A DNA stretch of 45,494 nt from Candidatus Abyssobacteria bacterium SURF_5 (lineage in GTDB: Bacteria; Abyssobacteria; SURF-5): contig QZKU01000119.1 of the NCBI GenBank assembly GCA_003598085.1, forward strand, positions 1 to 45,494. The letters are read 5' to 3'. A model generated the notes under the pieces. It did not search any database and was not told the origin of the DNA. It saw only the letters and a program-made list of their open reading frames with translations. The position numbers and the translations under genes are program-made. Shown here piece after piece: positions 1-45,494 of this stretch (position 1 is its first letter; the number at the start of each line of letters is the position of its first letter).

Positions 1-116
1 CATCTCCAAAACCACAAAGGAAACCCAACAGAGCCAATAAGAAGGAGCAGTCAGCAAAAATCCGCCCCCAAGGGCCGATTTAGATGCGTAAGCCCTATTT
101 ATCTCCCGTTGCGTCA

Positions 117-146
117 TAGACAATGAGATGCCAAAAACCATATAAT
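117..146 (+). promoter_or_regulatory. Predicted sigma-70 promoter for the zinc-ribbon gene
   Basis: A TAGACA -35 box (117-122) and a perfect TATAAT -10 box (141-146) are separated by 18 bases. Transcription would start near 153, about 45 bases before the preferred TTG start. Seen in sequence only; nothing else is recognisable in bases 1-116. Confidence 0.5.
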
Positions 147-197
147 GGTAAAGGAAGGTTCGTACCTTAAATTATGCAGTCCGGAGGGCGGAACACC

Positions 198-488
198 TTG
201 AAACTCTGTCACAAATGCGGAACTGAGTGGGTCTCACAACATCGCATTCCCGGCCGCACCGAGACGTGCGCCCAATGCGGATATGACCTCCATTGCTGCT
301 TGAACTGCACTTTCTACGACCCCGGCGCTCCTCAGCAATGCAAGAATCCGACAGTCGAACTCGTGCAGGACAAAGAAAAGGGAAATTTCTGCGATGAGTT
401 TGAGTTCGCGAGTGACAAAGGACCTCAAGCGCCCGACCCGCGGCGGGACTCAAGCAGGGATGCCTGGAAAAAGTTGTTCGGCGATTAA
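198..488 (+). CDS. Small cysteine-rich zinc-ribbon protein of unknown function
   Basis: About 96 residues with regularly placed cysteines: C4-x2-C7, C24-x2-C27, C33/C34-x2-C37, C48 and C65. This fits two zinc-binding modules. A conserved-looking core (DLHCCLNCTFYDP, then DKEKGNFCDEFEF) recalls small uncharacterised proteins found in many anaerobes; the function is unknown. I chose TTG at 198 because GGAGG (183-187) lies 10 bases upstream and the protein then starts directly at the first Cys pair. An in-frame ATG at 174 adds eight residues but lacks a clear ribosome-binding site. It precedes the thiamine-diphosphate enzyme by 44 bases and may be co-transcribed from the promoter at 117-146. The tail after residue 70 is polar and probably disordered. 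That it is a real gene is fairly sure; its role is not. Confidence 0.75.
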   Translation: MKLCHKCGTEWVSQHRIPGRTETCAQCGYDLHCCLNCTFYDPGAPQQCKNPTVELVQDKEKGNFCDEFEFASDKGPQAPDPRRDSSRDAWKKLFGD

Positions 489-532
489 AAGAGCCGCAGT
501 TAAACACCGACTTTAAGAAGGAATTCACCGAA

Positions 533-2194
533 ATGAATCGAATGGGGGGATACCTCGCGGCGAAGGCGCTGAAGCAGCACGGGGTGAAATATATCTTCAC
601 CCTTTGCGGCGGTCATATTCAACCCATATATCTGGGCTGTGCCGAAGTTGGAATAGAATTGATAGACGTGCGCCATGAACAGGCAGCCGCACACGCCGCC
701 GATGGATGGGCGCGGCTGACCCGCCGGCCCGGCGTAGCGGTTGTCACGGCTGGCCCGGGAATTACCAATTCAATTACCGGTATCGCGAATGCATACAAGG
801 CAGGTATTCCTCTTGTGGTCATCGGAGGACAGGCGCCTCTCTTCCAGTTTGAGAAGGGGGCGCTCCAGGAAATGGACCTTGTGGAGCTTCTCAGACCCAT
901 CACCAAATGGAGCCAACGTGTCCATCATGCTTTCCGAATACCGGAATACGTTGACCGGGCGTTCCAGCACGCGACCGCGGGGCGTCCCGGACCTGTTTTT
1001 CTGGAGATGCCGCTCGACGTTCTGGTTTCGTCGGAAGACGAGAACGTTGTTTCCTTTCCGGGAAACGGACAAGTAGAGCGCGCGCGATCTTTTGGAGACC
1101 CGGCTTTGATCGAGACGGCGGCACAGCTTCTTCTGGCGGCAAGAAAACCGGTTTTGTTCGGCGGCAGCGCTATCTGGTGGGACGAGGCGGGCGAAGCGTT
1201 GGAAGGGCTGGCTCAATCCCTCTCGGCCCCTGTCTTCGTGAACGGAATGGCGAGAGGATGTATTCCCACTGAGCACCCCTTATTCTACTCGCAGACCCGC
1301 GAGAAAGCCCTGAACGAGGCCGATATGCTCCTTCTCGCGGGAGCGGAATTTGACTTCAGGCTCGGCTACGGAGATTCAACCGTTATCAGCTCAGGGGCCA
1401 ATATCATCCACGTTCATAGCGATCCTGCCGAAATCGGACGAAACCGAGACGTTGAAGTCGGGATTGTCGGCGACACCCGGTCCGTGCTCCTTCAATTGCG
1501 CGAAGCGATTGGAAAAGCTTCTCCCTCCGAAGAGCGTAAGAACTGGGTTAATGAACTCAGACTGAAGGAAAACGAGGAACTGAAATCCCTCCAGTCTTTC
1601 CGAAAATCGGATCAGATTCCCATACATCCGGCGCGCTTATGCCACGAGATCGACGAGTTTCTCGATCAAGATGCAATCATTATCGGCGACGGCGGCGACA
1701 TAGTTTCATTGGGTGCTCGTATCCTCCGCTCGCGTGGCCCGGGGCATTGGCTCGATCCCGGCCCCTTCGGATGTCTCGGAATGGGTGTCCCCTTCGGATT
1801 AGCCGCCCGGCTGGCAAGACCCGAAAGTCAGATCTTGCTCCTGTACGGAGACGGCTCTTTCGGATTCAATGCGATGGAAATGGATACCGCCGTCAGGTTT
1901 CGCCTGCCGATGGTTGTTGTTATCGGCAACGATGGTGGATGGGGGCAGATGCGTTCGGGGGTGCAGGCGATGGCTGTCGACGGTCACCAAGGAGGCACAG
2001 AATTGGGTTTCAGTCGATACGAAAAGCTGGTAGAAGCTCTTGGTGGTACTGGGATATATGTAGAGAATCCCGCAGACCTGCGGCCGGCCCTTGAACGGGC
2101 GTTCAGCGGCTCGCGGCCATCATGCATCAATGTCAAGATCGATCCGAACGGATCGCGCGAGCTTTTGAGTGCATCACGCGGGATGGGTGGCTGA
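533..2194 (+). CDS. Thiamine-diphosphate-dependent enzyme, acetolactate-synthase-like
   Basis: 553 residues, the usual size for the acetolactate synthase / oxalyl-CoA decarboxylase / benzoylformate decarboxylase superfamily. The N-terminal PYR domain has the cofactor-activating glutamate in DVRHEQAAAHAADGW (E49) and the AGPG segment. A central domain follows. The C-terminal PP domain carries the ThDP/Mg motif, GDGSFGF near residue 440 running to GND about 28 residues later. It probably cleaves or joins a 2-keto acid or acyl-CoA substrate in the cytoplasm. There is no adjacent small regulatory subunit (IlvH) and no ilv or leu gene, so a biosynthetic IlvB role is unlikely and the substrate is unknown. 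ATG 533 has AAGGA (518-522) upstream. The gene ends 72 bases before the conserved start of the HflX reading frame, in the same frame. Confidence 0.85.
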   Translation: MNRMGGYLAAKALKQHGVKYIFTLCGGHIQPIYLGCAEVGIELIDVRHEQAAAHAADGWARLTRRPGVAVVTAGPGITNSITGIANAYKAGIPLVVIGGQAPLFQFEKGALQEMDLVELLRPITKWSQRVHHAFRIPEYVDRAFQHATAGRPGPVFLEMPLDVLVSSEDENVVSFPGNGQVERARSFGDPALIETAAQLLLAARKPVLFGGSAIWWDEAGEALEGLAQSLSAPVFVNGMARGCIPTEHPLFYSQTREKALNEADMLLLAGAEFDFRLGYGDSTVISSGANIIHVHSDPAEIGRNRDVEVGIVGDTRSVLLQLREAIGKASPSEERKNWVNELRLKENEELKSLQSFRKSDQIPIHPARLCHEIDEFLDQDAIIIGDGGDIVSLGARILRSRGPGHWLDPGPFGCLGMGVPFGLAARLARPESQILLLYGDGSFGFNAMEMDTAVRFRLPMVVVIGNDGGWGQMRSGVQAMAVDGHQGGTELGFSRYEKLVEALGGTGIYVENPADLRPALERAFSGSRPSCINVKIDPNGSRELLSASRGMGG

Positions 2195-2359
2195 ACGAGC
2201 GTTCAGGCCTCCGGGTGTCAATACTTAGAACGGGAAAATTATCATCACCAGAGGGGAAGATCAAGTATACAAAAAATTCACGGAAAAACGCTCGGACTAA
2301 AAGCCGGCGAAATTAAGCGTCTTGAGCATATCTACCGGCGCAAAATAGCGCCTGAAAAG

Positions 2360-3895
2360 GTGATCTCGCACGAAGTCGCCCGCAATTTGACCGAGCTGTC
2401 GCACGAGATCAGGAGGCAGATCGCCATCTTAGTCGACAGAAAGGGACGGATCATATTTGTCATCGTCGGCGATGCAAAATCGGTTTTCCTGCCGGATTTG
2501 GAAAAGGATTATCCGGCATCCAGTCAGCGGTTGCGCGGATTACGGCTGATCCATACTCACCTGGACTCGGAGCCGCTGTCAGATGACGATTTGACGGACC
2601 TTGCTCTCATGAAGTTGGATATGGTAGTGGCCGTTTCTGTTCAGCCCGACGGAATGCCTGGTCTTGCCTATTCTGCACATATTCTGCCGTTAAACCCGAA
2701 GAAGGAGAAATGGCGCCTTCTTGAACCGGCGGTTCCGGCTCAGTTGGATGTGGATTTCATTGGACTTGTTGATTCTTTGGAGGAGGAAATCGCGCGGCGC
2801 CAGCCGGGCCGAACCCACAGGACCAACAACAGCCGCGCCATACTGGTTAGCGTAACTACGGCTCCTCTGCATGAAGCTGAGGAATCAGCCGAAGAACTGC
2901 GACAATTGGCATCGACATCTGACCTTAATGTGGTTGATACAATAATTCAGCGGCGGCGAGAGATCGACCCGCGTTTCCTGATGGGGAAGGGAAAGATGCA
3001 GGACTTGATCCTGCGCTCGATGCAGGTCGGCGCCGACATCCTCATTTTTGATCAGAACCTGAACGCCTCCCAACTCAGGTCCATCACCGATATGACGGAG
3101 CTGAAGATACTCGATAGGACGCAGTTGATTCTCGACATTTTTTCCCAGCATGCCATGAGCACCGATGGCAAGATTCAGGTGGAGCTTGCACAGTTGAAGT
3201 ATCTTCTGCCCCGGCTGGTCACGAAGAATACCGCCATGTCGCGGTTGACGGGCGGCATCGGCGGCAGGGGGCCCGGCGAAACCAAATTGGAGATAAACAG
3301 GCGGCGCGCGCGCGACCGTATCGTCCACCTCGAGAAGCTGCTGGAACACTCGGCCCGAAACCGAATGACCCGCCGAAGCCGGCGCAGGCAGGAAGGGCTT
3401 CCGATCGTTTCGATCGTCGGGTATACGAACGCAGGAAAGTCTACGCTGCTCAACGCACTGACGGACAGTCACGTTCTAGTCGAAGATAAACTGTTCGCTA
3501 CTCTGGATACTTCAAGCCGCAGGCTCCGGTTTCCCCGCGAGAGGGAAGTCATTATCACTGATACCGTCGGTTTCATCAGGGATCTTCCGCCCGAACTCCT
3601 GGCAGCTTTCAAAGCGACGCTCGAGGAGCTTGCAGATGCATCGCTTCTGCTGCATGTGGCCGACATCAGCAGCCCTTACCTCGAGAATCATTTGCGGGTC
3701 GTCGAGAAAACGCTGTCGGGGCTCGGCTTCAGCGACAAGCCGATCCTGCTCGCACTGAACAAGGTCGATAAGATTTCAAAAGAGACGGCGGAAAATCTCG
3801 CAAGGCGGTTTTCAGGAATTCCCGTCAGCGCTCTGGACCGCAACACATTGATGCCGCTTCTCGAAGAGATGGATGCGCTCGTGTGGCCGGAATGA
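2360..3895 (+). CDS. hflX: GTPase HflX
   Basis: Ribosome-associated GTPase of the OBG-HflX superfamily, involved in ribosome splitting under stress. The HflX N-terminal domain is followed by its glycine-rich linker (GGIGGRGPGETKLE). The G domain has G1 GYTNAGKST (about residue 353), G3 DTVGF and G4 NKVD. The coordinates use the first standard in-frame start, GTG 2360, but the frame stays open back to the previous stop at 2192-2194. Codons from about 2267 read IQKIHGKTLGLKAGEIKRLE, which matches the N-terminus of long HflX proteins. The real product therefore probably begins near 2267, where only ATA, ATT or similar codons are available. GAGGGG (2251-2256) is correctly placed for the ATA at 2267. 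Function is confident; the start is unresolved. Confidence 0.93.
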   Translation: MISHEVARNLTELSHEIRRQIAILVDRKGRIIFVIVGDAKSVFLPDLEKDYPASSQRLRGLRLIHTHLDSEPLSDDDLTDLALMKLDMVVAVSVQPDGMPGLAYSAHILPLNPKKEKWRLLEPAVPAQLDVDFIGLVDSLEEEIARRQPGRTHRTNNSRAILVSVTTAPLHEAEESAEELRQLASTSDLNVVDTIIQRRREIDPRFLMGKGKMQDLILRSMQVGADILIFDQNLNASQLRSITDMTELKILDRTQLILDIFSQHAMSTDGKIQVELAQLKYLLPRLVTKNTAMSRLTGGIGGRGPGETKLEINRRRARDRIVHLEKLLEHSARNRMTRRSRRRQEGLPIVSIVGYTNAGKSTLLNALTDSHVLVEDKLFATLDTSSRRLRFPREREVIITDTVGFIRDLPPELLAAFKATLEELADASLLLHVADISSPYLENHLRVVEKTLSGLGFSDKPILLALNKVDKISKETAENLARRFSGIPVSALDRNTLMPLLEEMDALVWPE

Positions 3896-3949
3896 TTAAA
3901 TCTTTCGCGTCCGCCATTCGTTTATACTTATGACAGGTCAGCGATCAGC

Positions 3950-4573
3950 ATGATCATGGAGCGGAGGTTGGACCAGGATATCCCGGATGAGGCGCTGATG
4001 CTTCAATACGCGGGTGGAGATCTGGCTGCGTTTGAAGAACTGCTGGAGCGGCATCGAAATCCTCTCTTTGCATACCTTTGCCGGATGCTGGGAAACAGAG
4101 AGTCGGCGGAGGATGTTTTTCAGGAAGTGTTCTTGCGGATCGTCTGCTCGAGGCGCCGCTATAGAGAGCGCGCTAAATTCTCAACATGGCTATATAAGAT
4201 CGCGCATAACTCCTGTATCGACATGTTTCGAAGGGAGAAGTATCGGCGCGCGGAATCGCTGCATGAGCCTATACAGGGCAAGGACGGAGAGCAAATGATG
4301 CCGCAGGATTTTCTTGCCAGCGGGAATCCCGGTCCCGACGAGCTGTTACAGCGGCGACAGATTTCGGAAGCGCTGAAAAACTCGATCGATCGCCTGGCGC
4401 CCGAGCAGAGAGAGGTATTTGTCTTGCGACAATATCAGGATCTTTCTTTCAGAGAAATAGCCAAAATCGTGCAGACGTCCGAAAGCACCGTTAAAAGCAG
4501 AATGAGATATGCTTTGAAAAACCTGCGTGATATGCTGGTTGAGCAGCGCGTGATCGAGGAGGTAACCTCCTAA
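3950..4573 (+). CDS. ECF-family RNA polymerase sigma factor (RpoE-like)
   Basis: 207 residues with the two domains of extracytoplasmic-function sigma factors. Region 2 (about residues 25-95) includes the LCRMLGNRESAEDVFQEVFLRI core-binding segment and the FSTWLYKIAHNSCID -10 recognition segment. Region 4 (about 140-195) is a helix-turn-helix (LSFREIAKIVQTSESTVKSRM). Its TAA stop shares one base with the ATG of the next gene, which encodes a zinc-finger anti-sigma-like membrane protein. This is a typical translationally coupled sigma/anti-sigma pair. ATG 3950 and ATG 3956 are both possible starts; neither has a strong ribosome-binding site. The target regulon is unknown. Confidence 0.92.
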   Translation: MIMERRLDQDIPDEALMLQYAGGDLAAFEELLERHRNPLFAYLCRMLGNRESAEDVFQEVFLRIVCSRRRYRERAKFSTWLYKIAHNSCIDMFRREKYRRAESLHEPIQGKDGEQMMPQDFLASGNPGPDELLQRRQISEALKNSIDRLAPEQREVFVLRQYQDLSFREIAKIVQTSESTVKSRMRYALKNLRDMLVEQRVIEEVTS

Positions 4574-5754
4574 TGAAGTGTCAAAAGGCGCAGTCCCTGA
4601 TGCTCGATTCCCTGTATGCCGTTCTTGCCCCTCGACAGCAGAGGGCATTGGAAAAGCATCTTGCTTCCTGTCCGGCGTGCTCGAAAGAATTTGCGGAGCA
4701 GAAAAACGTCATCTCGGTTTTCCGGGATGTCGATTTTGAAAAGCCATCCGCGGCCCTGAATGAGATCGTCAGGCAGATGGCGGTGCGGGAACTCGAGCAG
4801 GAAGCACTGTTTGCAGGAAGAAGAAGCGTTACGTATTGGAAGCCCGCTCTTGCCTCCGCCGCGGCGGCGCTCCTGGTTATAGTGGGCGTCGTATATTACC
4901 TTCCCCAAGCGCAAAAGGAGCAAACGATTGCGCAGTATCCACCTGCTGAATCGGTCGCGGCTCCTAAAGCCGATTTCACCGGCGCAGCCGATGGTTTCAA
5001 GCTGAAAGAAGACAAGATGGACGTTGCTCGCGACGTACGTCTGGAGAGCCAACTGCAACCAGAAGCCCCGGTCAGTGCAGGCATTGCTCCCGAGAAAAGA
5101 AAGGACTTGGCGCCAATGCATCTGGCCCTTGAATCCACAGATGAACTAAGTGGGGCGGAAACGACTTCCGGCGCAAACGCATCAAACTTCAGAACGAGGG
5201 AAGAGGGCCTTTTGGATTCACGGCCGGAGGTTGAGATCGATTCATTGCGGCGAACCCAGAAGGGAGAAAAACTGCAAAAGACGAACGTCGCTTCTCCGTC
5301 TCTGGCGCCGGATTCAGCCACACTTGGAGAAGAGACCGCCGGCAAAAAATCCCTTTCGAACGGCGATCGGCACCCGGTTTCGCTAAAATATCATGAAGCA
5401 ACGGAATCCTATCAGGATGCCGTCAGATTTGCCCCCGCACCGAAAGCGACCGTGGACGCGCAATTCCGGCTTGGCCAAAGCTATCAGGCAGAGAAGGAGT
5501 ATGACCGAGCGCTGGTGGAATACAAATCGATTATGGAAAAACATCCCGAATACTCTTCGCTGGGCTTCGTTTATCTTGCCGCCGGTGATAGCTATCTCGC
5601 ACTCGGGAGGGCTGCCGAGGCGATACAAATGTACGAAACTGTTCGCGACCGGTTTCCCGAGCTACGCGCCGTGGCCCTTGAGAGACTCTCTTCGGCCACC
5701 GCACCCGCGCAGGCTCCCGCCGGACCGGAGCAAACCTCCGGCGAAGCGCGATAA
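4573..5754 (+). CDS. Putative transmembrane anti-sigma factor with zinc finger and C-terminal TPR repeats
   Basis: 393 residues. The N-terminus has the zf-HC2 anti-sigma zinc finger (C3, then H29-x3-C33-x2-C36). A single membrane helix follows (about residues 92-110, ALASAAAALLVIVGVVYYL). A long polar linker then leads to a C-terminal TPR-like region (about 285-370) with repeats such as AQFRLGQSYQAEKEYDRALVEY and AAGDSYLALGRAAEAIQMYE. The zinc finger should hold the sigma factor encoded directly upstream at the inner membrane, while the TPR part lies outside the cytoplasm and could sense envelope proteins. The start overlaps the upstream stop by one base. The C-terminal half differs from short classic anti-sigma factors. 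Anti-sigma activity is inferred from the finger and the gene pairing. Confidence 0.8.
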   Translation: MKCQKAQSLMLDSLYAVLAPRQQRALEKHLASCPACSKEFAEQKNVISVFRDVDFEKPSAALNEIVRQMAVRELEQEALFAGRRSVTYWKPALASAAAALLVIVGVVYYLPQAQKEQTIAQYPPAESVAAPKADFTGAADGFKLKEDKMDVARDVRLESQLQPEAPVSAGIAPEKRKDLAPMHLALESTDELSGAETTSGANASNFRTREEGLLDSRPEVEIDSLRRTQKGEKLQKTNVASPSLAPDSATLGEETAGKKSLSNGDRHPVSLKYHEATESYQDAVRFAPAPKATVDAQFRLGQSYQAEKEYDRALVEYKSIMEKHPEYSSLGFVYLAAGDSYLALGRAAEAIQMYETVRDRFPELRAVALERLSSATAPAQAPAGPEQTSGEAR

Positions 5755-5784
5755 TTTGTGCTTCTTTTTCTCACGCAGTTACCA

Positions 5785-5813
5785 TTTACATTTCCCCGCG
5801 TTTCATGTAAGAT
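5785..5813 (+). promoter_or_regulatory. Predicted sigma-70 promoter for aldehyde:ferredoxin oxidoreductase
   Basis: TTTACA (5785-5790) and TAAGAT (5808-5813) are separated by exactly 17 bases. Predicted transcription start is near 5820, giving a leader of about 53 bases before ATG 5873. Seen in sequence only. Confidence 0.5.
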
Positions 5814-5872
5814 ACCCACCGGAATGTATTTCGTTCTGATAGCTCAAAAGCCCGGAAAAGGAGAAATGTACC

Positions 5873-7732
5873 ATGGGAACCCAGAACGGCAAAATATTGG
5901 AGGTTGATCTTTCCTCGGGGAAAATTTCCACCCGGACGATCAGCGAAAAGGCCCTGCGCGATTACGTCGGCGGCAGTGGATTGGCGGCAAAGCTTTTCTT
6001 CGATGACGGCGTGCCGCCGGGATGTGATCCGCTCGGTCCGGAGAACAATTTGTATATCGTTACCGGCCCCTTGTGCGGGAGCGGACTTCCCGCCACCCCC
6101 CGATTCAGCGTTGCGGCAAAATCGCCACTGACCGGAATCTGGGGCGAGGCCAACTGCGGCGGCAACTTCGGGCCGGCGCTGAAGTTCGCCGGTTGGGACG
6201 GCATTGTCATCCGCGGTCAATCGAAGAAGCCGGTTCTTCTAGCGATTGAAGACGACAAGGCCGAGTTGAAGGATGCGGCCGCTGTCTGGGGAAAAGACAC
6301 GTATGAAACAGCGGACATGCTGGCGCAAAAATCCGAGGGAAAGCCGACGCCCCGCATCGTCTCAATTGGCCCGGCGGGCGAGAACCTCGTGAAGTTTGCG
6401 GCCGTGGCCGACGGCAAACATGATTATGCGGGCCGGACCGGCCTGGGCGCCGTTATGGGTTCGAAAAAGTTAAAAGCTGTCGTTGTGAGAGGCTCCGGAA
6501 AACTCGCGCCCGCCGACGCCGATGTCTTTGCCGAGATTCGCAAGAGCGCAATGGAAAAAATCAATGACGGGATGTTCACGATGGCGCTCAAGGCGATGGG
6601 CACGAATGCAGGCATGGTCATGGGCATGACGATGGGCGACGTTCCCACAAAGAACTGGATTCTTGGCGAAGAAATGGAATGCGCGAACGAACTCAGCTCG
6701 ATCGTGATGAACGAGAAGTACCTCACAAAGGGCTCGGCCTGCTATGGCTGCCCCATCGGATGCAAGCGCAACGTGAAGGTGGACGACGGCCCATACAAGA
6801 TGGAGCCGGGCGCGGGGCCCGAGTATGAGACAATGGGTTCCTTCGGCACGATGTGCATGATCTGTAATCAAGCGGCCGTCAATAAACTCAATGATTTGTG
6901 CAACCGGTTCGGATTGGATACGATCTCCTGCGGCTGCACGATCGCATTCGCAATCGATTGCTATGAAAACGGCATATTGAAAGATTCAGATACTGACGGC
7001 TTGAAACTGACGTGGGGAAACGCCGACGCCGTTATTGAACTGGTCAGGAAAATCGCTTACCGGCAAGGGTTCGGCAATCTTTTGGCGGAGGGCAGCAAGG
7101 CAGCCGCAAGGAAAATCGGCAAAGGCGCTTCCGATCTGACGGCGGAGGTGAAGGGTCTTGAGGCTCCGATGCACGACCCCCGCGCCTTCCACGGGCTCGG
7201 GCTTGCTTATGCCATGTCGGTGCGCGGCGCATGTCACCTCTCTCACCTTGATCTGTTCGCCGAGCAGGGAGGGGTGTCAATGCCGGAAGTCGGAATCGAG
7301 GGCGGATATGTGGGCCAGTCAAGCGAGGGAAAAGGCAAGCTTGTCTGGATAACGGAAAATCTTGCTTCCGTGCTGCAATCGACCGGATTGTGCTATTTCG
7401 GCGCCGCCTCGCTGGATTTCAATGACATGGTGAAGATGATCAATTCCGCCGCCGGCCGCGACTATACCGTCGAAAGCCTGATGAAGGCCGGTGAAAGAAT
7501 CTGGCTGCTGAAACGGTCGCTCAATAACCTGATGGGCGTCACCATTGAAGATGATCGCCTGCCCAAGAAGATACTTACTCCGACGAAGGAAGGAGGGGCC
7601 GCCGGTTCCGTCCCCAATGTGGAAGTGATGATGAAGGAATATTACGATCTTCGCGGGCTTGATCATAAGGGCAAGCCCAAAAAAGAGAGACTGGAGGCAG
7701 TCGGCCTGTCGGACATAGCCAAGCGGCTATAG
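5873..7732 (+). CDS. aor: Aldehyde:ferredoxin oxidoreductase, tungsten-pterin enzyme
   Basis: 619 residues, normal for the AOR family. These enzymes oxidise aldehydes to carboxylic acids, or reduce acids, with ferredoxin in the cytoplasm, using a tungsten bis-pterin and a [4Fe-4S] cluster. The N-terminal pterin-binding segment has GGNFGPALKFAGWDGIVIRG. The cluster cysteines are C-x2-C-x3-C in SACYGCPIGC, with a distant fourth in GLCYFG near residue 507. The start ATG 5873 follows AAAAGGAG. The gene has its own predicted promoter (5785-5813) and ends in a strong terminator (7749-7780), so it is probably a single-gene transcript. No dedicated ferredoxin or moaD-like gene is adjacent. The exact substrate cannot be told from sequence. 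Confidence 0.95.
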   Translation: MGTQNGKILEVDLSSGKISTRTISEKALRDYVGGSGLAAKLFFDDGVPPGCDPLGPENNLYIVTGPLCGSGLPATPRFSVAAKSPLTGIWGEANCGGNFGPALKFAGWDGIVIRGQSKKPVLLAIEDDKAELKDAAAVWGKDTYETADMLAQKSEGKPTPRIVSIGPAGENLVKFAAVADGKHDYAGRTGLGAVMGSKKLKAVVVRGSGKLAPADADVFAEIRKSAMEKINDGMFTMALKAMGTNAGMVMGMTMGDVPTKNWILGEEMECANELSSIVMNEKYLTKGSACYGCPIGCKRNVKVDDGPYKMEPGAGPEYETMGSFGTMCMICNQAAVNKLNDLCNRFGLDTISCGCTIAFAIDCYENGILKDSDTDGLKLTWGNADAVIELVRKIAYRQGFGNLLAEGSKAAARKIGKGASDLTAEVKGLEAPMHDPRAFHGLGLAYAMSVRGACHLSHLDLFAEQGGVSMPEVGIEGGYVGQSSEGKGKLVWITENLASVLQSTGLCYFGAASLDFNDMVKMINSAAGRDYTVESLMKAGERIWLLKRSLNNLMGVTIEDDRLPKKILTPTKEGGAAGSVPNVEVMMKEYYDLRGLDHKGKPKKERLEAVGLSDIAKRL

Positions 7733-7748
7733 ACCTATCTGGAGCGGC

Positions 7749-7780
7749 AAAAGGGCCAGGCGCTTTCCTGGCCCTTTTTT
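7749..7780 (+). terminator. Rho-independent terminator after the AOR gene
   Basis: Perfect inverted repeat: AAAAGGGCCAGG (7749-7760) pairs with CCTGGCCCTTTT (7767-7778) around a six-base loop, and the 3' arm runs into a T tract. It lies 17 bases after the stop codon. This is the strongest terminator in the window. Confidence 0.92.
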
Positions 7781-7782
7781 AT

Positions 7783-7812
7783 TTGATATCCGGTCCAATA
7801 TTTTGCTAAAAT
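7783..7812 (+). promoter_or_regulatory. Predicted sigma-70 promoter for the FTR-like gene
   Basis: TTGATA (7783-7788), an 18-base spacer and TAAAAT (7807-7812) sit directly after the AOR terminator. The predicted start near 7819 falls at the edge of the AAAGGAG ribosome-binding site (7818-7824), so the leader would be very short. Sequence-only prediction. Confidence 0.42.
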
Positions 7813-7829
7813 GATCCAAAGGAGATCTT

Positions 7830-8126
7830 ATGGCGGAAAAGAGAGATGAAAACGATTTGGAAGGCACAAAAGAACGACTCCTGAAAGGGTCTGAGAAATA
7901 CGCCACACGCGCAGGGTATAAGTTGAATCCGGACCCCGAACTGGTCGATACGATCATCACGGGACTTGCAAACAACAAGTTCAAACATAGTCGTGCCTAC
8001 TGTCCCTGCTTCTTCGTTTCCGGTAATCCTGAAGAGGACAGGAAGCTTATTTGCCCGTGCCACTACCACAAAGAAGACATTGAGAAAACGGGAAAATGTC
8101 ACTGCGGCCTTTTTGTGAAAGGCTGA
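7830..8126 (+). CDS. Ferredoxin:thioredoxin reductase catalytic-subunit-like protein
   Basis: 98 residues with the three cysteine pairs of the FTR catalytic (beta) chain: CPC, then CPC after 14 residues, then CHC after 12 more. In this family these cysteines hold a [4Fe-4S] cluster beside a redox-active disulfide that passes electrons from ferredoxin to thioredoxin. The spacing differs from plant chloroplast FTR (as I recall, 16 and 8) and resembles the shorter microbial versions in anaerobes and methanogens. No variable (alpha) subunit or thioredoxin gene is adjacent. ATG 7830 has AAAGGAG six bases upstream. Its position after AOR suggests only a shared dependence on ferredoxin; the partner thioredoxin is unknown. 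Confidence 0.85.
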   Translation: MAEKRDENDLEGTKERLLKGSEKYATRAGYKLNPDPELVDTIITGLANNKFKHSRAYCPCFFVSGNPEEDRKLICPCHYHKEDIEKTGKCHCGLFVKG

Positions 8127-8159
8127 CTTTTCGGCTGCTGCACGTCAAACGGAGCGTGT

Positions 8160-9068
8160 GTGGCGAAATCCATCCTGATTCCATCCTTCGCAAAAATCAA
8201 TCTTTTCCTTGATATCATATGCAAGCGGCCTGACGGATACCACAACATCGAGACCGTCTTCCAGACTATCGACCTGCATGATGACGTAAGCCTCGAGCTT
8301 CGGCCTTCCGGCCTCAAAATCGAGTGCGATGATCCCTCAGTTCCCTCTGATTCGAGCAATCTGGCCGCCAAAGCATTTTCAGCATTGCGGCCTGCCCTGA
8401 ACTATGAGGGGGGCGTCAGAATCACCCTCAGAAAACGGATTCCTCCCGGCTCGGGGTTGGGCGGCGGCAGCTCGAATGCGGCGGCCGTTTTGAAAGGACT
8501 GAAATGTCTTTTCCAGGAACAGGTTTCGGAACAATTTCTGATGGAGACGGCCCGGCAATTGGGTGCCGACGTTCCATTCTTTTTGTTTGGCGGACTCGCC
8601 GCCGGATGGGGGAAAGGCGAGCGGCTCGAAAGAATATCTCCCCTGCCGGCGAGTTTTCTGGTTGTGGCTGTTCCGGCCGGCGTTAGCGTGTCGACTGCTC
8701 TGGCCTATGGCAAAGTTCGTGCGCCTCAGTGCGCGGGGCCCCCGCCCGCCGAATTGTCAGGATGCAGCGAAAGCTTGAAAACTTTTTTGAAAGCCCTTGA
8801 CCCCTCTCTTCCGCTCTCAGCCAACGCATCGGCTATTCAGCTTCTCTATAATGAGCTCGAAGAGCCGGCGCTTGGGATGTTTCCTGAGATAGGCCGGCTG
8901 AAAAATAGAATGCTCGAGGCGGGGGCCAAAGCCGCTCTCATGACCGGCAGCGGAAGCGCCGTATTCGGGATCGCCGACTCGCTCAGTCACGCGCAAAGGA
9001 TCAGGAGCAAACTTGAAGCGTCCTGCCCCTGCCGCGGTTTTACAGTATCTACAATCAACGGTCGCTAG
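8160..9068 (+). CDS. ispE: 4-(cytidine 5'-diphospho)-2-C-methyl-D-erythritol kinase
   Basis: 302 residues, usual for IspE, the ATP-dependent kinase of the MEP isoprenoid pathway in the cytoplasm. Family features: N-terminal PSFAKINLFLDI followed by RPDGYHNIETVFQTI; the GHMP-kinase ATP loop PPGSGLGGGSSNAA (about residues 97-110); and the C-terminal MTGSGSAVFGI glycine-rich motif. GTG 8160 is the only reasonable start and gives the normal N-terminus. The gene follows the FTR-like gene by 33 bases and is probably co-transcribed with it. Two other MEP genes, ispG and dxr, occur in the minus-strand operon later in the window. Confidence 0.96.
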   Translation: MAKSILIPSFAKINLFLDIICKRPDGYHNIETVFQTIDLHDDVSLELRPSGLKIECDDPSVPSDSSNLAAKAFSALRPALNYEGGVRITLRKRIPPGSGLGGGSSNAAAVLKGLKCLFQEQVSEQFLMETARQLGADVPFFLFGGLAAGWGKGERLERISPLPASFLVVAVPAGVSVSTALAYGKVRAPQCAGPPPAELSGCSESLKTFLKALDPSLPLSANASAIQLLYNELEEPALGMFPEIGRLKNRMLEAGAKAALMTGSGSAVFGIADSLSHAQRIRSKLEASCPCRGFTVSTINGR

Positions 9069-9084
9069 AAAATAAACCGTTCTA

Positions 9085-9113
9085 TTGCAAGCAATCCTTC
9101 TTCGTGCTATTTT
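9085..9113 (+). promoter_or_regulatory. Predicted sigma-70 promoter for the cNMP-binding gene
   Basis: TTGCAA (9085-9090) and TATTTT (9108-9113) are 17 bases apart, placing the transcription start near 9120. This argues against any translation start at 9085 and supports ATG 9142 or 9157. Confidence 0.4.
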
Positions 9114-9156
9114 AGTGTACACCCTTCATCCCGGGTGCGAAATGGGAGTCAAGAAG

Positions 9157-9729
9157 ATGAAGCAGGAAAAGAAAGAGCGTTCCGGGTTATCGTCCTGCCG
9201 CGCCGAAACCGGCCTTTGGCCGCAAGACCTAAGGGGCTGCAGTTTTTTCAGCCATTTCTCCGAAAAAGAGACCAGCCATCTCCTGAAAATCGGCACGGTC
9301 CATCAATGTGCGCGCGGCGAATTCCTGGTGCGCGAGAAGGAGCATTCCCGGGACTTATTCATTGTCCTTTCGGGGGAAATGGTGGTCACAAAAACCTTGT
9401 ACGCCGGAGACGAGAGGAAATTGGGGACGATTGAGCCGGGCGAATTTTTCGGGGAAATGGCTTTCCTCGATGGCCTCCCCCGTTCCGCCAGTGTCTCCTG
9501 TTGGAAAGAGGGGGCCGTATTCAAAATATCCAGAGAAGCGTTTGACCGGCTTTCCGCCAAGAAACCGGCGATCGCCTACAAAGTCACCAACATCATAGCC
9601 GCTGCCTTGACGGAGCGGCTTCGGCGATCGAATGATGTCGTTGAAGATTTTTTCTCCAATCCGAATAAAGCGATCCTCGAATTCAAGACCCGTCTCCTGA
9701 AGATTCAAACCATGCTGCAACGACTGTAG
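9157..9729 (+). CDS. Cyclic-nucleotide-binding-domain protein without DNA-binding domain
   Basis: About 190 residues. A Crp/Fnr-type cyclic-nucleotide-binding beta-barrel covers roughly residues 25-140, with LGTIEPGEFFGEMAFLDGLPRSASV as the phosphate-binding cassette. In place of the helix-turn-helix found in Crp there is a mainly helical C-terminal tail. It may therefore sense a nucleotide or act through protein contacts without binding DNA. The arginine in GLPRSAS is retained, consistent with nucleotide binding, although the ligand is not proven. I chose ATG 9157 because GGGAG (9144-9148) is eight bases upstream; ATG 9142 is the alternative. An upstream TTG at 9085 lies in a predicted -35 box. 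The partner is unknown. Confidence 0.85.
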   Translation: MKQEKKERSGLSSCRAETGLWPQDLRGCSFFSHFSEKETSHLLKIGTVHQCARGEFLVREKEHSRDLFIVLSGEMVVTKTLYAGDERKLGTIEPGEFFGEMAFLDGLPRSASVSCWKEGAVFKISREAFDRLSAKKPAIAYKVTNIIAAALTERLRRSNDVVEDFFSNPNKAILEFKTRLLKIQTMLQRL

Positions 9730-9757
9730 CGCTTTTCGATCCGGCACTGAGAGAAAA

Positions 9758-10972
9758 ATGAGACCATTTCGTAAATGGCAAGGAGTATTTCAATCCGCGG
9801 TCCTTTTTTCGCTCGCGATTTTCCTGTGGCCGACAGAAGCAGATGGACAGCAACGGCATTCCTATAGCGCACGCTATGGCCGCAGAACAAACGTGCAGCA
9901 CGGTATCTTTCACTCGCAACAGCTCAACCAGGACATCGAGTATTCGATTTATCTGCCGCCAAGTTACTACGACCAACCCCAGCGCTGCTATCCGATTCTG
10001 TACTACATACACGGTTTCGATCTCAGGGGGAAAGCGCACATGGATTGGGTAAATTGGCATCTGGATGCAACGCTGGACGCGCTCATTACCGAGGGCGCTG
10101 TTCAGGAAATGATTGTGGTGATTCCGGAAAGTTTCATAACGGGGATCGTCGTCGACTGGGGAGTGCCTCCGGAGCGCAGCATGCCTGTCGCTGTCCTCAC
10201 GTTTCCTTTTCGCGCGGTTCGAGGACTTTTCAGGTCCATTCTCGATCCGACATATTTCGGATCGTACCTCTTTATCCATCGCTGGAATCTTGAGCCCGCC
10301 GATTACGCCGAAGTCCTTATAGCTGACTTCATCCCTTTTATAGAGAAGAGGTATCGTGCAAAGGAGGGAGTATCCCATCGCGCGATCAGCGGCTTTTCAA
10401 CCGGCGGCTACAGCTCGCTCTCGATCGCGTTTCGACATCCGGAACTGTTCGATTCAGTCAGCGCTCACACTCCCATGCTTGTCCCGGCCTCGCCCTTCTC
10501 GGCGGAGGCGCGCGATTTTTTCATTGAGTACGATCCGCAGCACGTCCAGCATACTACTCATCAATTCATAATTAATCTTCTTAAGCGCATTTTCATAAAC
10601 GAAGAGACATGGGACCGGCATGATCCTCTCACTCTGGCAAGCCGTCAGCACCTCGAGAATCTCCCTACTTATATAGACGTCGCGGAACTCGATAAACGCG
10701 GGTACGATATCGGCACCTCTCTCCTGGTGCAGTCGCTTCTGGAAAGGAACGTGCCGGTCGAATTCGAATTGGTAAGGGGGCTTCCGCCCCATTCCAACCA
10801 CACGTATCCGGGGTATCTAAATGGAAGATTGATAGCCGAACTCGCCAATGGCAAGACAGATGAAGAATTGAACCGCTTTTTCAATTGGCGGGGTGTAGCA
10901 CCGCTCATCAATCCGGATGTTCAGCGGATCGAGTATTCGCTCAGGTTTCACTCGCGGGAGTTCAGCCAGTAA
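9758..10972 (+). CDS. Secreted alpha/beta-hydrolase, esterase D / mycolyltransferase type
   Basis: 404 residues. A cleavable-looking signal peptide (positive MRPFRKW, then VLFSLAIFLW) ends near residue 30, so the enzyme is probably periplasmic or exported. The body matches the putative-esterase family (Esterase D, antigen 85, enterochelin esterase). The early strand YPILYYIHGFD supplies the oxyanion region. The nucleophile elbow is GFSTGGYSS, with Ser near residue 213, where many relatives have GxSMGG. A late histidine in PPHSNHTYPGY probably completes the triad. The region between, with FGSYLFIHRW, appears expanded. ATG 9758 has only a weak GAGAG upstream. The natural ester substrate cannot be inferred, and the neighbours give no pathway hint. 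Confidence 0.83.
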   Translation: MRPFRKWQGVFQSAVLFSLAIFLWPTEADGQQRHSYSARYGRRTNVQHGIFHSQQLNQDIEYSIYLPPSYYDQPQRCYPILYYIHGFDLRGKAHMDWVNWHLDATLDALITEGAVQEMIVVIPESFITGIVVDWGVPPERSMPVAVLTFPFRAVRGLFRSILDPTYFGSYLFIHRWNLEPADYAEVLIADFIPFIEKRYRAKEGVSHRAISGFSTGGYSSLSIAFRHPELFDSVSAHTPMLVPASPFSAEARDFFIEYDPQHVQHTTHQFIINLLKRIFINEETWDRHDPLTLASRQHLENLPTYIDVAELDKRGYDIGTSLLVQSLLERNVPVEFELVRGLPPHSNHTYPGYLNGRLIAELANGKTDEELNRFFNWRGVAPLINPDVQRIEYSLRFHSREFSQ

Positions 10973-10988
10973 GGGAAACGCCGGTCTC

Positions 10989-11114
10989 TTATTGATTGAG
11001 CCAGACTATGAGCGATTTCAGTGTCACGGCCAGCACCGACGCAAGAAGGATGACTACAAGGACGAAAAATGCCACGGTATACTTGTTTTGTTCTTCCTTA
11101 TGCTCTGTTTTCAT
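10989..11114 (-). CDS. Predicted 41-residue single-pass membrane microprotein
   Basis: This short frame reads as a charged N-terminus (MKTEHKEEQNKY), one uninterrupted hydrophobic helix of about 22 residues (TVAFFVLVVILLASVLAV), and a short polar tail ending WLNQ. Its ATG (11112-11114) is preceded on the same strand by AAGGAA with a five-base spacer, a good ribosome-binding site. It lies about 100 bases downstream of the FGGY kinase on the same strand and converges with the esterase gene. The composition is that of a genuine small membrane protein. No known family is recognised, and small size limits certainty. It could be a regulator or accessory subunit of a membrane complex. Confidence 0.6.
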   Translation of the reverse strand: MKTEHKEEQNKYTVAFFVLVVILLASVLAVTLKSLIVWLNQ

Positions 11115-11215
11115 GGCTTTCCTTCATTCCTGCGGGTGTTCCCTTTGTCATCTCCTCCTCTTCCTAAATCGTATCATTGTGGCGCACGGGGGCGCCAATT
11201 CGTGATTGAGCGCAA

Positions 11216-12871
11216 TTAGAACTCGGACATGATCTCGCGGGATTCCAATTGTTGCAGGTACATTTTCTTGAATATGCCGTACTTGGCGTCATGGAACGAT
11301 TTGACGGCAGGATCGGGGTCTATGTGCTTCCCGCTGCGGCTCATCACGGCCATCGCATCCGTCACCTGCTCGAATGCTCCCGCTGCGGTCGCCGCCAGCA
11401 GGGCTGTCCCTAAAAGCATGGCTTCGGGTTCGCTGGGTAGTGCTATGGAGCAACCGGTGATATCTGCATGCTCCTGAAGCCAGAGAGGGTTTTTTGTTCC
11501 GCCGCCGCAAGCGTGGATTTTTCGGATCGACAGGCCTTTCCGGCCGAGCGCTTCGATGATGTGCCGCGTTCCGTAGGCAATCGCCTGTACCGCAGCATAA
11601 TAGCGCAGCGCCAGGTTTTCGAGTGACGCCTCAAGGATCAGGCCGTCGATGGCGCCGCGAGCGTACGGATCGGCGTGGGGCGATCGGTTCCCATGAAAGT
11701 AGGGAAGCACATGGAGGTCTTTCGTCAGTTCCGGCCCCTTTTTCTGAGACTTCTTCAGCCGCTGTATGATATCGTTGAGGATTTCGTACGACGTCTTGCC
11801 TTCGCCTTTGGCTCTCTCGGATAGCTGGCGGCTTGCGGCACTGTCGGCGATGATGTGGTCGATCAAGGCGCCTGTGGCGCTCTGGCCGCCTTCAAGCAAC
11901 CACTTTCCCGGCACCATTGCGCCGTAATAAGGACCCCAGACGCCTTTTACAAAGACGGGTCGAGAGGTCGTCGCCATGTGGCAGGATGAAGTCCCTCCTA
12001 TAAGCGCGAGTACGCGCTCAATCGCACTTTCGTCCGTCTCAGCCTCATATGCCGACCCCAGCACGCCAAGCCCACCTGCGTGAGCGTCAATGATTCCGAC
12101 TCCGACCGCCGTGCCGGCGGAAAGACCTAGCTCCTTCGCAGCCTGCGGACTCAGCCGTCCCGCAACCGCCCCCATCGATCTGACAGCCTCGCCCACCCTT
12201 GAATTTATGAAAAGGTCCGCCAAATCGATTTTCTCGAAAAACGACAGGTCCCAATCTCCGAATCTCCCTTTGTGTCCGAGATAAGTCCACTTGCAAACGA
12301 GCGTGCAAAGACTCCTGGTATCTTTGCCCGTCGCCTTGTATGTCATGAAATCGGCCAGATCGAGAAACTTGGCGGTCTTCGCCCAACTCCGGGGAAGGTT
12401 TTCTTTGATCCACAGGAGTTTCGGGGGCTCCTGCTCCGGCGAAAGTTTTCCGCCCACATACTTCAGAACGGGATGCCCAGTTGCGTTGATGCGATCCGCC
12501 TGGCCGATTGCCCGATGATCCATCCAGACGATGACGTTCTGTTCGTGGTTGCCGGTAGGCGACACGGTTACGGGAGCGCCGCCCTCTCCCAGTGCCACTA
12601 ATGAGCACGTGGCGTCAAAGCTGATGCCGATGACTTGCTCCGCACCGGCGGCAGCGCTCTTCAAACATTTTCGAATCGCCTTCCCCGCGCCGCTCCAGAT
12701 ATCTTCAGAAGACTGCTCGGCGAAATTCGGCGCCGGTCGGAAAATCTGAATTGGGTGCTCGCCCATTCCGAGCATCTTCCCGCGGAGGGTAAATACGCCC
12801 GCTCGCACGCTGCCGGTACCGACGTCAACGCCAAGCACCAGTCCCTTTTTCTCTTGTCTTACGGCCTTCAC
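11216..12871 (-). CDS. FGGY-family carbohydrate kinase, probably D-ribulokinase-like
   Basis: About 551 residues. FGGY kinases phosphorylate sugars or polyols with ATP. N-terminal LVLGVDVGTGSVRAGVF is the phosphate-1 loop, and GTSSCHMATT and CGGGTKNPLWLQEHADI are the ATP-domain motifs. Overall length and the WGPYYGAMVPGKWLLEGGQSATG segment resemble ribulokinases of the AraB/YDR109c type; the substrate is probably a pentulose but is not certain. I chose GTG at 12871 because GGAGAG sits six bases upstream. A longer frame to TTG 12940 overlaps the -35 box of a good promoter (12912-12940), so it is rejected. It is divergent from uvrB. No sugar transporter or isomerase lies beside it. Confidence 0.88.
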   Translation of the reverse strand: MKAVRQEKKGLVLGVDVGTGSVRAGVFTLRGKMLGMGEHPIQIFRPAPNFAEQSSEDIWSGAGKAIRKCLKSAAAGAEQVIGISFDATCSLVALGEGGAPVTVSPTGNHEQNVIVWMDHRAIGQADRINATGHPVLKYVGGKLSPEQEPPKLLWIKENLPRSWAKTAKFLDLADFMTYKATGKDTRSLCTLVCKWTYLGHKGRFGDWDLSFFEKIDLADLFINSRVGEAVRSMGAVAGRLSPQAAKELGLSAGTAVGVGIIDAHAGGLGVLGSAYEAETDESAIERVLALIGGTSSCHMATTSRPVFVKGVWGPYYGAMVPGKWLLEGGQSATGALIDHIIADSAASRQLSERAKGEGKTSYEILNDIIQRLKKSQKKGPELTKDLHVLPYFHGNRSPHADPYARGAIDGLILEASLENLALRYYAAVQAIAYGTRHIIEALGRKGLSIRKIHACGGGTKNPLWLQEHADITGCSIALPSEPEAMLLGTALLAATAAGAFEQVTDAMAVMSRSGKHIDPDPAVKSFHDAKYGIFKKMYLQQLESREIMSEF

Positions 12872-12911
12872 CTCGATCTCTCCGTTACGGACCTCCTTCG
12901 CTCCAGCCCGT

Positions 12912-12940
12912 ATTTTACAGGGTTCAGTGGAAAAAATCAA
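12912..12940 (-). promoter_or_regulatory. Predicted sigma-70 promoter for the FGGY kinase
   Basis: On the minus strand, TTGATT (12940-12935), a 17-base spacer and TAAAAT (12917-12912) give a predicted start near 12905. It fixes the kinase start downstream of 12905. Confidence 0.5.
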
Positions 12941-12997
12941 CGCAGGTAAAAAGGCTGGAAGAGCAGGCGGTTCATATCTTTTTTAGCCTGTTTTGAG

Positions 12998-13003
12998 TAT
13001 AAT
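12998..13003 (+). promoter_or_regulatory. uvrB: Predicted -10 element for uvrB
   Basis: A perfect TATAAT lies 40 bases before the uvrB ATG. The -35 region is AT-rich but has no good TTGACA match at 16-18 bases. No LexA box is recognised, so damage induction cannot be claimed. Confidence 0.35.
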
Positions 13004-13042
13004 AAAAATGGATTAATATGGCTGCAGCAAGGAGATGAACGT

Positions 13043-15040
<1,998 letters not shown>

Positions 15041-15064
15041 AAGAAACGTGCCACGGAAATTACG

Positions 15065-17374
15065 TCAGGCGCTCTTGCCCGTCCTGATGAGGGGAACGGT
15101 GGCGGGGCCGGTACGCGAGGGCTCTCGCTCCTTCGCGGGTTCAAGAATATCAATCTTCCTCAAGTGCTTGCGCTCAACGAGCAAAGAGATGGTGTTGCCT
15201 GTTTGATCCGCCGGGAAGAAATAGAACCTTGCGCTCGTCGCGCTGTAGGCTTGTGAAGTATATCCCTCGATCTTTTCCTTGTCATGAAAGGTCAGCAGCA
15301 TGTGCACCCCGTGCATCTGCGTGGCGGGCGACACGATTTTTTTCCCGATTTGGCCATCGAAATCCCTCACGAAGTATACCGCTTTCAAATCGGAGAATGA
15401 AACGTAGATCTCTTCATTGGAACCCGGCAACGCGTCACGAGGCAGCAATCCGAAGCCGTCGCCTTCGATATCCCACGAAGCAGGGGTGCCCTTCAACATT
15501 CGGCCGTCGAGATATCGGACGACGATCTGCTTGTATGGATGTGGATTCTCGAACCGAAACGTGTATGCTCCCACCTCGATCAGATCGCGATCGCTCAGCG
15601 GAACCGGCCCGTCGAGTTTCTGAAGGTTCACGATGACCTTGTTCTTGCCCAGCGGCTGCAGATACATCCTTTTGTTTCCTTTATCCAACTTCACAAACAA
15701 CTCGCAATGATGAGCCGCGACCGATTTATGAGGAAGAACCAGACCGGCGTCTTTCGCGCTCCCGATAACTATGGAGTCGCGCCCGACTGACTTTCCAAGC
15801 GTATTGAGGCTGGCGGTGATCAATCGAGATCGGTCATGAGACTTGTCTTTGAGATTGATCAGGACAAGCTTGCCCTCGAGAGCGCTCATGGGACGCGCCC
15901 GGATGAAGCGATACAAAAAAATTCCTCCCACGAGGAGGACAATGCCCGCGGCTGCTCCTATTAGCAAGGCGGGATCGAGCCAGGAGAAAAACTTTTCGAT
16001 CAAACGGCCGCGAGCATGCGGTGGAGCGATTTTGACGGCTATTTCCACCTCATCCTTCGAAAATTTGATCGGTCCCCTGGCGCCGGCGAAAGCGATCTTT
16101 CCGTCGAGTGTCTGGGAATGAGTTATCGCCAACGTCGCATCGGTTTCAACCGTTATCTGTAGTTCAAGGCAATCTTCCTGTCGGACAAAAGAGGTCGTCA
16201 TCTTGATACCTTCAGGAAGACCGACGGAGGGGGTGATGCGAATATCCTCCGGTTCGGCAATCGAATTGGAACGGAGAAAGACGCTTTTCGTCTCGCGAAA
16301 CGCTGCTCCCGGGCGGATCGGACCGAATTGGAGTCGCTCCCTGAGGTCCACTGAAATCTCCGGTTGCGATATGGTGACGGTAACCGGAATCTCCGGCGGC
16401 TCAAGAAACAGTACTTGCCCCGGCAACGGTTTCAACTCGAGTTTGCCGACAACGGTCCCTTCATGAAAACTGTCAACACGTACGACGAATTGAGTGGTCC
16501 ATGGTTTTCTGGAACAGGTGACGCCGCCGGGAGTGATTTCAAGAAGGGTCTTCCATGATGGATTCTCCTGATAGGCGCCGCGAAAACTCAATTGTATTTG
16601 TTGGTCGGAAGCGTCTCCTCGCGCCGGAAAAAACGCGAGCGAAACCGGCACCGTCGCTTTCGGGCCTGCTACCCTTCCCAGGTCCAGGGACACGGGTTCA
16701 ACGAATACCTGCGCGAAGCCCAGTTGTCGATTCTCCTCAGTCATTTCCGCTAACTCTTTACCCAAATTGAAGGAAGTCCCTTTCGCCAGTTCCATCCATT
16801 CGACCACATCAGGGTCGGGATGATCTCCCAGCGAGAGATAGAAGAAGGCGGCATTGGAGCCCTGCAACAATCCCGGGTAACGCTTGAGCAGGTCTTCAAA
16901 CTGAATCGGCTCAGCGACTACGGGAGGCGGATTATTTTTTCCGTCCGACAGGAGGATCATCGTTCTCTGATGCTTCGTGTCCTTTTTTTCGAGCTGCGAA
17001 AGCTCCTCCATTCCCTTATCCAATGCGCCTGTTATGTAGGTATAGAACTGATCCGACTCGAGCGAAGCCAGTTCCCTTTCAATCAACCGTATGTCTTGCG
17101 CGGATGAGATCTTCTGGCGGAACCTCAAATTGATCTTTTCGCCGAAGCTTATCAAGACAATCGTATCGCCCGGCTGCGCCTTTTGGGCATACTCTAAAAT
17201 CGCCTTCTTGACGTCTCCAAATATGTTGCGCATGCTCGAAGAGGTGTCCAGCAGGAAAACAATGTCTTGATTCGGCAACTTTTTTTCGGTTGCGGCGGCC
17301 GAACAGGGGAAGAGAGAAAACTGGATCAGGATGAAGATCGCCGGCAAGAGAGCAGTGGCGCGTTGCAGGTCCAT
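15065..17374 (-). CDS. Membrane-anchored VWA-FHA domain protein
   Basis: About 769 residues. A signal peptide (MDLQRATALLPAIFILIQF) leads to a von Willebrand A domain with an intact MIDAS start (DTSSS, residues 43-47), which binds a divalent metal and mediates protein contacts outside the cytoplasm. Beta-rich repeats follow, then one membrane helix (about 470-495, LLIGAAAGIVLLVGGIFLY). The cytoplasmic part has an FHA-like phosphothreonine-binding fold (about 525-610, with VGRDSIVIGSAKDAGLVL and a serine/HH motif). A C-terminal module (about 615-750, VVRYLDGRMLKG and FYFFPAD) is found in many uncharacterised proteins. It could connect an external binding event to phospho-signalling inside. Other in-frame starts are ATG 17413, ATG 17434 and GTG 17458; none has a strong ribosome-binding site. 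No kinase gene is adjacent. Confidence 0.82.
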   Translation of the reverse strand: MDLQRATALLPAIFILIQFSLFPCSAAATEKKLPNQDIVFLLDTSSSMRNIFGDVKKAILEYAQKAQPGDTIVLISFGEKINLRFRQKISSAQDIRLIERELASLESDQFYTYITGALDKGMEELSQLEKKDTKHQRTMILLSDGKNNPPPVVAEPIQFEDLLKRYPGLLQGSNAAFFYLSLGDHPDPDVVEWMELAKGTSFNLGKELAEMTEENRQLGFAQVFVEPVSLDLGRVAGPKATVPVSLAFFPARGDASDQQIQLSFRGAYQENPSWKTLLEITPGGVTCSRKPWTTQFVVRVDSFHEGTVVGKLELKPLPGQVLFLEPPEIPVTVTISQPEISVDLRERLQFGPIRPGAAFRETKSVFLRSNSIAEPEDIRITPSVGLPEGIKMTTSFVRQEDCLELQITVETDATLAITHSQTLDGKIAFAGARGPIKFSKDEVEIAVKIAPPHARGRLIEKFFSWLDPALLIGAAAGIVLLVGGIFLYRFIRARPMSALEGKLVLINLKDKSHDRSRLITASLNTLGKSVGRDSIVIGSAKDAGLVLPHKSVAAHHCELFVKLDKGNKRMYLQPLGKNKVIVNLQKLDGPVPLSDRDLIEVGAYTFRFENPHPYKQIVVRYLDGRMLKGTPASWDIEGDGFGLLPRDALPGSNEEIYVSFSDLKAVYFVRDFDGQIGKKIVSPATQMHGVHMLLTFHDKEKIEGYTSQAYSATSARFYFFPADQTGNTISLLVERKHLRKIDILEPAKEREPSRTGPATVPLIRTGKSA

Positions 17375-17513
17375 TTTGCTTTTTTCTGGAACCTTTTCAC
17401 TTGAAGTAGCCATTTGTCTTTGCGTGATCCTCATTTGCCTTGCGTGGAAAATAAACACCCGAAGGCCCCAACGAAAATGAGCATGCCGCGCCCTCTGCGT
17501 TCTTTATGAAAGG

Positions 17514-17530
17514 TGCATGAAATGTGCCAG
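17514..17530 (-). promoter_or_regulatory. Sigma-54-like -24/-12 element upstream of the VWA-FHA gene
   Basis: The minus strand reads CTGGCAC (17530-17524), five bases, then ATGCA (17518-17514). The invariant GG and GC are exactly ten bases apart; only one base departs from TGGCAC-N5-TTGCA. The predicted start is near 17503. A chance match is possible. Confidence 0.4.
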
Positions 17531-17627
17531 TGAGAGGTGAATGCAGCGCCTAAACCTAGATGTGTGAATTCGTTACGGCTCTATCGCGAATGCAGCCCCC
17601 CTTGATTTAACCGATGCATGCCGTTCC

Positions 17628-17657
17628 TTGACTTCGGAGGCGAAGCTATGCTAAATT
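17628..17657 (+). promoter_or_regulatory. kdsD: Weak predicted sigma-70 promoter for kdsD
   Basis: TTGACT (17628-17633) and TAAATT (17652-17657) are 18 bases apart, with a predicted start near 17664, 35 bases before the gene. The -10 box matches only four of six consensus bases. Confidence 0.33.
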
Positions 17658-17698
17658 CTTGTTTACGCTAACATGAGGGGAATAAAGAGGTTTTGCCA

Positions 17699-18652
17699 AT
17701 GTCGGACACGCTGGAACGGGCCAAGGAAGTACTGAAAATTGAGGGAGAGGCTATTCTCAAGCTTCGTGATAAGGTGGGCTCAAGTTTTGAACAGGCCGTC
17801 GATATCATCATGAAGTGCAAAGGGAGGGTGATTGTTACCGGAATGGGAAAACCGGGCATAATCGCCCGAAAGATTTCCGCCACGTTGGCAAGCACGGGTA
17901 CCCCTTCACTTGCGATGCATCCGGCCGATGCCATTCACGGCGACTTGGGGATGGTTACGAAGGAAGACGTGGTGATCCTTATTTCCAACAGCGGAAAAAC
18001 GGAAGAGATAACGCGGCTGCTGCCGATGATTAAGAGAATTGGGGCAAAATTGATCGCGATGACCGGCGACACGAATTCTCCCCTTTCCGAATACAGCGAC
18101 TGCGTTTTGGATTGTTCGGTGGATGCCGAGGCATGTCCTTTCAATTTGGCGCCCACAGCGAGCACGACGGCGTCATTGGCCATGGGAGACGCATTGGCTG
18201 TTGTGCTTTTGGAAAAGAAGGGGTTTCGCGTAGAGGATTACGCCTTTTACCATCCCGGCGGCAACCTTGGCCGCCAGCTTCTGAAGATATGCGACGTCAT
18301 GAGGAAAGGAGCGCGGAACCCTATTGTTCACCAGGATGCGCTTGTAAAAGAAGCATTGCTTGTCGCCACACATGCACGCGCCGGAGCAGCCGTCATCGTT
18401 GACGAAACTGGCCGTTTGACGGGCATTTTCACCGACGGCGATCTCCGGCGTTCGCTGGAGAAGGATTCGGATTTGCTCTCAAAACCGGTAAAGCACTTCA
18501 TGACGAAGTCGCCCCTGTCAGTCTCGCCCGAGAAGCTGGTGAACGAAGTCATGCGTCTGATTAAGGATCAGCGCAAAAAGGATCTGCCGGTTGTAGACGA
18601 TGAGGGCAAGCCAATCGGTTTTATTGACGAGCAGGACCTCCTCGGGCTGTAG
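17699..18652 (+). CDS. kdsD: D-arabinose-5-phosphate isomerase, KpsF/GutQ family
   Basis: 317 residues. The enzyme interconverts ribulose-5-phosphate and arabinose-5-phosphate, the first step towards Kdo of lipopolysaccharide. An N-terminal SIS domain has GRVIVTGMGKPGIIARK and VILISNSGKTEEI, with catalytic-site HPGGNLGR near residue 185. Two CBS domains follow (RAGAAVIVDETGRLTGIFTDGDLRR and DLPVVDDEGKPIGFIDEQDLL). ATG 17699 has AGAGG eight bases upstream; a TTG two codons earlier is less likely. It stands alone, with no kdsA, kdsB or kdsC next to it. It supports an outer membrane containing Kdo, though some homologues serve capsule or sugar-alcohol pathways. Confidence 0.95.
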   Translation: MSDTLERAKEVLKIEGEAILKLRDKVGSSFEQAVDIIMKCKGRVIVTGMGKPGIIARKISATLASTGTPSLAMHPADAIHGDLGMVTKEDVVILISNSGKTEEITRLLPMIKRIGAKLIAMTGDTNSPLSEYSDCVLDCSVDAEACPFNLAPTASTTASLAMGDALAVVLLEKKGFRVEDYAFYHPGGNLGRQLLKICDVMRKGARNPIVHQDALVKEALLVATHARAGAAVIVDETGRLTGIFTDGDLRRSLEKDSDLLSKPVKHFMTKSPLSVSPEKLVNEVMRLIKDQRKKDLPVVDDEGKPIGFIDEQDLLGL

Positions 18653-18785
18653 ATGGTCATACTCCACAGACGGCCAGCCTCCTCGTGTTCCCCATAAAGA
18701 GAACCGTGTTCAAATCTGCGCCTGCAGTGTTCAAAAGCGGCCCGAAAAATTCCATCGCCATTGCGGTCAGAACCCTCACTCTCTC

Positions 18786-19922
18786 TTAACGACCGCCGGC
18801 GCCGCTCATTCTATCCCATTTAAAGGTCAAAAGGCTGAGAACAAACAGGCACAGCAGGTATCCCAGTAAGACCAGCCAGGTCGGCCAAAGGTCGATCAGC
18901 TTAGCCTGCATGTTCATTACATGCCGCAAACCTTCGGAGAGATGTGTCAACGGGAGAAGCCAGATGAAGGGGAGCACTTTTCGGGGCATGATCTCCAGGG
19001 GAAGGAATACGCCGCACACCATGAGCATTGGCAGTGCGATAACGTTGGCAATTGTTGAGGCGACCTCCGGCGTCTTCGCCATGCCTGCAATCGCAAACGA
19101 TATCGCCGAACCGATCAAATTTCCGAGGACGACAAACAGGAGGAGCGATCCGACAGGAAACCCCAGGTTGGGCTCGAACAGGGTAAACCCGATAAGGCAG
19201 ATGAGCGCAGTCTGGATCAGAGCCAGCGTAAGGCGGAAGAAAACATGACTTGCCACGAAAGATATCTTGCTCAAGGGGGTGATCCATAGCCTGCGCAAGA
19301 TACCCTGCTCTCGGAGCCTCACGATCGTGGGTGCAAGCGAAAAGATACAACTTGGCAGGACCGCCATCGCAATGATGCCGGGCACCAGAAAATCAATGAA
19401 TCCGAAAAATTCCTCGACAGTCTTGATTTCGGTGCGCCGATAGGAAAGCGGGGGTCTCTTATACTCGCCCCCGGAAAGCACTTCCTCGTTTCTCTCTCTC
19501 AGGATATTGAATGCCATTTCCGTGAGCGCGAGCGCGCGAGCATCAGCGACCACTTCGACGTGCGCGCTTGATGTTAGGAGGTCCTTTTCGAAGCCCGCAG
19601 GAAATATAATCACCAGGCGCTGCCGTGCGGTGCGAGCCTGTTCACGAGCATCCTCCTCGGCCAGTTCCGTAACATCGAATTCAGAGGAAGAGGCAAGCTT
19701 TTCAATGAATTTTCTCGAAGCGGCCGAGTGATCGTTATCGGTTATCCCGATCGGAAAATGAATATCTTCCGGCCTCATGCTCCCGATGCCGGCGACATCT
19801 TTTAAGACGAACCCAAGAAGAATGAGGAGAAACACCGGCAAAACGATTACCCAGAATATCTCTTGCCGTACGCGGAGGAACATTCGCGCGTTGGCAAGAT
19901 AAAGCTGAAAGACGCTTTTCAT
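18786..19922 (-). CDS. ABC-2 type transporter permease
   Basis: 378 residues with the layout of ABC-2 permeases of the YbhR/YhhJ type. A first membrane helix (IFWVIVLPVFLLILLGFVL) is followed by a large external loop (about residues 45-175) and five further helices (FLVPGIIAMAVLPSCIF onward). The conserved core segment PLSKISF and the LTHLSEGLRHVM end are present. These proteins export drugs, lipids or other hydrophobic compounds with a separate ATPase. No ATP-binding subunit lies on either side, so the partner is elsewhere or shared. ATG 19922 has GAGG nine bases upstream. It converges with kdsD. Confidence 0.9.
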   Translation of the reverse strand: MKSVFQLYLANARMFLRVRQEIFWVIVLPVFLLILLGFVLKDVAGIGSMRPEDIHFPIGITDNDHSAASRKFIEKLASSSEFDVTELAEEDAREQARTARQRLVIIFPAGFEKDLLTSSAHVEVVADARALALTEMAFNILRERNEEVLSGGEYKRPPLSYRRTEIKTVEEFFGFIDFLVPGIIAMAVLPSCIFSLAPTIVRLREQGILRRLWITPLSKISFVASHVFFRLTLALIQTALICLIGFTLFEPNLGFPVGSLLLFVVLGNLIGSAISFAIAGMAKTPEVASTIANVIALPMLMVCGVFLPLEIMPRKVLPFIWLLPLTHLSEGLRHVMNMQAKLIDLWPTWLVLLGYLLCLFVLSLLTFKWDRMSGAGGR

Positions 19923-19987
19923 TTACTGCATCCTCACTAAGTTCCGTCGGACTGTTTGCGCGCGGTGGCTGCAGCGGAAACCTTATC

Positions 19988-19996
19988 ATCATACCA
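19988..19996 (-). promoter_or_regulatory. Predicted extended -10 promoter for the ABC permease
   Basis: The minus strand reads TGG followed by TATGAT (19993-19988), an extended -10 element, with no convincing -35. The predicted start is near 19981, 59 bases before the gene. Confidence 0.33.
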
Positions 19997-20046
19997 TATC
20001 TGCTGCAATGCCGCACAAGCTGGTTGAGATTCCTGGATTTGCGTAA

Positions 20047-21819
20047 GTGCTTGGACTATCAGCGAATTGGTTGTGCTCTAACCGGATGAGCATGTATAAT
20101 GAAATGTGTTGCTCTCGCGGGATTCCGCTGCACAAGGGTCGACGGGGAAAGTTTTTGGGCTGGATAATAAAACTGGTGCGACAGGACAAGGACTTGCATC
20201 TTTCCGTGCCGACACTGATCAGGAAACAGGGCCTTTTCATAATCCTGCCAATAATCGCCTTTACCTATTTTTCCTGGGGCTCGGGCATAGGCGCCAGGTA
20301 CTTCGATGAAGGGTATTTTCTTTATGGCGCCGACTGCATCTTACACGGGTTGGTGCCCTATCGCGATTTCTTCACCATTTATTTTCCGGGACAAATCTAC
20401 CTGCTTGCCCTGATATTCAAACTATTCGGCGATACTCTTTTCGTAGAGCGGGTTTTCAGCGTCATTGTTTTCTCGTTCCTTGCGACGATTGTGTTTATCA
20501 CAGCAAAAAGAATGGGTGCTATGCAACTGGCTCTCATTTCGTGGCTGCTGGCATTCCTGTGGTTTGGTGCATTCGGTTTTCTGTACTTTGCCACTCCTGC
20601 GCCAACCGCTTTGGTTTTCAGCCAGTTGAGTTGCCTGTTTTTCCTGGACTTCCTTTCGTCATCGCACAAGAAAAGTCTCTTCTTTGCCGGAATTTTCGCC
20701 GCGATTACGGCCCTCTTCAGGCAGGATTTCGGTCTCTACCTGATTCTTTCATCGACGGCAGTTGGACTGGTGTTCATTTTTCGGTCGGTCCGTTCTCGGG
20801 GGAGGGAACCCGCCGCCGCGTTTTACGAAATGATGGGATTCGGCCATTATTTTTTCGCCTTCTTGCTTCTGTTTGTTCCGGCCGGCCTTTTCTTCTTCAT
20901 CAAGGCGCCGCTCGAAGATCTGCTTTTTGACCTTGTTCAATGGCCCCTTGTAATCCAGCCTCGATTCATTTCCATCCCATATCCGCCGCCGCTGCCTGAC
21001 CTTTACCCGCTGTTGAGCGGAGAACAATCCGCGGGCTCATATTTGACTAAAACGCTCCTCAGGGTTCCCTTTTATTTTTCAATTATGATTTTTGCGTCAG
21101 CCCTCCTGCTCTTGATTAAGCTGCCGGAGCAGCTGTCGCGATGGAACGTTTCCTTCATCCTCATCCTGGGGCTGTTTTATCTGAATCTTGCCAGAGAACG
21201 GTCAGACCTGGCTCATTTGTATCCGGCGACGATCCAGGCGGCTATCCTTCTCCCCGCGCTGCTTTCGCGCAAAAACGGCGGCGGAAGAAGAGCGATCTTT
21301 CTCCGGACGATTGTTTTGGTTGTATCCCTCCTGATGATCGGTTCGCTTGCTCTGCATGGGTGGCGGTCTCTCCCGGTCTCGACCAATGGCTTGATCTCAC
21401 CTCAGTTGCGGCGAGCCCGCGGGCTATACCTGCATCCGGCAACCGCCGGGAATCTGGAGCTGGCGGTGAAATTCATCCGTTCTCATTCCTCAGAAGACGA
21501 AAGAATATTTGTGGGAAACTATCGTCATGACGTGAGTACCATGAACGACATCATGTTTTACTTTTTCTCTGAGCGCCAGTCGGCGACAAAGTATCACGCA
21601 ATCGGACTGGGTCTGGGAACGCTCCAAAAGGTGCAGGAAGTGATCGTTCGGGACCTGGACCGCCACGCAAACTACATCGTTATTTGGACCGCCTCGAAAA
21701 ACCATTTGACGGCTGAAACATCTCAGGGAGTCCTGCTCGTGGATGAGTACATTCGGGCTCACTATCAGCCCATCCGGAGGTTTGGCGATTACCTTGTTCT
21801 GCGCAGGAGAAGCATCTGA
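20047..21819 (+). CDS. Multi-pass membrane glycosyltransferase-like protein (GT-C fold)
   Basis: Up to 590 residues. After a poorly conserved N-terminal 60 residues come about ten hydrophobic helices. The first external loop contains ARYFDEGYFLYGAD, with the acidic pair typical of GT-C enzymes (ArnT/PMT, GT39 and GT83-like), and YRDFFTIYFPGQIYLLAL after it. The C-terminal soluble part (about 475-590) resembles the periplasmic domain of such proteins. The family transfers sugars from polyprenyl-phosphate donors to lipids or proteins at the outer face of the inner membrane; the substrate is unknown. The start is uncertain: GTG 20047, ATG 20086 or ATG 20104, none with a good ribosome-binding site. 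A TATAAT at 20095-20100 would favour a later start. A second such protein follows 20 bases downstream. Confidence 0.78.
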   Translation: MLGLSANWLCSNRMSMYNEMCCSRGIPLHKGRRGKFLGWIIKLVRQDKDLHLSVPTLIRKQGLFIILPIIAFTYFSWGSGIGARYFDEGYFLYGADCILHGLVPYRDFFTIYFPGQIYLLALIFKLFGDTLFVERVFSVIVFSFLATIVFITAKRMGAMQLALISWLLAFLWFGAFGFLYFATPAPTALVFSQLSCLFFLDFLSSSHKKSLFFAGIFAAITALFRQDFGLYLILSSTAVGLVFIFRSVRSRGREPAAAFYEMMGFGHYFFAFLLLFVPAGLFFFIKAPLEDLLFDLVQWPLVIQPRFISIPYPPPLPDLYPLLSGEQSAGSYLTKTLLRVPFYFSIMIFASALLLLIKLPEQLSRWNVSFILILGLFYLNLARERSDLAHLYPATIQAAILLPALLSRKNGGGRRAIFLRTIVLVVSLLMIGSLALHGWRSLPVSTNGLISPQLRRARGLYLHPATAGNLELAVKFIRSHSSEDERIFVGNYRHDVSTMNDIMFYFFSERQSATKYHAIGLGLGTLQKVQEVIVRDLDRHANYIVIWTASKNHLTAETSQGVLLVDEYIRAHYQPIRRFGDYLVLRRRSI

Positions 21820-21839
21820 ATTCGCAGTGGGCTATCTTT

Positions 21840-23699
21840 ATGTTTCCAATGATCGATGAGCAGATTGAAATGAAGAAGGCCGATGATCGGCCTGATAGGG
21901 CAGGCTGGAACTCAAGGCGTATTTATTTTAGCGTCGTCGGAATTCTCCTGCTCGCATTCCTTGTCACGGCCCTTTTTTACAGTTTCTCAGTGCCGATTTT
22001 CGAGGCTCAGGATGAAAGCGGCCATTTCTTTTACATCAAGTATTTTGCTGATCATCTAAAACTGCCCGATTATCGCGACAGCAGTGATCTTGAAGCCGCG
22101 GGATATCAATCTCACCAGCTGCCGCTATACTACTTTGTCCATGGGCTCATCTTGAAAATGATGGCGGATACCGATCTCGAATTTGAGTTTTATCCGAATC
22201 CTCTCAGGAGCCAGGGCTTGCCCGCGCTGTATTTTCATAACGCGCCCGGTGAAAAGTTTCCGTTTGCCGGGCCCTACAGAATTGTCCATCTCCTGCGTTT
22301 GCTAAACATATTCACGGGCGCATTGACCCTTCTTGTCATATATCAAATCCTTCGGCGGATGTTTCCGCCTGACAATCCTTGGCCCATTGCCGGAACGGCG
22401 TTTGTTGGGTTTCTTCCTCAATACACGTATCTTTCGGCAACGGTCAATAATGATATTGCTGCGGTTTTGTTTACAAGCCTGAGCCTGCTTTTCTTGACAA
22501 GATTCCTGTTGTCTGATGGAGCGCCTCTGCGACAGGTGTTGCTGATGGGGGTTTTCGTGTCGCTGGCTTTGCTGAGCAAGCAGTTGGCGCTGTTTCTTGT
22601 TCCGGTCGCATACGTGGCAGTCTCCTTGAAAGGGGATCTGCGTCAAAAAATCCTGAATTGGTCGGCTCTATCTGCGGCGCTCGCTCTGCTGGCCGGCTGG
22701 TACTATTTCCGCAATTATCTCCTTTTTGGAGATCCTTTGCTGCGGCACGTCCAGGAGAGCGAGCTTTTCCCGATTCTCGTCCAGCGGAAGACGCTGCCCC
22801 AGTTCCTCACCTATTTCTGCAATTATTTCTTTCAGCACTTCATCCGGAGCTTCTTCGGATCGTTCGGCTACATGACCGTCTGGATGTCATGGAATCTCTA
22901 TCTCTTCTATTCGCTGGCGGCAGGTGTCGGATTAGCTGTGTTTGCGGCCGGTCTTCTAGACGCTGAATTCAGGCGGCGATTCAGCAGGAAAATGAAGATG
23001 CCGCTCGTCGTATTTACGCTGGCGATCATCGTACTTATGACCCAGATACTGGCCGTGAATCTCGTGTATTCACAGCCGCAGGGGAGATGGGCATTCGGCG
23101 CGCTTGGCATTCTCGCTGTTTTTTGGGCATTGGGAATGGAGCGCTTGACGGCATCTTCACATCAATGGAAAGCCGTTGTCGCGGTAAGTGTAGTGTTCTT
23201 TCTTGTGAACCTGCACGTGCTGCAGCATACCGTTAGAAAAGCGTTTCCTGCAATGCCTGCAGTTGTGGACGTTATCCAAAATCAGTATCAGTCACATGTG
23301 GGCGAGCTGAGAATGGGGATGGTCGTAGCGCAAACTTTCCGCAGCGCCATCAGCGGCCTGGACCGGGTGGCGGTCCGGTTCACCACGTTTGGCCAATATG
23401 TTAATTCGCATATTGTTTTTCATCTGCGGGATGCCGAGAAGCCGGACCAGGATATCGCCATGATACAAATTCCCGCCGCTCATGTGAAGAATGAAACGTT
23501 TCACATCTTCACTTTTAATCCTCAACCCGACTCAAAAGGGAGAGCATACATCTTTTATATTGAATCGCCCAACGCCCAGAAAGGGGATGCAATCAGTCTT
23601 TACTACACGGAGTTCGATTCGTATCCCGGCGGGCGCGCATTCTTCAATGGTAAGCCCCTACGCGGAGATCTGACTTTTGTCACTGGCGGGTCTTCATGA
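21840..23699 (+). CDS. Multi-pass membrane protein, DUF2142 / GT39-like
   Basis: 619 residues with about ten membrane helices starting at residue 28. The loop FEAQDESGHFFYIKYFADHLKLPD, followed by YQSHQLPLYYFVHGLIL, is the signature of predicted GT-C membrane glycosyltransferases of the DUF2142 kind, with an Asp-Glu pair at the likely donor site. A C-terminal extracytoplasmic beta-rich region (about 500-615) could bind carbohydrate. It follows the other GT-C-like gene by 20 bases and precedes the molybdopterin enzyme by 33, so the three may be co-transcribed. The two membrane proteins probably decorate a shared surface glycan or lipid. Activity is inferred from family only. ATG 21849 is an alternative start. 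Confidence 0.75.
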   Translation: MFPMIDEQIEMKKADDRPDRAGWNSRRIYFSVVGILLLAFLVTALFYSFSVPIFEAQDESGHFFYIKYFADHLKLPDYRDSSDLEAAGYQSHQLPLYYFVHGLILKMMADTDLEFEFYPNPLRSQGLPALYFHNAPGEKFPFAGPYRIVHLLRLLNIFTGALTLLVIYQILRRMFPPDNPWPIAGTAFVGFLPQYTYLSATVNNDIAAVLFTSLSLLFLTRFLLSDGAPLRQVLLMGVFVSLALLSKQLALFLVPVAYVAVSLKGDLRQKILNWSALSAALALLAGWYYFRNYLLFGDPLLRHVQESELFPILVQRKTLPQFLTYFCNYFFQHFIRSFFGSFGYMTVWMSWNLYLFYSLAAGVGLAVFAAGLLDAEFRRRFSRKMKMPLVVFTLAIIVLMTQILAVNLVYSQPQGRWAFGALGILAVFWALGMERLTASSHQWKAVVAVSVVFFLVNLHVLQHTVRKAFPAMPAVVDVIQNQYQSHVGELRMGMVVAQTFRSAISGLDRVAVRFTTFGQYVNSHIVFHLRDAEKPDQDIAMIQIPAAHVKNETFHIFTFNPQPDSKGRAYIFYIESPNAQKGDAISLYYTEFDSYPGGRAFFNGKPLRGDLTFVTGGSS

Positions 23700-23732
23700 A
23701 GGTCAGTATCACGTTAGACACTGGAGGAAAGA

Positions 23733-25970
23733 ATGAGTGATTGGAAGAAAACCACCTGCGTTCTATGCGCGGTAAACTGCGGACTGGAAGTGCAAACAGA
23801 CGGGAACCTCATCAGCAATGTCCGTCCCGATAAAGAGTCGCCCCGCAGCCAGGGCTATGCCTGCCGAAAGGGGCTATCGATCGCGCACTTCCAAAATAAC
23901 ACTCAGCGGCTGAAGCGTCCTTTGAAACGAGTGAGCGGTTCTTTCGAGGAGATCAGTTGGGAGCAGGCGATCGATGAAATATCGGCGAAGCTCGAGCAAT
24001 TAATCGCTCGTCACGGGCCCAAGTGCCTGGCTTATATGGGGGGCGGGGGACAGGGATGCCATTTCGAGGCAGCCTTTGGAACGCGCCTGCTCCGGGGGCT
24101 GGGTTCTCGCTATCACTATTCCGCTCTCGCCCAGGAATTGACCGGCTTCTTTTATGTGCAGGGTGAGGCATATGGCCGGCAGTACATCCATCCGTTTCCT
24201 GATATTGAGAAAACGGATATTCTCGTACTCTGGGGCAGCAATGCATGGCGCAGTCACGGCATGAACCGCGCGCGGCCGGAGCTCATGCGGATGGCTAAAG
24301 ATCCTAATAAGTTACTGATTGTAATCGATCCCTGCAAGACCGATACCGCCGCCCGAGCCAATATTCACCTGGCCCCCCGGCCGGGGACGGACACCCTGCT
24401 GCTGAAGGCAATGATAGCCATTCTTCTTGACGACAGGATCTATGATGAGGAATTTGTGCAGGATCATGCAGCCGGATTCGGCGAAATCCTGCGCTTGTTC
24501 GGGAAATTTGATATTACCGCAGCGCTCGAAGTGTGCGGGCTTGATGAAGACAAGGTTCGCCATCTCGTTCATCTTCTGGCGGGCAACACGTGCAGCTTCC
24601 GATCGGATCTGGGTCTGCTCATGGGCCGCAATAGCACCCTCAATTCCTATTTCGAAATGATCTTGCTGAGCCTGCTGGGAGTGCTCGGACGACGCGGCGG
24701 AAACGTTTTCCTGGGACACATGGTTCCTCTGGGGACACACACTCCTGTTGAGAGTCCCGACAATTGGCGGACGGTAGCGACCAATTTTCCTGCGATAATG
24801 GGTGTTTATCCTCCGAACGTAATGCCGGAGGAAATTCTGAGTGAGGATCCCGAGCGGCTTCGAGCGGTAATCGTCAGCGGCTCCAATCCGCTGCGAATGT
24901 ATGCCGATACCAGCGCCTATGAGCTAGCTTTCAAACATCTTGATCTGCTAGTGACAGTCGAAGTGGCGATGACCGAAACCGCCGCCCTTTCGCATTACGT
25001 ACTGCCAGCCAAATCAGCGTATGAGAAATGGGACGGCTCGTTCTTTTCCTGGAAATTTCCCGAATACTATTTTCATTTGCGGCGGCCTGTCTGCGCGCCG
25101 CTTGGCGAGCCGAAAGAGGAGGCGGAAATCTATACTCGACTCGCGGATTCGCTGGGATTGATCCCGCAGATTCCTCCCGAACTGGAACGGGCTGCGGCCG
25201 GCGATCGAGCCGATTTCGCTGGGGCCTTGATGAACTTCCTGGCGGAGAATCCGAAATCCGCCGAGATGCTGCCGTTTATCCTTGCAAAAACGCTGGGAAA
25301 AACACTCGGTTCAGCGGCACTATCGCTCCTGTGGGGGATCCTCTTCCGACATTGCCAGAGCGGGTCGATCGGGCTCGAGAGGGCGGGCTATAAGCTTTCG
25401 CCGAATCTTGCCAACCAGCTCTTTGACAACCTGATGCAAACGCCCGGCGACCTTCTCATTTCCGTGCAGGATGTCGAGACCAATCTTCTCAGCAGCATAA
25501 GAACGAGCGACAAGAAAGTTCACCTTCATATTCCGGCGCTCGACGAGTGGGTTGAACGGATAACGCCCGAGATTGAGCGGAATGCGCTGCAGAATTCGGA
25601 ATTTCCCTTGGTCCTGGCGGCGGGCGAACGAACAGATTTCAATGCGAACTCGCTCATGCGGAACCCCGAATGGACCGGCGGGGTGCGGGCTTGCACGGTC
25701 AAAATTCATCAAGAGGACGCAGAGCGGCTTGGGTTGCGGACCGGCGCACCGGCAACTGTTGAAACGGCCGCGGGGAAAATCGTTTTGCCGGTGGAGATCT
25801 CCGATGTCCCACATCCCGGAATGGCGATCATCCCGCACGGCTTCGGGCTTGATTATGAGGGAAGCGTTGACGGCGCCAACGTGAATTACCTCGCTCCGGC
25901 TCGGAATCGCGATCCCGTTGCGGGGACGCCTCTGCATAAGTATATACCGTGTAGAATATCGGCTGGATGA
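23733..25970 (+). CDS. Molybdopterin (bis-PGD) oxidoreductase, single subunit
   Basis: 745 residues, DMSO-reductase superfamily. The N-terminus binds a [4Fe-4S] cluster (C9-x2-C12-x3-C16 and C44). It continues with the usual WEQAIDEI segment, the WGSNAWRSH and IDPCKTDTA pterin-binding parts, and a C-terminal dinucleotide-binding domain (VLAAGERTDFNANSLMRNPEW to IPHGFG). There is no Tat signal, so it is cytoplasmic. No electron-transfer or membrane subunit is adjacent. By motif alignment, the residue at the metal-ligand position appears to be Glu135 (SALAQELTGFF), where formate dehydrogenases have Cys or Sec. The substrate is unknown. Acetylene hydratase is similar in size but has Asp after the second cluster cysteine, where this protein has Ala13. 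GGAGG lies five bases before ATG. Confidence 0.9.
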   Translation: MSDWKKTTCVLCAVNCGLEVQTDGNLISNVRPDKESPRSQGYACRKGLSIAHFQNNTQRLKRPLKRVSGSFEEISWEQAIDEISAKLEQLIARHGPKCLAYMGGGGQGCHFEAAFGTRLLRGLGSRYHYSALAQELTGFFYVQGEAYGRQYIHPFPDIEKTDILVLWGSNAWRSHGMNRARPELMRMAKDPNKLLIVIDPCKTDTAARANIHLAPRPGTDTLLLKAMIAILLDDRIYDEEFVQDHAAGFGEILRLFGKFDITAALEVCGLDEDKVRHLVHLLAGNTCSFRSDLGLLMGRNSTLNSYFEMILLSLLGVLGRRGGNVFLGHMVPLGTHTPVESPDNWRTVATNFPAIMGVYPPNVMPEEILSEDPERLRAVIVSGSNPLRMYADTSAYELAFKHLDLLVTVEVAMTETAALSHYVLPAKSAYEKWDGSFFSWKFPEYYFHLRRPVCAPLGEPKEEAEIYTRLADSLGLIPQIPPELERAAAGDRADFAGALMNFLAENPKSAEMLPFILAKTLGKTLGSAALSLLWGILFRHCQSGSIGLERAGYKLSPNLANQLFDNLMQTPGDLLISVQDVETNLLSSIRTSDKKVHLHIPALDEWVERITPEIERNALQNSEFPLVLAAGERTDFNANSLMRNPEWTGGVRACTVKIHQEDAERLGLRTGAPATVETAAGKIVLPVEISDVPHPGMAIIPHGFGLDYEGSVDGANVNYLAPARNRDPVAGTPLHKYIPCRISAG

Positions 25971-26045
25971 TTTGTATCGTTCTGACAGCGAGGCTTGTTC
26001 CAAAATGGTCTGGGCTTCCAGGGGCTCAGGCAAGTGGTGCTGATC

Positions 26046-27185
26046 TCATGATGCCATTTCGGAAATCGCGTCCCACGCGTTATCGATTGCCTCATTCGTT
26101 TTCAAAATGTGAAAGAGGAAGTGGCGCGTCATCGCTCCGGATTTCTCCTCGGCTTCCAGCATTTTCCAAATCGCCGTAGTCTTCATGCTTTTTGAACATG
26201 CTTCCATGACGGAGGCATCGGACGCGTCAGCATGCTGGGCCGCGTATTCCCCGAGAAATGTTCCCGCCTCATATCCCAGACTGAGACTGCTCAGGATTCC
26301 CGATCCGCCGCTCGCGCCGACCTGCCCGGCTGCATCGCCCACGAGAATCAGTCCCGGCCGCACAAAATCCTGCAGAAGACCTCCGAAGATACACCTGTCA
26401 GTACTGGTCAATACGGGGGAAGCGTTTCGCAGGCGCTCCCGCAGAACCGGGTGCTCCTCACGATGGCGTTCCCATGCCGCTCGAAGGTCGGCTTCTGTGA
26501 CGCCAGGCGATGTTTCCCAATACACGATCCCGCAGTCGGCGCAGGTCCTGCCTTTCGGAAACAGCCAAAGCGCGCCCGCCGGCTCGGTTAACAGGAAGAA
26601 CTCGAGCACGTCCTCATCCGGTATATCCGCGCCTTCGACTACGGCCTTAAAGGCGGGGCAGGCAGTGGGCGCGGCAAACCTGCTCTGCCGGCCTACTCTC
26701 GAGTTCCAGCCATCGGCTGCGATTACCGCTTTACTGGTTATATCCGCAGTCTGCCCAAGCTGAGAGCACTTTACCCCGACAACCCGCTCACGTTCATCAA
26801 GAAGCACACCCTTAACCTCTGTGTTCAACCGAAGCTCAGCGCCGGCCCCGACACAGGCTCTCGCTATCCCAAACACGAGCGGTCGGTACTCGATGATCAG
26901 GGAAGCCTCAGCCTTGTTCACCAGCATGTTTTTTTCGCAGGATGGGCTGAAGATTCGCCTGCGTTTGCTGATTCCGTGGATCATTGACCGGGGCATAGGC
27001 TGCTGTAGTATCTTCTCGATGACGGAATAATTTTGCTTGATGACCTCGCCTTTCACTTTAGAGGCCACCTCGGAGGCGGCATCGAGAACCAGAGTCGTGG
27101 CGTCCGCTCTCGCGGAAGCGACGGCTGCGGCGAGTCCGGCGACTCCCGCCCCTACAACTATCACGTCGTAATCGGACTTTTTCAT
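26046..27185 (-). CDS. FAD-dependent oxidoreductase, geranylgeranyl reductase family
   Basis: 379 residues. N-terminal YDVIVVGAGVAGLAAAVASA is a Rossmann FAD-binding motif, and ILVGDAAGQVGASGGSGILSSL is the second FAD motif of the GGR/PHBH-like group. Members reduce isoprenoid double bonds of chlorophyll, menaquinone or lipid side chains, or act as other flavin monooxygenases and reductases. The central part carries the usual RPLVFGIARACVGAGAELRLNTEV segment. Substrate identity is not visible. With three MEP genes in the window, an isoprenoid substrate would be reasonable, but the gene is not in an operon with them. ATG 27185 has a weak GAGAG upstream. It converges with the molybdopterin gene, with 75 bases between them. 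Confidence 0.87.
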   Translation of the reverse strand: MKKSDYDVIVVGAGVAGLAAAVASARADATTLVLDAASEVASKVKGEVIKQNYSVIEKILQQPMPRSMIHGISKRRRIFSPSCEKNMLVNKAEASLIIEYRPLVFGIARACVGAGAELRLNTEVKGVLLDERERVVGVKCSQLGQTADITSKAVIAADGWNSRVGRQSRFAAPTACPAFKAVVEGADIPDEDVLEFFLLTEPAGALWLFPKGRTCADCGIVYWETSPGVTEADLRAAWERHREEHPVLRERLRNASPVLTSTDRCIFGGLLQDFVRPGLILVGDAAGQVGASGGSGILSSLSLGYEAGTFLGEYAAQHADASDASVMEACSKSMKTTAIWKMLEAEEKSGAMTRHFLFHILKTNEAIDNAWDAISEMAS

Positions 27186-27447
27186 GCCATGCTCTCAGAT
27201 GCCTCTGCCAACCAAGACGGCTTGCGCCCTCTCGAGAATCGGCACCCTTTAGATTTAAATCCAATATCAGTTGCCGCTTTGCCCGGTGTTCTTTCTGGGC
27301 AATTATATGGCTCGTTCAAAAGGAAAGTCAATTATTGTGTATGTTGATGGAACCCGCCGTTTTGATAATCATTAGAAAAGGTGGTAGTATGATTCTCATC
27401 GTTCGAGCGACTGGATACCCTCTTTTCAGGAGTGGAAGGAGCTGACA

Positions 27448-29580
27448 ATGGCCGATCTGACGCTTCATGACCGCTTACTCGTGCTCGCCCGAAACCTTTG
27501 GTGGAGCTGGCACCCCGAAGTCATCAGTATTTTCACGGATCTTGACCCGCAGTTATGGCGGCGAGTTGATCATAATCCTACTGCCTTCCTGAATCAGATT
27601 ACTCCTGAGCAGATAGAGGAACGCGCTTCCGAACTGGTGCTGCACAGCCGCATCAACTACGCATTCCGGCGTCTGCACGAATATCTTCAAAAGGAGCGCA
27701 CGTGGGGGAGTATGCATTGCGCGGCTTTGCGAAGCCGGCCTGTGGCGTATTTTTCGGCTGAGTTCGGTTTGCATGAATCCGTTCCGATTTACTCAGGCGG
27801 CCTGGGGGTTCTCGCCGGGGATCATCTCAAGAGCGCTTCGGACCTCGGGGTCCCGCTGATCGGCATCGGCCTTCTCTACGACCAGGGCTATTTCAGCCAG
27901 CGCCTGAACAGGGACGGGTGGCAACAGGAGGAATATGTCGATCTCAACCTCAAGCAATTGCCGCTCACCGAAGCTCATACCCCCGATGGGAGACCACTCA
28001 TCGTTCGTGTTGACATTCGAGGAGGATTTATTCAGGCTCGTGTGTGGGAGTTAAACGTGGGGCGGGTTCGTCTGATGTTGCTGGATTCGAACGTGGAGGG
28101 AAATTCCTCGGAGGATAGAGAACTTACTTCCCGGCTCTACGGCGGCAACTTGCGCGTTCGGATCAGGCAGGAACTATTGCTGGGAATCGGGGGAAACAGG
28201 GTGCTCCAGGCGCTCAACATCTACCCCGGCGTCTTGCACCTGAATGAGGGCCACAGCGCGTTTGCAATTCTGGAGGAAGTCCGCCGCGTCATGCATGACG
28301 ACGCAATCCCGTTCCATCGCGCGCGCCGACGCGTTCTGCAATACACCGTTTTCACCACCCACACCCCCGTTCCCGCGGGTCATGACCGGTTCCAGCCGGA
28401 CCTCATCGAGGAGCATCTGGGAGTTTTTCGCGAGAAACTCGGGTTGTCGCATGACGATCTGATGGCGCTCGGGCGCGTCAACCCCGCTGACAGAGGAGAA
28501 AGCTTCTGCATGACGGTACTCGCGCTGAAGAATTCGCGTCACAGAAACGGAGTGTCCGCCGTTCATGCAAACGTGAGCCGCCTGATGTGGCACTGCCTCT
28601 GGCCCGATCGCTCTGAGACCGAGGTCCCCATCGGGCACATCACGAACGGAGTGCACGTGCTGTCTTGGCTGGCGCCCCAGATGCACCAACTCTTCGAAAC
28701 ACGCCTGGCTCAGGACTGGCCGACCCGTATGGTTCATTCCGATGTCTGGGAGAAGGTGGCCGAGATCGATGACGGCGAATTGTGGGAGACCCACCAGAGC
28801 CTGAAAATGCGGCTGATACGATTTGTGAGACGGCGTCTCCTGCAAAGGGCGCAACGCCAGGGCGATCAGGAAACGATCGGGCAGATCGAGCAGATTCTAA
28901 ATCCCGATATTCTAACCATCGGCCTGGCACGCCGTTTTGCCACCTATAAACGGGCGGACCTGATTCTTTCTCAGCCTGAACGGCTGGAAAGACTGGTGTC
29001 CGACCCGAAGCGGCCGATCCAGATCATTTTCGCCGGAAAAGCGCATCCCCGGGATGAGGATGGAAAGAGATTGATGCAGCGCATCTTCCAGTTCTGCCTG
29101 AATCCCGCTTACCAGAAAAGAATTGTATTTGTTGAGGACTACGATTACAATGTGGCTCGGCACTTGGTACAAGGTGTCGACGTCTGGCTGAATAACCCGC
29201 AACGCCCGCTGGAGGCGTGCGGAACCAGCGGGCAAAAGGTGGTCCTGAACGGAGGGCTGAACCTTTCCATTTTGGACGGCTGGTGGAATGAAGCATACGA
29301 CGGCAGGAACGGGTTCGCCATCGGACATGGCGGCATGCATAACGATCCGGTCGTGCAATACAAGCGCGATGCCGATTTCCTCTATCGTGCGTTGGAAAAT
29401 GAAGTGATTCCGCTTTATTATGAGCGGAACGCATCCGGAATTCCTCATCACTGGCTGCATCGCATGAAGGCGCAAATCAAGAGCCTGGGATGGGTGTTTA
29501 ATGCAGACCGGATGGTGCGCGATTACACTCTTCAATATTATCTCTCGGCGGCTAGCGCAACTTCGGCCGAGTCTTGGTGA
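27448..29580 (+). CDS. glgP: Alpha-glucan phosphorylase
   Basis: 710 residues. The enzyme releases glucose-1-phosphate from glycogen or maltodextrin using pyridoxal phosphate in the cytoplasm. The N-terminus has the DUF3417-type ARNLWWSWHPE motif of the short bacterial/archaeal phosphorylase branch. The middle contains YFSAEFGLHESVPIYSGGLGVLAGDHLKSASDLG and the FTTHTPVPAGHDRF loop. The C-terminal PLP site is GTSGQKVVLNGGLNLSILDGWW with its cofactor lysine; many relatives read SGMK here. It is shorter than the roughly 850-residue versions but apparently complete. AAGGAG precedes ATG 27448. The 262-base gap before it holds no other gene that I can see. The SDR gene follows after 16 bases. Confidence 0.95.
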   Translation: MADLTLHDRLLVLARNLWWSWHPEVISIFTDLDPQLWRRVDHNPTAFLNQITPEQIEERASELVLHSRINYAFRRLHEYLQKERTWGSMHCAALRSRPVAYFSAEFGLHESVPIYSGGLGVLAGDHLKSASDLGVPLIGIGLLYDQGYFSQRLNRDGWQQEEYVDLNLKQLPLTEAHTPDGRPLIVRVDIRGGFIQARVWELNVGRVRLMLLDSNVEGNSSEDRELTSRLYGGNLRVRIRQELLLGIGGNRVLQALNIYPGVLHLNEGHSAFAILEEVRRVMHDDAIPFHRARRRVLQYTVFTTHTPVPAGHDRFQPDLIEEHLGVFREKLGLSHDDLMALGRVNPADRGESFCMTVLALKNSRHRNGVSAVHANVSRLMWHCLWPDRSETEVPIGHITNGVHVLSWLAPQMHQLFETRLAQDWPTRMVHSDVWEKVAEIDDGELWETHQSLKMRLIRFVRRRLLQRAQRQGDQETIGQIEQILNPDILTIGLARRFATYKRADLILSQPERLERLVSDPKRPIQIIFAGKAHPRDEDGKRLMQRIFQFCLNPAYQKRIVFVEDYDYNVARHLVQGVDVWLNNPQRPLEACGTSGQKVVLNGGLNLSILDGWWNEAYDGRNGFAIGHGGMHNDPVVQYKRDADFLYRALENEVIPLYYERNASGIPHHWLHRMKAQIKSLGWVFNADRMVRDYTLQYYLSAASATSAESW

Positions 29581-29596
29581 AAATGGAGAAGCGCTC

Positions 29597-30325
29597 ATGA
29601 AATTGAAAAATAAGGTGGCGATTGTGACCGGCGGGGGCAGAGGAATAGGGCGCGCCATCGCTCATTTGTATGCCCGCGAAGGCGCCAAACTAATGGTCTC
29701 GGCTCGCACGTCGAATCAGGTGGAGCAAACGACACGGTCCATCATCGAAAGCGGAGGGCAGGCCATCGGAGTAGCAGCCGATGTGACTGTTGAGGACGAC
29801 GTCCAAAAAATGGTAAACGCGACGCTCCACGAATTCGGGCGCGTCGATATCCTGGTTAATAACGCCGGTATTTTGGAGAGCGGACCGATCGTGGCCATAG
29901 ATTCACAGCTCTGGCGACGCGTCATCGAAGTGAATCTGATCGGAACATTTCTCTGCTCGAAAGCAGTCGCCCCTCACCTGATCGAGCAGCAATGGGGGAG
30001 GATAATCAATATTGCATCACGAAGCGGAAAGATCGGACATCCTTTTCTTACCGCCTATTGCGCATCGAAACACGGCGTCGTCGGCTTCACCAAATCGCTT
30101 GCCGAAGAGCTCGCTCCATGTCGTATTACCGTCAACGCCATCTGTCCGGGCCTTGTTGAAACCGGCATGGTGACGGAAACCGTAAAGGAACAGGCGGGTG
30201 ACGCGATAATACAACCTCATGAAATCGCCGAGTTGGCTCTGTATCTCGCGAGTGAAGAAGCCGGAGCGGTGAATGGTGAGGCGATAAATATTTTTGGCTC
30301 TGCAAAACTGCATCTCGGCTTCTAA
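29597..30325 (+). CDS. Short-chain dehydrogenase/reductase, FabG-like
   Basis: 242 residues, classical SDR. The NAD(P)-binding motif is TGGGRGIG (residues 10-17), followed by NNAG near residue 88. The catalytic Ser-Tyr-Lys set is in ASRSGK and YCASK. The family oxidises or reduces alcohols and ketones; FabG (3-oxoacyl-ACP reductase) is one possibility, but no fatty-acid gene is adjacent. I chose ATG 29597 because GGAGAAG lies eight bases upstream and the protein then starts directly at KLKNKVAIVTGG. A longer frame back to 29501 would overlap the phosphorylase and has no conserved sequence. It is probably co-transcribed with glgP and the AIG2-like gene. Confidence 0.93.
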   Translation: MKLKNKVAIVTGGGRGIGRAIAHLYAREGAKLMVSARTSNQVEQTTRSIIESGGQAIGVAADVTVEDDVQKMVNATLHEFGRVDILVNNAGILESGPIVAIDSQLWRRVIEVNLIGTFLCSKAVAPHLIEQQWGRIINIASRSGKIGHPFLTAYCASKHGVVGFTKSLAEELAPCRITVNAICPGLVETGMVTETVKEQAGDAIIQPHEIAELALYLASEEAGAVNGEAINIFGSAKLHLGF

Positions 30326-30335
30326 GAGTAAACAC

Positions 30336-30758
30336 ATGTCGACAAGCGCGGCGTTCTCAGTATCATTCTTTGAGGAAGACGGCATCTGGGCTGTCCATCC
30401 GGAAGGCGCCAGTCTATCATTGAGCGAGGTTCTCCATGGTGATGCCGTCTTTGTCTCCGGAAAGCTGATGGACCCCACGTTCGCTTACAAGGTGACCGGC
30501 CGCTACGTTCCTTTTGCGGCCGCTATAGCAAAAGGATTCGCCAGGGGAGAGCGAGGCTCAGGGAAAAAGAAGATGCCGATTTTGGAACGCAAGCGGGGCG
30601 GAATTGTGTTGGGCGTCCTGCTCTTGGACGTTTCCGAGAATGACCTGCAGAAACTCGATGCGTTTGAACAAGTGCCGGAACTACGAGAGCGCGTTTCCAT
30701 CCGCGTGACGGTCGGCGCGCGCGAGCGGCCGGCTTACACCTTCCTCCTGAAGAGATAG
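30336..30758 (+). CDS. AIG2 / gamma-glutamylcyclotransferase-like protein
   Basis: 140 residues. The body fits the AIG2/GGCT fold: an early strand VFVSGKLMDPTFAYKVTGRYVP at the position of the family's FVYGTLxxP, and later LDVSENDLQKLDAFEQVPE, close to the family's LDxxEGVP. Family members cleave gamma-glutamyl amines or dipeptides to 5-oxoproline. Here the usual Tyr of the YGxL loop is Ser, while the Glu of DAFE is kept, so activity is uncertain. ATG 30336 was chosen over TTG 30294, which lies inside the upstream gene; the ribosome-binding site is weak. It follows the SDR stop by 10 bases. Physiological role unknown. Confidence 0.68.
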   Translation: MSTSAAFSVSFFEEDGIWAVHPEGASLSLSEVLHGDAVFVSGKLMDPTFAYKVTGRYVPFAAAIAKGFARGERGSGKKKMPILERKRGGIVLGVLLLDVSENDLQKLDAFEQVPELRERVSIRVTVGARERPAYTFLLKR

Positions 30759-30841
30759 AGGCCGCCATCGGAAATCTTTCAGTTCTCAAAAATCATCCCC
30801 CTTTCTTGGCGGCGATGCCTAGCGAAATGACCACTTTAAGT

Positions 30842-30873
30842 AAAAGATGAGGTAATACTCATTTTTGATTTTT
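30842..30873 (+). terminator. Possible weak terminator after the AIG2-like gene
   Basis: AAAAGATGAG (30842-30851) can pair with CTCATTTTTT-like sequence from 30858 around a six-base loop, with one G-U pair. The 3' arm runs into two T tracts. The stem is AT-rich, so the call is tentative. Confidence 0.3.
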
Positions 30874-30952
30874 CTCCATCGATTTGCTACCATTGTCTGG
30901 AGGTATTATCATTTGAGCGAGTCTAGAATGCGCCGCGGGCCGGGATGATTCG

Positions 30953-31621
30953 ATGCTCAGTGCGAAACTGGATCATAGGCTTGATAAAGTGGTCTTGCCG
31001 GTAGTCAGACTGCTTGCTCGAGCGGGCCTCACTCCCAATAATCTCACGATTGCAGGAGCTCTCACGAGCGCCGTCGCCGCGGCTGCATTGCTGTTCGGCC
31101 ACTTCCGGATCGGTGGAATCCTGATTCTCCTCGGTGGAGTGTTTGACCTCCTGGATGGTGCGCTCGCGCGGGTCGTAGGGCAGCAAACCCGATTTGGAGC
31201 GGTTTTGGACTCCACGCTCGATCGATATTCCGACGTCCTTCCCATTCTCGGACTCATGCTGTATTATTCCGGATGGACTGAAACCGGTCCTTTGCGTCTT
31301 GGCGGCATGATGTTGTGCGGCGCCGTGATTCTGGGATCGCTTCTTGTGCCGTATGTGCGCGCGCGCGCCGAGCTGATGATCGAGCGATGCGACATCGGAA
31401 TTGCGGAGCGGGCCGAACGAATTCTGATTTTGTCCGGCGGATTGGTGATAGACGCCGATATCGCGGCATTGTGGATTCTGGCGATCCTGACCCATTTCAC
31501 CGTGTTCCAGCGGCTCTGGTTCGTTCGCAAGCAGCTCAAACAAGATGAAGAGGCTCACAATCATGTCGAACGACCCAATCAACATAAACTTGCCGCTTCC
31601 GATCTTGAAGGTAAGCTTTAG
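30953..31621 (+). CDS. CDP-alcohol phosphotransferase, inositol-phosphate-synthase-like
   Basis: 222 residues with about six membrane helices. The full CDP-alcohol phosphotransferase signature is present: DG-x2-AR-x8-G-x3-D-x3-D in LDGALARVVGQQTRFG and the following AVLDSTLD. Such enzymes swap CMP on a CDP-lipid for an alcohol at the inner membrane. Later segments VPYVRARAEL and GIAERAERILIL resemble the KARAE and AERxER residues of phosphatidyl- and archaetidyl-inositol-phosphate synthases, which bind the inositol phosphate. That points to an inositol-phosphate acceptor, though PgsA-type activity remains possible. The next gene, a PfkB kinase, starts five bases after the stop. The ribosome-binding site is weak (GGGAT). 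Confidence 0.88.
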   Translation: MLSAKLDHRLDKVVLPVVRLLARAGLTPNNLTIAGALTSAVAAAALLFGHFRIGGILILLGGVFDLLDGALARVVGQQTRFGAVLDSTLDRYSDVLPILGLMLYYSGWTETGPLRLGGMMLCGAVILGSLLVPYVRARAELMIERCDIGIAERAERILILSGGLVIDADIAALWILAILTHFTVFQRLWFVRKQLKQDEEAHNHVERPNQHKLAASDLEGKL

Positions 31622-31626
31622 GTCCT

Positions 31627-32496
31627 GTGCGAGGTAATGTGGGCGTTCCTGATTTTTTGGCTGTGGGGCATTTGTGCTGCGATATCGTCGACGGCCGAAG
31701 AATACTGGGCGGATCGGCTTCATATGCGAGTTTGACCGCTCGAGGGCTGAACCGTGCGGCCGGAATCCTTACTGCCGTCGCCGAAGACTTTCCGTTCCTG
31801 CATTTGTTGAAGGGCATCAGAGTCGACATCATCGATTCGCCAACCACGACGACTTTTCGAAACATTTATCATCAAGGGGTACGCGAGCAGATCATCTGCG
31901 ATGTCGCCCGCTCCATTGGGCCCGCCGATGTTCCCGGGGAATTTACCAATGTGGATGTCGTCTACCTGTGCCCGATTGCAGATGAGATTTTGCCCGGTGT
32001 CGCCTCCCGCTTTCGCGCCTCGCTCGTTGGGGCGGGGGCGCAGGGTTGGTTTCGCCAATGGGACGAAGCCGGCCGCGTAAGCCGAAAGAAGTGGGAATCA
32101 GCGTTAGAGGTGGCGAGGGCGGTGGACGTGATTGTCTACAGTGAATTGGATACGGATGACCCTTACAAACTGGCGGAGGAACTGGCAAACCATGCTCCCG
32201 TGGTGATCGTGACTCAATCGAGCCTGGGGGCCGACCTCTATACGGAAGGCGCCAGAATACATGTTCCCGCCTTCGACGTGGAAGAAATCGATCCTACCGG
32301 CGCGGGCGATGTCTTCGCCGCGGCATTTCTGATAAATTATGAATCTTCCGGGAATGCCGTCGAGTCGGCCAAGTTCGCCTGTTGCGCCGCCTCGTTTATT
32401 TGCGAGCACGAGGGGACGGAAGGAATTCCTTCTCTTGATCAGGTTGAGGAACGGCTGCAGCAGTATTCCAGGATTTACTCCGAAAGCCTTTACTAA
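31627..32496 (+). CDS. PfkB-family kinase, possibly an inositol or sugar kinase
   Basis: 289 residues. The PfkB/ribokinase signatures are ILGGSASYAS near the N-terminus and DPTGAGDVFAAAF near residue 219, with the catalytic Asp in GAGD. The family phosphorylates sugars, nucleosides or inositol with ATP. The start DFLAVGHLCCDIV, the TTTTFRNIY segment and LCPIADEILP loosely resemble plant and archaeal myo-inositol kinases, which are PfkB members; this is from memory and not aligned. Lying five bases after an inositol-phosphate-synthase-like gene strengthens the idea. GTG 31627 is used; GTG 31639 with GAGG upstream is an alternative. The stop lies only three bases from the convergent zinc-binding gene. 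Confidence 0.85.
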   Translation: MRGNVGVPDFLAVGHLCCDIVDGRRILGGSASYASLTARGLNRAAGILTAVAEDFPFLHLLKGIRVDIIDSPTTTTFRNIYHQGVREQIICDVARSIGPADVPGEFTNVDVVYLCPIADEILPGVASRFRASLVGAGAQGWFRQWDEAGRVSRKKWESALEVARAVDVIVYSELDTDDPYKLAEELANHAPVVIVTQSSLGADLYTEGARIHVPAFDVEEIDPTGAGDVFAAAFLINYESSGNAVESAKFACCAASFICEHEGTEGIPSLDQVEERLQQYSRIYSESLY

Positions 32497-32499
32497 AGC

Positions 32500-33012
32500 C
32501 TATTCCTGGTTCAGTTGAATCTCTTTTCCGCAGTGCGGGCATTGAACGTTGAGGATCAGCGCCTTTGCCATCTCCCGCAGCAGGTTATTACATTCGAGGC
32601 ACACCTTCTTGCCGCCCTTCAGAGGGAACTTGAATCCATCAAGCGGTTTCCTGCAAACATCGCATGTCTCGACTGCGGGACTTGTCTGCGGGGCCGCCTG
32701 CGGCTTCTCAGCGGGTGCGGGCGATGGTGCGGGTGCTTTTGCCGGTGCCCGTTGTACGGGACGCTGCGGCGGCCTGGGCTGGATTTCTTGAGGAGAGGGC
32801 TGTTGTTGAGGAGGCGCCGCAGGTCTCTGCGCCGCTTTGGGGGCGTCCGCGAATTGTTCGACGAGCGGATTCTTATGTTGCTTTTTCGCCTTGGCCAACC
32901 GTTCGGCCTTAAACTGATCGTAGCACGGCATGCACAGGTATTGGTTCGGCCCGAATTTATATCCCTGGACAGTATCTATTAGTTTTCGACATCTCGCGCA
33001 TTCGGTCTGCAT
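32500..33012 (-). CDS. Proline-rich protein with three zinc-binding modules
   Basis: 170 residues, no recognised family. The N-terminus has a LIM-like four-cysteine module (CARC, then CMPC). The middle (about residues 55-113) is a Pro/Ala/Gln-rich linker. The C-terminal part has CDVC...CLEC and a final pair CPHC, so at least two further zinc sites are likely; the last may pair in trans or be incomplete. There is no signal peptide. It is the last gene of the dxr-rseP-ispG-proS-valS operon, 45 bases after valS, and could bind RNA or proteins, but this is only inferred from domain type. ATG 33012 is preceded by GAGGG-like sequence. Confidence 0.75.
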   Translation of the reverse strand: MQTECARCRKLIDTVQGYKFGPNQYLCMPCYDQFKAERLAKAKKQHKNPLVEQFADAPKAAQRPAAPPQQQPSPQEIQPRPPQRPVQRAPAKAPAPSPAPAEKPQAAPQTSPAVETCDVCRKPLDGFKFPLKGGKKVCLECNNLLREMAKALILNVQCPHCGKEIQLNQE

Positions 33013-33057
33013 GTTGCCTCACCCTCTTCTTCTTTTTTTGCAGCAATATTACATCAT

Positions 33058-35724
33058 TTATAAATGCAGTTGTTCAAGGCTCTGTCTCAGCTTCTCCGCT
33101 TTTCGAGCGAGCTCGGCTTTTCTCTGGCGAGTAGATTGTACGACATGTTCCGGAGCCTTGGCAATAAACTGCTCATTTGCAAGTTTCCGCTCGCTTGCCT
33201 CCACCTCCGCCTCCACCCGAGCCAGTTCCTTCTTGAGGCGCTCTTCTTCTTTTTCGAGGTCGATGAGACCCGCCAGCGGCACGTGAATTTCTATTGCGGA
33301 AAGAAATGCTTTGGCCGCCGGCTTGGGAATTGCAGGCGCCGACGAGATCATGATCTCATCCGTTCGGGCAAGCGCGGCCAAATAACGTTGATATTCAGTC
33401 AGCAGAGCAACCGCTTTTTCATCCGATATCTTGAGGACAAGCTTGACCTTTTTGGCGGGAGGAACATTCATCTCGCTCCTGATATTGCGCACTGCTCCGA
33501 TAACCTGCTGGAGGAGGCTCATCTTCTCATCGATCGACACATCGATCTGTCTATCATGTCTCTTCGGCCAAGGGCTGATCATGATGCTGTCGGTTTCGCC
33601 TGTATGATCGATCGACTGCCAGATTTCTTCAGTAATAAATGGCATGAACGGATGAAGCAGCTTCATCGATCCTTCCATGATACCGGTGGCCAGTTGAAGA
33701 GCAGCCTTTCTTGAATCCTCCTGCGCATCGACTGCGGTGCGCTCTTTGATCAACTCGAGGTACCAATCGCAGTAGTCATGCCAGAAAAAGTCATATAATG
33801 CGGTTATCGCATCGTGCAGCCGGTAGTTCTCCAGCCCTTCCGTAACCGTCTTCACGGTCTGATAATAACGGCTCTTGATCCAGCGGTCGGCCAATTCTTC
33901 CTCATGCAAATCGGCGACCTCATGCGATCGACCTTCGAGAGGAGTGTCTCCGGCGCTGAGAGAGAGGAAGCGGTAGGCATTCCAGATTTTGTTGGAAAAA
34001 TTCCGCCCCATCTCGAACCGGCTCTCCGAGAGGTTGATGTCTTGTCCTTCGGAGGCAAGCATTAACAGCGAGAATCTGACAGAGTCGGCGCTGTAACGCT
34101 CGATCATCAGAACGGGATCGATGCCGTTGCCGAGCGACTTGCTCATCTTTCGGCCGATCTCGTCGCGAACGGTGCCGTTAATATACACATCCGAAAAGGG
34201 AAGGTCTCCCATGAACTCGAACCCCGCCATGATCATGCGGGCAACCCAGAAGAAAATAATCTCGGCGGCGGTCGCCAGCAGCTGCGTCGGGTAATAATAC
34301 TCGAGCTCCGGCGTCCTCTCCGGCCAGCCCAACGTGCTGAACGGCCAGAGCCAGGACGAAAACCAGGTGTCAAGCACGTCCTCGTCCTGCCGGATTTTAT
34401 CCGAAACACACTTTTCACACGACTCCGGGCGACTGCGTTTGACCATCATATTGCCGCAGGCGTCACAATAATAAACGGGAATACGATGCCCCCACCACAG
34501 TTGCCGCGAGATACACCAGTCGCGAATGTTTTCCATCCAGTCGATATAGACCTTCGTCCAGCGCTCGGGATAAAACTTGATGCGCCCCTCGATCACCGCC
34601 TGAAGCGCCGGCTCGGCCAGAGGCTTCATCTTCACAAACCACTGGTCCGAGAGAAGAGGTTCCAACAGCGTATCGCACCGCTGGCAATGGCCGATCGAAT
34701 GGATATGCCGTTCCACCTTTTCGAGCAGCCCTTCGGCCTGCAGTTGCTTCACCAGTTCCTCACGTGCCTTAAAGCGGTCGTATCCTTTGTACCGGCCGGC
34801 GTTCTCGTTGAGGGTGGCGTCCTCGTTCATGATGTTCACGAACGGCAAGTTGTGGCGCTGCCCGATGAGATAATCGTTCGGATCATGAGCGGGCGTCACC
34901 TTTACCAGGCCGGTTCCAAAAGACGGATCGACGAAATTATCGGTTATGATGGGAAGCTCGCGTCCGATTACCGGCAGAACGGCCGTCTTCCCGATCAAAT
35001 GTTTGTAGCGTCCATCCGCCGGATTGGCCGCTACGGCTGTGTCGCCAAGCATGGTTTCAGGGCGGGTGGTTGCGACGACAACATAGGCGTCTTCGCCTTT
35101 TATGGGATATCGGATGTGCCAGAGATTGCCTTCGTGCTCCTGGTGAATGGCCTCTTCATCGCTCAACGCCGTGCGGCAGCGCGGGCACCAATTGATGATA
35201 TACGTCCCCCGGTAGATGAGTCCCTTCTCATAGAGTCTGACAAAAACCTCGATGACCGCATTTGAGAGGCCCTCATCCATGGTGAAGCGCTCGCGCTCCC
35301 AGTCGCACGAGCAGCCGAGGCGCTTGAGCTGCGAGATGATCTTCGACCCGTATTTTTCGCGCCATTGCCAAACGCGCTCGACAAATTTCTCGCGTCCCAA
35401 GTCGTGCCGGGTCAACCCTTCTTCCCGCGCGAGAGTACGCTCGACAACGTTTTGGGTTGCAATGCCGGCGTGGTCGGTACCCGGCATCCAGAGGGTTTCA
35501 TCTCCAAGCATGCGGTGGTAGCGGATAAAAATGTCCTGGATCGTATTATTGAAAGCGTGCCCCATATGCAGTTCGGCCGTCACGTTCGGCGGCGGGATCA
35601 CGATACAATACGGTCTCTTCTCAGGATTGGGCTCAGAATGAAAATAGCTTTTTTCCAGCCAATAGCGGTACCATTTTTCCTCGACCGCATGAGGTTCGTA
35701 TACCTTTGGAATCGTCTTTTGCAT
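33058..35724 (-). CDS. valS: Valyl-tRNA synthetase
   Basis: 888 residues, full-length class Ia synthetase that charges tRNA-Val in the cytoplasm. The HIGH motif appears as HMGH (residues 53-56, PPNVTAELHMGH). The editing domain follows (TTRPETMLGDTAVAA). The KMSKS motif is GRKMSKSLGNG near residue 527. A C-terminal coiled coil (LEKEEERLKKELARVEAEVEA) binds the tRNA elbow in known ValRS. ATG 35724 overlaps the proS stop as TGATG, showing translational coupling; a TTG one codon earlier is not needed. The protein is normal. Confidence 0.98.
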   Translation of the reverse strand: MQKTIPKVYEPHAVEEKWYRYWLEKSYFHSEPNPEKRPYCIVIPPPNVTAELHMGHAFNNTIQDIFIRYHRMLGDETLWMPGTDHAGIATQNVVERTLAREEGLTRHDLGREKFVERVWQWREKYGSKIISQLKRLGCSCDWERERFTMDEGLSNAVIEVFVRLYEKGLIYRGTYIINWCPRCRTALSDEEAIHQEHEGNLWHIRYPIKGEDAYVVVATTRPETMLGDTAVAANPADGRYKHLIGKTAVLPVIGRELPIITDNFVDPSFGTGLVKVTPAHDPNDYLIGQRHNLPFVNIMNEDATLNENAGRYKGYDRFKAREELVKQLQAEGLLEKVERHIHSIGHCQRCDTLLEPLLSDQWFVKMKPLAEPALQAVIEGRIKFYPERWTKVYIDWMENIRDWCISRQLWWGHRIPVYYCDACGNMMVKRSRPESCEKCVSDKIRQDEDVLDTWFSSWLWPFSTLGWPERTPELEYYYPTQLLATAAEIIFFWVARMIMAGFEFMGDLPFSDVYINGTVRDEIGRKMSKSLGNGIDPVLMIERYSADSVRFSLLMLASEGQDINLSESRFEMGRNFSNKIWNAYRFLSLSAGDTPLEGRSHEVADLHEEELADRWIKSRYYQTVKTVTEGLENYRLHDAITALYDFFWHDYCDWYLELIKERTAVDAQEDSRKAALQLATGIMEGSMKLLHPFMPFITEEIWQSIDHTGETDSIMISPWPKRHDRQIDVSIDEKMSLLQQVIGAVRNIRSEMNVPPAKKVKLVLKISDEKAVALLTEYQRYLAALARTDEIMISSAPAIPKPAAKAFLSAIEIHVPLAGLIDLEKEEERLKKELARVEAEVEASERKLANEQFIAKAPEHVVQSTRQRKAELARKAEKLRQSLEQLHL

Positions 35725-37439
35725 CAAGTAGCCTCGCCTATCAACTCCAGAATGCGCCGAACGGCGTTTTCAACCGCGACCTGGATCACTTCACCGCTGC
35801 GTCGCAGCCGTATTTCCACCTTTCCCTCTTTCAGGCCGCGCGAGCCGATCGTCACGCGCAACGGCACCCCGATCAGGTCGGCGTCCTTGAATTTCACGCC
35901 CGGCCGCTCGTCGCGATCGTCGAGCAGCACCTCGACGTTTTTCTCTCGCAGACCTGAATAAAGCGTTTCGGCTGCAGACATGATCTGCTCATCGTTCACG
36001 GAGACCGGCGTAATAATCACCTCATACGGCGCGAGCGACGGCGGCCAGATGATTCCGTTATCGTCATAATTCTGTTCGATAGCGGCCGCAACCGTCCGCG
36101 TGATCCCAATTCCGTAGCAACCCATGGTGAACGGGATTTCGTTTCCGCTTTCGTCCGTGAATGTCGCACCCATTTTCTCGCTGTACTTCTTGCCAAGCTT
36201 GAAAATCTGTCCGACCTCGATGCCGCGATACTCGGTAAGTTTGCGCCCGCACCGGATGCACTTGTCTCCCGCAGCCGCGACGGTGATGTCCGCCGTAATC
36301 TCGGGCGTAAAGTCGCGATCAAAATTGACGTTTGTCAGGTGATAATCCGTCTTGTTTGCGCCTGTCACGAAGTTCTGCATTCTGGCGACGGTCTTGTCGG
36401 CCACAAGTCTCACTCCCGTGATACCCACCGGCCCCGCAAATCCGACGGCGGCGCCCGACACCGAGCGCACCGTCTCTTCGTCGGCCATTACCAGCACATC
36501 GGTCTTGAGCGCACGTTTCAATTTCGGCTCGCTTACCTCGCGGTCCCCTCGCACCAATGCACCGACGATTTCTCCGTCAGTCTTGTACAGGATCGTTTTG
36601 ATAAGGTTCTGCGGACTGGTTTTCAAAAATGAACAGACCTCCTCAACAGTTTTCATGTGAGGAGTATGCACTTCCTGAACCGGCAAGGGTGAGCCGTTGG
36701 CGACACCGTTCTCAATAATGGCTTCAGCCGTCTCGTCGGTGGCCGCATAGCCGCATTCATCGTTCGGGCAACTGATAACGCGCGACTCGCCCGTCTGAGC
36801 GAGCACCATGAACTCATGGGTCTCGTCTCCCCCAATCGCACCGGGGTCCGCGAGCACTGCCCTGAACCTGAGGCCGCACCGCCTGAAAACGGCCGAATAA
36901 GCTGCATGCATGTCTTCATACGTCTTGTTGAGGCATTCGAGGTCTCGATTGAAGCTGTACGCGTCCTTCATGATGAACTCGCGCCCGCGCATAACCCCGA
37001 AGCGAGGCCGAATCTCGTCGCGGAACTTCGTCTGAATTTGATAGAGCGTGAGCGGAAGTTGACGGTATGAACGAACCCGCCCGCGGACCACGTCGGTTAT
37101 GACTTCCTCATGCGTGGGTCCCAGCACGAAGTCGCGCCCGTGCCTGTCTTTCAGGCGCATCAACTCGTCTCCATACACGTTCCAGCGCCCGGTCTCCTTC
37201 CACAGTTCCGCCGGACTGAGGACCGGCATCAGCAGTTCGATTGCGCCGGCGCGATTCATCTCCTCGCGCACAATTCGCTCGACCTTCCGAGCGACGATAA
37301 GCCCGAGCGGCAGAAGCGTGTAGATGCCGGCGCCCACTTTCTTCATCATGCCCGCTCGGATCATCAGCTTATGACTGATCACTTCGGCTTCAGCCGGGTC
37401 CTCTTTGGCCGTTGGAATGTAAGCTCTGCTCCAGCGCAT
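35724..37439 (-). CDS. proS: Prolyl-tRNA synthetase
   Basis: 571 residues, the bacterial-type ProRS (class IIa) with an inserted editing domain (about residues 225-405) that hydrolyses Ala-tRNA-Pro. Seen: MRWSRAYIPTAKEDPAEAE at the N-terminus, motif 2-like FRDEIRPRFGVMRGREFIMKDAYSF, and motif 3 GCYGIGITRTVAAAIEQ. A C-terminal anticodon-binding domain ends the protein (EVLLDDRDERPGVKFKDADLIG). Its start overlaps the ispG stop by one base (TAATG), and its stop overlaps the valS start by one base. The order rseP-ispG-proS is common in bacteria. Confidence 0.98.
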   Translation of the reverse strand: MRWSRAYIPTAKEDPAEAEVISHKLMIRAGMMKKVGAGIYTLLPLGLIVARKVERIVREEMNRAGAIELLMPVLSPAELWKETGRWNVYGDELMRLKDRHGRDFVLGPTHEEVITDVVRGRVRSYRQLPLTLYQIQTKFRDEIRPRFGVMRGREFIMKDAYSFNRDLECLNKTYEDMHAAYSAVFRRCGLRFRAVLADPGAIGGDETHEFMVLAQTGESRVISCPNDECGYAATDETAEAIIENGVANGSPLPVQEVHTPHMKTVEEVCSFLKTSPQNLIKTILYKTDGEIVGALVRGDREVSEPKLKRALKTDVLVMADEETVRSVSGAAVGFAGPVGITGVRLVADKTVARMQNFVTGANKTDYHLTNVNFDRDFTPEITADITVAAAGDKCIRCGRKLTEYRGIEVGQIFKLGKKYSEKMGATFTDESGNEIPFTMGCYGIGITRTVAAAIEQNYDDNGIIWPPSLAPYEVIITPVSVNDEQIMSAAETLYSGLREKNVEVLLDDRDERPGVKFKDADLIGVPLRVTIGSRGLKEGKVEIRLRRSGEVIQVAVENAVRRILELIGEAT

Positions 37440-38524
37440 TAATCGGCTTCCTTTAATTCCTCGATCTGTGACAAAAGCGCATCTATTATATTGGATTCAT
37501 CCACATTTTTACAGACCACTTTTCCGTGACGAAAGATGACTCCTTCTCCCCGCCCGCCTGCGACTCCGTAATCCGCGCGAGCCGCCTCGCCAGGCCCGTT
37601 CACGGCGCACCCCATCACGGCCACCGTTATCGGTTTCTTGACTCCGGCAAGCCTCTGTTCCACCTCGGCCGCGATTTCCTCAATATTAATCGTGCAGCGC
37701 CCGCATGTTGGACAACTGATCACTTCCGCTCCATCCTCACGAAGGCCGAGCGACCGCAGAATATTTCGTGCGACCATTACCTCGCGCTCCGGCGGCGCGC
37801 TCAGCGACACACGCACCGTGTCGCCGTAGCCCCTGGATAAAAGTAGCGCTATGCCGACGGAACTTTTGACCGCCCCCGTCAAGAGGGTACCGGCTTCGGT
37901 GATTCCTATATGGAATGGATAATCGCACTCCTTCGCCAGATACTGGTGCGCCAGCAGCGTGGTCTGTACGTCGGTCGCCTTTAGCGACACCTTGATCTCC
38001 CGAAAATCCAGTTTCTCGAGTATCCGGATATGCTTGAGCGCGCTCGACACCATCGCGCGCGCGGTCGTCTCCGCCAGCTTCTTCCCCGTTCCTTCGATCG
38101 AGCCGGTAAATTCCTTCTCGATCGATCCGGAATTCACTCCTATTCTCAGAGGAACACGTGCCGCGGCCGCGGTTGCAACAACCTTCTCGACGTTTGCCCT
38201 CGAGCCGATATTCCCCGGGTTGATCCGCAGCCCGTTCACTCCATGCTGGATTGCCCTCAGGGCAAGCCGGTAATTAAAGTGGATGTCGGCCACCAGCGGC
38301 ACTGATACGTGCTCGCGAATAACGGCGAGGGCTTCGGCGGCCTCGAGGTCCGGCACGGCGACCCGCACGATGTCGCATCCGATATGCATGAGACGTCTTA
38401 TCTGCCCAATAGTGGCTACCGCGTCTCGCGTGTCGGTTTTCGTCATCGATTGAATCGGGATAGGGTGACCGCTCCCGATTGGAATGCCGCCCAGCATGAC
38501 TGTGCGCGTTTTTCTTCTTCTCAT
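37439..38524 (-). CDS. ispG: 4-hydroxy-3-methylbut-2-enyl diphosphate synthase
   Basis: 361 residues. IspG converts methylerythritol cyclodiphosphate to HMBPP in the MEP pathway with a [4Fe-4S] cluster and reduced ferredoxin or flavodoxin. The TIM-barrel part has PIPIQSMTKTDTRD and ADIHFNYRLALRA. The cluster ligands are in CPTCGRC and the VMGCAVNGPGEA segment. It is of the ordinary bacterial size, without the plant insertion. It follows rseP by 35 bases and overlaps proS by one base. Confidence 0.97.
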   Translation of the reverse strand: MRRRKTRTVMLGGIPIGSGHPIPIQSMTKTDTRDAVATIGQIRRLMHIGCDIVRVAVPDLEAAEALAVIREHVSVPLVADIHFNYRLALRAIQHGVNGLRINPGNIGSRANVEKVVATAAAARVPLRIGVNSGSIEKEFTGSIEGTGKKLAETTARAMVSSALKHIRILEKLDFREIKVSLKATDVQTTLLAHQYLAKECDYPFHIGITEAGTLLTGAVKSSVGIALLLSRGYGDTVRVSLSAPPEREVMVARNILRSLGLREDGAEVISCPTCGRCTINIEEIAAEVEQRLAGVKKPITVAVMGCAVNGPGEAARADYGVAGGRGEGVIFRHGKVVCKNVDESNIIDALLSQIEELKEAD

Positions 38525-38559
38525 TGCAATCCTGCCCGATAAGGTGAGATTGGCCCGGC

Positions 38560-40197
38560 TTACTCTATGAATCCGCGTCCAAGGAAGTGGTTGATGACGC
38601 GAAGGATGTCGTTGTATGTCGCAATCAAGACGAGGAACAGAATAAAGGCCAACCCGATCCGCTGGAGCAACAAAAGGTATCTCTCCTCCAGAGGTTTACG
38701 CCGAACCGAATCAATCACTGCTATCAGCATTAATCCTCCGTCCAGGACGGGGATAGGAAGCAGATTCAGAATTCCCAGGTTGATCGTAATCAGGGCCACC
38801 AGTTTCAAGTAGTAGCCGATGCCGAGTTTCAGGCTCTCGGTTGTCAAAAATGCAATACCGATAGGACCCGCCATTTCGCGCGTGCTTACTTTGCCGGAGA
38901 CCAAATAATAGATGGTCTTCATTGTGAGTGAAACAAAATCGCCGTATGCCTCCAATGAATGAACAAAGGCAGTGGCCGGCCCGTATTGTCGAATAATATC
39001 AGGAGTAAAGATAACTCCGATCATGCCGCGCTGGGCCACCGGCAGATTCACCACAACCTCCTGAGTCTCCTTGAATAATCCCGGTTTCTGTTTTATTGTC
39101 AGTTGTACTGTTTCGCCCGCCGAAAGTTCCTGTAGAAGCAGATGATCGAGATCATGATCGGTCGGCTGTCCATTCAGAGCCACAACCAGATCGCCCTCAT
39201 GCAGCTTCGCCGCCTGTTCTCCGATCACCTCTTTATCTATGAAAGCGATACTGCCGTCTCGTATTTCGAGCCCGCTAATCACCGCCTTTTCCCTGGGAGT
39301 AAGCGTGAATTCCATCATCTTGCCGTCTCTCAGGACGGTGAAGGTCATTGGTCGACCGGCGCTTTTATTTACCTGTTCTACCAGGTTGCTCAGGTTCTGG
39401 TTCGTGGGCTCTTGCCCGTCATACCCAAGAATGATATCGTTTTCTCTTAATCCGCTCTGTGAAGCCGGCATTCCGGGCAGTATCTTTCCGATCGCGACGG
39501 TGATAAACGGGTCGATTCCAATGGTGGCCCGTTTCGAATCCTCAGTCTGCCGGGGGGTGACGGTCACATCTCTGATATTACCTGAAGAATCCTCCAGCTC
39601 GAGGGTTACGGGGCTGTCCTCATTGGTCATGATAGTCAGCTGCACTTCCTCCCACGTCTCAACCGGTTGTTCATTGATCGATAGCACGCGCTGGCCCGCC
39701 CGAACGCCGGCCTCTTCCGCCGGTGAGCCCGGCGTAACCGCTCCGATGTACGTCTGTTGAGTGAAAGCCGGGACATTTATTCCAATCATGTACGCAATCC
39801 ACAGTACCGGCACCGCAAACACAAGATTCATGAAGGGGCCGGCGAAACCGATCAGCAGCTTGGTCCGGGTCGATTGCGTATCAAACCTGCGTTCAGGGGG
39901 CACATTTGAAATCTCGGGTTCGGCTCGCTCGGCTTCTTCCTGTGTCTTCGGCATGTCTTCCTGGCCCACCATCTTCACGTATCCGCCCAGCGGAATGGCC
40001 GATACGCAATAATCCGTCTCGCCTCGCTTGAATCCGATCAGTCTCCTGCCGAAGCCAAGCGACAATCTGACAACGTAAACATTAGTCAGTTTTGCCGCAA
40101 GGAAATGTCCCAATTCATGAACAAACACGAGCACACCCAGCAAGATAATAAAACGCGCGGCATTAATTACAAAACCGGCTACTGCTTCTGCGTTCAT
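38560..40197 (-). CDS. rseP: RIP metalloprotease RseP with three PDZ-like domains
   Basis: 545 residues, site-2 protease of the inner membrane that cleaves anti-sigma factors and signal-peptide remnants. Zinc motif HELGH (H27, E28, H31) lies in the first helix and the LDG motif (PIPVLDGGLMLI) in a late helix. Between them are three PDZ-like segments. The first begins GAVTPGSPAEEAGVRAGQRVLSI, the second GKILPGMPASQSGLRENDIILG, and the third IDKEVIGEQAAKLHEGDLVVAL. E. coli RseP has about 450 residues and two PDZ domains, so this one is longer. ATG 40197 has GGAG six bases upstream and overlaps the dxr stop by three bases (ATGA). It could process the anti-sigma factor encoded at 4573, but that is inference. 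Confidence 0.95.
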   Translation of the reverse strand: MNAEAVAGFVINAARFIILLGVLVFVHELGHFLAAKLTNVYVVRLSLGFGRRLIGFKRGETDYCVSAIPLGGYVKMVGQEDMPKTQEEAERAEPEISNVPPERRFDTQSTRTKLLIGFAGPFMNLVFAVPVLWIAYMIGINVPAFTQQTYIGAVTPGSPAEEAGVRAGQRVLSINEQPVETWEEVQLTIMTNEDSPVTLELEDSSGNIRDVTVTPRQTEDSKRATIGIDPFITVAIGKILPGMPASQSGLRENDIILGYDGQEPTNQNLSNLVEQVNKSAGRPMTFTVLRDGKMMEFTLTPREKAVISGLEIRDGSIAFIDKEVIGEQAAKLHEGDLVVALNGQPTDHDLDHLLLQELSAGETVQLTIKQKPGLFKETQEVVVNLPVAQRGMIGVIFTPDIIRQYGPATAFVHSLEAYGDFVSLTMKTIYYLVSGKVSTREMAGPIGIAFLTTESLKLGIGYYLKLVALITINLGILNLLPIPVLDGGLMLIAVIDSVRRKPLEERYLLLLQRIGLAFILFLVLIATYNDILRVINHFLGRGFIE

Positions 40198-41348
40198 GTG
40201 CATCTCCTTTGGGAAGTCCGTGCCGTATGACGCGCCCAACTATCTGCATTTAGTATGTCATCAAGCGTCGGGTTATCGACAGGGACATGATCCTCCATCA
40301 CTTGCTCGATGACAGCAGGTATGTCCAGGAAATTCAGCCGGCGCTGCAAAAATTCCTCGACCGCCACTTCGTTGGCTGCATTCAAGACCGCCGGCATTGT
40401 TCCGCCGATCTTTCCCGCTTCATACGCAAGCCTTAGGCATGGAAAATGATCAAGGCTGGGCGGAAAAAATTCAAGCGGGGAAATCTCGGTCAGCTTTAAT
40501 CGTTTCACCGGACTCGGCAGCCGCTCCGGATACGTGAGCGCATACTGGATCGGCAGCCGCATATCGTTCTGGCTTAACTGCGCCATGATCGAGCCGTCAA
40601 CAAATTCCACGAGTGAATGGACGACGCTTCTGGGATGGATTACAACCTCGATGTCCTCGACGTCCACCCCGAACAGCCAATGAGCCTCGATCACCTCCAA
40701 CCCCTTATTCATCAAGGTGGCGGAATCGACGCTTATCTTCGCGCCCATCCGCCATGTCGGATGTCGCAGCGCCTGTTCGGGAGTTATATCCGATAGATTG
40801 ATGTCTTTGTTATAAAAAGGGCCGCCCGAGGCGGTCAGCATTATCTTGTGGATCTTTTGATTTTTGTTTCCGCAGAGGCACTGGAAGATGGCGCTGTGCT
40901 CGCTGTCAACCGGCAACAAAGCAGCTCGATGCTCCTTCGCGAGCGCCGTGATCACTGACCCTGCCATCACCAGGGGTTCTTTGTTGGCAAGCGCAACCGT
41001 CTTTCCTTTTTTTATAGCGGCAAGAATGGGGAGTAATCCTGCCGCTCCAACGATTGCCGAGACAACGACTTGAGCTTCGGGCGCAGCGGCCACAGCGGAT
41101 ATTCCCTCAACTCCTCCGAATACGGTCGTCTCTTTAGGACATTGCGCCTGAAGGGCCCGGGCCTCGTCCTCATCGGCAAGAGCAGCAAATCGAGGACGAA
41201 ACCGCCCGATCAATTCCTTAAGCAATGTTGAATTGGAATGAGCGGTCAGCCCGACGGCAAAGAAATGCTCGGAGAGAGAATCAATAACCGCGAGGGCGCT
41301 TGTGCCAATTGAACCAGTGGCCCCAAGTATGGTTACACCTTTCTTCAT
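40194..41348 (-). CDS. dxr: 1-deoxy-D-xylulose 5-phosphate reductoisomerase
   Basis: 384 residues, normal size. DXR makes methylerythritol 4-phosphate, the committed MEP step, using NADPH and a divalent metal. The nucleotide-binding loop is LGATGSIGTSALAVI; metal and substrate residues lie in PVDSEHSAIFQCL, TASGGPF and VDSATLMNKGLEVIEAHWLFG. I chose ATG 41348 (MKKGVTILG). The frame runs further upstream, but that part is not conserved and contains a strong promoter whose predicted start falls on this ATG. There is no ribosome-binding site, so translation may be leaderless; ATG 41351 is adjacent in frame. It is the first gene of the minus-strand operon. The often-linked uppS and cdsA are absent here. 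Confidence 0.97.
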   Translation of the reverse strand: MKKGVTILGATGSIGTSALAVIDSLSEHFFAVGLTAHSNSTLLKELIGRFRPRFAALADEDEARALQAQCPKETTVFGGVEGISAVAAAPEAQVVVSAIVGAAGLLPILAAIKKGKTVALANKEPLVMAGSVITALAKEHRAALLPVDSEHSAIFQCLCGNKNQKIHKIMLTASGGPFYNKDINLSDITPEQALRHPTWRMGAKISVDSATLMNKGLEVIEAHWLFGVDVEDIEVVIHPRSVVHSLVEFVDGSIMAQLSQNDMRLPIQYALTYPERLPSPVKRLKLTEISPLEFFPPSLDHFPCLRLAYEAGKIGGTMPAVLNAANEVAVEEFLQRRLNFLDIPAVIEQVMEDHVPVDNPTLDDILNADSWARHTARTSQRRCT

Positions 41349-41354
41349 CATTTC

Positions 41355-41383
41355 ATGATACCATTTCGCATGTATTTCTGCAA
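41355..41383 (-). promoter_or_regulatory. Predicted promoter of the dxr operon, leaderless type
   Basis: The minus strand reads TTGCAG (41383-41378), a 17-base spacer ending TGG, then TATCAT (41360-41355), an extended -10. Counting seven bases on puts +1 at 41348, the A of the dxr ATG. A separate TATAAT lies near 41503 on this strand but has no -35. Confidence 0.5.
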
Positions 41384-41538
41384 CAGAATGGAAACGTTTC
41401 TGCGATAAACTCTGTTTAGTACAAGTAGTTTGCCGAGTTGTCCAGGAGCGGCTGTTTCCGGCCTGAGGCGGAGCATCTCTGTCCCGAATAAACCAAATGA
41501 TTATACACGAGCGCGGGCAGTGGTGCATAGAAAAATTC

Positions 41539-41567
41539 TTGATTTCAACCGCAAAATGTAATACCAT
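41539..41567 (+). promoter_or_regulatory. Weak predicted promoter for the thiolase gene
   Basis: TTGATT (41539-41544) and TACCAT (41562-41567) are 17 bases apart, about 75 bases before the thiolase ATG. The -10 matches four of six consensus bases. Confidence 0.33.
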
Positions 41568-41639
41568 ACTGCCACAGAACCCAGCCGATCCCCCAAGCCC
41601 TCAAAGCGCACGACAGCGTCGAGAAAAGGAGCGGAAGCT

Positions 41640-42884
41640 ATGCGAGATGTCTATGTAATAGGCGCCGGGATGACTCGATTCGGCAAGTATCTGGAACGAA
41701 ACATGAAATCACTGGCGGAAGAGGCCGCCACTCGGGCATTGGAGCACGCCCGGGTGCAAAAATCGGATCTGCAGGCGGCGTGGGTGGGAAATTCCGTGCA
41801 GGGAATCGTGACCGGCCAGGAAAGCATCCGCGGACAGGTCGTTCTTCGATCCATGGGAATCGGCGCGATCCCCGTGATGAATGTCGAGAATGCCTGCGCG
41901 TCGGCTTCGTCCGCTTTTTATGGCGCTTGGATGGGCATTGGGTGCGGTCTCTATGATGTTGCGCTCGCTCTTGGGATGGAAAAGCTCGTGATGGAAGATA
42001 AGAAGAAGAGCTTCCAGGTCTTTTGGGCGGCGACGGACGTCGAGTTGATGGAAGCGTTCAAGGCGATGATGGAGTCCGAAGAACAGAAGAAAAAGGAAAT
42101 GGGCGCAAAATCGGCGGGGGAGGGAAGCGCCGGGAAAAGCCGCAGCGCTTTTATGGACATTTATTCACTGGCCGCTCGCAACCACATGAAGCGGTTCGGG
42201 ACGACCCAGCGGCAACTGGCGATTATTGCTGCAAAAAACCATTTCCATAGCTCGATGAATCCGTTCGCGCAGTACCAGAATGACATGACGGTCGAGGAAG
42301 TATTGAGTGCTCCGGAAATTTCCTACCCCTTGACCCGTCCCATGTGCTCGCCGATAGGGGACGGCGCCGCGGCCGCAGTCCTTTGCTCAAAAGATTTCGC
42401 GAAAAAAATCGGGGCCGATAAACTTGTGAAAGTAAGGGCGTGCGCACTTGCCTCGGGCCGAGATCGGGATTTCGACGAAGAGGATATCGGCGGGCGGCTG
42501 AGCAAGAAAGCCTATGAGATGGCCGGCGTCGGCCCGGAAGACATCAATATAGCCGAAGTCCACGACGCGACCGCCTTCGGGGAATTGATCCAGACCGAAT
42601 GCCTCGGGTTCTGCAAGCACGGCGAGGGCGGCCCACTTGCCGAGTCGGGCGCAACCAAGCTGGGGGGAAAGCTTCCAGTGAATACGAGCGGCGGCCTCGA
42701 GTCCAGGGGGCACCCCATTGGCGCCACCGGCCTCGGGCAGATCGCCGAACTCGTGTGGCAGCTCAAAGGTGAATGCGGAAAACGGCAGGTCGAAGGCGCA
42801 CGCCTCGCGCTCGCCGAGAATGGAGGCGGCAACATCGGCATCGAAGAAGCGTCAATGGTAATCACCATTCTCGAGAAGGTTTGA
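41640..42884 (+). CDS. Thiolase-family acetyl-CoA acyltransferase, SCP2-like
   Basis: 414 residues, thiolase superfamily. The acyl-forming cysteine is in VENACASASSAF (C86). The second active-site parts are EVHDATAFGELIQTE and SGGLESRGHPIGATGLGQIAEL, which has the catalytic His. The usual C-terminal CxG cysteine loop is replaced by ENGGGNIG. That is typical of SCP2-type or archaeal-like thiolases, whose members may cleave 3-ketoacyl-CoA or act in anaerobic aromatic or fatty-acid routes. The expected direction is not visible. AAAGGAG precedes ATG 41640. No acyl-CoA dehydrogenase or DUF35 (OB-fold) partner gene follows. It is transcribed alone and ends 43 bases before an 11-bp hairpin. Confidence 0.9.
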   Translation: MRDVYVIGAGMTRFGKYLERNMKSLAEEAATRALEHARVQKSDLQAAWVGNSVQGIVTGQESIRGQVVLRSMGIGAIPVMNVENACASASSAFYGAWMGIGCGLYDVALALGMEKLVMEDKKKSFQVFWAATDVELMEAFKAMMESEEQKKKEMGAKSAGEGSAGKSRSAFMDIYSLAARNHMKRFGTTQRQLAIIAAKNHFHSSMNPFAQYQNDMTVEEVLSAPEISYPLTRPMCSPIGDGAAAAVLCSKDFAKKIGADKLVKVRACALASGRDRDFDEEDIGGRLSKKAYEMAGVGPEDINIAEVHDATAFGELIQTECLGFCKHGEGGPLAESGATKLGGKLPVNTSGGLESRGHPIGATGLGQIAELVWQLKGECGKRQVEGARLALAENGGGNIGIEEASMVITILEKV

Positions 42885-42926
42885 TATCAGGGTCAGGTGC
42901 ACATAACGCTTCAAGGTATCTTATGC

Positions 42927-42951
42927 AGGGGCAGGTTTTGAACCTGCCCCT
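42927..42951. repeat. Perfect 11-bp hairpin, possible dispersed palindrome or terminator
   Basis: The arm AGGGGCAGGTT (42927-42937) pairs completely with its complement at 42941-42951 around a three-base loop. No T tract follows, so it is not a classic rho-independent terminator. It could be a palindromic repeat copied elsewhere in the genome. Only one copy is seen in this window. Confidence 0.6.
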
Positions 42952-43086
42952 CGTTGCTTATCCCTTCCGGTCCGATTCCTATCCTCTTACCCAATAGGCG
43001 CCCGATCGCTCATTATTCGAGTTGACCGATATAGCTGCTCCCATTTTTTAGGCACCTGCCCATGAAATCGGCAATCTATGGCCTTA

Positions 43087-43138
43087 CAGAATCGGCTGCA
43101 AAATTCTGAAAATTGCTTTAGTCTCTTTCGATAAAGCA
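43087..43138 (+). promoter_or_regulatory. Two dyads upstream of the amt sigma-54 promoter, possible activator sites
   Basis: CAGAAT and ATTCTG (43087-43092, 43103-43108) form one inverted repeat with a 10-base spacer. TGCTTTA and TAAAGCA (43114-43120, 43132-43138) form a second with an 11-base spacer. The centres lie about 99 and 70 bases before the predicted start. Neither matches the NtrC consensus well. Confidence 0.3.
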
Positions 43139-43168
43139 GTTGCACGATACCGGGGGAGCGAGGTCTGC

Positions 43169-43185
43169 TTGGCACCGGATTTGCC
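43169..43185 (+). promoter_or_regulatory. Sigma-54 promoter of amt
   Basis: TTGGCAC, five bases, then TTGC give GG (43171-43172) and GC (43183-43184) exactly ten bases apart, matching TGGCAC-N5-TTGC completely. The predicted start is near 43196, 52 bases before ATG 43248. Sigma-54 control of ammonium uptake is well established in other bacteria. Confidence 0.8.
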
Positions 43186-43247
43186 TTTCCACAGAAAACC
43201 GACGTTTGGCACGACGGCCTTTCTGCAGAAGTTCGGAGGTTTGCGCA

Positions 43248-44558
43248 ATGATACGAAGAAGAAAATTGTGGCTGTCTCTAATGGTTCTTGCGATGGTGAT
43301 GGCGGCGCCGGGGATGGCTCATGCCGAAACCGCGGCGGGAGCCGATACTGATTCCGGGACAACCTCATGGATGCTGACCTCCACGGCGCTCGTTCTCCTG
43401 ATGGTTCCCGGCCTCGCCATGTTTTATGGCGGCTTGGTACGCACAAAGAATGTGGTCGGGACGATGATGCATTCATTTGCCGCGATGGGAATCGTGGGGG
43501 TTCTCTGGGCGATTTGCGGCTATGCCATGTCGTTCGGACATAACGTTCTCGGCGGATGGTGCGGCTGGAATTGGGATTATTTCTTCCTGAAAGGGATAGA
43601 CACTTCGATCACCAATCACATTCCCGAATACGTCTTTGCGATGTTCCAGGGCAAATTCGCGATTATCACTCCCGCCTTGATTGCAGGTGCTTTTGCTGAG
43701 CGGGTAAGGTTCAAGGCATATTGTCTCTTCCTCGTTTTCTGGGCTCTTCTTGTTTACAATCCGCTATGCCACTGGGTATGGTACGTTGACGGCGATGATA
43801 TGGGCTTCCTCTACAGAATGGGCACGATCGATTTCGCCGGCGGGACCGTCGTTCACATCTCTTCCGGCGTCAGTGCGCTGGTGCTCGCATTTTTCCTGAA
43901 GCCCCGGATGGGGTATCCCAAGGCGATAATGCATCCGAACAACCTTACCATGACCCTCATCGGCGCCGGCTTGTTATGGGTCGGCTGGTTCGGGTTCAAC
44001 GCTGGGAGCGCCATCTCTTCCGATTTGAAGACGGCCCAGGCTTTGACCGTCACCCAAATTGCGGCAGCGAGCGGCGCGGTCGGTTGGATGTTGATCGAGA
44101 TGTTTCATCAGGGCAAGGCGACTTCTCTCGGCATCGCCAGCGGAATACTGGCAGGTCTCGTGGCAATCACGCCTGCCGCCGGCGCGGTTCTTCCATATGG
44201 CGCTATTGCGCTAGGCGCTTGTGCATCCGTAATCTGTTATTCCGCGATTCAGGTGAAGAACAGAATGCGATACGACGACAGCCTCGATGTTTTTGGAATC
44301 CATGGGATGGGAGGGATTACCGGAGCGCTTTTGCTCGCATTCTTCATGCGGGAAAACGGGATGAACATCCTACCTCAATTCAAAGTGCAGTTGTTCGCCG
44401 TAGGGATAGCCATAGGTTATGCCGCCGCGGTGACCATTGTTCTTGCGACACTCATAGAAAAACTGGTGGGATTGCGAGCAAGCGAAGACGAAGAACTGGC
44501 CGGCCTCGATTACAGCCAGCACGGCGAGAGAGCGTATGCGATGTCCAATGTGGATTGA
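43248..44558 (+). CDS. amt: Ammonium transporter
   Basis: 436 residues. A signal-peptide-like start (RRRKLWLSLMVLAMVMAAPGMAHA) is followed by eleven predicted membrane helices, as in Amt/Rh channels. Conserved family segments are WMLTSTALVLLMVPGLAMFYGGLVR, FVFWALLVYNPLCHWVW and the FDFAGG-like TIDFAGGTVVHISSG. The twin-His region is LDVFGIHGMGGITGALL. It imports ammonium at low concentration. ATG 43248 follows GGAGG (spacing nine) and lies after the sigma-54 promoter; a longer frame from 43140 would start upstream of that promoter and is rejected. The usual companion glnK/glnB is missing: the next gene faces it 24 bases away. Confidence 0.96.
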   Translation: MIRRRKLWLSLMVLAMVMAAPGMAHAETAAGADTDSGTTSWMLTSTALVLLMVPGLAMFYGGLVRTKNVVGTMMHSFAAMGIVGVLWAICGYAMSFGHNVLGGWCGWNWDYFFLKGIDTSITNHIPEYVFAMFQGKFAIITPALIAGAFAERVRFKAYCLFLVFWALLVYNPLCHWVWYVDGDDMGFLYRMGTIDFAGGTVVHISSGVSALVLAFFLKPRMGYPKAIMHPNNLTMTLIGAGLLWVGWFGFNAGSAISSDLKTAQALTVTQIAAASGAVGWMLIEMFHQGKATSLGIASGILAGLVAITPAAGAVLPYGAIALGACASVICYSAIQVKNRMRYDDSLDVFGIHGMGGITGALLLAFFMRENGMNILPQFKVQLFAVGIAIGYAAAVTIVLATLIEKLVGLRASEDEELAGLDYSQHGERAYAMSNVD

Positions 44559-44582
44559 GAAAGGATTACAAGCCGGCAGCTC

Positions 44583-45359
44583 TTATTTCTTCCGCTCGCG
44601 CGCGACGAGGGCGGCTCCGAGGGCGCAGACACATTGCGGATCGAACGAAAAACCGGTAAGTGATGTCCCAAGTTCCTTTTCAAGGAATTGCCTTACACCC
44701 TGGTTCTTGGCGACTCCGCCGACCATGGCGATCGGTTCGGCAATGGTGATCCTGTGGGCGAGCGATGTTATCTTTCCGGCGACCGAGCGGCTGATACCTG
44801 CAATGATGTCGGCCCGGTCGATGCCCTCGTTGACGTACGTGATGACCTCGCTCTCGGCAAATACTCCGCATTGACTGGTGATGTTCACCGGAGTTCGTGA
44901 CGTTAGAGCCAACCTTCCCGCCTCTTCGAGCGGCAGTTCGAGCGCCTTCGCCATCACCTCGATGAACTTGCCCGTTCCAGCCGCGCATTTTTCGTTTCCG
45001 GTCGAATCGGTCACTCTCCCATTTTCTCCGAGAGATAATGCGCGAATGCTCTGGCCGCCGACATCGAGGACCGTTCGGATGTTGGGATTCAGCCAGCGGA
45101 CCCCCCGATTGAGGCATACCACCTCCGGCACATCCGCTCCGGCGTAAGCGACCGTCTTCCTGCCGAAGCCGGTTGCAACACAGAGATCAACTGCCTCAGA
45201 TGCAACTCCCGCTTCGGAAAGGGCATCCTCAAACACTGCAAGCGCCGCCTGTTTCGGAAGGTTTTTATACGCGAGAATTTTAGTCGCCGCAACGGCGTCA
45301 TCCTTCAGGATCACGATCTTCGCCGCAACCGCTCCAACGTCACAACCTGCAAATATCAC
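44583..45359 (-). CDS. Acyl-CoA dehydratase activase, BcrAD/BadFG ATPase family
   Basis: 258 residues, the size of HgdC-type activators. These homodimeric ASKHA ATPases carry a [4Fe-4S] cluster and inject electrons into 2-hydroxyacyl-CoA dehydratases or benzoyl-CoA reductases. Seen: FAGCDVGAVAAKIVIL (phosphate 1), TVLDVGGQSIRAL (phosphate 2) and NEKCAAGTGKFIEVMA, whose cysteine with the later SQCGVFAESEV supplies cluster ligands. MVGGVAKNQGV is the adenosine motif. GTG 45359 has AAGGAG six bases upstream. No dehydratase subunit gene is visible. Its predicted promoter (45399-45427) suggests it is the first gene, and only amt lies downstream, convergent. The substrate enzyme is therefore elsewhere. 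Confidence 0.93.
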   Translation of the reverse strand: MIFAGCDVGAVAAKIVILKDDAVAATKILAYKNLPKQAALAVFEDALSEAGVASEAVDLCVATGFGRKTVAYAGADVPEVVCLNRGVRWLNPNIRTVLDVGGQSIRALSLGENGRVTDSTGNEKCAAGTGKFIEVMAKALELPLEEAGRLALTSRTPVNITSQCGVFAESEVITYVNEGIDRADIIAGISRSVAGKITSLAHRITIAEPIAMVGGVAKNQGVRQFLEKELGTSLTGFSFDPQCVCALGAALVARERKK

Positions 45360-45398
45360 CAGGGTCTCCTTGTCATGCTGCCGGTTTGCCCAATGCTA

Positions 45399-45427
45399 AA
45401 TATAGCGTCCTAAATAATTGCGCATAA
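45399..45427 (-). promoter_or_regulatory. Weak predicted promoter for the activase gene
   Basis: The minus strand has TTATGC (45427-45422), a 17-base spacer and TATATT (45404-45399), with a predicted start near 45392. The -35 is poor. Bases 45428-45494 show no other feature. Confidence 0.33.
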
Positions 45428-45494
45428 TTTCCTAAGGGTCTGGTTAGGTTTGCGCCATGAATGAAACTGCGTGCAGACGGTCTCGATCAGCTCT

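Follow-up and report, generated by a model that had tools for sequence, protein, structure and literature searches.

Our analysis of a 45,494-nucleotide stretch of DNA from Candidatus Abyssobacteria bacterium SURF_5 (hereafter the window) points to an operon-like gene pair that quite probably turns free inositol into an inositol phospholipid. The first gene encodes a predicted CDP-alcohol phosphotransferase that resembles phosphatidylinositol phosphate synthases (PIPS), and the second encodes a PfkB-family kinase assigned to the myo-inositol-kinase branch. The substrates, the phosphorylated position, the coupling of the two steps and the final lipid are predictions based on sequence and modeled structure. 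In the literature that we surveyed, bacterial routes to phosphatidylinositol lead from glucose 6-phosphate to inositol phosphate via Ino1, and our searches of the open literature returned no bacterial inositol kinase that feeds phosphatidylinositol. Each of the two enzyme classes is known. What seems new is the presence of such a kinase together with PIPS in a genome with no detectable Ino1, a combination not found in the open literature searched.

The gene pair and its conservation

The source contig (C119) is part of a 5.1 Mb draft genome (G000) that is 98.5% complete. An earlier note, made from the letters of the window, had described a CDP-alcohol phosphotransferase gene followed at a distance of 5 bp by a PfkB kinase gene. 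Both open reading frames are indeed present, on the same strand:

30953..31621, + strand: CDP-alcohol phosphotransferase of the PIPS/AIPS type (PIPS-like), 222 amino acids; from Pfam, NCBIfam and PDB profile matches
31627..32496, + strand: PfkB-family kinase of the myo-inositol-kinase branch, 289 amino acids; from Pfam, PDB profile matches and predicted fold

The gap of 5 bp corresponds to a kinase start at the GTG at 31627. An alternative in-frame GTG at 31639, with GAGG just upstream, would lengthen it to 17 bp.

The other two genomes of the family also carry the pair, with order and strand kept and ~60% identity. It is kept across three genera, and the upstream genes differ among them. The downstream genes (zinc-finger-like, valS, proS and ispG) are conserved too, and synteny alone is therefore not decisive. 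The proposal that the two genes are conserved as neighbors holds within this family of three genomes but mostly not outside it, where they usually lie apart. Adjacency as a broad rule was rejected, because a match to CDP-alcohol phosphotransferases (CDP-AP) lies nearby in only 3 of the 80 loci of the kinase scan, one of which is from the same family.

Elsewhere in the window, ~4 kb from the pair and on the opposite strand, positions 26046-27185 encode an FAD-dependent oxidoreductase. This protein has a weak, sub-cut-off match to the catalytic domain of geranylgeranyl reductase.

The transferase resembles PIPS

The transferase matches the Pfam model CDP-OH_P_transf (4.1e-14). Its best PDB match is the M. 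tuberculosis (Mtb) PIPS (6h53, 6.5e-23), and the R. salmoninarum PIPS is matched at 2.4e-17, a similarity well above what chance would give. Scores lie below the curated NCBIfam cut-offs for AIPS (NF040950; 153.6 bits versus 180), actinobacterial PIPS (NF045883; 133.3 versus 170) and BT1523 (NF052561; 107.7 versus 350). Membership of these equivalogs was therefore rejected, and the enzyme is termed PIPS-like. Alignment with Mtb PIPS identifies the following elements:

31145..31225, + strand: complete CDP-AP signature, D65xxD68G69xxA72R73...G82xxxD86xxxD90, plus R91 (Mtb R94)
31352..31420, + strand: Y134-R136-R138...R153-R156, equivalent to Mtb Y133, K135, R137, R152 and R155
31511..31513, + strand: R187, equivalent to Mtb R195, a phosphate-site arginine

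In Mtb PIPS, the residues R94, K135, R137, R152, R155 and R195 line the inositol-phosphate pocket. Enzymes with inositol phosphate as substrate conserve R94, and the conserved sulfate is bound by R155 and R195 (PMC6506517). At these positions the transferase has R91, R136, R138, R153, R156 and R187, with only the conservative change of K135 to R136. The segments RARAE and GIAERAER, which the earlier note had likened to those of phosphatidyl- and archaetidylinositol-phosphate synthases, are real and contain R136 and R138, and R153 and R156, respectively. The pocket arginines are kept in all 22 PIPS-like relatives from other genomes. The one departure is at the phosphate site, where Mtb S132 corresponds to P133 in the transferase; proline is found here in its own family only, and serine in the other 20 relatives.

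Three CDP-alcohol transferases were found in the genome, namely the PIPS-like enzyme, PgsA and PssA, and the latter two score above their NCBIfam cut-offs. Apart from isolated lysines, PgsA and PssA are without the pocket arginines, all of which are present in the PIPS-like enzyme, so the comparison with a PIPS structure proposed in the earlier note came out in its favor. Judged by these alignments, assignment of the transferase to the inositol-phosphate-type class of CDP-alcohol phosphotransferases is well supported, and the PIPS tree has little inner resolution. In common with known PIPS (M. tuberculosis PgsA1 and R. salmoninarum, with A. fulgidus AF2299 as a structural relative), the enzyme has the fold family, the CDP-AP signature and the inositol-phosphate arginines. 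It differs from the solved enzymes in being only a distant match, in having proline in place of S132, and in its apparent coupling to a kinase in place of Ino1.

The kinase belongs with inositol kinases

The kinase matches the Pfam PfkB model (PF00294) at 2.5e-17, with 63.6 bits against a gathering score of 25.8, and contains the GXGD motif (as TGAGD). NCBIfam gives generic ribokinase-type matches only. A profile of 33 relatives matches TM0415 (1.1e-24) and T. kodakarensis MI3K (3e-22) over the full length, ahead of ribokinases and all other matches, again well above chance level. The best nine PDB fold matches to an AlphaFold2 model of the kinase (pLDDT 95) are all TM0415 or MI3K chains, including a TM0415 mutant. 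The elements that bear on function are as follows:

31666..31713, + strand: G14...D19...G28-G29, equivalent to the inositol contacts D12 and G26 of MI3K (TM0415 D11); invariant in the family alignment
31855..31890, + strand: acceptor pocket F77-x-N79-x-Y81...R86-x-Q88 by alignment, with N79 equivalent to TM0415 N78 and Q88 at the position of S89
32041..32055, + strand: Q139-G-W-F-R143, equivalent to MI3K Q136/R140 and TM0415 Q141/R145; invariant in the family
32296..32310, + strand: nucleotide motif TGAGD with catalytic D228 and small A226 (ATP type, not the RXGRGD pyrophosphate type)

In MI3K, inositol is held by D12, G26, Q136, R140 and D219 (PMC5931981). These five contacts correspond to D19, G29, Q139, R143 and D228, each invariant in the 33-member alignment, and N79 is also invariant. 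At the corresponding positions, neither the contact Q nor the contact R was seen in E. coli RbsK, PsuK, FruK, HldE or YihV. In a tree, the kinase family forms one group (support 100/98) that joins MI3K and TM0415 (92/87), although the reference branches are long and the join is moderate. Thus the kinase falls among the inositol kinases, as the earlier note had suspected, and is separate from E. coli ribokinase, HldE, PsuK, FruK, YihV and Gsk. The ILPGVA-like segment that had contributed to this suspicion belongs to the acceptor domain and lies beside P116, a residue invariant across the family alignment and common to both known inositol kinases. Sequence comparison and the predicted fold make assignment to the myo-inositol-kinase branch of PfkB enzymes well supported. 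In this kinase and throughout the aligned family, the NXXE motif of the PfkB metal site reads S172xxD175 (window 32140-32151).

Of the two reference enzymes, MI3K (3w4s/4xf7) has in common with the kinase a full-length profile match, a fold with a TM score of ~0.8, the five inositol contacts and the ATP-type GAGD. However, identity is ~22%, N79 and Q88 stand where MI3K has L77 and L87, and the metal motif is SxxD rather than DxxE. TM0415, the PPi-dependent myo-inositol 1-kinase of Thermotoga maritima (5ysp), is the best match in both fold and profile, with D11, N78, Q141 and R145 conserved. However, its PPi-donor residues K171, F221, R229, R232 and M266 are all absent, the kinase having V170, A215, P223, A226 and C259 (K171V, F221A, R229P, R232A and M266C) and the motif DPTGAGD. 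Pyrophosphate was rejected as the donor because all five signature residues differ, and the missing signature makes ATP the likely phosphate donor.

PIPS enzymes are thought to use D-myo-inositol 3-phosphate. In the acceptor pocket, by contrast, N79 resembles the 1-kinase TM0415, and Q88 resembles neither reference, which counts against the proposed coupling. According to the title of PDB entry 7e4l, the changes N78L/S89L convert TM0415 from a 1-kinase to a 3-kinase. An Acanthamoeba homologue with Cys and Gln at TM0415 positions 76 and 89 formed a product that was not Ins(1)P (PMC5931981).

A proposed route from free inositol to phosphatidylinositol

The kinase would convert ATP and myo-inositol to inositol monophosphate, and the membrane transferase would then combine inositol monophosphate with CDP-diacylglycerol to give phosphatidylinositol phosphate (PIP) and CMP. 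A phosphatase would finally convert PIP to phosphatidylinositol; another contig of the genome carries a PgpA-type gene next to pgsA. We infer that free inositol flows into lipid by these steps.

The same lipid chemistry, via a PIP-DAG intermediate, is that of the B. thetaiotaomicron cluster BT_1522-1526, in which inositol phosphate is made by MIPS/Ino1; the five genes include no kinase, and knockouts have been characterized (PMC9246714). In contrast, Ino1 was not found in the genome studied here. Eukaryotic phosphatidylinositol synthase takes free inositol directly (PMC4634129). Net use of free inositol would be alike in the Abyssobacteria bacterium, but a separate kinase would activate the inositol first.

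Two Pfam models for Ino1 (PF01658 and PF07994), which gave matches in 6 and 5 control genomes, gave none in the genome, a check that the earlier note had suggested, and the other two members of the family likewise yielded no Ino1. With no Ino1 found, inositol would have to be taken up or released by degradation of other inositol compounds. The possibility raised in the earlier note, namely that a PfkB kinase is coupled to a PIPS/AIPS-like enzyme in an inositol-phospholipid route, thus draws support from the pocket arginines, the grouping of the kinase, the lack of a detectable Ino1 and the conservation of the pair within the family.

Alternative explanations

The kinase might instead act on another inositol isomer or derivative (scyllo-inositol, chiro-inositol or an inositol-derived keto sugar), for a rarer lipid headgroup or another pathway. 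Its closest structural relative, TM0415, has a weak Km for inositol of 12 mM, and its discoverers doubted its natural acceptor; moreover, F77, N79 and Q88 in the pocket match neither reference kinase fully. We consider this unlikely, however, because all five MI3K inositol contacts are invariant and the kinase adjoins Ino1 and PIPS genes or IPCT-DIPPS genes in separate lineages. A related idea is that the product is inositol phosphate for a non-lipid use, as a di-inositol-phosphate osmolyte or in catabolism, given that one relative precedes an IPCT-DIPPS fusion and that the TM0415 gene belongs to an inositol catabolic cluster. This is the least probable of the alternatives: no inositol-catabolism genes were recognized adjoining the pair, and with PgsA, PssA and the PIPS-like enzyme as the only CDP-alcohol transferases found, no other user of inositol phosphate from this class is visible in the genome.

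It is very unlikely that the pairing is incidental, with a transferase that uses another alcohol (glycerol phosphate or serine) and an ordinary sugar kinase of the ribokinase type. The unmet NCBIfam cut-offs for AIPS and PIPS, the generic NCBIfam matches of the kinase, and the conserved downstream genes, which could make the synteny passive, would all fit such an arrangement. However, the genome has separate genes for PgsA and PssA, neither of which carries the arginines, the kinase differs from ribokinase-type sugar kinases in its residues, and the kinase and PIPS co-occur in 14 of 14 kinase genomes in another phylum, Bacteroidota.

Distribution and wider role

The kinase subfamily was seen in at least Chloroflexota, Poribacteria, Bacteroidota, Atribacterota, Actinomycetota, Myxococcota and Thermodesulfobacteriota. 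We examined 53 genomes with the kinase: a PIPS-like match better than 1e-19 is present in 48, and Ino1 was not found in 26. The Ino1-less genomes include three Poribacteria (L046, L051 and L054) in which the kinase contig is labeled chromosome 1, which makes assembly gaps a less likely cause of the missing gene.

Co-occurrence elsewhere is stronger evidence than synteny for a link between the kinase and inositol lipid. In one Bacteroidota order, the kinase is present in 14 of 299 genomes and PIPS in 49. All 14 kinase genomes have PIPS, versus 35 of the 285 others (Fisher p = 1.8e-12, a figure that ignores shared ancestry and is inflated by it). These kinases are mostly 32-54% identical to one another and thus do not represent one recent clone. 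Ino1 is also present in 13 of the 14 genomes, so the kinase is an addition there and not a replacement.

For Chloroflexota, co-occurrence of the kinase with PIPS is uninformative and was set aside as evidence, because PIPS is nearly universal in the sample (240 of 251 genomes) with or without the kinase. There is a weak enrichment of the kinase in Ino1-less genomes (20 of 26, versus 122 of 225 others; p = 0.02 by Fisher test with ancestry ignored), with p = 0.03 in the high-quality subset. One chloroflexote genome (G303), a single contig that is 99% complete, encodes a PIPS-like enzyme, and neither Ino1 nor the kinase was found in it. Another source of inositol phosphate may therefore exist.

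The kinase as an Ino1-independent feed, which the earlier note had proposed, thus fits its own family, in which no Ino1 was found, but not the many genomes elsewhere in which the two coexist. Because the genes are mostly unlinked elsewhere and Ino1 is frequent, the two-gene coupling stands as a local arrangement of this family, and inositol salvage describes the wider role better. In general, the kinase probably salvages inositol into inositol phospholipid and is the only visible source of inositol phosphate where Ino1 is missing. On balance, we lean toward a scheme in which this family, many Poribacteria and scattered Chloroflexota rely on scavenged inositol to make their inositol phospholipids, the ATP-dependent kinase having replaced Ino1, and in which other phyla keep the kinase as a salvage branch beside Ino1. 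If so, entry through the kinase would make environmental inositol available to a bacterium, comparable to the use of free inositol in eukaryotes. The scheme would also supply a function for an unnamed kinase subfamily of at least seven phyla, and it would predict inositol dependence in uncultured lineages.

Gene neighborhoods of related kinases

Three separate neighborhoods (L083, L009/L193 and L043) also speak for a link between the kinase and inositol lipid. In a Saprospiraceae locus (L083), the gene order is PAP2, PIPS, PAP2, Ino1, kinase, PgpA and GtrA. The B. thetaiotaomicron inositol-lipid cluster has the same genes except for the kinase and the second PAP2, so here the kinase resides inside such a cluster. 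Such clustering was rejected as a rule for Bacteroidota, because the other 13 kinase loci are without it. At L009/L193, three consecutive genes encode a transferase of the PIPS type, an inositol-type kinase that is more distant, and Ino1.

Of 13 Bacteroidota loci, 9 have a sodium:solute symporter (SGLT-type) next to the kinase, and the one such symporter compared with solved structures is close to vSGLT. SLC5 transporters include myo-inositol carriers. The arrangement fits import and subsequent phosphorylation of inositol, and sugars are equally possible as cargo.

In Atribacterota (L043), the kinase gene lies directly 5' of a fusion of inositol-phosphate cytidylyltransferase and DIPP synthase (IPCT-DIPPS). 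Close to both, this metagenome-assembled genome encodes a second, TM0415-like kinase (L043:6414-7304) that has all five PPi-donor residues. At L008/L194 (G028), a PfkB kinase that is ~28-30% identical to the family studied here is followed directly by a gene of the inositol-monophosphatase family. In many Chloroflexota loci (L041-L118), the kinase resides near yidC, jag, rnpA and parA/parB, and not near lipid genes.
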